A DNA stretch of 64,000 nt, taken from the NCBI RefSeq assembly GCF_022919175.1, contig NZ_CP095043.1, forward strand, positions 310,001 through 374,000, given 5' to 3'. Shown piece by piece: positions 1-64,000 of the stretch. This DNA comes from Leucobacter rhizosphaerae. Its GTDB lineage: Bacteria; Actinomycetota; Actinomycetes; Actinomycetales; Microbacteriaceae. Position numbers and translations under genes: made by a program. The notes beneath the pieces are model-generated. The model ran no database searches, was not told the DNA's origin, and was given only the letters and a program-made list of their open reading frames with translations. Numbering within the stretch: position 1 is the stretch's first letter; each line of letters starts with the position of its first letter.

Positions 1-716
1 CGACGAGCGACGCCGACGCCGACAGCGCTGAGTCCGACGCCGACAGCGCCGACGCCGAGCCGACCGAGGGCGCGACGGCCGAGGATGCGCCGTCGTCGCC
101 GTCGCTGGCGATGATCCTGACCCAGGAGAACCCGCACGAGAACTACCACGTCTCGCGCGTCATCGCGCTGCGCGGCGGGATCTCGATGCCGCAAGCCGCA
201 CCCGCGGAGGAGGGCACCGCCCTGCTCGCGAATGATCTCGAGACCTTCGTGATGCCGCCCGGAGAGGTCGGCACCGCGTTCGCGCAGGTGCTGCAGTCCG
301 GTCCCGACTCCGAGGAGGCGAAGGCGTTCGATCTCTCGACCGCCACGATCCTCGAGAACTACGGCCTCACCCGCACCCAGGCGGATCAGGCGACGTCGGA
401 TGGTAAAGGCCAGACCATGCTCTACTCGGTCACGGCTCGTCAGGGCGACGAACGACCGGTCGCCCTCTCGACCGGCGTCGGCGGCGCCCTCGTCGCGACG
501 ACCGTGATCGAGGAGCAGATCATCGACTCGAACGGCGGCCGATTCAAGCCGCAGGCGAGCGCGATCATGACCGCGCTCTCGGGACTCTCGGGCGAGCAGG
601 ATCGAATCGTGCAGGAGGTGGCCCACCAGCTCCTGTTCTTCGTTCCCAGCAAGACCCAGGGCACCCAGATCGAACTGCTCGGAGTGACCAGCGAACTCGT
701 AGGAATGAGGAACTAA
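1..716 (+). CDS. C-terminal part of an uncharacterised, probably secreted protein (cut by the window edge)
   Basis: The reading frame is open from the first base, so the true start lies outside the window; the first ATG in view, at 111, is probably internal. The opening ~35 residues are a low-complexity Asp/Ala/Ser/Glu linker made of repeated gac-gcc-gac-agc type codons. A globular domain of about 200 residues follows and ends MRN. It has no cysteine, no membrane segment and no catalytic motif I recognise. The acidic linker before a soluble domain fits an extracellular or lipoprotein-type architecture; resemblance to the DUF8094 proteins that Microbacteriaceae carry next to the co-chaperone gene is a guess. 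The stop is 5 nt before the next start, so the two genes are probably co-transcribed. Confidence 0.55.
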   Translation, partial: TSDADADSAESDADSADAEPTEGATAEDAPSSPSLAMILTQENPHENYHVSRVIALRGGISMPQAAPAEEGTALLANDLETFVMPPGEVGTAFAQVLQSGPDSEEAKAFDLSTATILENYGLTRTQADQATSDGKGQTMLYSVTARQGDERPVALSTGVGGALVATTVIEEQIIDSNGGRFKPQASAIMTALSGLSGEQDRIVQEVAHQLLFFVPSKTQGTQIELLGVTSELVGMRN

Positions 717-721
717 CGACC

Positions 722-1684
722 ATGTCGCAGCAGATGCCCGAACGGATCCCCGGCGGTGGAATCGACCTGAGCCACCTCGCAGCCGCACGCGCGCCGCAGA
801 CTCCCGGCGCACCGTCGACCGGCGCGGTCGGTGCACCCGGCGCCCAGGTCGTCGACGTGCCGTCGCTCGTGCTCGACATTTCCGATGCCACCTTCGAGCA
901 GACCGCCCAGCTCTCCTCGATCGTGCCGGTCGTCGTGCACCTGTGGTCGGAGCGGAGCGAGGCGAGTGTCGCGTTCTCCGCAGTCCTCGAGACGCTGACG
1001 CGCGAGTTCGCCGGCCGGATCCTGCTGGCCCGGGTCGACGTCGATGCGAACCCCGGACTGGCGCAGGCGTTCCAGGTCCAGTCGATCCCGACCGCGGTGG
1101 CGCTCGTCGGCGGTCGCCCGGTGCCGCTCTTCCAGGGGCCGGTGCCGGAGGAGCAGGTCCGCGAGATCTTCGGGCAGCTCGGGCAGCTCGCGGAGCAGCA
1201 AGGGGTCGTGGGGCGCGTCAGCGCCCCCGATGCCGGTGCCGAGGTTCCTGCCGAACCGGCCGAACCCGTGATTCCCGCCGCGCACCTCGCCGCGGTCGAG
1301 GCCGCCGAGCGCGGCGACTACGCGACCGCCGTGGCGGAGTGGGAAGGGGTGCTCGCGAAGGCCCCCGCGGACGCGGAGGCGCGTGCGGCGCTCGTGCAGG
1401 TGAAGCTCCTGCAGCGCCTCGAAGGCCTGACGCTCGAGGGGGTCCGCGCCGACGCTGCCGCGCGCCCGGACGATCTCGACGCCCAGCTCCGGGTCGCCGA
1501 TCTCGATCTCTCTGGCGGCCACGTCGAGGACGCCTTCCTGCGCCTGCTCGACCGGTTCGCGGCGAGCGACGACGCGGATCGCGCCGTGATCCGCGAGCGC
1601 CTGCTCGAGCTCTTCGAGGTCGTGGGCGTCGCGGATCCCCGTGTCATCGCGGCTCGCGGGCGACTCGCGAACCTGCTGTACTGA
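722..1684 (+). CDS. cnoX: Thioredoxin-fold/TPR co-chaperone (YbbN/CnoX-like)
   Basis: A 320-residue protein. Residues about 45-145 form a thioredoxin fold (VVVHLWSERSEAS ... ARVDVDANPGLAQAF ... QSIPTAVAL) and residues about 180-315 form TPR-like helices. The position of the CxxC redox centre reads SERS, so it cannot act as a disulfide reductase. This matches the actinobacterial YbbN/CnoX branch, whose characterised E. coli member is a holdase working with GroEL and DnaK. A Pro/Ala-rich N-terminus of about 45 residues precedes the fold. It lies between a secreted-type protein and the cysteine desulfurase, with 7 nt to the next start, which suggests one operon. Confidence 0.85.
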   Translation: MSQQMPERIPGGGIDLSHLAAARAPQTPGAPSTGAVGAPGAQVVDVPSLVLDISDATFEQTAQLSSIVPVVVHLWSERSEASVAFSAVLETLTREFAGRILLARVDVDANPGLAQAFQVQSIPTAVALVGGRPVPLFQGPVPEEQVREIFGQLGQLAEQQGVVGRVSAPDAGAEVPAEPAEPVIPAAHLAAVEAAERGDYATAVAEWEGVLAKAPADAEARAALVQVKLLQRLEGLTLEGVRADAAARPDDLDAQLRVADLDLSGGHVEDAFLRLLDRFAASDDADRAVIRERLLELFEVVGVADPRVIAARGRLANLLY

Positions 1685-1691
1685 GCGACCG

Positions 1692-6397
<4,706 letters not shown>

Positions 6398-6418
6398 GCG
6401 ACGGACTCTCCACAGATT

Positions 6419-6447
6419 CCGAACCCCCGCCCGTCGCGGGGGTTCGG
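6419..6447 (+). terminator. Strong hairpin terminator after ligA
   Basis: A perfect 12-bp GC-rich stem (arms 6419-6430 and 6436-6447) with a 5-nt loop begins 21 nt after the ligA stop. There is no U-tract, as is usual in high-GC actinobacteria. Confidence 0.8.
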
Positions 6448-6513
6448 TGACGTACGGTAAGTGGCACGGTCCCTCGCGGTGAGGGTCCGCCCTCCGAGAT
6501 TGTGAGATCGAGT

Positions 6514-7146
6514 ATGGAGCTGCACGACGACACGCGGGTGCGCGCCGCCTGGGCGAACACCGATCCGCTGCTGCGGGGGTACTACGACACCGAGTGGGGC
6601 ATGCCTGTCCGCGACGAGACCGGCGTGTTCGAGCGGCTCACGCTCGAGGCGTTCCAGGCCGGGCTCTCCTGGCTCACGATCCTGCGCCGGCGCGAGGCGT
6701 TCCGTGAGGCCTTCGCGGGCTTCGAGGTCAATCGTGTGGCCGACTTCGACGACACCCGCGTCGAGGCGCTCATGGCGGACACGGGGATCATCCGCAATCG
6801 GCGCAAGATCGAGGCCGCGGTCACGAACGCGCGCGCGGCCCAGCAATTGCGAGCGTCCGGAGCAGGGCTCGCGGAGTTCGTGTGGTCATTCCAGCCGGAA
6901 CGCTCCCCGGCACCGGAGACGGACGCGGAGGTGCCGAGTACGGCGCCCGAAGCCGCCGAACTCGCCCGGGCCCTCAAACGCCACGGGTTCTCTTTTGTCG
7001 GTCCGACGATGGCGTACGCGCTCATGACCGCGATCGGGATCGTCGACGTCCATCTCGTCACGAGCCATCGTCGGGGGTGCTCGGGGCTGTGGCTGGCCGA
7101 TGGGAGTCGGGCGCCCGCGGCCGGTACTGCGGGGTCTCAGCGGTAG
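6514..7146 (+). CDS. tag: DNA-3-methyladenine glycosylase I (Tag family)
   Basis: Removes 3-methyladenine from alkylated DNA. From ATG 6514 it has 210 residues; a GTG 12 nt upstream is a possible earlier start. The family signature is clear: YYDTEWGMP, FERLTLEAFQAGLSWLTIL, the helix RNRRKIEA, and GFSFVGPTMAYALMTAIGIVD near the end. The zinc site known from E. coli Tag (an N-terminal Cys, the His of YHDxEW and a C-terminal His/Cys pair) is mostly missing: the N-terminal position reads RAAW, the His is Tyr, and the tail reads HLVTSHRRG. It stands alone between the ligA terminator and gatCAB. Confidence 0.9.
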   Translation: MELHDDTRVRAAWANTDPLLRGYYDTEWGMPVRDETGVFERLTLEAFQAGLSWLTILRRREAFREAFAGFEVNRVADFDDTRVEALMADTGIIRNRRKIEAAVTNARAAQQLRASGAGLAEFVWSFQPERSPAPETDAEVPSTAPEAAELARALKRHGFSFVGPTMAYALMTAIGIVDVHLVTSHRRGCSGLWLADGSRAPAAGTAGSQR

Positions 7147-7196
7147 GATGGGGTGGTTCACCGAACCGTCCACTCCCGATATACCGATGGAGCAGC

Positions 7197-7532
7197 ATGC
7201 CTGAAACCAGTGCGGCAGACCGCACCGGCGCGAACGGCGAGATCACGGCCGAGTCCGTGCAGCATCTCGCCGGTCTCGCCCGGATCGCCCTCACCGACGC
7301 CGAGGTCGAGAGCCTCACGACCGAGCTCGACTCGATCCTCACGAACATCGTGAAGGTGAGCGAGGTGGCGAGCGCCGATGTGCCGGCCACGAGCCACCCG
7401 ATCCCGCTCAACAATGTGACCCGCCCCGACGAGATCGCGGACGTGCTCACACGCGAGGAGGCGCTCGCGAACGCGCCCGAGTCCACGGACGGCATGTTCC
7501 GCGTGTCATCGATCCTGGGGGAGGAGCAGTAG
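7197..7532 (+). CDS. gatC: Asp-tRNA(Asn)/Glu-tRNA(Gln) amidotransferase subunit C
   Basis: The small subunit (111 residues) that holds GatA and GatB together in the enzyme converting mischarged Glu-tRNA(Gln) and Asp-tRNA(Asn). The family core ESVQHLAGLARIALTDAE starts near residue 18, and the C-terminus has the usual PLNNVTRPDEI and FRVSSIL elements. ATG 7197 follows a GGAG ribosome site. The stop TAG precedes gatA directly, giving a gatC-gatA-gatB operon. The preceding tag gene ends 50 nt upstream; a small inverted repeat (ggttc..gaacc) lies in that gap. Confidence 0.95.
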   Translation: MPETSAADRTGANGEITAESVQHLAGLARIALTDAEVESLTTELDSILTNIVKVSEVASADVPATSHPIPLNNVTRPDEIADVLTREEALANAPESTDGMFRVSSILGEEQ

Positions 7533-9068
7533 ATGTCGTCCCTGATTCACCTCACCGCCGCGCAGCTCGCCGCGCAGCTCTCCACGGGAGAGGTCTCGTC
7601 GGAGGAGGCCGTCCGCGCCCACCTCGACCGCATCGCCGAGGTCGACGGCCAGATCGGCGCGTTCCTTGCGACCGACGCCGACGCGTCACTCGCTGCAGCG
7701 CGGGCGATCGACGTGCGCCGCGCCTCGGGTGAGACGCTTGGCGAGCTCGCCGGCGTCCCGCTCGCGATCAAGGACGTGCTCGTCACCACCGACATGCCCT
7801 CGACCTCCGGGTCCCGGATCCTCGAGGGCTACCGTTCGCCCTACGATGCGACCACGGTGGCCAAGGCGCGCGCGGCGGGCCTGATCTCCATCGGCAAGAC
7901 CAACATGGACGAGTTCGCCATGGGCTCCTCGACCGAGAACTCGGCCTACGGCCCGACGCACAACCCGTGGCAGCTCGACCGGGTCCCCGGCGGCTCGGGC
8001 GGCGGGTCTGCGGCCGCGGTCAGCGCGTTCGAAGCGCCGCTCGCGCTCGGCTCCGACACCGGCGGGTCCATCCGGCAGCCGGCCGCGCTCACCGGCACGG
8101 TCGGCGTGAAGCCCACCTACGGCGGCGTGAGCCGCTACGGTGCCATCGCCCTCGCCTCCTCGCTCGACCAGGTGGGCCCGTGCGCCCGCACGGTGCTCGA
8201 CACCGCGCTGCTGCACGACGTCGTGGCCGGTCACGACCATCACGACTCGACGTCGCTCGATGTCACTTGGCCATCGATGGCGGCCGCGGCGCGCGAGGGC
8301 GCCTCGGGCGACGCGCTCCGCGGACTCCGTGTCGGCGTCGTGCGGCAGCTGATGCTCGACGGAGTGCAGCCCGGGGTGAAGGACCGCTTCGAGGAGTCGC
8401 TCGCCCTGCTGACCGCGCAGGGCGCAGAGATCGTCGAGATCGACGCGCCGCACTTCGAGTACGCGGTCGCCGCGTACTATCTGATCCTGCCCGCGGAGGC
8501 GTCGAGCAACCTCGCCAAGTACGACTCGGTTCGCTTCGGACTGCGTGAGACGCCCGCGGGCGGCGGCACGGTCGAGGGTGTCATGAGTGCGACGCGCGCG
8601 GCCGGGTTCGGCGCCGAGGTCAAGCGACGGATCATCCTCGGCACGTATGCACTGTCGGCCGGATACTACGACGCCTACTACGGCAGCGCGCAGAAGGTGC
8701 GCACGCTCATCCAGCGTGACTTCGCGAGCGCCTTCGATCGTGTGGACGTCATCGCGTCGCCCACCGCACCGACGACCGCGTGGCGACTCGGTGAGCACAC
8801 CGGAGACCCCATGCAGGACTACCTGAACGACGCGACGACGATCCCCGCCAACCTCGCGGGGATCCCGGGGCTCAGCCTGCCGATCGGCACGGCCGCGGAG
8901 GACGGGCTCCCGGTCGGTCTCCAGCTGATGGCCCCCGCTTTCGAGGATGCCCGGCTGTACCGCGCGGGCGCCGCGATCGAGCGACTCATCGAGGAACGGG
9001 ATGGCGCACCGTTCTGGGCCCAGGCGCCGACCCTTGCGGGCGCCCCGACCGGAGAGGCGGCACGCTGA
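7533..9068 (+). CDS. gatA: Asp-tRNA(Asn)/Glu-tRNA(Gln) amidotransferase subunit A
   Basis: The glutaminase subunit, which releases ammonia from glutamine and channels it to GatB. It is 511 residues and belongs to the amidase-signature family. The Ser-cisSer-Lys triad is visible: Lys80 (LAIKDVL), Ser155 ([12 protein letters not shown]) and Ser179 ([11 protein letters not shown]). The C-terminal half has the usual GLQLMAP segment. The start is directly after the gatC stop. The end overlaps the gatB start by one base, a translational coupling that suits a fixed-ratio complex. Confidence 0.97.
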
Positions 9069-10582
9069 TGGCCAAGACCAAGGTGATGGACTTCGAGCGG
9101 GCGCTCGAGCTGTTCGAGCCCGTGATCGGACTCGAGGTGCACGTCGAGCTCAACACGCGGACCAAGATGTTCTCTTCGGCGCCGAACGTGTTCGGCTCCG
9201 ACCCCAACACGAACCTGACACCGGTGTGCCTCGGTCTGCCCGGGGCGCTTCCCGTGCTGAACCACGAGGCCGTGCGCTACTCGATCAGCCTCGGGCTCGC
9301 CCTCGGCTGCGAAATCGCCGAGCGCTCCGGCTTCGCCCGGAAGAACTACTTCTACCCGGACATGGCGAAGAACTACCAGATCTCGCAGTACGACAACCCC
9401 ATCGCTCACGACGGCTCCGTCGAGATCGAGCTGGCATCCGGGCGGGTCGTGCATGTGCCGATCGAGCGCGCGCATATGGAGGAAGACGCCGGCAAACTGA
9501 ACCACGTCGGTGGCTCCACCGGCCGGATCCAGGGCGCCGAGTACTCGCTCGTCGATTACAACCGCGCGGGTGTGCCGCTCGTCGAGATCGTCACCCGGCC
9601 GATCTTCGGCGGCGAGGCCGACACCCCGGAGATCGCCGCCGAGTACGTCTCGACGATCCGCGACCTCGTCGTTGCCCTCGGGATCTCGGATGCGCGCATG
9701 GAGCGCGGCAACCTGCGCTGTGACGCGAATGTGTCGCTGCGTCCCCGCGGCAACGAGGGGGCCGGCATGGCCGTGCTCGGTACCCGCACCGAGACGAAAA
9801 ACGTGAACTCGCTGCGTTCGGTCGAGCGTGCAGTGCGGTTCGAGATCCAGCGCCAGGCGCACATCCTCGCCGGAGGCGGCACGATCACGCAGGAAACCCG
9901 CCACTGGCACGAGGACACGGGGGAGACCTCGCCCGGTCGCCCGAAGTCGGACGCGGACGACTACCGGTACTTCCCGGAGCCCGACCTCGCGCCGCTCACG
10001 CCGTCGCGCGAGCTCGTCGAGGAACTGCGAGCCGAACTGCCCGAGCATCCGACCCTCCGGCGACGCCGGCTGCGCGCGGACTGGGGCTTCACGCCGCTCG
10101 AGTTCCGCGACGTGGTGAACTCCGGGCTGCTCAGCACACTCGAGGAGACGGTGGCCGCCGGGGTGCCCGCCCAGACCGCCCGCAAGTGGTGGACGGGTGA
10201 GATCGCCCGGATCGCGAACGAGCGCTCCGCCACGGCGTCCGACCTCATCACGCCGGCGCAGGTCTCCGAGGTGGTGCAGCTCGTCGATGCGGGCACACTG
10301 AACGACAAGCTCGCTCGGCAGGTGCTCCAGGGCATCATCGACGGGGAGGGGAGCGCCGCGGAGATCGTGGAGGCTCGCAGCCTCGCGATCGTCTCGGACG
10401 ACGGCCCGCTGATCGAGGCGATCGACGCGGCGCTCGCGCAGCAGCCCGACGTCCTCGCGAAGATCCGCGACGGGAAGGTGCAGGCCGCGGGCGCGGTCAT
10501 CGGCGCCGTGATGAAGGCGATGCGCGGTCAAGCAGATGCCGCCCGCGTGCGGGAGCTGGTGCTGGAGCGCGCCGCGCAGTAG
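9068..10582 (+). CDS. gatB: Asp-tRNA(Asn)/Glu-tRNA(Gln) amidotransferase subunit B
   Basis: The tRNA-binding kinase-like subunit, which phosphorylates the mischarged Glu or Asp and transfers ammonia from GatA. It is 504 residues. The start of the catalytic cradle (PVIGLEVHVEL), the segment RKNYFYPDMAKNYQISQYD, ERAHMEEDAGKLNH and the KSDADDYRYFPEPDL stretch are all family hallmarks. The C-terminal YqeY-like tail (NDKLARQVLQGIIDGEG) is complete. A hairpin terminator follows 21 nt after the stop. Confidence 0.97.
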   Translation: MAKTKVMDFERALELFEPVIGLEVHVELNTRTKMFSSAPNVFGSDPNTNLTPVCLGLPGALPVLNHEAVRYSISLGLALGCEIAERSGFARKNYFYPDMAKNYQISQYDNPIAHDGSVEIELASGRVVHVPIERAHMEEDAGKLNHVGGSTGRIQGAEYSLVDYNRAGVPLVEIVTRPIFGGEADTPEIAAEYVSTIRDLVVALGISDARMERGNLRCDANVSLRPRGNEGAGMAVLGTRTETKNVNSLRSVERAVRFEIQRQAHILAGGGTITQETRHWHEDTGETSPGRPKSDADDYRYFPEPDLAPLTPSRELVEELRAELPEHPTLRRRRLRADWGFTPLEFRDVVNSGLLSTLEETVAAGVPAQTARKWWTGEIARIANERSATASDLITPAQVSEVVQLVDAGTLNDKLARQVLQGIIDGEGSAAEIVEARSLAIVSDDGPLIEAIDAALAQQPDVLAKIRDGKVQAAGAVIGAVMKAMRGQADAARVRELVLERAAQ

Positions 10583-10603
10583 CGCGCGGACGCCTTCCCA
10601 CGG

Positions 10604-10643
10604 GGAGCGATCCCCGGCCGACGAACTGGCCGGGGATCGCTCC
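10604..10643. terminator. Bidirectional terminator between gatB and the MFS exporter gene
   Basis: A perfect 16-bp inverted repeat (10604-10619 and 10628-10643) with an 8-nt loop lies between the convergent gatB and MFS genes. Its position and symmetry suit termination in both directions. Confidence 0.85.
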
Positions 10644-10647
10644 GCGT

Positions 10648-12965
<2,318 letters not shown>

Positions 12966-12968
12966 AAA

Positions 12969-12982
12969 GTGCAATTATGCAC
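12969..12982. promoter_or_regulatory. Operator-like palindrome at the TetR promoter
   Basis: GTGCA-ATTA-TGCAC is a perfect 5-bp dyad with a 4-nt centre, 4 nt upstream of the TetR GTG and overlapping its presumed -10. A further GTGCAC stands at 12997-13002. Binding by the encoded TetR is an inference from position. Confidence 0.5.
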
Positions 12983-13003
12983 GATGCGGCTGAGAGTGCA
13001 CAT

Positions 13004-14539
13004 TCAGGTGCCGGGGGCGGTGTCCTCGTCGACCCACTCCATGGACTTGGTGACCGCTTTGCGCCACAGGCGGAGCTGCCGCTCGCGAGCGTCCTCGTCC
13101 ATCTGTGGCTGCCAGCGCCGATCCTCGGCCCAATTGGCGCGCAGCTCGTCGAGCCCCGACCAGAACCCCACGGCGAGTCCGGCGACGTAGGCCGCACCGA
13201 GAGCCGTGGTCTCCGCGACCTCGGGACGCACGACGGGCACGCCGAGCACGTCCGCTTGAAACTGCATCAGCGTTTCGTTCGCGACCATGCCGCCGTCGAC
13301 CCGGAGCTCGGTGAGCGGGATCCCACCGGCCTGGGTGACGTCGGCGTTCACGGCGTCGAGCACGTCGCGGGTCTGGAACGCGACCGCCTCGAGCGCCGCC
13401 CGGGCGATGTGTCCGCGGTTCGAGAACCGCGTGAGCCCCACGATCGCGCCGCGTGCGTCCGGTCGCCAGTAGGGGGCGAAGAGTCCGGAGAACGCCGGTA
13501 CCACGAACACGCCGCCGTTGTCCGGCACGGAGCGGGCGAGGTGCTCGACCTCCGCGGCCGAGTGGATGAGCCCCAGCTGATCCCGTAGCCACTGGATCAA
13601 GGAACCCGTGACGGCGATGGAGCCCTCGAGGGCGTAGTGGGCGGGTGCCTCACCGAGCTGGTAGCCGACGGTGGTGAGCAGCCCGTTGCTCGAGTGCACG
13701 ATCTCCTCGCCCGTCTGGAAGAGGAGGAAGCAGCCGGTGCCGTAGGTGTTCTTGGACTCGCCGGCATCGAACGCGGCCTGGCCGAACGTCGCCGATTGCT
13801 GGTCGCCGAGGATGCCCGCTACGGGCGTGCCGCGCAGCAGCGAGGAGTACTCCGCTTCGCCGTACACCTCCGAGGACGAGCGGATCTCGGGCAGCATCGA
13901 GCGCGGGATGTCGAAGGCTCCGAGCAGGTCATCGCGCCACTCGAGCGTCGCGAGATCCATCAGAAGCGTGCGCGACGCGTTGGTGACGTCCGTGATGTGC
14001 ACCCCGCCGTCGACCCCGCCCGTGAGATTCCAGAGCACCCAGCAGTCCGTGGTGCCGAAGAGCAGATCGCCGGCCTCGGCGCGTGCGCGGGCGCCCTCGA
14101 CATGGTCGAGGATCCACGAGATCTTCGACGCGGAGAAGTAGCTGGTGAGCGGCAGGCCGGTGATGGCGGCGAACCGGTCGGCACCGCCATCCGCCGCGAG
14201 CCTGTCGACGATCCCCTGCGTGCGGGTGTCCTGCCAGACGATCGCGTTGCAGACCGGGATCCCGGTGTGGCGGTCCCACACGACGGTCGTTTCGCGCTGG
14301 TTCGTGATGCCGATCGCCGCGATGTCGCGATCGGTGGCATCGGCCCGACCGAGCGCCGTGCCGATCACCTCCTGCACGTTCTGCCAGATCTGCATCGCAT
14401 CGTGCTCGACGTGGCCGGCCTGCGGCATGATCTGGTCGTGCTCGCGCTGCCCGATCGAGACGACGCGCCCCGCCCGGTCGAAGATGATCGCACGACTCGA
14501 GGTGGTGCCCTGATCGATGGCCATGACGTACTGGGACAC
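13004..14539 (-). CDS. glpK: Glycerol kinase
   Basis: Phosphorylates glycerol to glycerol 3-phosphate with ATP. It is 511 residues of the FGGY kinase family. The N-terminus [18 protein letters not shown] is the phosphate-binding loop. ITNQRET, WQDTRT, the segment [13 protein letters not shown] and the C-terminal [11 protein letters not shown] are family landmarks. GTG 14539 is supported by AAGGAG 5 nt upstream. It follows glpD with a 14-nt gap on the same strand, so both steps from glycerol to DHAP are co-expressed. The TetR gene starts about 38 nt downstream. Confidence 0.96.
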
Positions 14540-14553
14540 GAGAGCTCCTTCGC

Positions 14554-16290
14554 TCAGCTGATGGGGGCGAGCCCGGCGGTGCCGAGCTCCACACGGTGGG
14601 CGTGGCGGAGGATCTCCGTCATGCGCTCGACTTCGAGGCGTTGCGCATCGTCGTCCCACCCGAGCACCGGGGCGATCGCTGCGGCGATCTCCACGAGTGC
14701 AACGCGGGTGAGACCGCCGACGAAGGCGATCGACGTGCGTCGCAGGATCAGGTCGTCGAGATGCCGGACGTCCTCCAACTCCGCGAGGGCGGCCAGTTCC
14801 TCGACCAGGTACCCGGGCGCGGCGACCAGTTCGGTCGGCTGTGCGGGGAGCGCCGCGATCACCTCGGCGGCCTTCGTCCCGTATCGGTCGAGGAGGCGCG
14901 ACACGAGCGCCGGATCCTGCCCGCCGCCGTTCCGGGAGATCCAGATGCGACGGGAGGCGCGGTCTCGCGGAAACCCTGCGCCGCCGCCGATCACCGTCGT
15001 CCGGGTGCTGACGATCCGCTCCGCGCCGAGCACACCGAGCGCCGTATCGCCGAGATGCTCGGCGAGGGCGCGGAAGGTGGTCCATTTGCCCCCCACGAGG
15101 CTGAGCGTGGGGACGCCATCGACGCGGCCCGGCTCGATCCGATAGTCCCGCGACACGAAACCGGGCACGGTGTCGTCGTGCTTCGGCAGCGGCCGGATCC
15201 CGGAGAAGGTGTACACGATCTGCGAGCGATCGACGGAGATGGAGGGGAACACCTGCGGAATCAGGTCGAAGAAGTACTCGACCTCGTCGTCGGTGCAGAC
15301 GCTGGGCACCGAGGGGTCCGCATCGATGTCCGTGGTGCCCACCATGACGCGGTCCTTGAGCGGATAGATGAGCACGATCCGACCGTCGGAGTGCTCGAAG
15401 AACATCTCGCGGCCGGCGGTCGCGGCGAGCAGTTCGGGGTGGTCGAGCACGATGTGCGAGCCCTTCGTGCCACCCAGGTACCGGGTCGGGGCGCCGAGCG
15501 TCCGGTTCGTGAGGTCGGTCCACGGACCGCTCGTGTTGATCACGAGCCGCGCGGAGAACCCGAACTCGTCGCCGGTCTCCTCGTCGCGGAGCGTCACGGC
15601 GCCATCGGTGAACCCGACGGCGGAGACGTAGTTCGCGGCGCGGGCCGTGGTGCGTTCCGCGGAGGCGCCCGCGGCGACGCCGTCGGAGAGCACGTCGAGC
15701 GCGAGCCGCTCGGGATCGTGCATCGCGGCGTCGTAGTAGGTGGCGGTGTACTTGATCGCGGGATTGAGTCGGGGCAGTGCGCGAAGCGAGCGGCGACGGC
15801 CGTGGAACCGGTGCCGCGGGACACGGCCGCCGCCGCGCGAGAAGGTGTCGTAGAGCACGAGGCCGACCTTGATGAGGAGAGCGCCGCGTTCGCGCGGCTT
15901 GCCCCGGCCGTGCGACACGAGGAGCCGGAACGGTGCGGTCAATACACCGGAGAAGGTCTTGAAGATCGGGATCGTGGTGCGGAGCGGGACGACGTAGTGC
16001 GGCGCATTGCGGATCAGGCGGTTGCGCTCCTGCACCGCCTCCTGCACGAGACGGAACTCGCCGTTCTCGAGATAGCGGATCCCGCCGTGGACCATGTGGC
16101 TCGACGCTGAGGACGCACCGGAGACGAAGTCATCGCGATCCACCAGGGCGACGTCGACGCCCTGCAGGGCGAGCTCGCGGAACGTCGCGATGCCGTTGAT
16201 CCCGCCGCCGATGATGAGCACATCGGCCTCCGGGCGATCGCGGAGTCGCTGGACCGATGCGCGAGCGCTGGGGGTGTTCGCCTGGGGCAC
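14554..16290 (-). CDS. glpD: FAD-dependent glycerol-3-phosphate dehydrogenase
   Basis: Oxidises glycerol 3-phosphate to DHAP at the membrane and passes electrons to quinones. It is 578 residues. The FAD-binding GxGxxG motif [17 protein letters not shown] lies near residue 25, followed by [16 protein letters not shown], a DAO-family signature. The C-terminal domain (about 420-560) is the usual GlpD helical cap. GTG 16290 has GGAAGG 8 nt upstream. The gene is first in the glpD-glpK unit and is divergent from dinB; a perfect GTGACGTCAC palindrome sits in its leader. Confidence 0.95.
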
Positions 16291-16314
16291 GTGAGAGACC
16301 TTCCGTCCGGGTGC

Positions 16315-16324
16315 GTGACGTCAC
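16315..16324. promoter_or_regulatory. GTGACGTCAC palindrome upstream of glpD
   Basis: A perfect 10-nt dyad lies 25 nt upstream of the glpD start, in the 134-nt divergent region with dinB. It may be an operator for a glycerol or cAMP-type regulator. No flanking symmetry was found, so the assignment is weak. Confidence 0.35.
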
Positions 16325-16424
16325 CCCCAACGCTACAAGACACCACCGACTCTCCGCCCCGACCCTGGGCGGATCCGCAGGGTGTCGAGCGTGCGTGTCG
16401 GTGGGATGTGGTGCAATGGGTGTC

Positions 16425-17642
16425 ATGGTCGACACGCAGCGTGACATCGCATCGATGCTGCACGTCGACATGGACTCGTTCTTCGTCTCCGTCGAGCTCC
16501 TCGATCGCCCCGACCTGGTCGGGCTGCCGGTCGCCGCGGCGCACGATACGCTCCGATCGGTCGTCTCGAGTGCGAGCTACGAGGCGCGTCGGTTCGGTGT
16601 CCGCTCGGCGATGCCGGTGGCGCGAGCGAAGCAACTCTGTCCCCAACTCGTGTTGGTGCCCCCCACCTTCGAGAAGTACCGCGCCGCCTCTCGGCAGGTC
16701 ATGCGCATCTTCGAGGAGTTCACCCCGCTGGTCGAGCCGCTGAGCATCGATGAGGCGTTTCTCGACGTCGCGGGGTCGATCCGCCTGTTCGGCGCGCCCG
16801 CGGAGATCGCGCGGCAGCTCCGGGAGCGGATCCGCGGCGAGACGGGTCTCCCCGCCTCGGTCGGCCTCGCCGGCACGAAGTTCATCGCGAAGCTCGCGTC
16901 GCAGCGCGCGAAGCCCGACGGTATCCTCGAGATCCCACCGGCGCAGACCCTGGCGTTCCTGCATCCCCTGCCCATTGACGCGATGTGGGGCGTGGGTGAG
17001 GCGACGGCTCGCACACTGAGATCGCGTGCCATTCACTCGGTCGGCGATCTCGCCCGAGAGCCGCTCGACTCGCTCACCCGGCTCGTCGGGGCCGCGAGCG
17101 CCCAGCGCCTCCACGACCTCGCGAACGGTCGTGATGCCCGTCGCGTCACCACGACCCGGATCGAGAAGAGCATCGGGCACGAGGAGACCTTCGCGTTCGA
17201 CGAGCCCGATCCGACCGTGCTCCGCCGGGAGCTGCTACGTCTTTCGACCCGCACGGGCGAACGGCTGCGCGCCGCGGGGCTCGAGGCGCGGACCGTCGCG
17301 ATCAAGGTGCGCTGGTCGAGCTTCGAGACCGTCAGCCGGTCGCGCACGCTGGCGGAGGCGACGCACGCGACGCAGCGGATCTATCAGACCGCATGCGAAC
17401 TCTTCGACGGCCTGCGCGCCACGGGCACGCCCGTGCGACTTATCGGAGTGCGCGCCGAGCAACTCCAGCCGGAGGGCAGCGACCTTGCGGCGCTCTGGAG
17501 CGAGGACGAGAGCTGGCGCGCGGTCGACCAAGCCGTGGACGACGTGAAGCACCGGTTCGGGGCGGCCGGAGTGAAATCGGCGAGCCTGCTCCAGGGTCGC
17601 GGGCCGGTCGTCGATCCCCGCTCGCTCGAGCCGCCCGCCTAA
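16425..17642 (+). CDS. dinB: DNA polymerase IV (Y family)
   Basis: An error-prone polymerase for translesion synthesis. From ATG 16425 it has 405 residues; ATG 16416 is an alternative. TGCAAT 7 nt before 16425 decided the choice. The catalytic acidic residues are in HVDMDSFFVSVE and in SIDEAFLDV; the palm, the HhH thumb (MWGVGEATARTLRS) and a little finger follow. The C-terminus (GVKSASLLQGRG) is close to the family end, but no clear beta-clamp motif of the QLxLF type is seen. No LexA box was found upstream. Its stop overlaps the convergent DUF2017 stop by 4 nt. Confidence 0.93.
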   Translation: MVDTQRDIASMLHVDMDSFFVSVELLDRPDLVGLPVAAAHDTLRSVVSSASYEARRFGVRSAMPVARAKQLCPQLVLVPPTFEKYRAASRQVMRIFEEFTPLVEPLSIDEAFLDVAGSIRLFGAPAEIARQLRERIRGETGLPASVGLAGTKFIAKLASQRAKPDGILEIPPAQTLAFLHPLPIDAMWGVGEATARTLRSRAIHSVGDLAREPLDSLTRLVGAASAQRLHDLANGRDARRVTTTRIEKSIGHEETFAFDEPDPTVLRRELLRLSTRTGERLRAAGLEARTVAIKVRWSSFETVSRSRTLAEATHATQRIYQTACELFDGLRATGTPVRLIGVRAEQLQPEGSDLAALWSEDESWRAVDQAVDDVKHRFGAAGVKSASLLQGRGPVVDPRSLEPPA

Positions 17643-18262
17643 GCCCGGTCGGAAGCGTCGTCCGCGGATCCGTCAGCGTCGTCGCCGTCGTCCCCGTCCA
17701 GGAGTGCTCCGCCCTGCATCATGAGTGCCGCTTCGAGGATCGCCGCGAGCCAGTCGAAGACGAGCACCGTGCCGCGAGTCTCCTCGTCCTCCAAGAGGCG
17801 GTCGTGGTCTTCGGCGGTGTCGAGGCCGATGCGGGCGGCGATCGCCAGCCTGAGGGCCGTGACCGTGCGCGCCCACGCAGGCAGGGTCGTGGTCGAGATA
17901 TCGACCTCGATCACGGCATCCTCAGACGGGAGCCCGCCACCGAGCCCGAGCGCGGTCGTGACCTGGATCGCATCCTGGAGCTTGCGGTTCAAGAGTCCCT
18001 GCTCTGTGACCCGACGGAACTGCGTGGCGTCGGCGTCGTCCTCGTAGGCGTTCGGGAACAACCGCGCGAGCGCGGGATCCTCGGGGACGTCATCCGACCC
18101 GCCGACCTCGAGGCTCGCGAAGAGCGGATCCGGATCGAGGGCCGTGCCGCTGTGGCTCTGAAGCAACTGCATGAGCTGTGCGACGAGCTGATCCAGCATC
18201 GCCGCCTCGTCGACCTCCAGGTGCAGGCGCAAGCCGCCCTCGGGCAGGGGGAGCAGCTTCAC
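17639..18262 (-). CDS. DUF2017 family protein
   Basis: A 207-residue cytoplasmic protein of the actinobacterial DUF2017 family, of unknown function. The start is GTG 18262 ([15 protein letters not shown]), which overlaps the clpS stop (GTGA). The body is helical and acidic, with a conserved-looking [21 protein letters not shown] segment, and the last ~20 residues are an Asp/Ala-rich tail. DUF2017 is commonly found directly after clpS in actinobacteria, as here, which suggests a link with Clp proteolysis; that is inference only. Confidence 0.85.
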
Positions 18263-18558
18263 TCCGCACCTCCCTGGAGCACGGTGGCCCACAGCCCGTA
18301 GCCGTGCAGAGCCTCGACGTGCATCTCCATCGTCTCGCGCGATCCCTCGGCCACCACGGCCTTGCCCTGGTGGTGCACCTGGAGCATGAGTTCCTCGGCG
18401 CGCGCACGCTCGAATCCGAAGTGGGTCTGGAAGACGTAGGCGACGTAGGACATGAGGTTCACCGGATCGTCCCAGACCACCGTCTGCCACGTCGGATCCG
18501 GCGTCGCGTCCGTCCGGGCGCTCACGCCGGCGCCCGGCTGCGCCTGCGTCGCGACCAT
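18259..18558 (-). CDS. clpS: ATP-dependent Clp protease adaptor ClpS
   Basis: Delivers N-degron substrates to the Clp chaperone. It is 99 residues, with an N-terminal unstructured tail of about 28 residues and then the ClpS core: [18 protein letters not shown] (the DDPxN substrate-pocket motif), a helix ending [15 protein letters not shown], and METHVEAL-like [18 protein letters not shown] 18558 overlaps the stop of the upstream zincin gene by one base, and its own stop overlaps DUF2017. The three genes therefore form a tight translationally coupled unit. Confidence 0.93.
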
Positions 18559-18905
18559 CAGCCCCACCCGAGTTCGTGGATGCGCTCCTCGGAGATGCCG
18601 TAGAAGTGAGCGATCTCGTGGACGAGGGTGATGCGGATCTCCGCGACGAGCTCATCCATATCGGCGCAGTGGGCAGCCAGGTTCTCGCGGAAGAGGATGA
18701 TGCGGTCGGGCTCTTCTCCGTACCCGTAGACGTTCCGCTCGGCGAGCGAATACCCCTCGTACACCCCGAGAATGGCGCTACCGTCCTCGGGCCGATCCTC
18801 GACCAGGAAGATGACGTTGTCGAGCTGCGCGAGCATGTCGTCGTGGAGCGAGTCGAGGCCGTCGGAAACCAACGACTCGAACATTTCGGATGTCACCTCG
18901 ACCAT
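18558..18905 (-). CDS. Zincin-like metallopeptidase family protein
   Basis: A 115-residue member of the small zincin family PF06262. The zinc motif [18 protein letters not shown] is near the C-terminus, with HExxH, the following Gly and the terminal LG typical of the family. Substrate unknown. ATG 18905 is preceded by TAGGGT 6 nt upstream, so the message is probably leaderless, and this is the promoter of the zincin-clpS-DUF2017 unit. Confidence 0.85.
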
Positions 18906-18965
18906 GGCTTCACCCTATCGGGCGGAGTGCCGCGCGGGGAGTGAATATCCGGTGTGCGGCGGTGT

Positions 18966-18994
18966 GAACATCGCACCCGAAGATAGGCTATGAT
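18966..18994 (+). promoter_or_regulatory. Promoter of tRNA-His
   Basis: TATGAT (18989-18994) is a good -10 box, 42 nt before the tRNA. The -35 (around 18966, gaacat) is weak. Confidence 0.5.
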
Positions 18995-19035
18995 CGTAGG
19001 GTTGCCTCGTTCGCCCCGGCGGATGCGGCCAGCAT

Positions 19036-19112
19036 GGTGGCTATAGCTCAGTTGGTAGAGCACCGGCTTGTGGTGCCGGTGGTCGCGGGTTCAAGTCCCG
19101 TTAGCCACCCCA
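19036..19112 (+). tRNA. tRNA-His (GTG)
   Basis: A complete cloverleaf: acceptor GTGGCTA (19037-19043) pairs with TAGCCAC (19102-19108). The anticodon loop cttgtggt carries GTG. The extra 5' G (position -1, 19036) opposite C73 is the tRNA-His hallmark. CCA is encoded (19110-19112). Confidence 0.95.
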
Positions 19113-19116
19113 CAGT

Positions 19117-19152
19117 ACCGCCCCGTCTCGGAGTGCTCCGCGGCGGGGCGGT
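19117..19152 (+). terminator. Terminator of tRNA-His
   Basis: ACCGCCCCG (19117-19125) pairs with CGGGGCGGT (19144-19152), and the loop contains a second small cgga/tccg stem. It starts 4 nt after the encoded CCA. Confidence 0.75.
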
Positions 19153-19227
19153 GTGCTTGTCACGAGATCCCGAAGGTCGGCTGTCTGGGGGACTCTCGAC
19201 CCCTTCTTACCCATACCTCCCTTTTTC

Positions 19228-19353
19228 GTGTGAGCGGGTTCCGTTGCGCTTCGCGTGTTCTGCCCCAGATATCGCTCACACGAGGGGCGGTGCTCGAAGG
19301 CGTGACCGATTTCTGGCCGATGTACCTCGCTCCGCAACGGAACGCGCTCACAC
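19228..19353. repeat. Long inverted repeat in the gap after tRNA-His
   Basis: The 303-nt gap 19113-19415 holds no gene. Besides the tRNA terminator it holds two 21-nt arms, 19228-19248 and 19333-19353, which are inverted copies matching at 20 of 21 positions (core GTTCCGTTGCG). A third, partial inverted copy (cgctcacacga) lies inside, near 19275. The arms are 84 nt apart. Nothing in the spacer codes for a recognisable protein. See the separate finding. Confidence 0.7.
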
Positions 19354-19415
19354 CAGTGCGCGGGGGCATGAGAGTGCACCTGGCGGAGCGGCGCGCAGAC
19401 GTGCACACTGGACAC

Positions 19416-19841
19416 ATGGCTGAGAATGCGACCCAGATCACGGACGCCGACCCGCACGCCTTCATCGAGAAAGCGACGCCGGCGAAGCGCCGTCTCGACG
19501 GTCTGGCACTCGCGCAGATCTTCCGCGAGGTGACCGGAGAGGACCCGAAGATGTGGGGTCCCTCGATCGTGGGGTACGGCAGCTATCGCTACATCTCGCC
19601 CTCCGATTCGCGGCGCCGAGGCGACTGGCCGAAGACCGGCTTCTCGCCGCGCAAGGCGCAGCTCTCGCTCTACGGACTGAAGGACCTGCCCGACGGGGCC
19701 CGGCTGCTGCCCGAACTCGGCACCTACACCGAGGGTGCGGGGTGCGTGTACGTCCGGAAGCTCGAGGACATCGACGAGACGGTCCTCCGTCGGCTGATCG
19801 CGATCGCCTGGTCCAGGCAGGACGATCCCGAACCGAACTGA
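19416..19841 (+). CDS. DUF1801 domain protein
   Basis: A 141-residue protein with the DUF1801 (YdhG/Fra-like) fold seen in the run RRLDGLALAQIFREVTGEDP, MWGPSIVGYGSYRY and FSPRKAQLSLYGL. Family function is unknown; some members are annotated as iron chaperone-like without proof. ATG 19416 has CACACT 6 nt upstream, in line with leaderless starts here. The frame is open further upstream through the inverted repeat into the tRNA, but that part is not protein-like. The end runs into a GAACCG-type repeat. Confidence 0.82.
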   Translation: MAENATQITDADPHAFIEKATPAKRRLDGLALAQIFREVTGEDPKMWGPSIVGYGSYRYISPSDSRRRGDWPKTGFSPRKAQLSLYGLKDLPDGARLLPELGTYTEGAGCVYVRKLEDIDETVLRRLIAIAWSRQDDPEPN

Positions 19842-19885
19842 CCGGAGCCGAACCGGACTGACCCGAACCGAACCGGAACCGAGCC
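19827..19885 (+). repeat. Degenerate GAACCG-type short repeat at the 3' end of the DUF1801 gene
   Basis: CCCGAACCGAAC occurs twice (from 19827 and from 19862), with related CCGAACCGG, GGAGCCG and GGAACCG units between. It begins inside the last codons (DPEPN) and fills the gap to the convergent ThiF-like gene. It looks like slippage-generated sequence. Confidence 0.6.
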
Positions 19886-19891
19886 GTCTGA

Positions 19892-20833
19892 TCAGCGGGC
19901 CGCGCGGCTCGCGATCTCGGGGAGCGTGTAGTTCGCGAGCGGGTTCAGCCCCAGCTTCTGCCGGGCGGCCGCCATGAGCAGGTGCCGCACGTGTGCGCCC
20001 CGTCCCGCGCGCACGATGCGCGTGCGCAGCCGATAGGCGTCGGTGTAGGCCATCCGCGGAGCCCAGATCGGCGAGCGGCGGCGGTTCGAGACCCCGGCGG
20101 TGAGGTGCAGGAAGGCCTGGGTCGTGCCGATGGCGGAAGCGACGTCCACGCCGATCGAGATCGACGGCAGGGGTGCGGGATCGACCCCGTCATCCCCGAC
20201 CACGGCCTCGAGCGAACGCAGGTCCGTGTAGGGCGGGATGTAGGGGAGGCAGCGTGCGAAGTCGACCCCGCGTTCCGCGATCTCCGCAAGGGGAGTGTCC
20301 GATGCGAATCCCATGAATCGCTCGAAGGTCCAGGGGGAGTCCGGCGCGAACGAGGTGACCTGGGCGGAGAACCCGACGTTCATGACGAGGAGGTCGGGGA
20401 TGCCCTGCGCCCGAGCGCGGCGGGCGATCAGCGAACCGATCTCGGGCCGAGTGAGCTCGGATTCGTCGAGCACCAGGGACGCCCCGCGCATGAAGTCCTC
20501 GACGTTGTCGGGGGTGACTCCCTGCAGGAAGACGTCGATCTCGGCCTCGGGATTGATGTCGAGCACACGATCTCGGAAGACCTCCGCCTTGTTCCGTCCG
20601 AACGTGGAGACGGACGCCCCCTCGACGCGGTTGACGTTCTCGGGTTCGAACACCTCCGGATCCGCGATGCTGAACCGCGAGACCCCCATGCGCGCGAGCT
20701 TGAGGCCGAGCTGGAACCCGTCCCCGCCCACGCCGGCGATCGCCACGCGAGACGACGTGATGGCGCGCTGCTCGTCCTCGCTCCAGAATCCGTAGTTGCG
20801 CGAGAATTCGGGAGACGAGATGGATCGGGCCAT
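19892..20833 (-). CDS. E1/ThiF-like adenylyltransferase of an uncharacterised GNAT-linked family
   Basis: A 313-residue protein with a Rossmann fold of the ThiF/MoeB/E1 superfamily. Visible elements: the nucleotide loop AGVGGDGFQLGLKLARMG near residue 33, the strand ending IADPEVFEPENVNR with the conserved Asn-Arg, FGRNKAEVFRDRVLDINPEAEI with the conserved Lys and the INP turn, and the switch region LVLDESELTRPEIG. There is only one cysteine (DFARCLPYI) and no CxxC zinc ribbon, unlike ThiF and MoeB; no ThiS/MoaD-like protein is encoded nearby. Adenylation of a small carboxylate is therefore more likely than sulfur-carrier activation. The start overlaps the stop of the GNAT gene by one base. 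Confidence 0.8.
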   Translation of the reverse strand: MARSISSPEFSRNYGFWSEDEQRAITSSRVAIAGVGGDGFQLGLKLARMGVSRFSIADPEVFEPENVNRVEGASVSTFGRNKAEVFRDRVLDINPEAEIDVFLQGVTPDNVEDFMRGASLVLDESELTRPEIGSLIARRARAQGIPDLLVMNVGFSAQVTSFAPDSPWTFERFMGFASDTPLAEIAERGVDFARCLPYIPPYTDLRSLEAVVGDDGVDPAPLPSISIGVDVASAIGTTQAFLHLTAGVSNRRRSPIWAPRMAYTDAYRLRTRIVRAGRGAHVRHLLMAAARQKLGLNPLANYTLPEIASRAAR

Positions 20834-21603
20834 CAGGCGGCCCGGTTCCGGAGCGTGCCGCGCGAGGCGCGTCCGAAGTAGGTCAGGGCGGGTTCGGCAG
20901 CGCGGTACCCGTCGATCGAGTCGCTGTTCCGCGTGTTCACCTTGTCGATGGACGCCGGGATATCGACCTCGATCGGCAGGTTGTAATCGAGGTAGTGCTC
21001 GACGTACGTGGGCTCGCCGATGCGCTGGATCGCGAGCACACCCACGAGATGGCGCTCCAGCCAGGGCTCGATGATCGCGAAGGTGCGCTCGTGCTGGTGC
21101 TTGGAGATGTAGGCCAGCATCATCGCGAAGAGGTGGTACTGGATCACGTCCTGCAGCACGGCGGTCTCATGACGCGCGATGACGCGGGACACCTCGACGC
21201 ACGAGGCGGTGACGTCGCCCGGCCCGAAGGATTCGGGACAGAACTCCTCGACCGGCAGCGGCACGGTATCGCCGCGCACGATGAGGCGCGCGACGCCGAC
21301 CACGCGCACGCCCTCCTCGTGATTCTCAAAGACGGCGAAGGTGACCGAGCGCGCGTCGTCGTCGTCGCGGTCCGTGCCGTCCTCGTTCAGCTCGCTCGCG
21401 TCGAGCTGGCCGGTCTGGTCGACGTACACCCGCCGACGGAGGTCGAAGTGCGCGCGGTACTCGTCCTCGAAACCGGGGAGCGGTACCCCGTTCACCGCCA
21501 GCAGGCCGCAGGCGAGACGCGACGCGGGTTCGGCCTCGAACAGGTCCGACTGCACTACCGGAATGACCTGGTGATTGGTGATCGAACGATCAATGTGCGA
21601 CAA
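20833..21603 (-). CDS. LuxI/FeeM-like GNAT acyltransferase
   Basis: A 256-residue protein of the acyl-homoserine-lactone-synthase-like branch of the GNAT superfamily. Seen: the N-terminal YRAHFDLRRRVYVDQTGQL (equivalent to the Arg-rich start and acidic substrate loop of LuxI), an Asp/Glu-rich segment DGTDRDDDD, the strand VVGVARLIV, and ASCVEVSRVIARHE, matching the catalytic E-x-SR motif. The C-terminal ~50 residues are an extra segment. The start is TTG 21603, fixed by AAAGGAC 7 nt upstream. It is followed by and coupled to the E1-like gene. Family knowledge predicts an N-acyl amino acid, lactone or amide product; the substrate is unknown. Confidence 0.75.
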   Translation of the reverse strand: MSHIDRSITNHQVIPVVQSDLFEAEPASRLACGLLAVNGVPLPGFEDEYRAHFDLRRRVYVDQTGQLDASELNEDGTDRDDDDARSVTFAVFENHEEGVRVVGVARLIVRGDTVPLPVEEFCPESFGPGDVTASCVEVSRVIARHETAVLQDVIQYHLFAMMLAYISKHQHERTFAIIEPWLERHLVGVLAIQRIGEPTYVEHYLDYNLPIEVDIPASIDKVNTRNSDSIDGYRAAEPALTYFGRASRGTLRNRAA

Positions 21604-21672
21604 CGACGGCGTCCTTTCGGAGTGCAGTCAGATGTAATTGCCGTCGCCAGTTCATGATTCCCCCCGGATCGT

Positions 21673-21720
21673 GAACTCAGATGAGTTCGTCAGAGACTCA
21701 TTCTGCCCTACAAGTGAGTC
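21673..21720. promoter_or_regulatory. Clustered dyads between the GNAT gene and the TetR-like gene
   Basis: In the 231-nt divergent gap, GAACTC-AGAT-GAGTTC (21673-21688) is a perfect 6-bp dyad. It is followed by GACTCA (21695-21700) and TGAGTC (21715-21720), an inverted pair 14 nt apart. All share the core ACTCA/TGAGT. These are likely operator sites for the neighbouring TetR-like regulator, controlling one or both directions. The local sequence is more AT-rich than its surroundings. Confidence 0.55.
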
Positions 21721-21834
21721 AGAACTGGTGCAGACGCGTTCACGCGGCGGGTCGTGTCGGAGTCTGTGCGTCGGCAATGCGGAGGAATCGGAAAAAGCGG
21801 TGAAACGACGGCGCGAATTGATACCATGGTGCAA

Positions 21835-22698
21835 ATGGGTGACGTGTCGATTGGGGTGATGGTGCCGGAAGAGAATTGGAATCGTGACGGCAGCCCGCGC
21901 GCAGACTCCGCTTCCACGGATGCCCGCGCCCGCATTCTGGACAGCGCGACACGGTACGTCGACACCGTTGGCTTGACGCTCGGGGCGAATCCTGCGCTCA
22001 TCGCCCAGCTGTCGTCCGACGCCGGAGTCACCCTGAAGCAGTTCTCCAAGATCTGGGCGACTCCCGAAGATTTCCTCACCGACCTGTTCTGCGAGCTGGC
22101 GAACCAGGCGCAGATCGATCGCGCCGACACCGAGACACTGCTCACGACCTGGCAGTACCTCGGCATGCGGATTGACGACCTCCGGTCGCCGGAGGGGCGG
22201 CGACGGGTGCTCAGCAGTGTGATCCGCACCGCCGCGGAGTACAACTTCAATGTCGTCACCGCGTCCGGCAAGTGGCGCACGTACGCGGCGCTCTCCACGA
22301 CCATCATGGCGTGGCCGGAGGGTGAGGCCCGGACCCGCGTGATCGACGCGCTCCGAGCGAGCGAGCTGGCGTTCGTCGAGACGATGGAGAGCTTCTACCG
22401 CAACGTCCTGCCGACACTCGGCTATCAGCTGCGGTCGGAGTTCCACAACGACTATCAGCCGTTCGTGGTGGCGACCGCCTCGGTGATCGAGGGGCTCGGC
22501 ATCGTCCGCGCCACCGTGCCGGCGCTCGTGGAGGCGCACTTCGACTTCCCGTCGGCGGAGGACAGCGAGACCTGGTCGGTGGCCGCGCTCGCCTTCATCG
22601 GCGTCCTGGACGCGTTCTTCGAGCCGATCCCGAACTTCGTGCCCGATGAAGCGATCGCGCGCCTGAGTGGCGGGATCGACGTCACCCCGCAGTCCTAG
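21835..22698 (+). CDS. Long TetR/AcrR-like regulator divergent from the GNAT/E1-like pair
   Basis: A protein of 287 residues from ATG 21835, which has TACCAT 7 nt upstream; ATG 21826 and 21859 are alternatives. Residues about 27-85 (ARARILDSATRYVDTVGLT ... LKQFSKIWATPEDFLTDLF) look like a TetR N-terminal domain with a divergent helix-turn-helix, in which the usual SxxxxYxxFxxK is KQFSKIWATPED. The all-helical ligand domain is about 200 residues, longer than the usual 120-140. Divergent placement and the dyads between make it the likely regulator of the GNAT operon and possibly the receptor for its product. A convergent terminator follows. Confidence 0.75.
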   Translation: MGDVSIGVMVPEENWNRDGSPRADSASTDARARILDSATRYVDTVGLTLGANPALIAQLSSDAGVTLKQFSKIWATPEDFLTDLFCELANQAQIDRADTETLLTTWQYLGMRIDDLRSPEGRRRVLSSVIRTAAEYNFNVVTASGKWRTYAALSTTIMAWPEGEARTRVIDALRASELAFVETMESFYRNVLPTLGYQLRSEFHNDYQPFVVATASVIEGLGIVRATVPALVEAHFDFPSAEDSETWSVAALAFIGVLDAFFEPIPNFVPDEAIARLSGGIDVTPQS

Positions 22699-22708
22699 AC
22701 CGGCGCGC

Positions 22709-22732
22709 GTCGGGCGCGCCCGACCGTCGGGC
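22709..22732. terminator. Terminator between the TetR-like and GGDEF-EAL genes
   Basis: Three copies of the same 7-mer in alternating orientation (GTCGGGC, GCCCGAC, GTCGGGC) fill the convergent gap and give two overlapping hairpins: 22709-22724 (8-bp arms) and 22718-22732 (7-bp arms). Confidence 0.65.
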
Positions 22733-24937
22733 TCAGCCGCCGATCGATGCCTGGTCTCCCCACCGCCGGAGTCGCTCCGACGACTGAGCGCGGGAGATCG
22801 GGCGCCCGAAGTAGTACCCCTGGGCGTTGCGGACCCCGAGTTCGATCATGATGTCCACCATCGCCGCGCTCTCAATACCCTCGACCACGGTCGTGTAGCT
22901 GAGGTTGTCGCCGAAGCCCTGCAGCGACTTCACGACCTCCCGCTGGCGCAGGTCATCGAGATCGTCGATCAGACTCTTGTCGATCTTCAAGATGTTCATC
23001 GGGAAGTGCACGAGCGCTCCCACCGAGGAATCGTCGGAACCGTAGTCGTCGAGCGCGATGCTCACTCCGGCCTTCTGCAGCAGGAGGGCGTCGCGCCGCA
23101 GCTCGTCGGTCACGGAGCGGAGCGACCGCTCGTTCAGCTCGATGCAGAGAGTGAGATCGGGGTGTGCGCGCGCCGATTCCCGCAGGAACGGCCCGAGCTC
23201 GCTGTCGCTGATCTGTCCCAGCTCGAGATTGACCGTCATGCACCGGATCGCCGGGGCGAGGCGGTGGAACTCCTCGGCGGCGTCGAGCGCCTTGGTGATG
23301 ATCTGCTTGGTCAACTCGTTCATCATGCCGAGGCTTTTCGCACGGGCGACGAGGGACGGTGGGGAGATCGGCCCGAGCTCCGGATCGACGTACCTGACCA
23401 GGGCCTCGTGGGCCCAGACCCGGCCGTCGGTGATGTTCACGATCGGCTGGAACGCGAGCATAAGGCGATTGTCGCGAATGGCGCGGGCGACGATTTCATT
23501 GGTGCGGGACGATCGGTGCGACGAAATACTGACGCTGCTGGCTCCCGACGATGACGCGCCTTGACGGCGCGAACGCTTGGCCTGCAGCATCGTGCGGTCC
23601 GCATCCTCGACGAGCGTCTGGGCGTCGAGCTCGCGGTGGTTCGAGAACGCGAGACCCGCGCTGAGCACGGGGCGCATGTCGTGCCCCTCCAGTGCGAGTG
23701 GCTGGCTGACGGCCTCGATGATCCGGTCGGACGTCTCCTTCGCCTGCTCCAGCGAGAGGAGGTCGGTGAGGATCACCACGAACTCGTCGCCACCCACGCG
23801 CGACACGAAGTCCCCGCCACCCGCGGCCCCCTGCAGTCGGTCGGCGACGGCGCGCAGCAGCTCATCGCCCGCCCGATGCCCGAAGTTGTCGTTGAGCTTC
23901 TTGAAGTTGTCGAGGTCGATGAAGAGCAGCGCGATGCCCTCGCGATACGGTCGGTTCTCGTTTGCGTCGATCAGGGCCTTCTGGAAGGCTCCGTAGTTGG
24001 GGAGCCCCGTCAGGGCGTCGCTGTTCGCGCGACGCTCGAGCAGGTCCACCTCGGTCTGGATCCGAGCCGCCTCACTCGCCACGTGGGCCAGCGCGGCGAC
24101 GGCCCGCTCGTCCTCCCGGGCGAACGTCGCCTGACCCGGTCCCCGCGACGCCACCAGATACTGCGCCGGGCCTGAGCCGAGCGTGATCGGGACCCCGATC
24201 TCCTTTTTCCCCGGCGGACGGTCGCGGAACTCGACATCGCTCGCCTGCACGATGGCGCGGGTACGCTCGCGCAGCCCCTCGGCGAGTTCGTCGCCGGTGT
24301 GGCGGGGGAGTTCGACGGCGGCGTCGACCACCGCGCTCATCCGGGCCTCGTTGCCGAGGTAGCGGCGGCGCTGCGCCAGGATGTACATGAGCGATGCGGC
24401 GAGCAGGATCACGAACGGCGTCAGATCCGCCAGCGGATCGCGCTCCAACCACGGGATCACCGAGGCGTCGACGAGCGTGAGGATCGTCGCGAGCACCGAG
24501 ACGATGAGCACGACGCCGCCCAGCTTCGGCAGGCTCAACGCCCCCACGCCGCTCCGCTCGTCGGTCGTGGTGCGTCCCCGCTGCCGAACGAGTTCGCCCA
24601 GCAGGAAGACGAGATAGTACGCGGTGGTGGCGAGGAGGAACGTCGGCAGCAGCCAGACGCCGAGATCGAGGAGCGTCGACTTCACCGCCACGAACGCGAA
24701 TGCGGAGGTCGATCCGAGACCCGTGAGGTACATCGCCTGGAGGAGGCTGCGACGGGCGAAGAGCTGCGAGACGAGCAGACCGATCGCCCAGATGCTGACG
24801 TCGAGATAGGGCGACGCCTCCACGGATTGAATCGCGAGCATCACGATGGCGACGCCGACGAGCGGGAACCCGGGGCGGCGACCCACGTGCAGTTGGAACG
24901 GAGCGCAGATGATCACGCTCGCGATCAGGGCCAGCAC
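22733..24937 (-). CDS. Membrane-bound GGDEF-EAL protein (c-di-GMP turnover); 5' end interrupted by a frameshift
   Basis: The intact frame gives 734 residues from GTG 24937: several membrane helices (about 1-210), a GAF-like segment, a GGDEF domain with an intact RVGGDEF site, then an EAL domain. The EAL catalytic residues appear complete: EALVRY, Asn in VNLELG, IELNE, ALDDYGSDDSS, LKIDKS, VVEGIES and the Gln of NAQGYYFG. No RxxD inhibitory site precedes GGDEF. Both synthesis and hydrolysis of c-di-GMP are therefore possible. The reading frame begins in the middle of a membrane segment; the missing N-terminus is upstream in another frame. orn lies upstream on the same strand. Confidence 0.9.
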   Translation of the reverse strand: MLALIASVIICAPFQLHVGRRPGFPLVGVAIVMLAIQSVEASPYLDVSIWAIGLLVSQLFARRSLLQAMYLTGLGSTSAFAFVAVKSTLLDLGVWLLPTFLLATTAYYLVFLLGELVRQRGRTTTDERSGVGALSLPKLGGVVLIVSVLATILTLVDASVIPWLERDPLADLTPFVILLAASLMYILAQRRRYLGNEARMSAVVDAAVELPRHTGDELAEGLRERTRAIVQASDVEFRDRPPGKKEIGVPITLGSGPAQYLVASRGPGQATFAREDERAVAALAHVASEAARIQTEVDLLERRANSDALTGLPNYGAFQKALIDANENRPYREGIALLFIDLDNFKKLNDNFGHRAGDELLRAVADRLQGAAGGGDFVSRVGGDEFVVILTDLLSLEQAKETSDRIIEAVSQPLALEGHDMRPVLSAGLAFSNHRELDAQTLVEDADRTMLQAKRSRRQGASSSGASSVSISSHRSSRTNEIVARAIRDNRLMLAFQPIVNITDGRVWAHEALVRYVDPELGPISPPSLVARAKSLGMMNELTKQIITKALDAAEEFHRLAPAIRCMTVNLELGQISDSELGPFLRESARAHPDLTLCIELNERSLRSVTDELRRDALLLQKAGVSIALDDYGSDDSSVGALVHFPMNILKIDKSLIDDLDDLRQREVVKSLQGFGDNLSYTTVVEGIESAAMVDIMIELGVRNAQGYYFGRPISRAQSSERLRRWGDQASIGG

Positions 24938-25053
24938 CTGGGTCCAGGAGTCCGGGGGATCACGACCGTGAGCGCCACGCCGGTGCCGATGGTGCCGGCG
25001 GCGATCGCGACGAACACCCCGACCCAGACGAGGCTACGCTTCGACGTTTCCAT
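24938..25053 (-). pseudogene. Displaced N-terminal fragment of the GGDEF-EAL gene
   Basis: From ATG 25053 this frame encodes METSKRSLVWVGVFVAIAAG and a further hydrophobic stretch, then runs out of frame and stops at TGA. One added base in the G run at 24954-24958 (C run on the coding strand) would join it to the 734-residue frame and complete a membrane helix, giving about 773 residues. It may be a real mutation, a phase-variable tract or a sequencing error. A GTG at 25065 is an alternative start. Confidence 0.7.
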
Positions 25054-25170
25054 CCCCCTGAACACGGCCCCTCTATCCGGTGTGACGACCCCTCATCACG
25101 CTCTCCTGCAGAATAGTGTCCATCATGGCATGCGCGGAGCCCGCCGCACCGCCCAAGGCGAAGAGCGCGC

Positions 25171-25809
25171 TCAGGCGATGAGGCCGTCGATCAGGGCGGC
25201 GTAGCGCTCACTCGTGGCCTGCGACGTCGCTGCCGAGGCGCTCTTGTCGGGTCCGGGGGCGGGCTGCATCACCGTGTCGCGGAAGTAGGCGAGCTCCTGG
25301 ATCGACTCTGCGATGTCCGCGAGGGCGCGGTGCCCGCCGCGCTTCGCGGGAGCGCCGAAGTAGGCCGCCGGGTACCAGCGGCGGCTGAGTTCCTTGATGG
25401 TGGAGACATCGATGCTCCGGTAGTGCAGCGTCTCCTCGAGTGCGGGCAGGTACTTCGCGATGAAGCGGCGATCCATGCCGATCGTGTTGCCGGCCACCAG
25501 CGGGCGCCGGCCCGCAGTGACGAGACCGCTGAGGTAGTCGATCACCTGCGCCTCCGCGTCGACGAGCGAGGCGCCGGAGGCGATGCGGGGGAGGAGCCCC
25601 GAGGTCTCGTGCATCTCGCGGACGAAGTCGCCCATGTTCGCGAGGGCCTCTTCACCGGGGTTGATGACGATCTCGAACCCGGGATCGAGCGGCGTGAGAT
25701 CGAAGTCGGTGACGATGACCGCAATCTCGCAGAGCCCGTCTCGATCGACGTCGAGGCCCGTCATTTCGCAGTCAATCCACACGATCTGCTCGGCGGGGGT
25801 GTTCGACAC
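25171..25809 (-). CDS. orn: Oligoribonuclease
   Basis: A DEDDh 3'-5' exoribonuclease that degrades 2-5 nt RNAs, including pGpG from c-di-GMP breakdown. It is 212 residues. Exo motifs: I WIDCEMTGLD, II GNTIGMDRRFIAKYLP, III with HRALADI (His and Asp). The last ~25 residues are a variable tail. GTG 25809 has a GAGGAG ribosome site, and a TAGACT box lies about 50 nt upstream. The neighbouring GGDEF-EAL gene begins about 118 nt downstream on the same strand. Confidence 0.96.
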   Translation of the reverse strand: MSNTPAEQIVWIDCEMTGLDVDRDGLCEIAVIVTDFDLTPLDPGFEIVINPGEEALANMGDFVREMHETSGLLPRIASGASLVDAEAQVIDYLSGLVTAGRRPLVAGNTIGMDRRFIAKYLPALEETLHYRSIDVSTIKELSRRWYPAAYFGAPAKRGGHRALADIAESIQELAYFRDTVMQPAPGPDKSASAATSQATSERYAALIDGLIA

Positions 25810-25906
25810 GCGGACTCCTCGGGGTCGGGCGCCGGCCGGCCGGTGGCGCTGCGGGACAGTCTATCCGTGTGCATGCGAACAGGCCGCCCGCACTAGGCTG
25901 GGATCC

Positions 25907-26470
25907 ATGGCAGTTCTCCCCATCACGATCTGCGGTGAGCCCGTGCTGCACCGCCCCGCCGCGCCCGTCACGGAGTTCGACGCGTCGCTCCGCGCACTCG
26001 TCGACGACATGTACGAGACGACCGTCGCGGCCCCGGGCGTGGGACTCGCGGCGCCCCAGGTGGGCGTCGGCAAGCGGATCTTCGTGTGGATGTACGAGGA
26101 TCAGGACGTCGCCCCCGAGCGCGGTGTGGCGATCAATCCCGAGCTGTGGGTCTCCCCGCAGGATCCGGGGCTGCCCGGTGAGGACGAGGTGGAGGGGTGC
26201 CTGTCGTTCCCGGGGGAACGCTTCGCACTGCGACGCTCCGAGCGTGCGATGCTGCGGGCCCAGGACATCGACGGCACGCCGTTCGAGATCACCGCGTCGG
26301 GCTGGTTCGCGCGGATCCTGCAGCACGAATTCGACCACCTGAACGGTCTGCTTTACGTCGATCGCCTGGTGCACCCGGAGAGCCGCGGCGCGCAGAAGGC
26401 GGAGCGGAAGAACGGCTGGGGCAAGCCCGGGCTCACGTGGCTGCCCGGGGTCGACGACCTGGAGGGCTGA
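25907..26470 (+). CDS. def: Peptide deformylase
   Basis: Removes the formyl group from new polypeptides. It is 187 residues from ATG 25907, which has TAGGCT 7 nt upstream (leaderless type). All three motifs are present: GVGLAAPQVG, EGCLSFPGE with the zinc-binding Cys, and LQHEFDHLNG with the two zinc-binding His and the catalytic Glu. It is divergent from orn and convergent with the SDR gene. Confidence 0.97.
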   Translation: MAVLPITICGEPVLHRPAAPVTEFDASLRALVDDMYETTVAAPGVGLAAPQVGVGKRIFVWMYEDQDVAPERGVAINPELWVSPQDPGLPGEDEVEGCLSFPGERFALRRSERAMLRAQDIDGTPFEITASGWFARILQHEFDHLNGLLYVDRLVHPESRGAQKAERKNGWGKPGLTWLPGVDDLEG

Positions 26471-26483
26471 GCTCCGAGACGGC

Positions 26484-27308
26484 TCAGTCGAGCCCTTTCT
26501 CGTCTTGGATCGCGTTGCCGCCATCCACGACGATCACCTGTCCGGTGACGTATGAGGCAGCGGGGGACGCGAGGAACTCGATCACGGCGGCGACCTCGTC
26601 GGGGGTGCCGGATCGGCCGAGCGGCGTCGCGTCGCCCATCCGGTTCTCGTGCGCCGTGGCCGAGCCGGTGCGGATCCAGCCGGGGGCGACCGCGTTCGCC
26701 GTCGTTCCGCTCCCCGCGAGATCCACTGCGAGCGATCGGGTGAGCCCGACGAGCCCCGCCTTCGCTGCGTGGTACCCGACGTCGCCGCGGTAGGCCAGAA
26801 TGGGCCCCGACACGGACGAGACGGTCACGATGCGCCCGGCGGTCGACCGTTCGAGGTGCGGGATCGCCGCCCGGGTGACGAGGAACGCGGTGGTGAGATT
26901 CCGCCGGATCGTGTGCTCCCACCCGACGGGGTCGAGCCCGTCGATCGATGCGGGCCGTTCGGGATCGGACGTCGAGGTCATGCCCGCGTTGTTCACCACC
27001 ACGTCGAGGCGCCCGAAGGCCTCGATCGCCGTGCGCACCGCCAGCTCCGCCCCGGCCTCCTCGGTGAGGTCCGCGACGAATGGCACCACCTCGGCGCCGG
27101 CCGGTCCGGACCGCAGGTCGCGCGCCCGATCCTCGATCCGAGCCGAGGTGGCTCCGATCACGAGCCGATAGCCGGCCCGGGCCAGACGCGCCGCCGCCGC
27201 GAAGCCGATGCCGTCGGGGGAACCCGCGCCGGTGATCAGGGCGACCCGTGCCGGAGCGCCGGATGCTGCCGCGGATGAGGTGTGCTGAGCGAGATCGGGC
27301 TGCGTCAT
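26484..27308 (-). CDS. Short-chain dehydrogenase/reductase (FabG-like)
   Basis: A 274-residue classical SDR. The cofactor motif is TGAGSPDGIGFA, followed by DVVVNNAGM, the catalytic Ser in VTVSSVSG and YHAAK as the YxxxK pair, then the C-terminal YVTGQVIVVDGG. The spaced Gly motif with an inserted PD and the NADP preference are not decidable by eye. Substrate unknown. ATG 27308 has its own TAGGCT box 6 nt upstream, although the MFS gene ends only 18 nt before it, so it may be transcribed alone or with the transporter. Confidence 0.88.
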   Translation of the reverse strand: MTQPDLAQHTSSAAASGAPARVALITGAGSPDGIGFAAAARLARAGYRLVIGATSARIEDRARDLRSGPAGAEVVPFVADLTEEAGAELAVRTAIEAFGRLDVVVNNAGMTSTSDPERPASIDGLDPVGWEHTIRRNLTTAFLVTRAAIPHLERSTAGRIVTVSSVSGPILAYRGDVGYHAAKAGLVGLTRSLAVDLAGSGTTANAVAPGWIRTGSATAHENRMGDATPLGRSGTPDEVAAVIEFLASPAASYVTGQVIVVDGGNAIQDEKGLD

Positions 27309-27326
27309 AGTGGCAGCCTAGCCGGG

Positions 27327-28541
27327 TCAGCCGTCGGCGTCAGCGGATGGGCGCTGCAGCCGACGGGAATCGGGGACGATGAGCCATGCCACGCCCGCGA
27401 GCGCCAGGATCGCCGCGGTGACCCCGAAGGCCCAGCCGAATCCGGCGGCGTCGACGATCGCTCCGGCGATCAGCGGGCCGAGCACCCCGCCGAGGTCGCT
27501 CGTCATCGAGTAGGCCGCGACGACGTTGCCGCCGCGGCGCAATCCCACCACGTCTGCGAGTACGGCCTGCTGCCCGGGGTTCACGAGTGCGGATCCCGCT
27601 CCGGCGACGAACATCACCCCGATGGCGACCCACACCGATGGCGAAGCCGGGAACACCAGGTACGTCGCCGCGAGGACGAACATCCCGATCACGAGCATGG
27701 GCTTGCGACCCACCGTGTCGTTCCAGCGCCCGGACGGGAAGATCAGCACGGCGTTGCCCGCGGCGTAGGCCGCGAGCACCCAGGCCGCGACCGCCGCGTC
27801 TCCGCCGAGCGCCACCGCGACGAAGATCGGGATGACCGAGACGCGGACGCCGTATGAGGCCCAGCCGAAGGTGAAGACCGACGCGAGGAGTGAGCGGTAC
27901 TGGGAGACGCCGAGCGCCTGAGCGAGCGAGATCGCCTCCCGAGCATCCGGCGATCCCGCGATGACCTTCGCCATCTGGGACCGGCGCAGCGCGACCGCCA
28001 CCACGGTCGCAGCGGCGACGAGGGTGATGAAGTAGAAGACGAACGGCGCACGGAGACCGAACGACGCCACGATGCCGCCGAACACCGGTCCGAGCAGCCC
28101 GCCGAGGAGGAATCCCGCGGCGTTCAAGCTGGCGACGCGGCCGCGAGCGAGGGGCGGGCTCACCTTGATGAGCAGCGCCGTCGCGGCGACGGTGAACATG
28201 GTGGAGCCGACGCCGCCGAGGCCGCGGAGGATGACGAACTGCGTGTAGTCCATCGCGAGCGCGGCCGCGCCGGTCGAGAGCGCCACGATGAGGATCCCGG
28301 TGCTGTAGGTCCGCCGCTCGCCGAACCGGCCGACGATCCAGCCCGCCAGCGGTGCGGAGAGCAATCGCATCAGAGCGAAGGCGCTGACGATCGCGGATGC
28401 GGCGAAGGCGCTGACGCCGAACTCGAGCGCGAACTGCGGAATGGCGGGCGCGACGACCCCGTACCCCAGTGCCACCGTGAACCCGCCTGCGACGAGCGCC
28501 CAGACCTCGAAGGGAAGCTTCTGGGGAGCGGAGTCGTGCAC
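27327..28541 (-). CDS. MFS transporter, 12-helix drug-resistance type
   Basis: A 404-residue protein with 12 predicted helices. Helix 1 carries GYGVVAPAIPQFALEFG, the loop after helix 2 is GWIVGRFGERRTYSTG (the MFS A motif), and helix 5 contains GPVFGGIVASFG. This pattern suits a DHA1-like exporter of small molecules; the substrate is unknown. GTG 28541 follows TAGGCT by 6 nt. A perfect TCCGTA/TACGGA dyad sits about 27 nt further upstream, near the expected -35. Confidence 0.88.
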   Translation of the reverse strand: MHDSAPQKLPFEVWALVAGGFTVALGYGVVAPAIPQFALEFGVSAFAASAIVSAFALMRLLSAPLAGWIVGRFGERRTYSTGILIVALSTGAAALAMDYTQFVILRGLGGVGSTMFTVAATALLIKVSPPLARGRVASLNAAGFLLGGLLGPVFGGIVASFGLRAPFVFYFITLVAAATVVAVALRRSQMAKVIAGSPDAREAISLAQALGVSQYRSLLASVFTFGWASYGVRVSVIPIFVAVALGGDAAVAAWVLAAYAAGNAVLIFPSGRWNDTVGRKPMLVIGMFVLAATYLVFPASPSVWVAIGVMFVAGAGSALVNPGQQAVLADVVGLRRGGNVVAAYSMTSDLGGVLGPLIAGAIVDAAGFGWAFGVTAAILALAGVAWLIVPDSRRLQRPSADADG

Positions 28542-28567
28542 CTGCCCAGCCTAGTGCCGCGCGAGAT

Positions 28568-28583
28568 TCCGTAGTTTTACGGA
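28568..28583. promoter_or_regulatory. Operator-like dyad between the MFS and deacetylase genes
   Basis: TCCGTA-GTTT-TACGGA is a perfect 6-bp inverted repeat in the 123-nt divergent gap, about 15 nt beyond the MFS -10 box. Which regulator binds is unknown; the LuxR gene at 29.8 kb is the nearest candidate. Confidence 0.45.
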
Positions 28584-28664
28584 TCACGGGTCGGGCCGGA
28601 GTGGGGGACGATGTCGGAGACGGCGGGCAACGCAGCCTCGCCGCATCGGAGAAGGGACCGTCGC

Positions 28665-29801
28665 ATGACCGACCAGACCACGCGCACCGGATATCTGTGG
28701 AACACCCTCTACGGCTGGGTCGATACCGGCTCCGGCGGCCTCGCCCCGTCGAGTGTCGCGGCCGGATTGCAACCCATCTCGCACCACGTGGCGCACCCCG
28801 ATACGAAGCGCCGGCTTCATGAGCTCGTCGTCGCCTCCGGGCTGATCGAGCACCTGCACGAGCTCTCGGCGAGCCCGGCCAGCCGTGCTGATGTACTGCG
28901 CGTGCACGACGCGGCCCACGTCGACCGGATCATCGCGGAGGGTGCGCAGCCGAAGGGCGGCGACGCCGGCGACGGAGTGTCTCCGTTCGGTCAGGGCGGT
29001 GACGCGATCGCCTTCCTCGCCGCGGGCGGGGCGATCGAGGCGACGCGAGCGGTGGTGAGCGGAGAGGTCGACCGGGCCTACGCGCTGATCAACCCGCCGG
29101 GGCACCACGCCGAGCGCGCCCTCGGCCGCGGCTTCTGCATCTTCAACAACACGGCCGTCGCCGCTGCGTACGCGCTCGAGGAGCTCGGATTGGAGCGGGT
29201 CGCCATCGTGGACTGGGATGTGCACCACGGCAATGGCGCGCAGGACATCTTCTGGGAGTCGCCGCAGGTCCTGAACATCTCGCTCCACCAGAATCGCTGC
29301 TTCCCGTCCGATTCGGGGTTCCGCGACGAGAACGGCGGCGGCGAGGGCGCGGGTCGATCGGTGAACATCCCGCTGCCTCCCGGAGGTGGGAACGCGGTGT
29401 ACGAGTACGCCCTGGAGCAGGTCGTGATCCCCGCACTCGAGGCCTTCGAGCCGCAGCTGATCCTGGTGCCCTGCGGATTCGACGCGGCGATCATGGATCC
29501 GCTCGCGCGCATGATGGTACGCGCCGATGGGTTCCGGCGGCTCACCCGGCTCATCACGGACGCCGCCGAGCGCATCTGCGACGGGCGGATCGTGTTCCTG
29601 CAGGAGGGCGGCTACAGCCCGTACTACGTTCCGTGCTGCGGGCTCGGGGTCATCGAGGAGCTCGCCGGGGTCACGACCGGGATCGCGGACGCGTACGAGC
29701 CGATCGTCGGAGCGATGGGCGGGGACGAACTGCTCGCGCACGAGCGAGAGGCGGTGGACGCCGCCGGAGCACTGCTACCGGGGATCACCGCCGCGCGCTG
29801 A
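28665..29801 (+). CDS. Histone deacetylase family amidohydrolase (class II HDAC/acetylpolyamine type)
   Basis: A 378-residue zinc hydrolase from ATG 28665, with a GAAGGGA ribosome site. Seen: INPPGHHAERA with the two active-site His, GFCIFNNTAVAA, DWDVHHGNGAQD with zinc ligands Asp and His, CGFDAAIMDPLARM with the third zinc Asp, and EGGYSPYY with the catalytic Tyr. In bacteria, such enzymes deacetylate polyamines or other small amides rather than histones; the substrate here is not evident. Its 3' end overlaps the convergent LuxR gene by 27 nt. Confidence 0.9.
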   Translation: MTDQTTRTGYLWNTLYGWVDTGSGGLAPSSVAAGLQPISHHVAHPDTKRRLHELVVASGLIEHLHELSASPASRADVLRVHDAAHVDRIIAEGAQPKGGDAGDGVSPFGQGGDAIAFLAAGGAIEATRAVVSGEVDRAYALINPPGHHAERALGRGFCIFNNTAVAAAYALEELGLERVAIVDWDVHHGNGAQDIFWESPQVLNISLHQNRCFPSDSGFRDENGGGEGAGRSVNIPLPPGGGNAVYEYALEQVVIPALEAFEPQLILVPCGFDAAIMDPLARMMVRADGFRRLTRLITDAAERICDGRIVFLQEGGYSPYYVPCCGLGVIEELAGVTTGIADAYEPIVGAMGGDELLAHEREAVDAAGALLPGITAAR

Positions 29802-30839
29802 TCCCGCATCGGGCCAGAGCGCGTCGACAGGGCACCCGATCGGATCGGGAAGGGTCGAGGCGGTGGTCATCGTGCGGACCACCGCCTCGACCCGGTTCTT
29901 CGCCCCCAGCTTGCGCCGCGCATTCGCGACGTGGCTCTCGACGGTCCGCCGGCTCAGGTGGAGACGCTGCGCGATCGTCGCGTCGTCGAGTCCGGTGCAC
30001 AGGAGCGTCAGCACCCGCAGCTCCTGCACCGTGAGCCGGGAGTAGTGGTCGGGGTGCGCGGGAGACATGCCGACGGCCACCTCGTCGCCGCCCGGAATCG
30101 TGCGCAGGTCGATCCGGTACAGGGTCGGCCCCTCGAGCCAGAGATGTCGGATGACGTCGAGGCCGGAACGGCGGAACTGCGCGAGGTGCGCGCTGAATCG
30201 CTCAGTGCGCACGAGGGGAGGACCTGTCGGCGGCTCTCCCGGAGACGTGCCGCGATCGGGCAGGACGAGCCACCGCGCGTCCGGGTCTCCGGTGGTTCCC
30301 GGCAGAATTCCCGGTGTCGCGGTTGAGGTGGCCGCGTGACGTGCCACGGGGGCGTCCAGGATCAGCGCGGCGAGCAACCCCCGCACCGCGGAGGCGGCCC
30401 GCCGGGATTCCTCGGGGAACCCGGTCGCGCGCGTCGACGAGAAGTGGGCGATGCCGACGTACTCGCCGCGCAGGAAGAGCTCCATACTGATCCCGTCCCG
30501 GTAGCCCTGCCGCTGCAGATGGTCGCGGAAGATGGGGGAGGCGATGAAGTCGTCGCGGAACTCGGATCGCACCGAGCTGATCGCCGGCGGCAGGCCGTCG
30601 TTGGGGCTCAGCGTCTCGGTGAAGCCCACGCGGTACTTCTCGACGAAGAGGTGCTGCAGGGCCCAGGCCGCGCCAGGGGAGTAGCCGACCCGGAGCGCCT
30701 CTCCGACGGCCGCTCGCCGGGGATCGTGCCGGAGGAGCTGCATGGCGTCGAACGGCAGCACCCGGTGCAACTCGGCGACCGCGGCGCTCGTCACATCGCT
30801 CAGCCGACCCGGCTGCGGGGCGAACGTGGCGAGAGACAT
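29775..30839 (-). CDS. LuxR-family transcriptional regulator with GAF-like sensor domain
   Basis: A 354-residue protein. Residues about 10-165 resemble a GAF domain (LPFDAMQLLRHDPRR ... GISMELFLRGEYVGIAHF). A linker follows, then a LuxR helix-turn-helix at about 268-330: LTVQELRVLTLLCTGLDD, ATIAQRLHLSRRTVESHVAN. ATG 30839 has TACGTT 6 nt upstream. The 27-nt tail-to-tail overlap with the deacetylase gene means the two cannot be fully transcribed at the same time without antisense contact. The signal sensed is unknown. Confidence 0.85.
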   Translation of the reverse strand: MSLATFAPQPGRLSDVTSAAVAELHRVLPFDAMQLLRHDPRRAAVGEALRVGYSPGAAWALQHLFVEKYRVGFTETLSPNDGLPPAISSVRSEFRDDFIASPIFRDHLQRQGYRDGISMELFLRGEYVGIAHFSSTRATGFPEESRRAASAVRGLLAALILDAPVARHAATSTATPGILPGTTGDPDARWLVLPDRGTSPGEPPTGPPLVRTERFSAHLAQFRRSGLDVIRHLWLEGPTLYRIDLRTIPGGDEVAVGMSPAHPDHYSRLTVQELRVLTLLCTGLDDATIAQRLHLSRRTVESHVANARRKLGAKNRVEAVVRTMTTASTLPDPIGCPVDALWPDAGSARGGDPR

Positions 30840-30924
30840 GCCGCCAACGTACGTGGCGCCGCGGGACGGGTCAAGGAACCCGGCGACGCTCTGCGCCCGG
30901 AGACAAAGCTCCGCGGCGGACGGA

Positions 30925-31221
30925 TCAGGGGGTCGCGGTGCGCATGCGGACCTCGCGCTCCATCCGCTTCTCGTGCCGCTCGCGACCCTTCTCGGCTTCC
31001 CGCTCCCGGGATTTCGGCGGCGCGGTCGTCACGAGATCGTCGAGGAGTCGACGGGTCGCGAGGGCGATCTCGTCGATCGCGCGGTCGAACGCGGGGGTGT
31101 TCGCGCGCGACGGGTGGGTCGAACCGCTGACCTTGCGGACGAACTGGAGCGCGGCCTCGCGGATCTCGTCATCGGTGGTCGGCGGGTCGAAGTTGTGGAG
31201 CACTCGGATGTTTCGGCACAT
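30925..31221 (-). CDS. DUF2277 family protein
   Basis: A 98-residue protein that begins MCRNIRVLHNFDPPTTDDEI, the diagnostic start of DUF2277, a family of unknown function. It continues helical with REAALQFVRKVSGSTHPSR. The C-terminal third is a highly charged Arg/Glu helix (KSREREAEKGRERHEKRMER), longer than the family core requires and likely a coiled coil. ATG 31221 is preceded by TACAGT 6 nt upstream. Confidence 0.85.
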   Translation of the reverse strand: MCRNIRVLHNFDPPTTDDEIREAALQFVRKVSGSTHPSRANTPAFDRAIDEIALATRRLLDDLVTTAPPKSREREAEKGRERHEKRMEREVRMRTATP

Positions 31222-31266
31222 GCCGTGACTGTAGACGAGGTCACCGTGAGGCGCGTGGGAGGGGAG

Positions 31267-31584
31267 CTAGGATGTTCGCCGAGCTCTCCAGTACCCCGGT
31301 CGACGCCGCTCATGCGCATAGGCGAGGATGATAAGGGCGTCGGATTCTCGCACAGAGATCACTCTGAGCGGGTAGCCAGAAATCACAGCGCCCCGCACCA
31401 CGGTCCCATCAACGCCCGAAGCGACTGGTGCTGCGGTGTCTGGCCAGCGGCCAATACGGTCTCGGGTGAGTTCAGCGTTGTGGATCAGGTCGAGACCAAG
31501 GTCAGGTGCTTGGGCCTCATACCAACGGACGGCCGCGTCAAATCCTGCGGCGGCTTCCGGGTGCTCGTATTGCGGGAACCTCAT
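31267..31584 (-). CDS. Type II toxin of the RelE/ParE superfamily
   Basis: A 105-residue protein from ATG 31584. The RelE/ParE fold is recognisable from AVRWYEAQAPDLGLDLI at the N-terminus, the central IGRWP, and the C-terminal pattern YPLRVISVRESDALIILAYAHERRRPGYW, which matches the family strands and the basic HxRRxPxYW end. ParE members poison gyrase and RelE members cleave mRNA; which applies here is not clear. ATGA overlap with the antitoxin gene upstream gives a standard antitoxin-toxin operon. Confidence 0.85.
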   Translation of the reverse strand: MRFPQYEHPEAAAGFDAAVRWYEAQAPDLGLDLIHNAELTRDRIGRWPDTAAPVASGVDGTVVRGAVISGYPLRVISVRESDALIILAYAHERRRPGYWRARRTS

Positions 31585-31817
31585 GCCGACAGTGAGGCGC
31601 GCAAGCGTGCATAATGCTCGTCGGCGTTCACCGCCTCGACAGCGTTCGTCCGGATCTCCCCGAGCCGGAGGAGGATCTCTGACCGCCACTCCTCAACCGT
31701 GTTTCGATCCTGGGCATCTTCCCGGAGGCTATCCAACAGAGCCTGCACCACTTGGGCGCGCTGATCCGCATCGAGAGTGAGGCCCTCGCGAATAACCTGT
31801 GCCACATCCGGGGTCAT
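31581..31817 (-). CDS. Antitoxin of the putative addiction-module component family
   Basis: A 78-residue acidic helical protein from ATG 31817, with TACACC 7 nt upstream. It fits the PF09720/TIGR02574 antitoxin family: MTPDVAQVIREGLTLDADQRAQVVQALLDSL is split here as LTLDADQRAQVVQALLDSL with the following VEEWRSEILLRLGEI, the usual W-x-x-E-I-x-x-R segment. It precedes and overlaps the toxin gene. A more distant in-frame start exists but adds unrelated sequence. Confidence 0.82.
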   Translation of the reverse strand: MTPDVAQVIREGLTLDADQRAQVVQALLDSLREDAQDRNTVEEWRSEILLRLGEIRTNAVEAVNADEHYARLRASLSA

Positions 31818-31953
31818 GCCGCTCGGTGTATGCCGTCTGTCCGACACGGAGGGGGTTTCCACACCCTGATTCCGCCGCGGACCAGAGGCCCTTTCGACGG
31901 TCGGTGCACGGGCGCGGGATCTGACACGTGTCGTGATTGCGAATCGTTGAGAG

Positions 31954-32026
31954 TGCCCCCGGCAGGATTCGAACCTGCGACCAAGAGATTAGAAGGCTCC
32001 TGCTCTATCCCCTGAGCTACGGAGGC
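31954..32026 (-). tRNA. tRNA-Arg (TCT)
   Basis: Acceptor GCCTCCG (5' end at 32026) pairs with CGGGGGC, with one G-U pair. The D stem, a TCT anticodon in the loop ttctaat and the GGTTCGAATCC T-loop are all present. CCA is not encoded. It reads AGA codons. Confidence 0.95.
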
Positions 32027-32085
32027 GGCCTTTCGAGGGTACACCGTGAGGCGAAGCCTCCACGGCCAGTGCATGCCGGTGTCGG

Positions 32086-32655
32086 CTACTTCGCCTTCGC
32101 GGCGGCCTTCGCAGCGCGCTTCGTCTCCCGCACTCGCAGGAGCGACTCGGGAGACGTGATGTCCGCGACACTCCGGAACGATCCCTCCTCGCCATAGGCG
32201 CCCGCCGCTTCGCGCCAGCCCGCACCGGTGAAGCCGCACTGCTTGCCGAGCAGCGCGAGGAAGATCTTCGCCTTCTGCTCGCCGAACCCGGGCAGCGATC
32301 GGAGCCGCTTCAGCACGGTTGCTCCGTCGGGGTCGCCCTCTGTCCAGAGGGTCTCAGCGCGTCCCTGCCAGTCATCGAGCAGCGCCTGGCACAGCGCCTG
32401 CACCCGGGCGGCCATCGACCCGGGGAAGCGGTGCACCGCCGGCGTCTGCTTGAACGCAGCGGCGAAGTCCTCGGGATCCGTCTCCGCGATGGTACGCGCA
32501 TCGAGCGCACCGATCCGCTGCTCGATCTTGAGCGGCCCGGCAAACGCGACCTCCATCGCGACCTGCTGATCGAGCAGCATGCCGATGAGGAGGGCGAGCG
32601 GGTCGGCGGTCAACAGCTCGTCGGCTGCGGGATCGTCGGTCAGGTGGAGGCTCAT
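32086..32655 (-). CDS. HhH-GPD-type base excision repair protein
   Basis: A 189-residue protein of the actinobacterial HhH-GPD family related to endonuclease III. It contains ADPLALLIGMLLDQQVAMEVAF (helical core, split here as LALLIGMLLDQQVAMEVAF) and the hairpin LRSLPGFGEQKAKIFLALLG. The catalytic Asp and the Fe-S cluster cysteines of Nth are not evident, so its glycosylase activity is uncertain. The C-terminus is a Lys/Ala-rich tail. ATG 32655 has TAGACT 6 nt upstream. Confidence 0.82.
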   Translation of the reverse strand: MSLHLTDDPAADELLTADPLALLIGMLLDQQVAMEVAFAGPLKIEQRIGALDARTIAETDPEDFAAAFKQTPAVHRFPGSMAARVQALCQALLDDWQGRAETLWTEGDPDGATVLKRLRSLPGFGEQKAKIFLALLGKQCGFTGAGWREAAGAYGEEGSFRSVADITSPESLLRVRETKRAAKAAAKAK

Positions 32656-32719
32656 GGGCCCAGTCTAGGTCGGTTGTCGCATCGCGCACAGAGCCCCGCG
32701 CCAGGAGTACAGTGACTCC

Positions 32720-33364
32720 ATGGTGTCCGTGGAGAACATGGTGGCGTTCGGGATCGCCGCGTTTGTGCTGATCATCATCCCGGGGCCGAGTGTGCTCTTC
32801 ACGATCGGCCGCACGCTCGCGCTCGGTCGCATCGGCGGGCTGCTCAGCGTGCTCGGCAACACGCTCGCGGCCCTGGCCATCGTGCTCGCCGTCGCATTCG
32901 GGATCGGGGCCCTCGTCGCGTCGTCCGTGGTGCTCTTCACGGTGATCAAGTTCGGCGGTGCCGCGTACCTCGTCTACCTCGGGGTGCAGGCGATCCGGCA
33001 CCGCAACCGGGCGGTCGAGACGACCGCGGCCCCGGTGCGACTCTCCGGTCGGCGGCAGGTGCTGCAGGGGTTCCTGGTGGGCGTCACCAACCCGAAGTCG
33101 ATCGCGTTCTTCGTCGCCGTGCTGCCGCAGTTCGTGACCCCGGGTGCGGGATCGGTGCCCCTCCAGATCATCGAGCTCGGCCTGATCTTCGTGGTGCTCG
33201 CCGCCGTGTGCGACACGGTCTGGGCGCTCATTGCGAGCGCAGCGCGGGGATGGTTCGGGAAGTCGCCGAAGCGTATGGCCGCGATGAGCGCGACGGGCGG
33301 GGGATTCCTCGTCGTGCTGGGCGGGGTCCTCGCGTTCTCGGGTCAGCGTCAGCCGAGCCTGTAA
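32720..33364 (+). CDS. LysE/RhtB family exporter
   Basis: A 214-residue membrane protein with about six helices, typical of amino acid exporters. The motif IIIPGPSVLFTIGRTLALGR near the N-terminus, GGAAYLVYLGVQAIR and GFLVGVTNPKSIAFFVAVLP are family signatures. Export of an amino acid or homoserine-type compound is likely; the exact substrate is unknown. ATG 32720 has TACAGT 6 nt upstream (leaderless). It is divergent from the HhH-GPD gene, 64 nt apart. Confidence 0.9.
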   Translation: MVSVENMVAFGIAAFVLIIIPGPSVLFTIGRTLALGRIGGLLSVLGNTLAALAIVLAVAFGIGALVASSVVLFTVIKFGGAAYLVYLGVQAIRHRNRAVETTAAPVRLSGRRQVLQGFLVGVTNPKSIAFFVAVLPQFVTPGAGSVPLQIIELGLIFVVLAAVCDTVWALIASAARGWFGKSPKRMAAMSATGGGFLVVLGGVLAFSGQRQPSL

Positions 33365-33399
33365 CGACGATCCGCAGGCGCGCGCACAGGAGTACCGGC

Positions 33400-33418
33400 C
33401 GCCGCGGAGCCCGCGGCG
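33400..33418. terminator. Terminator between the LysE and globin genes
   Basis: CGCCGCGG/CCGCGGCG, a perfect 8-bp stem with a 3-nt loop, lies between the convergent genes. Confidence 0.6.
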
Positions 33419-33433
33419 CGGCAGAGGTCCGAC

Positions 33434-33874
33434 TCAGTCGAGTCGGTTCACCATCGCCTGCGCCGCACGATCGACGTAGTCGCGGAACGCGGCGTCGTGC
33501 ATCGGAGGCAGCGCAACTGCGTCGAGGGCGGCGTTCATGTGCAGGAGCCAGCGGTCGCGGGCGTCGGGATTGACGTGGAATGCGGCGTGGCGCATGCGCA
33601 GCCGCGGGTGCCCGCGCTGCTCCGAGTACGTCGTCGGGCCGCCCCAGTACTGCTCCAGGAACGTGCGCAATCGCCAGATGGCGCCCTCCCAGTCGGCGTC
33701 GGGGTACATCGGTGCGAGCACGGGATCCTCGCGAACCCCGTCGTAGAACACCCGCACGATGCGCTCGAACGTCTCCGTGCCGCCGACCTGCGCCCACACG
33801 GTGTCCGTGACGGCGCTCCCGGTGGCGCCGGAGCGCAGGGTGAGTCGGGGCGCGGACTGCGGCTCGTCGGTCAC
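33434..33874 (-). CDS. glbO: Truncated hemoglobin, group II (GlbO type)
   Basis: A 146-residue heme protein, slightly longer than the ~125-residue core because of an N-terminal extension. VGGTETFERIVRVFYDGV is helices A and B with the B10 Tyr; MYPDADWEGAIWRLRTFLEQYWGGP carries the group II Tyr and Trp positions (in parts: MYPDADWEGAIWRL, FLEQYWGGP). The proximal His is in LRMRHAAFHVN. Roles in O2 or NO handling are known for the family. GTG 33874 overlaps the MscS stop (GTGA), so translation is coupled to the channel gene. Confidence 0.9.
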   Translation of the reverse strand: MTDEPQSAPRLTLRSGATGSAVTDTVWAQVGGTETFERIVRVFYDGVREDPVLAPMYPDADWEGAIWRLRTFLEQYWGGPTTYSEQRGHPRLRMRHAAFHVNPDARDRWLLHMNAALDAVALPPMHDAAFRDYVDRAAQAMVNRLD

Positions 33875-34776
33875 TTGGTGCCTCCAGGTCCTTTGGGGAG
33901 CTCGTCCGCCAGTTTGATGTCGTGCTCGCGGAACTTGCGGCGGATCTCGGCCCGGATCGCGCGCTGGATCTCCCACTGCGCCTCCGGTCGCGTCCGCACG
34001 GCGAGGCGCAGTGTCGCGCGATCCCCGAACACGCTCTCGAGCCCCATCATCTCCGGTTCGCCCGTGACCTTGCGGGCGTACTTGTCGGAGCGGAGCAGGG
34101 TGCGCGCCGCATCCAGGGTGACCTCGGTGACGTGGGCGAGATCCTGGTTCGCATCGACGGTGACATCGATGAGGGCTCGACCCCATCCCTGCGAGGAGTT
34201 GCCGAGCGTGAGGATCTCGCCGTTCCTGATGAACCAGAGCGTGCCGTCGAGCGCCCGCACCTGGGTGACCCGGATCCCGACGTCCTCGACCGTTCCGCTC
34301 ACCTGATCGATGGTGACGACGTCGCCGACCCCCAGCTGGTCCTCGAACACCATGAAGATGCCGTTGAGGAGATCCTTGACGATGTTCTGCGCGCCGAAGG
34401 CCAGGCCGGCCGCAACGATGCCCGCGGACGTCAGGAGCGCGGCGAGGTTCACGTTGAGCTGGCTGAGGATCAGGATCAGCGCGATCACGACCACGGTCCA
34501 GGTGATCACGGCGCGGCCGACGGTGCCGAGGGTGCGAGTTCGCTGCACGGCACGGGCGTTGACGTAGGGTGCCGCCTGCATCTCGGAGGTCGTGTCGACG
34601 TCCTGCGCGCGCTTCACGCCGCGGACCACCTGGGTGACCGTGCGCATCAGGAGACGGCGCAGGAGCCAGTTGAGCAGGATCGCGCCGATCACGATGAGCG
34701 CGATGTTGATGGGTGTGGCGTAGGTCGTGTAGAACGACCCCACCGTGCCCTGCACGACCTCTCCGACGCCGTCCAT
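33871..34776 (-). CDS. Small-conductance mechanosensitive channel (MscS family)
   Basis: A 301-residue channel with three membrane helices: about 22-45, about 88-108, and the pore helix LLTSAGIVAAGLAFGAQNIV. GAQNIVKDLLNGIFMVFEDQ and the beta domain VGDVVTIDQVSGTVEDVGIR are hallmark sequences. The cytoplasmic C-terminal domain is complete. Protects against osmotic downshock. The start ATG 34776 overlaps the pepN stop by one base and the end overlaps the globin gene, giving a pepN-mscS-glbO chain. Confidence 0.92.
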   Translation of the reverse strand: MDGVGEVVQGTVGSFYTTYATPINIALIVIGAILLNWLLRRLLMRTVTQVVRGVKRAQDVDTTSEMQAAPYVNARAVQRTRTLGTVGRAVITWTVVVIALILILSQLNVNLAALLTSAGIVAAGLAFGAQNIVKDLLNGIFMVFEDQLGVGDVVTIDQVSGTVEDVGIRVTQVRALDGTLWFIRNGEILTLGNSSQGWGRALIDVTVDANQDLAHVTEVTLDAARTLLRSDKYARKVTGEPEMMGLESVFGDRATLRLAVRTRPEAQWEIQRAIRAEIRRKFREHDIKLADELPKGPGGTK

Positions 34777-37337
34777 CAGACCTCCGCGTCGGTGCGCTGC
34801 GCGGCGAGGGCCCGGGTCACGCCGGCGAGATGCTCGGTGATGAGGCGGCGCAGTGCCGCCGGCGCCGAGGCGTGCGACTCCAGCCAGGATCGGGTGGCCT
34901 CAGCCAGCGCCTCGTTCGCGAGCGGTGAGGGGTAGAAGCCGTCGATCATCTCCTCGGCGATCGCGTAGCTGCGCGACTCCCACACCTCGGTGACGGCCGC
35001 GAAGAAGCGCTCGACGAACGGCTCGAGCGTCGAGCGGTCCGCGACGCGGGTGAATCCGAGTCCGGTCGCGCGCACGATGAGGTTGGACGCACCCGCCGCA
35101 TCGAAGACACTCGCCCAGGCCGCGTCCTTGTCCACGGGCGTGGGGAGCGCGGCGCGGGCGTGCGCGGCGGACTGCTCGCCGCTCGCGGTGCGGTCATCGG
35201 CGAGGGCGGCCTCGATCTCCGCGGCCGTCGTCCGACCGCCCGCGGCGAGAGCGATGAGGAGCTCCCACCCGAGGTCCGTGTCGATGTCGAGCCCCTCGAG
35301 CTCGACGTCTCCGGCGAGCAACTGGAGCACGAGATCGAGGTGGGCGTCGCTCGCGGCGATGCCCGAGAACGCCTTCACGAACTGGAACTGGGTGTCGGAT
35401 CCCGCCGGTGCCGCCGCCGCGAGACGCCACAGCGTGTCGGCGACGCGCTCGAGGGTGGCGGATCGGCGCTCGGGGGCGACGTAGCTCGAGGCCGCCAGGA
35501 TCAGCTGCTGGAGCAGCGTGCGCAAGGTGGTCGAGGCCGTCTCCCGGTCGATGTGCGCGAGCACCACCTCGATGAACCGGCTGGCCGGCAGCTCGGCGTC
35601 GCGGGTCGCGTCCCAGAGCGTGCCCCAGACGAGAGAACGGGCCAGGGAGTCGGTCACGTCTCCGAGGCGCTCGGATACCGTCGCGAGCGAACGCTCGTCG
35701 AGGCGGATCTTGGCGTAGGTGAGGTCGTCGTCATTCAGGATCAGCAGTGCGGGCTGGGTGACGCCGACGAGCTCCGGCACGTCGGTCGAGGGGCCATCGA
35801 TGTCGAGTTCGATGCGCTGCGCGCGGACGAGCCCGCTGTCGCCCTCCTCGTACAGTCCGACGGCGATCCGGTGCGGGCGCAGCGTCGGGTACTCGTCGAT
35901 CGCCGACTGGTCGATGCTGAAGGATGCGTATCGGCCGTCCGCGTCGAGGGTGAAGTTCGGACGGAGCGTGTTCACGCCCGCGGTCTCGAGCCACTGCTCG
36001 GACCACCCCGACAGGTCTCGGCCGCTCTGCGCTTCGAGTTCGGTGAGGAGGTCGCGCAGCTCCGTGTTCGCGTGGTGGTGCTTCACGAAGTAGTCGTGCA
36101 CGCCGCGCATGAACGGCTCGCGGCCGACCCAGGCGACGAGCTGCTTGAGCACGGACGCGCCCTTCGCGTACGTGATGCCGTCGAAGTTCACGAGCACGTC
36201 TTCGAGGTCGCGGATCTCGGCGACGATCGGGTGGGTGGACGGCAGCTGATCCTGCCGGTACGCCCACGACTTCTCGGAGGCGACGAAGGTCGTCCAGCAC
36301 TCGGTCCACTCGGTCGCCTCGGCGGTGGCGAGGGTCGACATGTACTCGGCGAACGACTCGTTGAGCCAGAGGTCGTTCCACCACCGCATGGTGACGAGGT
36401 CGCCGAACCACATGTGGGCCAGCTCGTGCAGGATCGTGACGACACGACGCTCGCGCATCGCGTCGGTCACCTGGCTGCGGAAGACGTAGGCCTCGGTGAA
36501 GGTAACGGCGCCCGCGTTCTCCATCGCGCCGGCGTTGAACTCGGGCACGAAGAGCTGATCGTACTTGTCGAACGGGTAGGGGTAGTCGAACTGCTCCTCG
36601 AAGAAGGCGAACCCCTGGCGGGTCTTCTCGAACACGTAGTCGGCGTCGAGGTACTCGGCGAGGGACTCGCGGCAGAAGACGCCGAGCGGGATCGTGCGGC
36701 CGTCTCGGCTGGTGAGCTCGCTCCGCACCTCGTGATAGGGGCCCGCGATGAGCGCGGTGATGTAGCTCGACATGATGGGCGTCGGCGCGAAGGTCCAGGT
36801 GGCGATCGCCTCGCCGTTGGCGTCGCCCGCCGGCGTCGGGGTCGGGGTCGGCTGGTTGCTGGAGAGCTTCCAGCGCGCGGGTGCGGTCACGGTGAACTGG
36901 AAGGTCGCTTTCAGATCCGGCTGCTCGAAGACCGGGAAGACCCGACGCGAATCCGGGACCTCGAACTGGGAGTAGAGGTAGACCTCGCCGTCCGCGGGAT
37001 CGACGAAGCGGTGCAGACCCTCGCCCGTATTGGTGTACCGCTGGGTCGACACGACCCGGAGGGTGTTCTGCGCCTGGAGCGCCTCGAGAGCAATCCGGGA
37101 ATCGGCGAACGCGACCGAGGGGTCGACGGTCGCACCATTCAGCTCGAGAGAGTCGACCGAGTCCGCGATGAGGTCGATGAACGTCTGCGCGCCGGGCGTG
37201 GCGGTGAAGCTGACGGTCGTCGAAGCGCGGAAGGTGTCGGCACCGGTGGTGAGGTCGAGGGCGATCTCGTAGCTCTGGACGTCGACGATGGCGGCGCGCT
37301 CCTGCGCCTCGGCTCGGGTGAGATTTGTTCCTGGCAC
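34776..37337 (-). CDS. pepN: Aminopeptidase N
   Basis: A cytoplasmic M1 metallopeptidase that removes N-terminal residues from peptides. It is 853 residues. The substrate motif GAMEN (NAGAMENAGAVTF) and the zinc site HELAHMWFGDLVTM with its downstream Glu (LNESFAEYM) are intact. The N-terminal beta saddle and the long helical ERAP1-like C-terminal domain follow the normal order. The GTG start at 37337 has GGAG 6 nt upstream. It is divergent from the DsbA-like gene and first of the pepN-mscS-glbO chain. Confidence 0.96.
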   Translation of the reverse strand: MPGTNLTRAEAQERAAIVDVQSYEIALDLTTGADTFRASTTVSFTATPGAQTFIDLIADSVDSLELNGATVDPSVAFADSRIALEALQAQNTLRVVSTQRYTNTGEGLHRFVDPADGEVYLYSQFEVPDSRRVFPVFEQPDLKATFQFTVTAPARWKLSSNQPTPTPTPAGDANGEAIATWTFAPTPIMSSYITALIAGPYHEVRSELTSRDGRTIPLGVFCRESLAEYLDADYVFEKTRQGFAFFEEQFDYPYPFDKYDQLFVPEFNAGAMENAGAVTFTEAYVFRSQVTDAMRERRVVTILHELAHMWFGDLVTMRWWNDLWLNESFAEYMSTLATAEATEWTECWTTFVASEKSWAYRQDQLPSTHPIVAEIRDLEDVLVNFDGITYAKGASVLKQLVAWVGREPFMRGVHDYFVKHHHANTELRDLLTELEAQSGRDLSGWSEQWLETAGVNTLRPNFTLDADGRYASFSIDQSAIDEYPTLRPHRIAVGLYEEGDSGLVRAQRIELDIDGPSTDVPELVGVTQPALLILNDDDLTYAKIRLDERSLATVSERLGDVTDSLARSLVWGTLWDATRDAELPASRFIEVVLAHIDRETASTTLRTLLQQLILAASSYVAPERRSATLERVADTLWRLAAAAPAGSDTQFQFVKAFSGIAASDAHLDLVLQLLAGDVELEGLDIDTDLGWELLIALAAGGRTTAAEIEAALADDRTASGEQSAAHARAALPTPVDKDAAWASVFDAAGASNLIVRATGLGFTRVADRSTLEPFVERFFAAVTEVWESRSYAIAEEMIDGFYPSPLANEALAEATRSWLESHASAPAALRRLITEHLAGVTRALAAQRTDAEV

Positions 37338-37388
37338 GCGTGCTCCTGGGATCGAGGTGATCTGATGGCACCACCCTATTCCTCGGCA

Positions 37389-37419
37389 CTGACAGCTCGC
37401 AGAGTTCCGGGTCTACACT
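37389..37419 (+). promoter_or_regulatory. Leaderless promoter of the DsbA-like gene
   Basis: CTGACA (37389-37394) and TACACT (37414-37419) are 19 nt apart. The start codon lies 6 nt beyond the -10 box, so transcription likely begins at or next to the ATG. Confidence 0.6.
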
Positions 37420-37425
37420 GACGAT

Positions 37426-38034
37426 ATGACTGCATCGACTCCCGCCGTTGAGTTCTGGTTCGATCCGATCTGCCCCTGGTGCTGGATGACCAGCCGGTGG
37501 GCGAGTGACGTTGCAGAGGTGCGAGGCTTCGAGATCGCCTGGCATCCGATCAGCCTGGCGATCCTCAATGAGGGGCAGGACGTGCCGGAGCCCTACGCCG
37601 AGGGGCAGCGCCAGGGGTTGCGGCTCGGGCGCGTCGCCGAGGCGGCAGGTCGGGCGCAGGGCCCCGCCGCGGTCGGCAAGGCCTACACCGCGATCGGCAC
37701 GCGGGTGCATCCCGGCGGTCGCTCCGACTACGACACGATCATCGACGAGGTGCTGGCCGAGCTCGGTCTTCCCGAGGACCTGCGGTCGGCGGCGGACGAT
37801 ACGGGCCTCGATGCGCAGCTCCGTACGAACACGGATCACGCGATGGCCATCGCCGGGCCCGACGTCGGCGTGCCGATCATCTCGGTCGACGGCGCCGCCT
37901 TCTTCGGCCCGGTCGTCACCCCCGCGCCGAAGGGGGAAGACGCGCTGCGTCTCTGGGACGGGATCGTGATGGCAGCGAGTGTTCCAGGGTTCTACGAGCT
38001 CAAGCGCGGACGGACCGAGGGCCCGCAGTTCTGA
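37426..38034 (+). CDS. DsbA-family oxidoreductase, mycothiol-dependent nitroreductase type (Rv2466c-like)
   Basis: A 202-residue thioredoxin-fold protein with the active site CPWCW near the N-terminus (FWFDPICPWCWMTSRW). This is the form found in the mycobacterial Rv2466c family, which uses mycothiol. The helical insert (about 60-130) and the cis-Pro loop GVPIISVDG are as in the DsbA family. No signal peptide, so it acts in the cytoplasm. Mycothiol use would fit an actinobacterium, but no mycothiol gene lies in this window. The promoter is leaderless. Confidence 0.85.
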   Translation: MTASTPAVEFWFDPICPWCWMTSRWASDVAEVRGFEIAWHPISLAILNEGQDVPEPYAEGQRQGLRLGRVAEAAGRAQGPAAVGKAYTAIGTRVHPGGRSDYDTIIDEVLAELGLPEDLRSAADDTGLDAQLRTNTDHAMAIAGPDVGVPIISVDGAAFFGPVVTPAPKGEDALRLWDGIVMAASVPGFYELKRGRTEGPQF

Positions 38035-38061
38035 CCCGTCTCGTTCGGTAGACTCGAGGTC

Positions 38062-38553
38062 ATGCGCATTCACGTCGCCACCGACCACGCCGGACTCGAA
38101 TTCAGCCAGCAGCTGCAGCAGCACCTGCGCGACCAGGGGCACGAGGTCATCGACCACGGGCCCGACCACTACGACGCACTGGACGACTACCCGTCGTTCT
38201 GCATCAACGCGGCGCAGGGGGTCGCTCGGGATGAGCGTGCCGGGGTGCCGGCGCTGGGCGTCGTCTTCGGCGGGTCCGGCAACGGCGAGCAGATGGCCGC
38301 GAACAAGGTGGCCGGGATCCGCGCCGCGCTCGTGTGGAACGATGAGATCGCCGAGCTCGCGCGTGAGCACAACAACGCGAACGTGATCTCGATCGGTGCG
38401 CGCCAGCACCCGGTCGAGGATGCGATCCGCTTCATCGACCGCTTCATCGCGACCCCCTTCACCGGGGATGAGCGTCACGTACGCCGGATCGCCCAGCTCG
38501 GCGAGTACGAGCAGACCGGCGCCATCGCGGGCAAGCAGGTCGACGCTCCGTAG
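38062..38553 (+). CDS. rpiB: Ribose-5-phosphate isomerase B
   Basis: Interconverts ribose 5-phosphate and ribulose 5-phosphate in the pentose phosphate pathway. It is 163 residues of the RpiB/LacAB family. The N-terminal HVATDHAGLEFSQQL, the phosphate-binding VFGGSGNGEQMAANKVAGIRAAL (in parts VFGGSGNGEQMAANK, GIRAAL) and EHNNANVISIGARQHP are characteristic. The position that is Cys in the E. coli type is Ser, as in actinobacterial RpiB. ATG 38062 has TAGACT 7 nt upstream. The Nei-type gene follows 17 nt later, probably in the same transcript. Confidence 0.95.
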   Translation: MRIHVATDHAGLEFSQQLQQHLRDQGHEVIDHGPDHYDALDDYPSFCINAAQGVARDERAGVPALGVVFGGSGNGEQMAANKVAGIRAALVWNDEIAELAREHNNANVISIGARQHPVEDAIRFIDRFIATPFTGDERHVRRIAQLGEYEQTGAIAGKQVDAP

Positions 38554-38570
38554 GCTGAGAGGATCTCCGG

Positions 38571-39617
38571 ATGCCCGAGGGCCACTCCGTCCATCGCATC
38601 GCGCGGCAGTTCGCGGTCAATTTCGTCGGCACGGCGCCGGCCGTGACAAGCCCGCAGGGGCGGTTCGCGCAGGGTGCCGCGATCCTGAACGGTCGCGAGA
38701 TGACCGACGCGCGCGCCGTCGGCAAGCAGATGTTCCTCGAGTTCACGGGCGACCACTGGTTGCGGGTGCATCTCGGCATCTACGGCGCCTGGGACTTCGC
38801 GGGCGATGTGCAGGTCGATCCGTCGATCCAGATCCACGCGACGAAGTTCGGGCGCGGTCGGCTCGGGCAGACGGGGATGGCGGGGGCGGTCGACGCTGCG
38901 ACCCCGGTCGCGGATGCCGGCGCGGGATCAGGCTCGGATGCCGTCGCGGTCGACGAGGAGGCCGAGGACTCGGTGACCTCGATCGGCGCCCCGCGACGGG
39001 CGCGCGTGCGCATGGCCGAACAGGATCGCTCCGGCGGACTCCTCGAGTCGTTCCCGCCCGATCCGGTGGGCCAGGTGCGCGTGCGACTGCTGAACGACAC
39101 GGTGTGCGCGGACCTCCGAGGTCCGACCGCCTGCGAGGTGCTGACCCCGGGGGAGGTCGACGCGGTGATCCAGCGTCTCGGGCCGGATCCGGCGAACGCG
39201 AACACCGAGGCCGAGCGGCAGCGGTTCGTCGAGCGGGCGGCGAAGAAGAAGACCCCTATCGGGCTCGTGCTCATGGACCAATCGGTCGTCGCGGGGATCG
39301 GCAACGTGTACCGAGCCGAGATGCTCTTCCGTGCGGAACTGAACCCGCACACCCCGGCGAACCAGCTCAGCGAGACGGTGCTCGAGGAGATGTGGGACGA
39401 CTGGGCGCACCTGCTGGAGACCGGGATCACGGTCGGGCAGATGGTGACGATCGACGGTCTCACCGGCGACGACTACGTGCGTGCGCTGCAGGAGCGGGAC
39501 GAGCGGCACTGGGTCTACAAGCTGGAGGGCACCCCCTGCAAACGGTGCGGCACGAACATCGTGCTGGAAGAATTCGGCGCCCGCAAGCTGTACTGGTGCC
39601 CGGGCTGCCAGACCTGA
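38571..39617 (+). CDS. Formamidopyrimidine-DNA glycosylase/endonuclease VIII family protein (Nei-type)
   Basis: A 348-residue glycosylase/AP lyase for oxidised bases. It begins MPEGHSVHRIA, the PEGH form typical of actinobacterial Nei proteins, with catalytic Pro2 and Glu3. The H2TH region is DQSVVAGIGNVYRAEMLF, and the zinc finger CKRCGTNIV ... YWCPGCQ is intact at the C-terminus. An insert of about 70 residues (around 100-170), rich in Ala, Asp, Gly and Ser, interrupts the N-terminal domain and is not part of the usual fold. It follows rpiB by 17 nt and ends at a small hairpin. Confidence 0.9.
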   Translation: MPEGHSVHRIARQFAVNFVGTAPAVTSPQGRFAQGAAILNGREMTDARAVGKQMFLEFTGDHWLRVHLGIYGAWDFAGDVQVDPSIQIHATKFGRGRLGQTGMAGAVDAATPVADAGAGSGSDAVAVDEEAEDSVTSIGAPRRARVRMAEQDRSGGLLESFPPDPVGQVRVRLLNDTVCADLRGPTACEVLTPGEVDAVIQRLGPDPANANTEAERQRFVERAAKKKTPIGLVLMDQSVVAGIGNVYRAEMLFRAELNPHTPANQLSETVLEEMWDDWAHLLETGITVGQMVTIDGLTGDDYVRALQERDERHWVYKLEGTPCKRCGTNIVLEEFGARKLYWCPGCQT

Positions 39618-39628
39618 CGCAGTCAGGT
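39612..39628 (+). terminator. Hairpin overlapping the Nei-type stop codon
   Basis: ACCTGAC-GCA-GTCAGGT: a perfect 7-bp stem that includes the stop codon. Plausible terminator, but short. Confidence 0.45.
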
Positions 39629-39685
39629 GATCCCGACCCGCGGCGCGCCGGTGTACGGAGCGAGCGGCATGACCCAGAAGTGTGG

Positions 39686-39809
39686 CATAATTGATCCTTG
39701 TGCCACGGTGCGGTACTGCCGCGAGGGTCCGCACGGACCGTGAGCTCACCACTTTAGACATTTTCGAATTCCGCGTTCCGACTTGCGGCGGCCGCAGAGA
39801 GAGACCATC
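39686..39809 (+). promoter_or_regulatory. Promoter and structured leader of rplS
   Basis: CATAAT (39686-39691) is a -10 candidate; its -35 is unclear. The ~115-nt leader contains competing stems: GTGCGG (39708-39713) with CCGCAC (39729-39734), or GGTCCG/CGGACC (39726-39739), plus the perfect palindrome GTGAGCTCAC (39740-39749). A leader of this kind could give L19 autoregulation, but no named leader family was recognised. Confidence 0.5.
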
Positions 39810-40157
39810 ATGCAGAAGCTCGACCACGTCGATGCCTCGTCGCTCAAGAGCGACATCCCCGAGTTCCGTGCCGGTGACACTGTCAAGGTGCACGTCAACA
39901 TCGTCGAGGGCAACCGTTCGCGTGTCCAGGTGTTCCAGGGCGTCGTCATCTCCCGCCACGGCGAGGGTGTCCGCGAGACCTTCACCGTGCGCAAGATCAG
40001 CTTCCAGGTGGGCGTGGAGCGTAAGTTCCCCGTGCACTCGCCCGCGATCGAGAAGATCGAGGTCGTCACCCACGGTGATGTCCGTCGTGCGAAGCTCTAC
40101 TACCTCCGCGGCCTGACCGGCAAGAAGGCGAAGATCAAGGAGAAGCGCGACCGCTAG
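39810..40157 (+). CDS. rplS: 50S ribosomal protein L19
   Basis: A 115-residue ribosomal protein. [53 protein letters not shown] and the basic C-terminus ([18 protein letters not shown]) are all canonical. ATG 39810 is preceded by a purine-rich GAGAGAGACC. An in-frame ATG 27 nt upstream would add residues not seen in L19. A strong hairpin follows before lepB; in many bacteria rplS and lepB are neighbours. Confidence 0.98.
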
Positions 40158-40200
40158 TCGCCTCTCATACGGGCTTTCTCACGGAAGCCTGTGACGCTCC

Positions 40201-40231
40201 CAGGCTCCCCCCTGTCAAGGGTGGGAGCCTG
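40201..40231 (+). terminator. Terminator or attenuator between rplS and lepB
   Basis: CAGGCTCCC/GGGAGCCTG is a perfect 9-bp stem, with an inner ccct/aggg extension in the loop. Confidence 0.7.
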
Positions 40232-40295
40232 AAGTGTCTCCGCCGGGCGGAACACGCCCGGCGACCCCGTTGGATCCCGAACCCCTGGAGCATCA

Positions 40296-41018
40296 ATGAG
40301 CGAAGCTGTGGCCCCCGAGCGTCGGAAGCGGCAGCGCAGGGGTGGCATCCTCGGCTTCCTCCGAGACCTGATCATCATCCTGATCGTCGCGTTTGTCGTG
40401 TCGTTCCTGCTGAAGACGTTCCTGGTGCGCAGCTTCTACATCCCGTCGCAATCGATGGAGCAGACGCTGCAGGTGAACGACCGGATCCTCGTCAATCAGC
40501 TCGTTCCCGACATGGTCGGGGTGCAGCGCGGCGACATCGTGGTGTTCAAGGATCCGGGCGGATGGTTGCACCCGAGCTCCGCACTGCCGCCAAAGGGCTT
40601 CGAAAAGGTGCTGCAGGCCGTGGGTCTGGCCGCGGATACCAGCGATGAGTACGTCGTCAAGCGTGTCATCGGCGTCGGCGGCGATCGTGTGTCCTGCTGC
40701 GACGCCGAGGGGCGGGTCATGGTCAACGGGGTGTCGCTCGACGAGCCCTACGCCGTGATCCCGGAGGGGGAGACCCGCGCCTCTGCCATCGACTTCGACG
40801 TCGAGGTGCCCGAGGGTTCCGTCTGGGTGATGGGCGATAACCGCTACCAGAGCAAGGATTCGCGTTACAACCAGGACCAGCCCGGCAAGGGCTTCGTCCC
40901 GGAGGAGGAGATCGTCGGTCGGGCGTTCCTGCTGAACTGGCCGCTCAGCCACTTCGGGTGGCTCGGCACACCCGAGGGCACCTTCACTGGGGTCGAGGAG
41001 GCCCGTTCGGCCTCGTGA
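40296..41018 (+). CDS. lepB: Signal peptidase I
   Basis: Cleaves signal peptides of exported proteins. It is 240 residues. One N-terminal membrane helix (about 22-42) follows a very basic start (PERRKRQRRGG). The catalytic Ser is in YIPSQSMEQTL and the Lys in YVVKRVIGVGGD; the MGDNRYQSKDSR box is intact. Its stop overlaps the rnhB GTG, which also holds in many actinobacteria where lepB precedes rnhB. Confidence 0.97.
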   Translation: MSEAVAPERRKRQRRGGILGFLRDLIIILIVAFVVSFLLKTFLVRSFYIPSQSMEQTLQVNDRILVNQLVPDMVGVQRGDIVVFKDPGGWLHPSSALPPKGFEKVLQAVGLAADTSDEYVVKRVIGVGGDRVSCCDAEGRVMVNGVSLDEPYAVIPEGETRASAIDFDVEVPEGSVWVMGDNRYQSKDSRYNQDQPGKGFVPEEEIVGRAFLLNWPLSHFGWLGTPEGTFTGVEEARSAS

Positions 41019-41758
41019 TCCCGGACCGGAGCACCGCGGAGCCCGATCCCGCGGCCGCTGATCCCGTGATCGCTGATCCCGCAGCTGTCGCCCCCGCCGC
41101 TCCGGTCGCCATCGCGCTCTCCAAGGATCCGACGCTCGAGTACGAGCAGGAGCTGTTCGGTGCGGGAGCATCGATCGTAATCGGCATCGATGAGGTCGGC
41201 AGGGGTGCGATCGCGGGCCCCGTCGCCGTCGGCGTGCACGCGGTACTCGCGGGTACGCGGGAGTTTCCGGAGGGGCTCCGCGACTCGAAGCTGCTGAGCG
41301 AGAAGCGTCGCGAGATCCTCGCCCCCCTCGTCGCAGCCTGGGGTGGCGGGGCGGTGGGCTACGCGAGCGCCGAGGAGATCGACACGCGAGGGATCACCGG
41401 CATGCTCGGGGAGGCTGCGCGTCGCGCGCTGCTCGAGCTGCACCGATCGGGTGTGCCGGTGGATCGGGCCGTGATTATCCTGGACGGATCGCACGACTGG
41501 CTGACGCCGAGCCTCCGCGCGCCGCTCGACGTGCGCACGCGGGTGGGCGCCGACCGGAGCTGTGCGAGTGTCGCGGCGGCGTCGGTGCGCGCGAAGGTGG
41601 CCCGGGATGCGCTGATGCGCGAGGCGCACGACGCCCACCCCGAGTACGCCTGGGACTCGAACAAGGGGTACGGTTCGAAGGCGCACTTCGCGGGAATCGC
41701 CGGGCACGGGCTCACGGAGCTGCATCGGCACACCTGGATCAAAACCGCCCCGCGCTAG
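41015..41758 (+). CDS. rnhB: Ribonuclease HII
   Basis: Removes single ribonucleotides and RNA from RNA-DNA hybrids. From GTG 41015 (overlapping the lepB stop as GTGA) it has 247 residues. The catalytic acidic residues are in GIDEVGRGAIAGPV and in VIILDGSHDWL; ASVAAASVRAKVARDALM and the KGYGSKAHFAGIAGHG element are canonical. The first ~45 residues are an Ala/Pro/Asp-rich stretch, including repeated ADP, not part of the fold. A later start would remove it but no good one is seen. Confidence 0.94.
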   Translation: MIPDRSTAEPDPAAADPVIADPAAVAPAAPVAIALSKDPTLEYEQELFGAGASIVIGIDEVGRGAIAGPVAVGVHAVLAGTREFPEGLRDSKLLSEKRREILAPLVAAWGGGAVGYASAEEIDTRGITGMLGEAARRALLELHRSGVPVDRAVIILDGSHDWLTPSLRAPLDVRTRVGADRSCASVAAASVRAKVARDALMREAHDAHPEYAWDSNKGYGSKAHFAGIAGHGLTELHRHTWIKTAPR

Positions 41759-41845
41759 CCCACCCGGCCTCAGCCCGGTGCGACGAGCTGTGCACCGCAT
41801 CCGCCCGCGCAGGCGACACCGCGGACCGGGCGATAGGCTGGAGGG

Positions 41846-42739
41846 GTGAGTACACGCGAGCTCTCGCCCGACGCGCCCATCGGCGTCTTCGACTCGGGCG
41901 TCGGCGGTCTGACCGTCGCCCGTGCGATTCGGGATCAGCTCCCCGGCGAGTCCATGATCTACGTCGGCGACACCGCCCGCACGCCCTACGGTCCCCGCCC
42001 GATCGCGGAGGTGCGCCGCTTCGCCCTCGAGATCCTCGACGACCTCGTCGACCAGGGCGTGAAGATGCTCGTCATCGCCTGCAACACCGCCTCCGCCGCG
42101 GTGCTCCGCGACGCCCGGGAACGCTACGACGTGCCCGTGGTCGAGGTCATCGCGCCCACGGTCCGCAGTGCGGCGGCGATCACCCGCAACGGCAACGTGG
42201 GCCTCATCGGAACCGTCGGCACGATCCAGTCCCGCGCCTACGACGACCTCTTCGCCGTGCGCCCCGAGATCACCCTCAGCGCCGTCGCCTGCCCGCGGTT
42301 CGTCGAGCTCGTCGAGGCCGGCGAGACGAGCGGCCCGGAGGTGCTGGCGGTTGCGGAGGCCTACCTCGCACCGCTGGTCGCCCGGGACATCGACACCCTG
42401 GTGCTGGGCTGCACGCACTACCCGTTCCTGCGCGGCGCGCTGCGGCAGGTCGTGGGCCCCGAGGTCGCGCTCGTCTCCAGTGACATCGAGACGGCCAACG
42501 AGGTCTACCAGGTGCTCACGAATCGCGATCTGCTGCGCCCGGTCGACGCGGGTGAGCCCGTGGTTCGCTACGAGGCGACCGGAACCGACGCCGCCGCCTT
42601 CGTCGATCTCGCGCGCCGCATGCTCGGGATCGGCATCGACACCGTCGACCGGCTCGAGACCGGCACGATCCGGCTTCCCGGCACGGCCGGCACGGTCGGC
42701 ACCGCCGTCGCACCGGCCACCACCGGCACCCCCGCATAG
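41846..42739 (+). CDS. murI: Glutamate racemase
   Basis: Makes D-glutamate for peptidoglycan. It is 297 residues. Signatures: [30 protein letters not shown], the two catalytic cysteines in VIACNTASA and VLGCTHYPF, and [11 protein letters not shown]. The last ~25 residues are a Gly/Thr/Ala repeat ([18 protein letters not shown]) outside the fold. GTG 41846 has TAGGCT 6 nt upstream, with GGAGGG between, so both leaderless and ribosome-site initiation are possible. rph and rdgB follow closely. Confidence 0.96.
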
Positions 42740-42771
42740 TTCACCCCCAGTTTTCGAGTGTGAGGAACGAC

Positions 42772-43512
42772 ATGACCGACATCATCCGCGCCGACGGGCG
42801 CAACAGCGCCCAGATGCGACCCGTCACGATCGAGCGAGGCTGGAGTGCACAGGCCGAGGGCAGTGCGCTGATCTCCTTCGGCAACACCCGCGTGCTCTGC
42901 ACCGCCTCGTTCACTCCGGGCGTGCCCCGGTGGCTCGCGGGCACGGGCACCGGCTGGGTGACCGCGGAGTACTCGATGCTGCCGAGATCGACGAACGAGC
43001 GCATGCAGCGTGAAGCGGTGAAGGGCAGGATCGGCGGCCGCACGCACGAGATCTCTCGCCTCATCGGTCGCAGCCTGCGCGCGATCATCGACATGAAGGC
43101 CCTCGGCGAGAACACCATCGTCATCGACTGCGACGTGCTGCAGGCCGACGGCGGCACCCGCACCACGGCGATCACGGGCGCGTACGTTGCGCTGGCAGAC
43201 GCCCTCGAGTGGGCCCGTGCGCAGGGGCACATCGCGAAGAAGGCGCAGCCGCTCCGCGACAGCGTCGCGGCCGTGTCGGTCGGGATCGTCGACGGAGTGC
43301 CGCTGAGCGATCTCGCGTACGTCGAGGACTCCCGCGCCGAAACCGACATGAACGTCGTGGTCACGGGGTCCGGCGACTTCGTCGAGGTCCAGGGCACCGC
43401 CGAGGGTGCCCCGTTCAAGCGCGCCGAACTCGATGCGCTGCTGGATCTGGCGCTCGCGAGCGCCGCCGACCTCACGGTGCTGCAGCAGGCGGTGCTGGCG
43501 GAGGGACAGTAG
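42772..43512 (+). CDS. rph: Ribonuclease PH
   Basis: A phosphate-dependent 3'-5' exoribonuclease that trims tRNA 3' ends. It is 246 residues. [53 protein letters not shown] and [20 protein letters not shown] are all canonical. ATG 42772 has GAGGA 6 nt upstream. It is the middle gene of murI-rph-rdgB, a common actinobacterial order, with only 2 nt to the next start. Confidence 0.97.
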
Positions 43513-43514
43513 TC

Positions 43515-44171
43515 ATGGCGACCACCCTCGTGCTCGCGTCGCACAACGCGCACAAGCTCACCGAACTGCGCCGGATCCTCGGGCCCCTGATCCCGGGGGT
43601 CGAACTCGTCGGCTACGACGGTCCCGAGCCCATCGAGAGCGGCGTGACCTTCGCCGAGAACGCGCTGCTCAAGGCCCGCGCGGCGGCCGCCCACACGGGG
43701 CTGCCCGCCATCGCCGACGACTCGGGCATCGCCGTCGACATTTTGGGCGGCTGCCCCGGGATCTTCTCCGCGCGCTGGGGTGGGCCGGCTCGCAACGACC
43801 GCGCGAACGTCGACCTGCTGCTGTGGCAGCTCACGGATGTCGGAGACGAGCATCGGGACGCGGGGTTCATCTGCGCCGCCGCGTTGGTGCTGCCGCAGGC
43901 GGCGGATACCCCATCCGAGGCGGATACCCCATCCGAGGCGGAGGCCGAGGCCGAGGCCGAGGCGTCCGAGGTCTGCAAGATCGGCGTCTGGCCGGGCCGT
44001 GTGCTCCGGGAGCCCCGTGGCGCCGAGGGGTTCGGCTACGACCCCGTGTTCCAACCCGAGCACGAGGAGCGTTCGGCCGCCGAGCTCACGGCGGCCGAGA
44101 AGGACGCGCTCTCGCACCGCACGCGTGCCTTCAGCGCCCTGGCGCCGGAGATCCTCGCCCGCCTCACCTGA
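43515..44171 (+). CDS. rdgB: XTP/dITP diphosphatase (RdgB/Ham1)
   Basis: Removes ITP and XTP from the nucleotide pool. It is 218 residues. Seen: LVLASHNAHKLTELRRIL, VTFAENALLKARAAA, IADDSGIAVDILGGCPGIFSARW (in parts IADDSGIAVDILGG and PGIFSARW), and GFGYDPVFQPE near the end. Between the two halves, residues about 128-151 are a low-complexity insert ADTPSEADTPSEAEAEAEAE, encoded by an 18-bp tandem repeat. The active site residues are unaffected. It is third in murI-rph-rdgB. Confidence 0.96.
   Translation: MATTLVLASHNAHKLTELRRILGPLIPGVELVGYDGPEPIESGVTFAENALLKARAAAAHTGLPAIADDSGIAVDILGGCPGIFSARWGGPARNDRANVDLLLWQLTDVGDEHRDAGFICAAALVLPQAADTPSEADTPSEAEAEAEAEASEVCKIGVWPGRVLREPRGAEGFGYDPVFQPEHEERSAAELTAAEKDALSHRTRAFSALAPEILARLT
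43902..43937 (+). repeat. 18-bp tandem repeat within rdgB
   Basis: Two exact copies of an 18-bp unit (43902-43919, 43920-43937) encode ADTPSE twice. They are followed by several gaggcc hexamers that encode Glu-Ala. In-frame slippage would change the insert length without breaking the gene. Confidence 0.85.
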
Positions 44172-44289
44172 AGTTTCCCCACGTCGGCTTGTGGGCCCCA
44201 GCGTCCGAGCCCGAGTATCCGCGCGACTGCGCCAGTGGTACCCAACACATGAGTGACCTCGTTTCCATACCGAAATGGAGAATCTGACG

Positions 44290-47200
44290 ATGATGGAATC
44301 ACGCTCGGGCGGTCTCGGCCACCCGGAGGATCAGCAGGCACCCGCAGGCGGCCTCGTCCGTCCTGATGTCTCGGAGTCCGACGCCGTGACGATCGCGCGC
44401 GAGTGCTACGGGATCGACGTGACGGCACGTGAACTGGGCAGCAATCAGGATCGCAATTTCCTGCTCACGACCCCCGACGGCGACCGGAGTGTGCTCCGCG
44501 TCGACAACCCGGTGTTCCCGGACTCCGCACGCGACGCCCAGCACGCCGCACTCGACGCCTACCGGGCCGCCGGCGTGCCGGTGTCGGCCGTGCTCGCGGG
44601 TGTCGACGGCGAGCCCACCCAGCGCTGGCGCGGCTTCGCCGTGCGCCGCAGCGAGTTCGCCGAGGGCGCGCCGATGGTCGACAGCGGGTACTTCGCACCC
44701 GTCGTGCTCGCCGAGTTCGGCGCGCTGGCGGCAGCGTCGGTCCGCGCGCTCGCGGACCTCACCCACCCGGGGCTCGAGCGCGAGCAGATGTGGGACATGC
44801 GGGTCGCGCACGCGGAGACGATCCAGCTCGCCGCGTCGATCGCCGATGAGGTGTTGCGCGAACGCGTGCTCCTCGCCGCGGAAGCCGCGCACGAGGCGCT
44901 CGCCCCGCTCATCGACGCGCTCCCGGTGCAGGCCATTCACGGCGATCTCACCGACGACAACGTGATGGGCCGCGCGGGAACCGATGCGCGCCTGCACCCG
45001 CATACCGTGCTCGATCTCGGAGACCTCGGCATGGGCTGGCGGGTCGCGGAGCTCGCGGTGACGGCGTCATCGATGCTGCACCACGATCCGGAGCGCCCGC
45101 TGCGGCAGCTCGAGGTGATCACCGCGTTCCATCGGGACGCCCCGCTGTCGGCGGCCGAGGCGCGCGCGGTCTGGCCGCTCGTCGTGTTGCGCGCGGCCCT
45201 GCTCGTGGCGAGCGGGTGGCGCCAGCTTGAGATCGACGGTGACAACGCCTACGCCCGGGAGCGCGTCGCCGGAGAGCAGGCGATCTTCGACGCCGCGACG
45301 GCCCTGCCGCTCGCCGAGGTCACGGAGCACGTGCTGGCGGCGCTCGGATTCGTCGGAGTCGCGGACGGTGCCGGCCTGCGCCTCGTCGGTGCACCGATGC
45401 CGGCGACGCTCAAGGAGCTCGCCGAGGCGGGACTGTCGCACGAGGAGCTGCGCGAACGGCGGTCGATCCCGCTCCGCTCGCTGCTACCGGGGCTGCAGGG
45501 GGAGGTCGCCATGCTCGATCCCGGGGTGGAGAGCGACGCCCTCGACGCCGGGCGCTGGTTGGCGGACGACGCCGAGGCTGAACTCATCGCCGACGCGCTC
45601 GGCGGAGGAGCCGGGGCCGCGGTGCTGCCGTACGGCGTGTATCGGTTGACCCGCACCGCGGTGGATGCCGACGCCGCCGCCGAGACCTGGCCCATCGGCA
45701 CCGAGGTGCATGTTGCAGCCGGTGAGGCGCTCCCGGTCACGTCCCCGGTCGCGGGCGTGGTCGCCGTGGCCACCGACCGCGGCGTGCTGCTCGAGCTGGA
45801 GGGCGGCTGGACGCTTTCGATCGACGGCGTTCGGCCCGAGTGCGAGGCAGGGGACACGGTCGCACCGGGGCGCCGGATCGCGTCGTTGCCCGCGGCCGAC
45901 GAGGCGCGGCCCATCGCGGCCACCCTCTGCCGGGCCGACGCCCTGGTGGGAGCGGAGCCGCCGATCCTCGCCCTCGACGAGCCCGACGAGGGTCGCGCGC
46001 AGCTGGTCGCCCCCGAACGGGTGCCGGCCTGGTCGCGCTTCACCTTCGACCCCTCGGCCCTGTTGAACATCGCATCCGTGCTGCAGCGCGACGAGTCCGG
46101 CGACGAGCAGGCCCGGCGGGAGCAGATCTTCGCCTCGGCCCAGGAGCGCTACTACGAGCGTCCGATGCAGATCGAGCGCGGTTGGCGCCACCACCTCGTC
46201 GACACCACCGGCCGCGCCTACATCGACATGGTGAACAACGTCACGGGGCTCGGCCACGGCCACCCCGGCGTCGCCGACGCGGTGAACCGGCAGATCCGGA
46301 TTCTCAACACCAACTCGCGCTTCCTCTACCGCGAGCTGGCGGAATACAGCGAGCGGCTCCTCGCCCTGCTGCCCGCGGACAGCGAGCTCGACACCGTGCT
46401 GCTCGTGAACAGCGGGTCGGAGGCGGTCGACCTCGCGTTGCGCCTCGCGCAGGCGGCGACGGGGCGGAAGACCGTCGTTTCCCTCCGGGAGGCCTACCAC
46501 GGGTGGACCATGGCGTCGGATGCCGTCACCACCTCCGCCTATGACAACCCGTACGCGCTGGAGAATCGCCCCGACTGGGTGCACGTCGCCGACGTGCCGA
46601 ACCGCTACCGGGGAACGTATCGCGGCGACGACACCGGCGCCCGGTACGCGGCAGACCTCGGCGCGGATCTCGACGCGCTCGCGGCGGAGGGTCGCGATGC
46701 GGCCGCGTTCATCTGCGAGTCGGTGCTCGGCAACGCGGGCGGCGTGCTGCTCCCGGACGGGTACCTCGCCGACGCCTACCGTCGCGTGCGCGCCGCCGGT
46801 GGGCTGTGCATCGCCGACGAGGTGCAGGTCGGGTTCGGACGTATGGGGTCGAGCTTCTGGGGCTTCGAGCAGTCGGGCGCCCTGCCCGACCTCATCACGA
46901 TCGCGAAGCCGATGGGCAATGGCTTCCCGATCGGCGGCGTCATCACCTCCAAGCGCATCGCGGACGCCCTCGCCACGCAGGGCCAGTTCTTCTCGTCGGC
47001 GGGCGGCAACCCGCTGAGCTGCCGGGTCGGGATCGCGGTGCTCGACGCGATGGAGTCCGAAGGGCTGCAGGAGAACGCGCGCGTGGTGGGGAGCCGGCTC
47101 GCCGACGGCTTCCGGGCGCTCGCCGAGCGGCACGCACTCATCGGTCCGATCCACGGCGAGGGCCTGTACCTGGGCGTCGAGCTGGTTCGGGATCGCGACA

Positions 47201-47385
47201 CGATGGAACCCGCCACGGCGGAGGCGGCGGCGATCTGCGAGCGCATGAAGGAGCTGGGCGTCATCGTGCTCACGACCTCGGAGCGCTCGAACGTGCTCAA
47301 GGTGAAGCCGCCGCTCTGCCTCACCGCGGACAGCGCGGACGTGGTGGTGGCCGCGCTGGATCGGGTGCTCACCGAGGGCTGGTAG
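44290..47385 (+). CDS. Kinase/aminotransferase-class-III fusion (phospho-amine lyase type)
   Basis: A 1031-residue protein of three parts. About 40-330 is an APH/hydroxylysine-kinase-like domain with AIHGDLTDDNVMGR and the metal-site VLDLGDLGMGWR. About 430-570 is a biotinyl/M23-like beta domain (SPVAGVVAVATDRG). About 600-1025 is a PLP class-III aminotransferase fold with LLVNSGSEAVDLALRLA, CIADEVQVGFGRMG and the PLP lysine in TIAKPMGNGFP. Bacterial fusions of this form are related to human ethanolamine-phosphate and phosphohydroxylysine phospho-lyases: the kinase phosphorylates an amino alcohol and the PLP domain eliminates phosphate. ATG 44290 was chosen for GGAG 9 nt upstream; 44293 and 44275 are also possible. 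Substrate is inference. Confidence 0.88.
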   Translation: MMESRSGGLGHPEDQQAPAGGLVRPDVSESDAVTIARECYGIDVTARELGSNQDRNFLLTTPDGDRSVLRVDNPVFPDSARDAQHAALDAYRAAGVPVSAVLAGVDGEPTQRWRGFAVRRSEFAEGAPMVDSGYFAPVVLAEFGALAAASVRALADLTHPGLEREQMWDMRVAHAETIQLAASIADEVLRERVLLAAEAAHEALAPLIDALPVQAIHGDLTDDNVMGRAGTDARLHPHTVLDLGDLGMGWRVAELAVTASSMLHHDPERPLRQLEVITAFHRDAPLSAAEARAVWPLVVLRAALLVASGWRQLEIDGDNAYARERVAGEQAIFDAATALPLAEVTEHVLAALGFVGVADGAGLRLVGAPMPATLKELAEAGLSHEELRERRSIPLRSLLPGLQGEVAMLDPGVESDALDAGRWLADDAEAELIADALGGGAGAAVLPYGVYRLTRTAVDADAAAETWPIGTEVHVAAGEALPVTSPVAGVVAVATDRGVLLELEGGWTLSIDGVRPECEAGDTVAPGRRIASLPAADEARPIAATLCRADALVGAEPPILALDEPDEGRAQLVAPERVPAWSRFTFDPSALLNIASVLQRDESGDEQARREQIFASAQERYYERPMQIERGWRHHLVDTTGRAYIDMVNNVTGLGHGHPGVADAVNRQIRILNTNSRFLYRELAEYSERLLALLPADSELDTVLLVNSGSEAVDLALRLAQAATGRKTVVSLREAYHGWTMASDAVTTSAYDNPYALENRPDWVHVADVPNRYRGTYRGDDTGARYAADLGADLDALAAEGRDAAAFICESVLGNAGGVLLPDGYLADAYRRVRAAGGLCIADEVQVGFGRMGSSFWGFEQSGALPDLITIAKPMGNGFPIGGVITSKRIADALATQGQFFSSAGGNPLSCRVGIAVLDAMESEGLQENARVVGSRLADGFRALAERHALIGPIHGEGLYLGVELVRDRDTMEPATAEAAAICERMKELGVIVLTTSERSNVLKVKPPLCLTADSADVVVAALDRVLTEGW

Positions 47386-47394
47386 CCGGTCGAT

Positions 47395-47435
47395 GTCGAC
47401 TCGCTGCGCTGGCTGAGCGAGCGCAGCGGGTCGAC
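47395..47435. terminator. Large intergenic palindrome between the fusion gene and mgtE
   Basis: Two 20-nt arms (47395-47414 and 47416-47435) match as inverted copies at 18 of 20 positions, almost back to back, rich in the CGCTGCGCT core. It lies between convergent genes and would terminate in both directions. Similar palindromes are often dispersed between genes in Microbacteriaceae. Confidence 0.75.
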
Positions 47436-47445
47436 ACCCGCGCAC

Positions 47446-48807
47446 CTACAGGTGCAGCACGATCCGGGCGATGAGGAAGTAGATCACGAGCCCGGTTGCG
47501 TCGACGAACGTCGTGATGAACGGATTCGAGAACACCGCGGGATCGACCCGGATCGCCCGAGCGACGAGCGGCATGATCCCGCCCACCGCCGCCGCCACCG
47601 TGCACACCGCGAGCAGGGTCAGCCCGATGACGAGGCCCATGTCCGGGGCGAAGACGAGCGCGGCGATCCCGAATCCGATGGCACCGAGCAGCAGCCCGAG
47701 CAGAGCGCCGGTCAGCAGTTCGCGACTGAGCACTCGCAGAATGTCGCGCGGGCGCACATCGCCGAGCGCGAGCGCGCGGGTGACGGTCGTCGCGGCCTGA
47801 TTGCCGGTGTTGCCGCCGGTGCCGATGAGGAGCGGCACGAAGAGGGCGAGCGCCGTGACCTGCGCCAGCGTGGCCTCGAACGCCGAGAGCACCTGCACGG
47901 TGAGCGTCGCCCCCACCGCCAGCACCAGGAGCCACACGACGCGTGACCGCACGATCGTGAAGACCGGGGTCGAGAGGTACGGCCGGTTCAGCGGCTCGGC
48001 ACCGCCCTGGCGCGCCGCGTCCTGGCTCTCCTCGTGCTCGAGGATTCGCACGGCGTCATCGATGGTGAGCATGCCGATCAGGCGCGACTCGCTGTCGACG
48101 ATCGGCAGTGCGAGAAGACGGAGGTCCGTGCACATACGCGCGGCCACCTCGGCCTCCTCGGTCGCCTCCGAGGTGTGGGCCGGCTGCATGAAGGCCTCGA
48201 CGGGTGCGTCGGGATCCGCACCGAGCAGGTCCCGAAGGCTCACGATGCCGGCCACGCGGCGCCCGTGATCGAGCACGGGGATCGTGTAGACGGTCTCCGC
48301 GTCGGCGAGTCGGGCGCGCACGCGCTCGATCGACTCCGCGGCGGTCATGCCGACGTGCGTCGTCACGAACTCGGGGGTCATGCGGCGCCCGACGCTGCCC
48401 TGGCGGTAGCCGAGCAGCCCGGCGGTGAGCACCCGTTCGTCTTCGGGCAGGCCGCGGAGCAGGCGGGCGGCGAGCACCGCCGGCACCTCGTCGAGCAGCC
48501 ACATGCGGTCGTCGGGATCGAGCTCCGCGAACAGGCGGGAGACGTCCGCGTCCTGCAACCCGGTGAAGAGGTCGCTCTGCAGCGCGGGCGGCAGCATCTC
48601 GAAGACCTCGAGCGCGCGGTCCTTCGCGAGCAATCGGTGGATGATGGCGCGCTGCTTCAGGTTGAGGCGCTCCAGGACCTCGACGATCTCCGAGGTGGAG
48701 AGCGGCGTCAGCACCCCGGTGAGGGTGATGAGGTCCTGGCGGGCGAGGAGCGGGGTGATGGTGTCGATCAGCTCATCGATGTTCGGGGTCTGCTGCTGCA
48801 GGGTCAT
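47446..48807 (-). CDS. mgtE: Magnesium transporter MgtE
   Basis: A Mg2+ channel gated by cytoplasmic Mg2+. It is 453 residues. The N-terminal helical domain (about 10-130) contains ELDPDDRMWLLDEVP; two CBS domains (about 135-260) with VYTIPVLDHGRRVAGIVSL and LLALPIVDSESRLIGMLTID follow; the membrane part has five helices with the pore motif LLIGTGGNTGNQAATTVTRAL (in parts LLIGTGGNTGNQ and AATTVTRAL). ATG 48807 has AAAGAG 7 nt upstream. It is preceded by a 393-nt divergent gap. Confidence 0.95.
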   Translation of the reverse strand: MTLQQQTPNIDELIDTITPLLARQDLITLTGVLTPLSTSEIVEVLERLNLKQRAIIHRLLAKDRALEVFEMLPPALQSDLFTGLQDADVSRLFAELDPDDRMWLLDEVPAVLAARLLRGLPEDERVLTAGLLGYRQGSVGRRMTPEFVTTHVGMTAAESIERVRARLADAETVYTIPVLDHGRRVAGIVSLRDLLGADPDAPVEAFMQPAHTSEATEEAEVAARMCTDLRLLALPIVDSESRLIGMLTIDDAVRILEHEESQDAARQGGAEPLNRPYLSTPVFTIVRSRVVWLLVLAVGATLTVQVLSAFEATLAQVTALALFVPLLIGTGGNTGNQAATTVTRALALGDVRPRDILRVLSRELLTGALLGLLLGAIGFGIAALVFAPDMGLVIGLTLLAVCTVAAAVGGIMPLVARAIRVDPAVFSNPFITTFVDATGLVIYFLIARIVLHL

Positions 48808-49200
48808 GGCTTCGCTCTTTCGGCAAGGACACGCGGATCGCGCGTCGGACGACCGGCACCGAACGGCTGCGCGCACGGGTGCGTGCGGAGCCGTCGGGCG
48901 GGAGGCGGGCCTGGTGGGCCCGGGGGAGAGGGCCGGATGGCGCGAGGCTCGAGCGGAGACTACTGGTCGCGGAAAGCGACGCAGCGAGCGTGAGCGATCG
49001 CGGTGACCGGCTGCGGACTGGCACTGTCACTGGACATAACGGACACTCACCTCGCTTTCACTGGGGCGGCGCCACCGGCGCACGCACAGGACCGAATGTA
49101 GCAGCCCGGGACCGGCGCGGCCAACCCGGAACCACGGTCCCGTTGATCTGGATGTCGACCGGTGCGCACCACGCGGTGCATTCGGGAGTACAGTGAGCGC
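48808..49200. other. 393-nt divergent intergenic region of mgtE and the APC transporter
   Basis: No coding or RNA gene was recognised. A perfect 6-bp hairpin CGGGCC/GGCCCG lies at 48906-48922. TTATGT-like sequence near 49037 (minus strand) could be the mgtE -10, which would leave a leader of about 225 nt. TACAGT at 49189-49194 serves the APC gene. I looked for an M-box and a ydaO c-di-AMP fold and could not fit either. Confidence 0.5.
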
Positions 49201-51228
49201 GTGAAGACCCGATTCGCGCCGGACGAGACGCCGGACGAGGTGCCAGGAGATCGCTCTCCGGCACTCGATCCGTCGCGCGATGCGTCACGGGATCCGCTGC
49301 CGCTCGGGTCTGCGCCGCAGCACCGCCTTCGCGCGTGGCTCCTCGCCGGGACCGCCGACGCGCCGGGCGAGCACACGGGTCCGCACGGCCGCCCGCCCGT
49401 CGACCGCCGGACCACCTGGTGGCGGGTCATGTGCCTCACCGGTGTCGACTACTTCTCGACACTCGGCTACCAGCCCGCAATTGCGGCCCTCGCGGCGGGC
49501 CTGCTCGCACCCATCGCGACGATCCTGCTCGTCATCGTGACCCTGGCCGGAGCGCTCCCGATCTACCGACGCGTCGCCCGAGAGAGCCCGAACGGCGCAG
49601 GATCGATCGCCATGCTCGGTGCGCTCCTGCCGCGCTGGGGCGGCAAACTCGCCATCCTCGCGCTCCTGGGATTCGCGGCGACCGACTTCATGATCACCAT
49701 GACGCTCTCCGCCGCCGACGCGACCGCGCACCTCGTCGAGAACCCCTTCGCGCCGGAGGGGCTCCGGGGTCACGAGGTGGCCATCACCCTCGGGTTCATC
49801 CTCGCGCTCGGGATCGTCTTCCTGCGCGGGTTCACGGAGGCGATCCGAGTCGCGACCCTGCTCGTCGCCGCGTTCCTCGCGCTGAATCTTGTCGTGCTCA
49901 TCACGGCCTTCGTGCACATCGCGGGCCGGCCGCTCGTCGTCGAGGACTGGTGGAGCGCCCTCACCACGCAGCACGGCGATCCCTGGCTCATGATCGGGAT
50001 CGCACTGATCGTGTTCCCGAAACTCGCACTCGGCCTGTCGGGTTTCGAGACTGGCGTGGCCGTGATGCCTCAGATCCGCGGCGACGCCAGGGATACGGAC
50101 GCCGAGCCGCGGGGCCGGATCCGCGGCGCGCACCGACTCCTCACCACCTCCGCGCTGATCATGAGCGGGTTCCTCATCACGTCGTCGTTCGCCACGGTCG
50201 TGCTGATTCCGGCGGCGGAGTTCCAGCCGGGCGGCGCAGCGAATGGGCGCGCCCTCGCGTATCTCGGGCACGAGTACCTGGGCGAAGGGTTCGGCACGGC
50301 CTACGACCTCGTGACCATCGCGATTCTCTGGTTCGCCGGCGCCTCCGCGATGGCCGGTCTGCTCAACCTCGTGCCGCGCTACCTGCCCCGGTTCGGCATG
50401 GCCCCGCGCTGGGCGCGGGCGATCCGTCCGCTCGTCCTCGTGTTCACCGGCGTGGCGGCGCTCGTCACGATCATCTTCCGCGCCGACGTCGACGCGCAGG
50501 GCGGCGCGTACGCCACCGGGGTGCTCGTGCTCATGACCTCCGCGGGTGTCGCCGTCACGCTCTCCGCACGCCGCCACCGGCAGCGACGCCGGATGATCGC
50601 CTTCGGGATCATCACCGGTGTCTTTCTGTACACCACCGTCGCCAACGTCATCGAGCGCCCGGACGGGATCCGCATCGCCGCGTGCTTCATCCTCGGGATC
50701 CTGGTGGTGAGCTTTGGCTCGCGGGTGGCGCGGGCCACCGAGCTGCGCGCCGTCACCGTGGCGTTCGACGAGCGCGCCACCGCGTGGATCGGTGAGCGGC
50801 GCGGCTGCCGGATCGACCTCATCGCGCACGAGCCCGGCACGCACTCGCGATACCCGCTGAAGCTGCTGCACGCCCGACAGGCGCACCACCTCTCCGACGC
50901 AGAGCCGTGGTTCATCGAGGTGACGATCGGCGACAGCTCCGACTTCGAGGATGAGCTCGTCGTCCGAGGGCTGCTCCGAGACGGCTATCGGGTGCTCGCC
51001 GTGACGGGCAGCAATGTGCCGAACACGCTCGCCGCGGTGCTCCTCACGCTGCGGGACCGTACGGGTGACATGCCGCACATCTACTTTCGATGGACCGAGG
51101 GGAACCCGCTGGTGAATCTCCTGCGCTTCCTGCTCTTCGGCGAGGGCGAGATCGCCCCCGTGACCCGCGAGGTGCTGCGGGAGGCGGAGTCCGACCACAC
51201 CCAGCGACCGTGGGTGCACGTGGCCTAG
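49201..51228 (+). CDS. APC-superfamily transporter
   Basis: A 675-residue membrane protein. A hydrophilic N-terminal stretch of about 70 residues is followed by a helix pair starting [21 protein letters not shown], then about 12 helices and a soluble C-terminal domain of about 150 residues. The core resembles amino acid/polyamine/organocation permeases, including large members with a cytoplasmic C-terminal domain such as the KimA-type potassium importers; the specific ion or amino acid cannot be told. GTG 49201 was chosen because TACAGT lies exactly 6 nt upstream. Divergent from mgtE. Confidence 0.8.
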
Positions 51229-51248
51229 CGACGGAGTCGGCTCCGCGT

Positions 51249-51263
51249 CTCGGAACGTCCGAG
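51249..51263. terminator. Hairpin between the APC and VanY-like genes
   Basis: CTCGGA-ACG-TCCGAG, a perfect 6-bp stem, in the 37-nt convergent gap; a second small stem (cggag/ctccg) lies just before it. Confidence 0.5.
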
Positions 51264-51265
51264 GC

Positions 51266-51910
51266 TCACCGCTGCAGGCGCGGATCCTCCGTCGGGTCGA
51301 GGTAGGCGGTCGGGCACCCCGACTCCACCGCCTCCGCTCGGAGCTCGAAGTGCCAGGACTCGTTCGCGTACGTCTGGCACAGCCCATACGCGGCGCCGTA
51401 CTGCGACAGCCAGAGACTCGCGTCGAACGGTCCGACGTCGATCGCGTCGCCCGTGACGTGCGACGAGGTCTCCGGCGTGGCCACCCACCGCGCCGCTTCC
51501 TCACGTGAACCGTAGTCGGCGACCGCCTGCTCCAGGAGCTGCTCCTGCAGCGCGGGCGATCGCCACCCGCTGTTGACCTCGAACTGGACGCCCTCCGCGG
51601 CCGCGTCGGTGGCGGCCGCTTGCACGGCGGCGAGGAGGTCGGGCGCCAGCCCCGAGATCGCGGGGTGCTCGGTGTCGAATACGGACAGCGGGTGCTCGGC
51701 ATCGATCACCCCGTCCGCCGCGGTGGGGGTCGGAGCGGGATCGAGGATCCCGCCCCAGCTCGCGACCCCGGATCCGGATGCGGCACCCGCGAGGAGCTCG
51801 GGGACGAACCGCAGTGCGAGCAGGGCGACGAGGCAGATCGCCGCGCACCCGAGGCCGACGAGGGCGAGACGGCGGGTCGAACGGGCGGGGGAGGCATCGA
51901 GATCGGTCAT
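51266..51910 (-). CDS. VanY-like D-alanyl-D-alanine carboxypeptidase
   Basis: A 214-residue M15B peptidase that removes the terminal D-Ala of peptidoglycan stem peptides. Residues about 13-35 are a signal anchor (LALVGLGCAAICLVALLAL). The catalytic domain has VNSGWRSPALQ, the zinc motif SSHVTGDAIDVG and the second zinc motif ESWHFEL. ATG 51910 was chosen; an in-frame TTG lies 12 nt upstream. It is divergent from a VanRS-like two-component pair, which probably regulates it. Confidence 0.9.
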   Translation of the reverse strand: MTDLDASPARSTRRLALVGLGCAAICLVALLALRFVPELLAGAASGSGVASWGGILDPAPTPTAADGVIDAEHPLSVFDTEHPAISGLAPDLLAAVQAAATDAAAEGVQFEVNSGWRSPALQEQLLEQAVADYGSREEAARWVATPETSSHVTGDAIDVGPFDASLWLSQYGAAYGLCQTYANESWHFELRAEAVESGCPTAYLDPTEDPRLQR

Positions 51911-51996
51911 ACCCGCAGTCAACGGGAGACGGTGTTGCGAGGGCGTAGGCAGAATTCGATACGCTCCCGATACCCGGTGATGCGTAGCATCGGAGC

Positions 51997-52680
51997 ATGC
52001 GCGTGCTGATCGTGGAAGACGAGCCCCTCCTGGCGGAGGGCATCCGGGACGGACTGCGGTTGGAGGCGATCGCCGCCGACATCGCCGGAGACGGCGACTC
52101 GGCGCTCGAACTCCTCAGCATCAATGCGTACGACGCCGCGGTGCTCGATCGGGATATCCCCGGGCCCTCCGGTGACGAGGTCGCTCGGTGGATCGTCGCG
52201 TCGGGGAGTGGGACGCCGATTCTCATGCTCACCGCCGCGGACCGGATGGACGATAAGGCCGCGGGTTTCGAGATGGGCGCCGACGACTACCTCACGAAGC
52301 CGTTCGAGCTGCGCGAGCTCGTGCTGCGGCTGCGCGCCATCGCGCGGCGTCGAGCCGCGGTCCGACCTCCCGTGCGATCGCTCGCGGGCCTGCGCCTCGA
52401 TCCGTTCCGCCGCGAGGTGTTCCGCGACGATCGCTACGTTGCGCTGACCCGCAAGCAGTTCGCGGTACTGGAGGTGCTGATGGAGGCGGAGGGCGGTGTG
52501 GTGAGTGCGGAGGATCTCCTCGAGCGCGCCTGGGACGAGCACGCGAACCCCTTCACGAACGCGGTGCGGATCACGGTGTCTGCGCTGCGGAAGCGGCTCG
52601 GCGAGCCCGGGGTGATCGAGACGGTGCCCGGTGTGGGGTACCGTATCAGCGCCGATCCCGAGGGAGATGATCGTGCCTAG
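51997..52680 (+). CDS. OmpR-family response regulator (VanR-like)
   Basis: A 227-residue regulator. The receiver domain has the acidic pair of LIVEDEPLL, the phosphorylation Asp in AVLDRDIPGPSG, the Thr/Ala switch in LMLTAAD and Lys in DDYLTKPFELREL. The C-terminal winged helix (about 128-225) has VALTRKQFAVLEVLMEAEGG and TVSALRKRLGEPGVIETVPGVGYR (in parts TVSALRKRLG and TVPGVGYR). ATG 51997 has TAGCAT 6 nt upstream. The kinase gene overlaps its end by 8 nt. Divergent from VanY. Confidence 0.93.
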   Translation: MRVLIVEDEPLLAEGIRDGLRLEAIAADIAGDGDSALELLSINAYDAAVLDRDIPGPSGDEVARWIVASGSGTPILMLTAADRMDDKAAGFEMGADDYLTKPFELRELVLRLRAIARRRAAVRPPVRSLAGLRLDPFRREVFRDDRYVALTRKQFAVLEVLMEAEGGVVSAEDLLERAWDEHANPFTNAVRITVSALRKRLGEPGVIETVPGVGYRISADPEGDDRA

Positions 52681-53776
52681 GCCCGCCGGCCCGAGTGCGC
52701 GGCTGAAGCTCGCGCTGAGCTATGCCGGGATGGTGATCGGGACCGGCGCGCTGCTGCTCGCCATCGTGTGGGTGTTCCTCCTGCGGTACGTACCCGACGG
52801 CTACATCGAGGCCTCGACGGGATTCGTGCCGAACCGGACGGACCTGCTCCGGGCGTTCGCACCGGCGGCCGGGCTCGCCCTCGCCGCCCTCGTGGTGGTC
52901 GGGGTGGCGGGCGGCTGGTGGCTGGCCGGGGTGATGCTCGCACCGCTCGCGCGGATCTCGCAGGCCGCGACGCTCGCCGGCCAGGGAGCGCTCTCGCATC
53001 GGATCGCACTCCCGGGGGCGCGCGACGAGTTCCGCGACCTCGCCGATGTCTTCGACACCATGCTCGGGCGACTCGAAGCCCATGTGGCGGAGCAGCAGCG
53101 CTTCGCCGCGAACGCCTCGCATGAGCTGCGCACCCCGCTCGCCATCTCGCGGACGCTGCTCGAGGTCGCGCAGCAGGATCCGGATCGTGACGTCGACGCC
53201 CTCCTCGCGCGCCTGCAGCAGGTCAACACCCGCGCCATCGAACTCGTCGACGCCCTGCTCGTGCTCAGCCGATCGGGTCGCGGACTCGACTCCGTCGCGC
53301 CGGTCGATCTCTCGCTCGCGGCCGAGGAGGCCGCGGAGAACCTGCTGCCGCTCGCGGAATCTCGACCGGTGCAGCTGATGGTCTCGGGCGATCCCGTTCG
53401 AGTGCTCGGGTCGGAGACGCTGCTGCGCCAGATGACGGCGAACCTCGTCCACAACGCCATCGTGCACAACCTCGTGGAGGACGGATCGGTGTGGGTGCGC
53501 ACCGAGCACGACCGGGGTGTCGCGGTGCTCACCGTGGAAAACACAGGCGCGGAGCTCGACCCCGCGGGCCTCGCACACCTGCGTGAAGCCTTCCAGCGGG
53601 GTGCCGCTCGGACCCGCGATGCGGCGCGGGATCACGCGGGCGCGGGACTCGGGCTGGCGATCGTGCAGCACATCGTCACCGCCCACCGGGGTGCGCTGGA
53701 GCTCGCGCCGCGCCCGGGTGGCGGGGTGATCGCCACGGTCCGATTCGCGGCGCTCGCTGCCGAAACTGTGGAGTGA
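52673..53776 (+). CDS. Sensor histidine kinase (VanS-like)
   Basis: A 367-residue membrane kinase with two helices (about 15-40 and about 65-90), a HAMP linker, and the His box NASHELRTPLAISRTLLEVA, then an N box (ANLVHNAIVHN) and a G box (GAGLGLAIVQHIV). The short periplasmic loop between the helices (about 20-25 residues) leaves little room for an external sensor. GTG 52673 is preferred over ATG 52667 because AGGGAG (52661-52666) lies 6 nt before it. Paired with the preceding response regulator. Confidence 0.92.
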   Translation: MPRPAGPSARLKLALSYAGMVIGTGALLLAIVWVFLLRYVPDGYIEASTGFVPNRTDLLRAFAPAAGLALAALVVVGVAGGWWLAGVMLAPLARISQAATLAGQGALSHRIALPGARDEFRDLADVFDTMLGRLEAHVAEQQRFAANASHELRTPLAISRTLLEVAQQDPDRDVDALLARLQQVNTRAIELVDALLVLSRSGRGLDSVAPVDLSLAAEEAAENLLPLAESRPVQLMVSGDPVRVLGSETLLRQMTANLVHNAIVHNLVEDGSVWVRTEHDRGVAVLTVENTGAELDPAGLAHLREAFQRGAARTRDAARDHAGAGLGLAIVQHIVTAHRGALELAPRPGGGVIATVRFAALAAETVE

Positions 53777-53788
53777 CTGAACCATTCC

Positions 53789-53818
53789 CGGGGGAGCGTG
53801 GGTCTGTTGCTCCGCCCG
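53789..53818. terminator. Hairpin between the kinase gene and tRNA-Leu
   Basis: CGGGGGAGC and GCTCCGCCCG pair with one bulged base across an 11-nt loop, in the gap between the convergent kinase gene and tRNA. Confidence 0.5.
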
Positions 53819-53900
<82 letters not shown>

Positions 53901-53912
53901 GTCGTGCCGGAT

Positions 53913-53940
53913 CGGCACCCGAACAGCCTAGCGGGTGCCG
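53913..53940 (-). terminator. Terminator of the UPF0114 gene, with a tRNA-Leu promoter element in its loop
   Basis: CGGCACCCG/CGGGTGCCG is a perfect 9-bp stem with a 10-nt loop. The loop holds the likely -10 of tRNA-Leu. Confidence 0.65.
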
Positions 53941-53970
53941 GGGGAGCAGCCTCCGACGCGGCTGCCGACC

Positions 53971-54765
53971 CTATTCGACCGAACGCGCGCCGTGCGGCAG
54001 CGGCGCATCCGCCGGCACGCGAACCGTGACGTACCCGTCGGCGTCGATCTGCAGGGTCTGGCCCGCGAGCGCGTGCGTCGGCGCGGCCGCCGGGGCCGCA
54101 GGAGCAGGAGCCGTCGGCTCCGTCAGGTCGGATTCCAGCTCACCCGCGGAGAAACCGCGGGTCGCCGGCGCCGCGTGGTGGCTCATCCGGTCGATCAGCG
54201 CGAGCGCGAGGGCCGAGACGATGAACGCCAGGTGGATCATGACCTCCCAGAACACGCCGGTGCTCGAGTAGAGCACCGTCCCGTTCGCGTTGAGCACGAC
54301 CCCGTTGTCCATACGGCCGACCTCGATGAAGGTCTTCAGCAGATGGATGGACGAGATCGAGATGATCGACACCGCCAGCTTCACCTTCAGCAGGTTCGTG
54401 TTGACGTGCGAGAGCCACTCGGGCTCATCGTGGTGGCCCTGCACCCGGATCTTCGACACAAAGGTCTCGTAGCCGCCGATGATCACCATGATGAGCAGGT
54501 TCGCGATCATGACGATGTCGATGAGCGCGAGCACACTCAGCATCACGTCGGTCTCGTTGATCTCGCCGGTCACGATGACCTTCTCGAACAGGTGCCACAG
54601 CTCCACGAAGAAGAGCACGACGTAGACCGCCTGGGCGATGATCAGCCCGAGGTAGAGGGGCGCCTGGAGCCAGCGGCTCGCGAAGATGAAGCCCGCGAGC
54701 GTGCGGGAGGCGGCACCGGGCCCGTGGTCTGCGGTGCGTTCGATGTACGGGGCGCGCTTGGTCAC
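53971..54765 (-). CDS. UPF0114/TIGR00645 family membrane protein
   Basis: A 264-residue protein with about four helices in the first ~190 residues (FASRWLQAPLYLGLIIAQAV and VIVTGEINETDVMLSVLAL are characteristic), matching the YqhA/UPF0114 family, whose function is unknown. The C-terminal ~60 residues are an Ala/Pro-rich linker and a short beta segment. GTG 54765 has AGGAGAGG upstream. It is divergent from terC. Confidence 0.85.
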   Translation of the reverse strand: MTKRAPYIERTADHGPGAASRTLAGFIFASRWLQAPLYLGLIIAQAVYVVLFFVELWHLFEKVIVTGEINETDVMLSVLALIDIVMIANLLIMVIIGGYETFVSKIRVQGHHDEPEWLSHVNTNLLKVKLAVSIISISSIHLLKTFIEVGRMDNGVVLNANGTVLYSSTGVFWEVMIHLAFIVSALALALIDRMSHHAAPATRGFSAGELESDLTEPTAPAPAAPAAAPTHALAGQTLQIDADGYVTVRVPADAPLPHGARSVE

Positions 54766-54801
54766 GTGGTGCCTCTCCTGCAAGATACTCGTCGAGAGAT
54801 G

Positions 54802-54807
54802 ATTGTA
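54802..54807 (-). promoter_or_regulatory. -10 box of the UPF0114 gene
   Basis: TACAAT on the minus strand, about 37 nt upstream of the GTG. No good -35 was found. Confidence 0.45.
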
Positions 54808-54890
54808 TGCGGTGCATGGCGGCATGGCTGAGGATTCGCCGCGCGTGCGATGCGCACGAGACTCCCCGGAGTTGGCAGTAGACTGACCTT

Positions 54891-55006
54891 CGCGAAGGGG
54901 AGTATTCCAGTTTCGCCCGTGTCGTCAATACGCGCCGCTCCGTAGCGGCGCCGGTGCGGGCCGGGGTTGCACGCACGTGCGACCACCGGGAAGAGACCTT
55001 CGGCGT
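54891..55006 (+). ncRNA. yybP-ykoY manganese riboswitch
   Basis: Upstream of terC, the sequence has the conserved features of this family: GGGGAGTAt at 54897-54905 near the 5' end, GCCGGGGTTGC at 54960-54970, and GAGACCTTCGG at 54993-55003 near the 3' end. CGAAGG (5') pairs with CCTTCG (3') as P1. Members bind Mn2+ and turn on manganese exporters of the TerC/MntP type, which fits the gene downstream, whose ribosome site begins about 25 nt later. Confidence 0.82.
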
Positions 55007-55044
55007 TTCGCGCACCCCGCGCCCAGCCGAAGGAACACACACCG

Positions 55045-56070
55045 GTGACCTCAGTTCTCCCTCTCTGGTTCGAAATCGGATCGATGATCGTGCTCGTCGC
55101 GATCCTCATCATCGACCTCGCACTCATCATCCGCCGGCCCCACGTGCCCTCCATGCGGGAGGCCAGCCTCTGGGTCGGCTTCTATGTGGTGCTCGCACTG
55201 ATCTTCGCCGGTGCCATGTTCCTGCTCGGCGACGTGCAGCACGGAACCGAGTTCCTGGCCGGCTGGCTCACGGAGTACAGCCTCTCGATCGACAATCTCT
55301 TCGTCTTTGTGCTGATCCTTGCGAGCTTCAAGGTGCCGACTGCGTACCAGCAGCGGGCACTCATGATCGGCATCGTGCTCGCCCTCATCTTCCGCGGCAT
55401 CTTCATCCTGGTCGGCGCCGCGATCATCGAGCGCTTCATCGCGATCTTCTTCATCTTCGGTGCCTGGCTCATCTGGACGGCCTGGCAGCAGGTCAAGCCC
55501 GGTGGACACGGCGACCAGGGCGATTCCTGGATCATCCGCCAGGTCAAGAAGGTCCTGCCCTTCAGCGACCACTACGACGGTGGCAAGCTCCGCACGGAGG
55601 TGGACGGCAAGCGCATGTTCACCCCGTTCCTCCTCGTGCTGATCGCCCTCGGCGCGACGGACCTGCTCTTCGCCCTCGACTCCATCCCGGCGATCTTCGG
55701 CATCACGCAGAGCCCGTTCATTGTCTTCACGGCAAACGTCTTCGCGCTGATGGGGCTGCGTCAGCTCTACTTCCTCCTCGGCGGTCTGCTCGAGCGCCTC
55801 GAGTACCTCAAGTACGGCATCGCGGCGATCCTGGCCTTCATCGGCGTGAAGCTGATCCTGCACGCCCTCCACGAGAACGAGCTCCCGTTCATCAACGGGG
55901 GCGAGCACGTCGCGGTCCCCGAGATCTCGACCTGGACGTCGCTCGGCTTCATCGTCGCAGCGATGGCGATCGCGACGGTCGCGAGCCTCGTCAAGGCGAA
56001 CCGCGAGGCGAAGGCGCACGGCGAGCGTCTGCACCTGGGCGCGGCGGAGATTCCCGAGGACACGAAGTAG
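55045..56070 (+). CDS. terC: TerC family membrane protein, probable manganese exporter
   Basis: A 341-residue integral membrane protein of the TerC/Alx family with about nine helices. Seen: WLTEYSLSIDNLFVFVLIL and LGATDLLFALDSIPAIFGI, the two conserved acidic membrane motifs. An inserted cytoplasmic loop (KPGGHGDQGDSW ... SDHYDGGKLRTEVDGK) is usual in actinobacterial members. GTG 55045 has AAGGAA 9 nt upstream. The riboswitch in its leader predicts induction by Mn2+ and a role in Mn efflux, perhaps also in metalating secreted proteins. Confidence 0.92.
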   Translation: MTSVLPLWFEIGSMIVLVAILIIDLALIIRRPHVPSMREASLWVGFYVVLALIFAGAMFLLGDVQHGTEFLAGWLTEYSLSIDNLFVFVLILASFKVPTAYQQRALMIGIVLALIFRGIFILVGAAIIERFIAIFFIFGAWLIWTAWQQVKPGGHGDQGDSWIIRQVKKVLPFSDHYDGGKLRTEVDGKRMFTPFLLVLIALGATDLLFALDSIPAIFGITQSPFIVFTANVFALMGLRQLYFLLGGLLERLEYLKYGIAAILAFIGVKLILHALHENELPFINGGEHVAVPEISTWTSLGFIVAAMAIATVASLVKANREAKAHGERLHLGAAEIPEDTK

Positions 56071-56075
56071 TCGAT

Positions 56076-56123
56076 GGCACCGCTCCCACCGGGTCTGCGT
56101 GCACCCGGTGGTAGAGTGGTGCC
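56076..56123 (+). terminator. Terminator of terC overlapping the leu promoter
   Basis: A compound hairpin: CCACCGGGT (56086-56094) with ACCCGGTGG (56103-56111), and an outer GGCACC (56076-56081) with GGTGCC (56118-56123). The 3' arm contains the -10 of the following leu leader transcript. Confidence 0.65.
56112..56117 (+). promoter_or_regulatory. -10 box of the leu operon leader
   Basis: TAGAGT lies 6 nt before the leader peptide ATG, the same leaderless spacing as at many genes here. This supports a transcript starting at the leader peptide. Confidence 0.6.
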
Positions 56124-56168
56124 ATGCGTCAGCGGCAGCTGCTTCTTCACAGCCGCGACGGGGTCTAG
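56124..56168 (+). CDS. leuL: Leucine leader peptide of the leuCD operon
   Basis: A 14-codon open frame, MRQRQLLLHSRDGV and TAG, with three consecutive Leu codons (CTG CTT CTT), two of them the rare CTT. It begins directly downstream of a promoter box and its 3' third forms one arm of a long stem. Ribosome stalling at these Leu codons when Leu-tRNA is scarce would change the RNA fold downstream. Short leader peptides with runs of the end-product amino acid are established in actinobacterial leu and ilv operons. Confidence 0.75.
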   Translation: MRQRQLLLHSRDGV

Positions 56169-56208
56169 CCAATCGGCCACCCGTCGCGGAGTTCAGGCAT
56201 GGCCGATT
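56153..56208 (+). promoter_or_regulatory. Attenuator of the leuCD operon: two mutually exclusive stems
   Basis: Stem A: CCGCGACGGG (56153-56162) with CCCGTCGCGG (56180-56189), perfect 10 bp, whose 5' arm is inside the leader peptide. Stem B: AATCGGCCA (56171-56179) with TGGCCGATT (56200-56208), perfect 9 bp, whose 5' arm is in the loop of A. A stalled ribosome would block A and favour B. Which stem is compatible with transcription into leuC, about 90 nt further on, is not shown by sequence alone. Confidence 0.65.
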
Positions 56209-56298
56209 CACTGCGCGGGCCCTCGGAGATCCGGGTTGACGGAATAAATCGTGCCGCGCGGCGATTGAATATCGCAGAGACTTGAGAAGAGAAGCACT

Positions 56299-57792
56299 AT
56301 GAGTGATGAACACACGTCCGAGGTCCGCACGCCTCGGACCCTCGCGGAGAAGCTGTGGGACGACCACGTCGTCGTCAAGGGAGAGAACGGCGATCCGGAT
56401 CTCATCTACATCGACCTCCACCTGATCCACGAGGTGACGAGCCCGCAGGCCTTCGACGGCCTCCGCGTCGCGGATCGCCCGCTGCGCCGCGTCGATCTGA
56501 TGATCGCGACAGAGGATCACAACACTCCGACGCTCAACATCACGCGCGAGATCGAGGATCCCACGAGCCGCCTGCAGATCGAGACCCTGCGCAAGAACGT
56601 CGCGGAGTTCGGCGTGCGCGCGCACCCGCTTGGCGACAAGGAGCAGGGCATCGTGCACGTCGTCGGCCCGCAGCTCGGTCTCTCGATGCCGGGCATCACC
56701 GTCGTGTGCGGCGACAGCCACACCTCGACGCACGGCGCCTTCGGCTCCATCGCCTTCGGCATCGGCACGAGCGAGGTCGAGCACGTCATGGCCACGCAGA
56801 CGCTGCCGCTGAAGCCGTTCAAGACCATGGCGATCAACGTCGAGGGCGAGCTCCGCCCCGGGGTCACCGCCAAGGACATCATCCTCGCGGTGATCGCGAA
56901 GATCGGCACCGGCGGCGGCCAGGGCTACGTGCTCGAGTACCGCGGCTCCGCGATCCGCTCGCTGTCGATGGACGGCCGCATGACGATCTGCAACATGTCG
57001 ATCGAGGCGGGCGCCCGTGCCGGCATGGTCGCCCCCGACGAGGTCACGTACGAGTACGTGAAAGGCCGTCCGCACGCGCCCCAGGGTGCCGACTGGGATG
57101 AAGCCGTCGCCTACTGGAACACACTTCCCACCGACGAGGGCGCGGTCTTCGACGTCGAGGTCTTCATCGACGCGAACGAGCTCGAGCCCTTCGTGACCTG
57201 GGGAACGAACCCCGGCCAGGGTGTGCTGCTGAGCGACACCGTGCCCGATCCCGCGGCGATCGTCGACCCCAATGAGCGGGCCGCGGCCGAGCGCGCGCTG
57301 GAGTACATGGACCTGACCGCGGGCACTCCCATGAAGGAGATCCCGGTCGACGCCGTGTTCATGGGCTCCTGCACCAACAGCCGCCTCGACGACCTGCGCA
57401 CCTTCGCGGAGATCATCAAGGGCAAGCAGAAGGCCGATGGAGTTCGTCTCATGGTCGTGCCCGGGTCTGCTCGGGTGCGGCTGGAGGCCGAGGCGGAGGG
57501 GATCGACAAGATCGTCGAGGAGTTCGGCGGCGAATGGCGATTCGCCGGGTGCTCCATGTGCCTCGGCATGAACCCGGATCAGTTGGAGCCGGGGGAGCGC
57601 TGCGCGTCGACCTCGAACCGCAACTTCGAGGGTCGCCAGGGCAAGGGCGGTCGCACGCACCTCGTGTCACCGCTGGTGGCCGCCGCGACGGCGATCCGCG
57701 GCACGCTCTCAAGCCCGTGGGATCTGCAGACCGATGCTGCTAACGGCATCTCCCACCAGGCATCCGATGCCCAGCAGAAGGTCGAGGCGTAA
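56299..57792 (+). CDS. leuC: 3-isopropylmalate dehydratase large subunit
   Basis: Isomerises 2- to 3-isopropylmalate in leucine synthesis. It is 497 residues of the aconitase family. The Fe-S cluster cysteines are in [13 protein letters not shown] and [26 protein letters not shown] and [11 protein letters not shown] are active-site signatures. ATG 56299 has AGAAGAGAAG upstream. It is first of a tightly packed leuC-leuD-murA-plsC-gpsA-ddl block and lies downstream of the leader peptide attenuator. Confidence 0.97.
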
Positions 57793-57795
57793 CCC

Positions 57796-58398
57796 ATGGA
57801 GCAGTTCCACACCCTCACCGGTCTGGCGATCCCGCTGAAGCGCTCGAACGTCGACACGGACCAGATCATCCCCGCGGTGTTCCTGAAGCGGGTCACGAAG
57901 ACCGGCTTCGACGACGCGCTGTTCTACCACTGGCGCCAGGATCCCGACTTCATCCTCAACCAGCCCCAGTACCAGGGTGCCGAGATCCTCGTCGCCGGCC
58001 CCGACTTCGGCACGGGATCCTCGCGCGAGCACGCCGTCTGGGCGTTGCGCGACTACGGCTTCAAGGTGGTCATCTCCGCACGGTTCGCCGACATCTTCCG
58101 CGGCAACTCCGGGAAGCAGGGGCTGCTCGCGGCCCAGGTCGAGGAGGCCGACGTCGAGCGCCTGTGGGAGGCCATCGAGGCCGCACCCGGCACGCAGCTC
58201 ACGGTGAGCCTCGAGGATCGCACGGTCGCGGTGGGCGATCTCGTCGTCCCGTTCCAGGTCGACGACTACACCCGCTGGCGGCTCATGGAGGGACTCGACG
58301 ACATCTCGTTGACCCTCCGGAGCGAGGACAAGATCACGGAGTTCGAGGCCCGTCGCCCGAGCTGGATGCCCACGACGACACCGGTGGAGGCCGCATGA
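57796..58398 (+). CDS. leuD: 3-isopropylmalate dehydratase small subunit
   Basis: The 200-residue swivel-domain partner of Leu[21 protein letters not shown] and [22 protein letters not shown] (in parts [18 protein letters not shown] and RDYG) are the active-site loops. It starts 3 nt after the leuC stop, and its stop overlaps the murA start (ATGA), so isomerase and murA are translationally coupled. Confidence 0.97.
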
Positions 58399-59852
58399 AC
58401 CCGCAGGATACCCAGGAGCTCGGCGCCGTCGAGACCGAGCAGGATCAGACCGTCGCGTCGGACGCGACCGAGGATTCGGATGCCCGCGGGCGTCGCCTCG
58501 ACGCACAGAAGGCCGGCGCCCGCGTGGGGCTGACCTCCGATGAGATCATCATCAACGGCGGTCGTCCGCTCAAGGGACGCATCGAGGTGCGCGGCGCGAA
58601 GAACCTCGCCACGAAAGCGATGGTCGCGGCACTCCTCGGCAAGTCCGCGAGTGTGCTCCGCAACGTGCCGAACATCTCCGACGTGCGTGTCGTCGCGGGC
58701 CTGCTCGCGCTGCACGGCGTGCTCATCACCCGGGGCGAGGATCCGGGCGAGTGGCGCCTCGATCCGTCGAACGTCGAGGTCGCGCACCAGGCCGATATCG
58801 ACGCGCACGCGGGCTCCTCGCGGATCCCGATCCTCTTCTGCGGCCCCCTCCTGCACCGGCTGGGCGAGGCGTTCATCCCCGATCTCGGCGGCTGCCGGAT
58901 CGGCGACCGCCCGATCGACTTCCACCTCGACGCGCTCCGCAGGTTCGGCGCCGTCATCGAGAAGCTGCCGAGCGGGATCAGCCTGACGGCCCCCGACGGG
59001 CTCAAGGGTGCGAACATCGAGCTGCCGTACCCCTCCGTCGGTGCGACCGAGCAGGTGCTGCTCACGGCGGTGCTCGCCGAGGGCCAGACCGAGCTGCGCA
59101 ACGCCGCGATCGAGCCCGAGATCATCGACCTCATCTGCATCCTGCAGAAGATGGGCGCGATCATCACGGTCGAGCCGAACCGCGTGATCTTCATCGAGGG
59201 TGTGCCGGAGCTGCGCGGGTACGATCACCGCGCGATCTTCGATCGCAACGAGGCCGCGAGCTGGGCCGCTGCGGCGCTCGCGACCAAGGGCGACATCTTC
59301 GTCGGCGGGGTGAAGCAGGAGGAGATGATGACCTTCCTGAACGTCTTCCGCAAGGTCGGCGGCGACTTCGACGTGCGCGACGACGGGATCCGGTTCTGGC
59401 ACCCGGGCGGCACGCTGAAGCCGGTCACGATCGAGACCGACGTGCACCCCGGCTTCATGACCGACTGGCAGCAGCCGCTCGTGGTCGCGCTCACGCAGGC
59501 GGAGGGCGTCTCCACGATCCACGAGACGGTCTACGAGAACCGCTTCGGCTTCACCGATGCCCTGAATCAGATGGGCGCAGGCATCGACGTCTACAAGGAC
59601 GGGCTCAGCGACGACTCGCGACGCGTCATGCGCCGCGAGTTCGAGCAGGCCGCGGTGATCACCGGACCCACACCGCTCACCGGCGCGGATATCGAAGTGC
59701 CGGATCTGCGCGGCGGCTTCAGCCACCTCATCGCGGCGCTGACCGCCGAGGGGCAGTCGAAGGTCACGAACATCGGGATCATCTCGCGCGGATACGAGAA
59801 CTTCATTGAGAAGCTCCGGCTGCTCGGCGCCGATTTCGTCTTCGAGAGCTAG
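58395..59852 (+). CDS. murA: UDP-N-acetylglucosamine 1-carboxyvinyltransferase
   Basis: First committed step of peptidoglycan synthesis. It is 485 residues, with an N-terminal extension of about 50 acidic residues before the usual start ([20 protein letters not shown]). The fosfomycin-target cysteine is present in [38 protein letters not shown] and [17 protein letters not shown] are also canonical. The presence of Cys rather than Asp predicts sensitivity of the enzyme to fosfomycin. Coupled to leuD by ATGA. Confidence 0.94.
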
Positions 59853-59915
59853 GCGATTCTGGGAGTTCCGACCTGTCATGCCTCTTCCGGAGGCCCGGGT
59901 CGGGATAATTGAGTC

Positions 59916-60692
59916 ATGACTGACACGGTGAAACTGCGGAGCAAGCCGTCCGCGGAGAAGCGACGCCCCGGGGTGTTCTGGGTCCTCGCGAGCATCAGCC
60001 TTCCCATCTGGTCGCTGATGGTCCGATACCGGTTCACTCCGACGTCGCGACTGCCGAAGACGGGTTCGTTCATCCTCGCGCCGAACCACTACAGCGAGAT
60101 CGACCCGATCGCGATGGGGGCGGCGGTGTGGCACCTCGGTCGCCTGCCACGTTTCATGGCCAAGGCGAGCCTGTTCAAGGTGCCCGTGCTCGGGTGGCTC
60201 CTGAAGATCTCCGGCCAGATCCCGGTCGAGCGCGAGGGTGCGGTGCGGAACGGCGACGGACGCAAGAATCCGATGGGCGCGGCGGCCCAGCTGATCGAGC
60301 GCGAGTCCGCGATCATCGTCTATCCGGAGGGCACGCTGACGCGCGATCCCGAGCTGTGGCCCATGCGGGGCAAGAGCGGCGCGGTGCGACTCGCGCTCGA
60401 GTCCGGCGTGCCGCTGATCCCGGTCGCGCACTGGGGGACGCAAGAGCTGATGCCGCGCTACGCCAAGCGGATCCGACCGTTCCCGCGGAAGACCATCGAG
60501 GTCTCCGTTGGCGAGCCGCTCGACCTCAGTCGCTTCACCGGTCGTCCGCTCGACCAGAAGACGATCACCGAGGCGACCAACGAGCTGATGAGCGCGATCA
60601 CCGCACTGCTCGCGGACCTGCGCGGCGAGACGCCACCGGCGGAGCGCTGGGATCCCAGCAAGCATCAGCAGACCGAGACGGGTCGGTTTTGA
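59916..60692 (+). CDS. plsC: 1-acyl-sn-glycerol-3-phosphate acyltransferase
   Basis: A membrane-associated acyltransferase for phosphatidic acid synthesis. It is 258 residues. The catalytic HX4D motif is in APNHYSEIDP and the substrate motif in IVYPEGTLTRD; VPLIPVAHWGT is the third block. There is no Thr/Arg-rich membrane anchor beyond a short hydrophobic N-terminal helix. ATG 59916 has GATAAT 6 nt upstream, so it has its own leaderless promoter inside the operon. It is coupled to gpsA. Confidence 0.92.
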   Translation: MTDTVKLRSKPSAEKRRPGVFWVLASISLPIWSLMVRYRFTPTSRLPKTGSFILAPNHYSEIDPIAMGAAVWHLGRLPRFMAKASLFKVPVLGWLLKISGQIPVEREGAVRNGDGRKNPMGAAAQLIERESAIIVYPEGTLTRDPELWPMRGKSGAVRLALESGVPLIPVAHWGTQELMPRYAKRIRPFPRKTIEVSVGEPLDLSRFTGRPLDQKTITEATNELMSAITALLADLRGETPPAERWDPSKHQQTETGRF

Positions 60693-61813
60693 CGACCCGG
60701 TCGAACCCCGTCGTGACATCGGGGAGCGGCGCGCGCAACCGCGGCCGCAAGGTGGCGGTGATCGGATCCGGCAGCTGGGGCACCACCTTCGCCAAGGTGC
60801 TGAGCGACGCCGGCTGCGACGTGACCATGTGGGCGCGGCGCCCCGAGGTCGCGAACGAGATCCAAGTGGCACGGCGCAACAGTCAGTACCTCCCCGGTAT
60901 CAACCTGCCGAAGAACTTGAAGGCGACGGGAGACCTCGCCGTCGCCCTCACCGGGGCCCAGCTCGTGTTCCTCGCGGTGCCGAGCCAGACGCTCCGGCAG
61001 AATCTGCTCGACCTTGAGCCGTACCTCGACCGGCGGAGTGTGCTCGTCAGCCTCGTGAAGGGCGTCGAGAAGACCACGACCATGCGCATGTCCGAGGTCA
61101 TCACCGACACCCTCGACATCGGTCCCGAGCGCATCGGGGTGGTGTCCGGGCCGAACATCGCGCTCGAGATCGCCAAGGAGCAGCCGACCGGCGCCGTGGC
61201 GTCGTGCGTCGACCTCCACGTCGCGCAGGAGATCGCGACCGCCTGCTCCGCGCCGTACTTCCGCAGCTACGTGAACACCGACGTCATCGGCACCGAGCTG
61301 GGCGGGGTGCTCAAGAACCTCATCGCGCTGGCGATCGGCATCGTCGACGGAGTCGGCTACGGCGAGAACACGAAGGCCGCGATCATCACGCGCGGCCTCG
61401 CCGAGATGACGGAGTTCGCGGTCGCGTCGGGTGCGGATCCCGCGACCCTGTCGGGGCTCGCCGGTCTCGGCGACCTCATCGCGACTTGCCAGTCGCCGCT
61501 CTCGCGCAACAATACCGCCGGCCGGCTCATCGGCCAGGGGTACTCGCAGGAGGAGACCCGCGAGCAGATGCAGCAGACGGCGGAGGGCATCACGTCCGTG
61601 CCGCCAGTGCTCGAGCTGGCCCGCGAGCGCGGCATCGTGATGCCGATCGTGGAGCAGGTGCAGATGGTGCTGAGCGGCACCATGGCGCCGAAGCACCTCG
61701 GACCGCACCTGGCGACGGAGGACGATGTGCCTCGACCAGAACTCACGCTGGGCGGCGCTCACCCGAGCCGCTGGCAGCGTTTCCTCAACCGCATGAAGGG
61801 ACACCCCGCCTGA
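60689..61813 (+). CDS. gpsA: NAD(P)-dependent glycerol-3-phosphate dehydrogenase
   Basis: Reduces DHAP to glycerol 3-phosphate for phospholipids. It is 374 residues from TTG 60689, which overlaps the plsC stop (TTGA); GTG 60713 is an alternative start. The NAD motif KVAVIGSGSWGTTFAKVL, KGVEKTTTMRMSEV, SGPNIALEIAKEQPT and the catalytic region ELGGVLKNLIALAIGIVDG are canonical. Together with PlsC it supplies the first steps of phospholipid synthesis. The stop overlaps the ddl ATG by one base. Confidence 0.95.
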   Translation: MTTRSNPVVTSGSGARNRGRKVAVIGSGSWGTTFAKVLSDAGCDVTMWARRPEVANEIQVARRNSQYLPGINLPKNLKATGDLAVALTGAQLVFLAVPSQTLRQNLLDLEPYLDRRSVLVSLVKGVEKTTTMRMSEVITDTLDIGPERIGVVSGPNIALEIAKEQPTGAVASCVDLHVAQEIATACSAPYFRSYVNTDVIGTELGGVLKNLIALAIGIVDGVGYGENTKAAIITRGLAEMTEFAVASGADPATLSGLAGLGDLIATCQSPLSRNNTAGRLIGQGYSQEETREQMQQTAEGITSVPPVLELARERGIVMPIVEQVQMVLSGTMAPKHLGPHLATEDDVPRPELTLGGAHPSRWQRFLNRMKGHPA

Positions 61814-62925
61814 TGTCGAGCACTCCGAAACGCACCGTCGTCCTCCTCTTCGGCGGCCGGTCGAGCGAGCACGGGATCAGCTGCGTCACCGCGGCGGGTG
61901 TGCTGCGCTCCATCGATCGCACGCGCTTCGACGTGATCCCGGTGGGGATCACGAAGCAGGGTGCGACCGTGCTCATGCAGGAGAGCGATCTCGAGGACTA
62001 CCGGCTCGAGGCCGGGGCACTGCCCGAGGTGCATGACAACGGCACGCGGGTGCTGTGGCCCGCGTCGACGGCCACGCGCACGCTCACCGTGATCGAGCAG
62101 TCGAGTGCGCTGCGCTCGCTCGGCCACGTCGACGCGGTGCTGCCGATGCTGCACGGGCCGTACGGCGAGGACGGCACGGTGCAGGGCATGCTCGACCTCG
62201 TCGACCTGCCGTACGTCGGGAGCGGGGTGCTCGGGTCGGCGCTCTGCATGGACAAGCACGCCGTGAAGACGGTGCTCGCGGACGCGGGGATCGCCGTGGC
62301 GCCGTGGCGCACGGTGACGCAGTCGCAGATCACGCGGGATCCCTCGCTCGCGGAGACGCTCGACGAGGGGCTGCAGTATCCGCTCTTCGTGAAGCCGGCG
62401 CGTGCGGGTTCGAGCGTGGGGGTGAGCCGGGTGACGGACGCCTCCGAGATCCCGGCCGCCCTGGAACTGGCCTTCGCCGAGGACCGCACCGTACTCATCG
62501 AGTCCGGTGTGACCGGCCGCGAGGTGGAGATCGCCGTGCTTGAGGGACGCGGGCAGGACGGGCCGCGCACGAGCAGCGTGATCGGCGAGATCGTGTTCAC
62601 GGGCCGCGACTTCTACGATTTCGAGGCGAAGTACCTCGGTGCCGCGGGCGTGGAGCTCGAGCTGCCGGCACGCGTCACGGAGGGGGAGTTCGCGTCGATC
62701 CGGGATGCCGCGGTGCGGGCGTTCGAGGTGACGCAGTGCGCGGGGCTCGCGCGGATCGACTTCTTCCTGACCGCGGACGGGCCGGTGCTGAACGAGATCA
62801 ACACGCTCCCCGGGTTCACCCCCATCTCGATGTATCCGCGGCTGTGGCAGGAGTCGGGTCTCGGGTACACGGAGCTGATCACGGAGCTCGTGGAGCTCGC
62901 GATCGAGAAGTCCGCCGCGTATTAG
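61813..62925 (+). CDS. ddl: D-alanine--D-alanine ligase
   Basis: Makes the D-Ala-D-Ala dipeptide for cell wall precursors. It is 370 residues of the ATP-grasp family. Seen: LFGGRSSEHGISCVTAAGVL, the Gly-rich HGPYGEDGTVQGML, FVKPARAGSSVGVSRV, and NEINTLPGFTPISMYPRLW. The omega-loop reads FYDFEAKYL: the Lys-Tyr pair is kept, where D-Ala-D-lactate ligases have a change, so the usual D-Ala-D-Ala product is expected. Its coupling to gpsA by one overlapping base closes the operon. Confidence 0.95.
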   Translation: MSSTPKRTVVLLFGGRSSEHGISCVTAAGVLRSIDRTRFDVIPVGITKQGATVLMQESDLEDYRLEAGALPEVHDNGTRVLWPASTATRTLTVIEQSSALRSLGHVDAVLPMLHGPYGEDGTVQGMLDLVDLPYVGSGVLGSALCMDKHAVKTVLADAGIAVAPWRTVTQSQITRDPSLAETLDEGLQYPLFVKPARAGSSVGVSRVTDASEIPAALELAFAEDRTVLIESGVTGREVEIAVLEGRGQDGPRTSSVIGEIVFTGRDFYDFEAKYLGAAGVELELPARVTEGEFASIRDAAVRAFEVTQCAGLARIDFFLTADGPVLNEINTLPGFTPISMYPRLWQESGLGYTELITELVELAIEKSAAY

Positions 62926-62952
62926 GGCTGCGGGCTGCGGGCTGCGGGCTGC
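62925..62952 (+). repeat. GGGCTGC heptamer repeated four times after ddl
   Basis: Four exact tandem copies, the first beginning with the last base of the ddl stop codon; a partial GGGTCC follows. It looks like slippage sequence rather than a terminator. Confidence 0.8.
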
Positions 62953-62987
62953 GGGTCCTGGGCTCCGAGCCGCGTGCCGCGTCACGC

Positions 62988-63058
62988 CATGCGGTGGTCA
63001 CTCGTCATGCGGTTAAAGAGGCAGGTTCCTGACCGCATGAGCTGCGACAACCGCATGA
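62988..63058. repeat. Cluster of four ATGCGGT/ACCGCAT motifs
   Basis: CATGCGGT occurs at 62988 and 63006, and its inverse ACCGCATG at 63032 and 63050. The pair TCATGCGGTT (63005-63014) and AACCGCATGA (63049-63058) is a perfect 10-bp inverted repeat; TCATGCGGT (63005-63013) and ACCGCATGA (63032-63040) give an alternative 9-bp stem. It may be the ddl terminator or an operator array for the following gene. The rest of the 272-nt gap shows nothing else. Confidence 0.6.
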
Positions 63059-63197
63059 GTGGACGCGGGCCCGGACACCGCCACGCCGCTGACGGCATTC
63101 GTCGCTCCAGGCTGCGGACGGCGTACGCGGAAGTCTGATTTCTCCACTGTTCTCGAGAGCTGTTCACCGCTCCACCGGACTCGGGCACGCTGCAACC

Positions 63198-64000
63198 ATG
63201 AGCTCGCTCTTCGACCTGCTCCGCGCGCGTGATGGCATTGCGCGCACGAGCCTGCTGCGTGACGCGGGGGTCACCCGTCGTGACATCGATCGTGCGTTCG
63301 CGGCTGGTGCAGTGGTGCGTCCGCGACGCGGGTGGATCGCATTGCCGGCGGCCGATCCGGCATTGCTGCTCGCCGCGCGCCAGCACGTGGTGCTGAGCTG
63401 TGTGACGCAGGCGAAACGACTCGGGCTGTGGGTGCGCGAGCCGTCTCCGGTGCCGCACGTCGCCGCGCCACGTGCGAATGCGCACGTGCGTGGGGTCGGA
63501 GTCGTGGTCCATTGGAAGCGGCCTGTCGTGCCACGACCGCCGTTCTTGTTGGCGGACGGGATCGAGAACCTGCTGTGCCACGTGGCTGAGTGCCAACCTT
63601 CGGAGGATGCGCTCGTGATCTGGGAGTCCGCGCTCAACGCCCGGCTCGTCACGCACGGGCACCTGGCGACGCTCCCGCTCGGACGCGCGGCTCGGCGCAT
63701 CCTGGACGCCAGTAGCCCGTTTGCGGACTCAGGACTTGAGTCGATCGTGCACGCGCGCCTGCGGTGGATCCCGGCGCGGATCCGACAGCAGGTGGTCATC
63801 GCCGGGCATCGCGTCGACTTCTTGATCGGCTCGCGGCTCGTTCTGCAGATCGACGGAGCTCATCACACGGGCGCCCAGCGCACGAGCGACATCGCACACG
63901 ACGCCCGGCTGCTCCAACTCGGGTACACCGTGATCCGGGTGTCGTATTCCCAAGTGATGTTCGCGTGGGAAGAGGTGCAGGATTCGGTGCTGCAAGCGAT
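63198..64000 (+). CDS. DUF559-type nuclease-like protein with AbiEi-like N-terminus (runs off the window)
   Basis: An open frame with no stop before the window end, 267 codons so far. The N-terminus (LLRARDGIARTSLLRDAGVTRRDIDRAFAAG, in parts LLRARDGIARTSLLRDAG and VTRRDIDRAFAAG) looks like an AbiEi-type winged-helix antitoxin segment. Residues about 170-267 have the Vsr/DUF559 PD-(D/E)xK pattern: Glu in DSGLESIV, Asp in HRVDFLIGS, the LVLQIDGAHH element, and the tail ARLLQLGYTVIRVSY. This domain mix is common in actinobacteria without a known role. ATG 63198 has a weak box 6 nt upstream. Confidence 0.8.
   Translation, partial: MSSLFDLLRARDGIARTSLLRDAGVTRRDIDRAFAAGAVVRPRRGWIALPAADPALLLAARQHVVLSCVTQAKRLGLWVREPSPVPHVAAPRANAHVRGVGVVVHWKRPVVPRPPFLLADGIENLLCHVAECQPSEDALVIWESALNARLVTHGHLATLPLGRAARRILDASSPFADSGLESIVHARLRWIPARIRQQVVIAGHRVDFLIGSRLVLQIDGAHHTGAQRTSDIAHDARLLQLGYTVIRVSYSQVMFAWEEVQDSVLQA

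Follow-up and report, generated by a model that had tools for sequence, protein, structure and literature searches.

The locus analyzed here raises the question of what a LuxI-like acyltransferase and the E1/ThiF-like enzyme encoded directly after it make together, and to what end. It lies within a window of 64,000 nucleotides of Leucobacter rhizosphaerae (contig NZ_CP095043.1, positions 310,001 to 374,000 of the forward strand), to which all coordinates below refer. The original prediction was that the pair makes an acylated amino acid or amine, that the E1-like enzyme activates its carboxylate, and that a divergently encoded TetR-like protein senses the product. We retain an acylated amino acid with carboxylate activation as the best chemistry, with presumed substrates, and consider the chances about even that the two enzymes are a two-step synthase of a diffusible signal, with neighboring genes as its receiving and output side. 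The features are as follows.

19892 to 20833, minus strand: E1/ThiF-like enzyme of 313 aa, predicted to cyclize N-acyl amino acids with ATP (Pfam ThiF, 94.7 bits)
20833 to 21603, minus strand: LuxI/FeeM-like GNAT N-acyltransferase (256 aa, TTG start)
21675 to 21719, no strand: ACTCA/TGAGT dyads, enriched locally, without conservation
21699 to 21710, minus strand: 12-bp element TAGGGCAGAATG, 5' of the acyltransferase gene, candidate promoter or regulator site
21835 to 22698, plus strand: long regulator with a TetR fold (287 aa, starting at the Met codon at 21835; the listed ORF opens at 21754)
22733 to 24937, minus strand: GGDEF-EAL c-di-GMP enzyme, convergent with the regulator (Pfam EAL, 170.5 bits; GGDEF, 126.6 bits)

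The ORFs of the acyltransferase, the E1-like enzyme, and the divergent regulator occupied the positions originally given, and the first two genes meet in TGATG, giving the 1-nt overlap that had been noted. The range described at that time ended at 22698, before the GGDEF-EAL gene.

By fold and family matches, the acyltransferase is predicted to belong to the LuxI/FeeM-like GNAT enzymes that make N-acyl amino acids. In Pfam, it scored 22.9 bits with Acetyltransf_5 (cut-off 22.4) and 26.1 bits with FeeM, slightly below the cut-off of 27. Autoind_synth gave no match at E values up to 1, nor did a sequence search of solved structures. AHL synthases topped the fold lists obtained with its model, the CoA-dependent ones and FeeM being closest, so that, for this enzyme, the structural comparison proposed with the original prediction came out in its favor. 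The fold is shared with FeeM and the CoA-dependent LuxI enzymes BjaI and RpaI, from which the protein differs in sequence (16–22% identity in structural alignments). The E-x-SR motif, EVSRVIA, was located at residues 137–143, numbered by the alignment of relatives. R56, D80, D83, R106, and E137 were invariant in 42 of 42 aligned relatives, and R140 was the same in 40. From their spacing, we take these six and Y60 to be the LuxI-type core residues, the position of Trp34 being occupied by Gln.

The E1-like protein matched Pfam ThiF with an E value of 6.4e-27, its 94.7 bits exceeding the cut-off of 28.1. Its top NCBIfam scores were with the stand-alone family PRK08223, followed by PRK14851, and with PRK14852, all under their cut-offs. 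GxGGxG, D58, N68-R69, and K82 are retained in the alignment. As had been noted, the zinc Cys4 of sulfur-carrier E1 enzymes (ThiF/MoeB) is absent, Cys195 being the only cysteine. The statement that no sulfur carrier is encoded nearby also held for ORFs of at least 50 aa ending in GG between 14000 and 30000, a definition that a shorter or otherwise-ending carrier would escape. Just two such ORFs were present: a minus-strand frame of 118 aa at 19101, which overlaps a tRNA gene, and the GGDEF-EAL gene. Neither is a plausible carrier. The parallel originally drawn with MccB stands as a related, if distant, protein (E about 8e-4); the best relative with a solved structure is instead TcdA (1.5e-21 with a profile). 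Ring closure by TcdA takes place at a carboxylate and yields an oxazolone. TcdA/CsdL (tRNA ct6A dehydratase; PDB 4d7a and 4rdh), which cyclizes t6A according to the accessible text of PMC4405576, resembles the E1-like enzyme in its ATP site and in having no zinc Cys4; it differs in acting on tRNA, and only its N-terminal ATP-binding part aligns.

The original prediction knew of no described system of this composition. This was not borne out: the Oxz, Tyz, and Trz pathways each combine an acyltransferase and a ThiF cyclase with a flavin oxidase to make acyl-oxazolones (accessible text of PMC10404671 and PMC12856293). The composition is not wholly new, then; in the cassette, no such oxidase was found. 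As in those pathways, the ThiF-like gene adjoins the acyltransferase gene, and the proposed route of N-acylation followed by ATP-dependent ThiF-type cyclization is that of Tyz (TyzA, TyzB, and TyzC; tyrazolones) and of Oxz from Pseudoalteromonas rubra. The model of TyzA, like that of the GNAT here, is closest to FeeM and BjaI (PMC10404671). Unlike the cassette, Tyz has a separate flavin oxidase and Oxz a fused one, and for neither do the available portions of the two papers describe a dedicated sensor. The mycobacterial and Rhodococcus Trz loci (TrzA-TrzS, tryptazolones) likewise have an acyltransferase gene adjoining a ThiF-like cyclase, and c-di-GMP genes lie near them (PMC12856293, Discussion; loci L161-L164). 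A GGDEF-EAL gene lay within an 18-kb stretch of four of four TrzS-like loci, all of one genus, and was directly adjacent in one. Trz differs from the cassette in the fusion of TrzS to a flavin oxidase, in that the accessible text of PMC12856293 mentions no TetR of this kind, and in its ThiF domain, which is just 28–30% identical over about 148 aligned positions.

The PRK14851 model also has a match in the oxidase part of a TrzS-like protein. A search with a TrzS-derived profile for a nitroreductase-superfamily flavin oxidase, fused or adjacent, found none near the cassette. TrzS-type oxidases were likewise found in none of the 23 genus genomes holding the regulator and nowhere near the cassette in the named loci or the Saccharibacteria loci, the profile being built from four sequences, missing ordinary nitroreductases, and potentially missing a very divergent oxidase. 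The genome itself has three PF00881 places, each at least 0.8 Mb from the cassette even round the circle.

In the DxxD motif of E1 enzymes, the second Asp is regarded as catalytic. The motif of the Leucobacter enzyme reads D123-E-S-E126, and of 44 aligned rows 39 have Glu at the second position, which argues against the proposed synthase; Asp occurs in L078, L065, L234, and both TrzS rows. Among TrzS-like rows, the second position is Asp in four of four and the first in one of four, from which the Glu126 column would correspond to Asp217 in the ThiF adenylation motif of TrzS (M. smegmatis).

In the mechanism that we propose, the GNAT would N-acylate an amino acid with acyl-CoA (or acyl-ACP) as the donor, leaving the carboxylate free. 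The ThiF-like enzyme would then activate this carboxylate with ATP, and attack by the amide oxygen would close an oxazol-5-one ring, as in Trz, Tyz, and Oxz. Because a ring-desaturating flavin oxidase was not found, the product would be an oxazolone with a saturated ring, or a compound derived from it by hydrolysis or aminolysis. Control of the pair in Microbacteriaceae would fall to the divergently encoded TetR-fold protein, perhaps through binding of the released product, and the adjacent GGDEF-EAL enzyme would connect this circuit with c-di-GMP. In the Saccharibacteria loci, the pair would feed a membrane-bound histidine kinase that works with receiver proteins, the product being the putative ligand of the kinase. 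According to PMC12856293, as far as its text is accessible, TrzS in vitro forms the cyclized saturated intermediate under oxygen limitation or with a mutated oxidase, which supports this scheme; against it, the saturated species was undetected in producing strains (Results).

The pair was conserved across relatives. The acyltransferase gene lay directly 5' of the E1 gene in 36 of 36 named loci and 20 of 20 non-genus family loci, two sets that share some genomes, and four fusions were found in addition; homologs occurring mostly apart, which the original prediction had named as telling against it, were not the pattern. One of the named loci, L205 from Acetobacterium, has two pairs, its nearest acyltransferase copy being split over two frames, and no kinase of the Saccharibacteria kind in the stretch. 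Two genus genomes (L063 and L077) had the acyltransferase and the regulator with no ThiF in the stretch examined. The GGDEF-EAL gene was absent beside the cassette in 12 of the 20 non-genus family loci and the TetR gene in three. These exceptions count against a signal synthase. Loci from other actinobacterial families with ThiF and GGDEF nearby (L165, L169, L173, L176, and others) gave no acyltransferase with the profile used and were excluded from the argument.

The Saccharibacteria relatives, with their kinase neighbors and fusions, are the strongest support and suggest a signal. Their E1 enzymes are 35–60% identical to that of Leucobacter. A histidine kinase gene was next downstream of the pair in all 14 loci, receiver-domain genes were nearby in 13, and the acyltransferase and E1 enzyme were fused in four. 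We favor a signalling role because sensor-type neighbors occur in several lineages. In 2020, PMC7567580 reported 18 cases in CPR bacteria of a LuxI homologue encoded next to a sensory kinase, and these may overlap with the loci here, which are alike in that a LuxI-like gene adjoins a kinase. The published cases differ in being assigned to AHL synthesis, and ThiF does not occur in the main text of that paper.

A search of Pfam with the 287-aa regulator gave no match. Its AlphaFold2 model (pLDDT 85.1) best matched TetR-family proteins and has the TetR fold with an N-terminal helix-turn-helix, which bears out the long divergent TetR-like protein of the original prediction. Structural matches included the fatty-acyl-CoA regulators DesT and FadR; TetR folds all resemble one another. 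The regulator and the GGDEF-EAL gene were found in the same 23 of 54 genus genomes, and by this co-occurrence the GGDEF-EAL gene is part of the locus; the count does not represent many independent events, because genes of one block are inherited together. Hydropathy revealed hydrophobic N-terminal segments in the GGDEF-EAL enzyme. Homology between its sensor part and that of the Saccharibacteria kinases was considered and rejected (profile comparison of 21 versus 10 sequences, probability 0.3%). At L078, both enzymes are replaced under a still ordinary regulator, which weakens the idea that the TetR protein senses the product.

That regulator also fits the best-surviving alternative, possible though rather doubtful, in which an ordinary oxazolone-type route like Tyz or Trz makes a nonsignal stress or membrane lipid and the TetR protein is a house repressor for acyl-CoA or stress. 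The enzyme kinds are shared with Tyz and Trz, whose products are partly cell-bound with an open role (accessible text of PMC10404671 and PMC12856293; in the Discussion of the latter, the discoverers of acyl-oxazolones, a recent class, name their physiological role as a major question still to be resolved). The DesT and FadR matches agree with a lipid as far as the general likeness of TetR folds allows. All 14 Saccharibacteria loci couple the pair to a histidine kinase gene, which speaks against this alternative, as does the GGDEF-EAL gene accompanying the regulator in each of the 23 genus genomes that have it. It is conceivable, if unlikely, that the E1-like enzyme closes no ring and uses the activated N-acyl amino acid to form an amide or ester with an amine or alcohol. 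Oxazolones are reactive toward amines and water, the Asp-to-Glu change may affect the reaction outcome, and three compound families with comparable clusters showed no oxazolones in the available text of PMC12479983, but the characterized homologues cyclize (PMC10404671 and PMC12856293), and besides sensors no conserved second enzyme was seen by the pair on an overall look at the neighborhood.

We regard it as quite improbable that the acyltransferase genuinely makes AHLs and that the E1-like enzyme does no more than tailor or clear them. LuxI-type residues are kept, five of 10 tested Saccharibacteria and Acetobacterium acyltransferases passed the Autoind_synth cut-off of 24 (38.2, 34.1, 30.6, 29.7, and 28.7 bits), as did that at L157 (37.7 bits), and the AHL assignment of the CPR homologues in PMC7567580 points the same way. 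The main text of PMC13136126, on AHL signalling in Actinomycetota, contained none of the terms sought. Activation of a protein or peptide carrier, or conjugation of an acyl amino acid to protein as in E1-E2/ubiquitin-like defense, is very improbable, as the PADLOC E1-E2 matches were weak (best, 47 bits) and confined to the shared nucleotide-binding part, so that a defense role was rejected, the GG-ending ORFs offer no plausible carrier, and the partner in the examined relatives is an acyltransferase.

The enzyme pair, a proposed two-step synthase of a diffusible signal, lies beside dedicated sensors in two phyla, which makes the signal idea directly testable with the synthase and sensor of one locus. 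If it is correct, Saccharibacteria LuxI-like proteins would be recast as makers of non-AHL products, and a concrete candidate would be at hand for chemical talk between Saccharibacteria epibionts and actinobacteria. Cultivated Saccharibacteria grow on actinobacteria. Trees agreed that the Saccharibacteria and actinobacterial sequences are close; they differed in detail, with key forks below the strict support mark, and a direction of transfer was not derivable from them. A speculative and on present evidence unlikely extension is signalling across phyla, in which the synthase would make a new autoinducer class (an acylated saturated oxazolone or derivative), read by the kinase in Saccharibacteria and by the TetR protein and c-di-GMP enzyme in Microbacteriaceae such as Leucobacter. 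Its genes would have crossed phyla, and signals might pass both ways between epibionts and bacteria of the host type. No Leucobacter host of Saccharibacteria was recognized among the open-access papers searched, and we claim no specific host pair.

The intergenic DNA (21604 to 21834) contains four copies of ACTCA/TGAGT, a density above chance: when 5000 pieces of 231 bp were drawn at random from the window, 12 had at least four copies, and among 5000 letter shuffles five did. The originally noted cluster is thus real as an enrichment and fails as a conserved operator, as 28 of 36 homologous gaps had no copy and eight had one. The conserved element of the gap is TAGGGCAGAATG (21699 to 21710, minus strand). 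The pattern T[AG]G[GT]GCA[CGA]AAT[GA] had a single match in the whole 64 kb, and among 22 further loci it matched once in 14 and was absent from eight, six of which have near variants as judged by eye in an alignment. A possible RNA hairpin in the leader of the acyltransferase gene, considered on the basis of this alignment, was set aside. This 12-bp element is probably a promoter or regulator site.

The cassette lies in the window (G000:C1:310001-374000) of a 3.34-Mb genome assembled as one contig, with the following features:

19037-19112, tRNA-His gene, about 0.8 kb from the cassette
19892-20833, minus strand, ThiF-like protein, 313 aa
20833-21603, minus strand, acyltransferase, 256 aa
Met at 21835, divergent from the acyltransferase-ThiF pair, regulator, 287 aa
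22733-24937, convergent with the regulator, GGDEF-EAL protein, 734 aa, with several N-terminal hydrophobic segments

In the window sequence, the acyltransferase and ThiF genes are joined by a one-base overlap, and it is nearly certain that the two enzymes act jointly. The closest named relatives at the protein level are assigned to Leucobacter. The genome has three EAL matches. The GGDEF-EAL frame extends open upstream to 766 aa and most relatives have ~775 to 815 aa, suggesting that the listed GTG start may be too late. Peptide readings near the cassette in three other Leucobacter loci (L063, L077, and L078) are of a kind that we take to be typical of tRNA genes. Several Leucobacter leaders carry inverted repeats, noted by eye and with letters varying by species, in the region bounded by the conserved 12-bp element and the start of the acyltransferase gene (window 21604-21698, minus strand); these repeats could form an RNA hairpin or represent a drifting operator.

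Distribution of the cassette was analyzed in 54 Leucobacter genomes, including that of L. rhizosphaerae, and was patchy. The acyltransferase was present in 21 genomes, and the regulator and the GGDEF-EAL protein (counted at E 1e-100) were each found in the identical set of 23. Regulator and acyltransferase genes were divergently oriented in 20 of these 21 genomes, the exception being G022, in which the acyltransferase (L077:9243-10010) runs in the direction of the regulator. The usual ThiF accompanied the acyltransferase in 18 of 21 genomes, counting G021, whose ThiF lies at the opposite contig end (L080) and is considered neighboring since the chromosome is presumably circular. The ThiF of G046 (L065) was only 31% identical, and no ThiF was found in the stretches examined around the acyltransferases of G007 (L063) and G022 (L077). 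Two genomes, G008 and G049, had the regulator without the usual acyltransferase. The contig of G008 ends inside the regulator. In G049, a different enzyme pair occupies the same place (L078:10223-11765): an acyltransferase with 25% identity and a ThiF with 32% identity that carries a DGTD motif. The locus keeps the usual regulator and GGDEF-EAL gene despite replacement of both enzymes. This swap, together with the two loci lacking ThiF, favors a flexible chemistry over a narrow fit between TetR and ligand. Direct sensing of the product by the TetR protein, with predicted ligand binding, is a tentative proposal that we consider rather doubtful.

Across the family Microbacteriaceae, the ThiF profile matched 27 of 398 sampled genomes at E 1e-40, representing 6 of 85 genera. 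Twenty-one ThiF matches were outside Leucobacter, and the 20 corresponding loci examined (all except that of G441) had an adjacent acyltransferase in every case, a divergent regulator in 17, and a GGDEF-EAL gene in eight. A regulator search yielded 105 proteins from 7999 scored candidates, and those with a stated organism belonged to Leucobacter, Cryobacterium, Agreia, or unplaced Microbacteriaceae.

When named genomes were scanned with two peptide patterns, 36 loci were identified, and in each of them the acyltransferase gene immediately precedes that of ThiF; many of these genomes also occur in the other surveys. Thirty were from Leucobacter, Cryobacterium, Agreia, Herbiconiux, and unplaced relatives, five from Candidatus Saccharibacteria (ThiF 53-61% identical), and one from Acetobacterium dehalogenans (59%). 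In the Saccharibacteria class, ThiF was detected at E 1e-40 in 13 of 392 sampled genomes; four of these matches coincided with named loci, giving 14 distinct loci (L199, L204, L206, L208, and L212 from the named scan, and L226-L234). All 14 have a histidine kinase gene of a single family directly after ThiF, its frame cut by a contig end in L204, L208, L229, and L232. Receiver-domain genes occur within about 5 kb in 13 of the 14 (L208 has too little sequence), the nearest being divergent and within about 620 bp in 11. The Pfam domain check covered four kinases and two receivers; the cut kinase among them gave only a weak 7TM match. Acyltransferase and ThiF form one open frame of 548-561 aa in four of the 14 loci, each frame with Pfam ThiF and weak FeeM or Autoind_synth matches (two reached the FeeM cut-off). 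An earlier paper, PMC7567580, describes 18 LuxI homologues adjoining sensory kinases in CPR bacteria, with AHLs inferred; its main text has zero mentions of ThiF. Cultivated Saccharibacteria live on actinobacteria, as stated in the abstract of PMC10633639. The A. dehalogenans locus (L205:6313-11905) carries two acyltransferase-ThiF pairs and an additional intact acyltransferase; the acyltransferase immediately before the first ThiF is broken across two frames.

Trees were built on selected rows (44 ThiF, 42 acyltransferase) with midpoint roots, and contain long branches. In the ThiF tree, rows of the main Microbacteriaceae type make up one clade (91/89), with Saccharibacteria L199, L204, and L206 (89/86) as its neighbors; this assemblage is nested in a broader group of rows from Saccharibacteria and Acetobacterium (81/78, 93/98). 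A second type found in Leucobacter (L078, L065) lies apart, with Saccharibacteria L227 and L231 (83/87). The acyltransferase tree again places deep Saccharibacteria rows outside Microbacteriaceae, and genus g45 is positioned otherwise than in the ThiF tree. Gene exchange between the two phyla is likely, with the relevant forks below the strict support mark.

A flavin oxidase is common to the Oxz, Tyz, and Trz pathways, according to PMC12856293 and PMC10404671. A profile of four oxidase halves from TrzS-like proteins (ThiF-oxidase fusions) gave no match at E 0.01 in 23 of 23 Leucobacter genomes that carry the regulator. Nine of 21 other family genomes were matched, G206 at 3e-12 and the others no better than 4e-5, but never close to the cassette. 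Five further genomes were covered: two of the four source genomes, which gave strong matches along with further oxidases, and three genomes of actinobacterial lineage f25, of which two gave weak matches and one none. The profile was empty in five of five Saccharibacteria or Acetobacterium genomes, a result that alone carries little weight, and in the searched loci apart from its source loci. PF00881 places in the L. rhizosphaerae genome were at least 0.8 Mb distant. A two-enzyme pathway is chemically possible, since PMC12856293 reports that TrzS in vitro gives the cyclised saturated intermediate under limited oxygen or with a mutated oxidase; in the same paper, this species was undetected in the producing strains. 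The analysis shows which parts are encoded, how their genes are ordered and fused, and that the oxidase was not found with them. We infer the substrates, ring closure, export, ligand binding, and function: the cassette would be a signal synthase with receivers, its product an acylated saturated oxazolone or derivative. N-acylation is the step that we hold to be quite probable, ring closure is somewhat favored, and a signaling role appears about equally plausible as ring closure.

The TrzS-like proteins of L161 and L164, the two tested, scored 980 and 932 bits against NCBIfam Rv1355c (cut-off 476). All four TrzS-like loci, from one genus, have a GGDEF-EAL gene within the 18-kb stretch, directly adjoining TrzS in L164 (domains checked for L161 and L164); PMC12856293 likewise notes this proximity for the trz locus that was studied there. 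In an f25 locus (L157:6070-12646), an overlapping acyltransferase-ThiF pair has GGDEF genes on either side. When compared as profiles, the Leucobacter GGDEF-EAL protein and the Saccharibacteria kinase showed no homology in their N-terminal sensor parts. In four loci of another actinobacterial family (L165, L169, L173, and L176), at which no acyltransferase was detected, a ThiF-like gene repeatedly lies 1-2 kb from a GGDEF gene, the N-terminus of which is receiver-like in L165 and L169.
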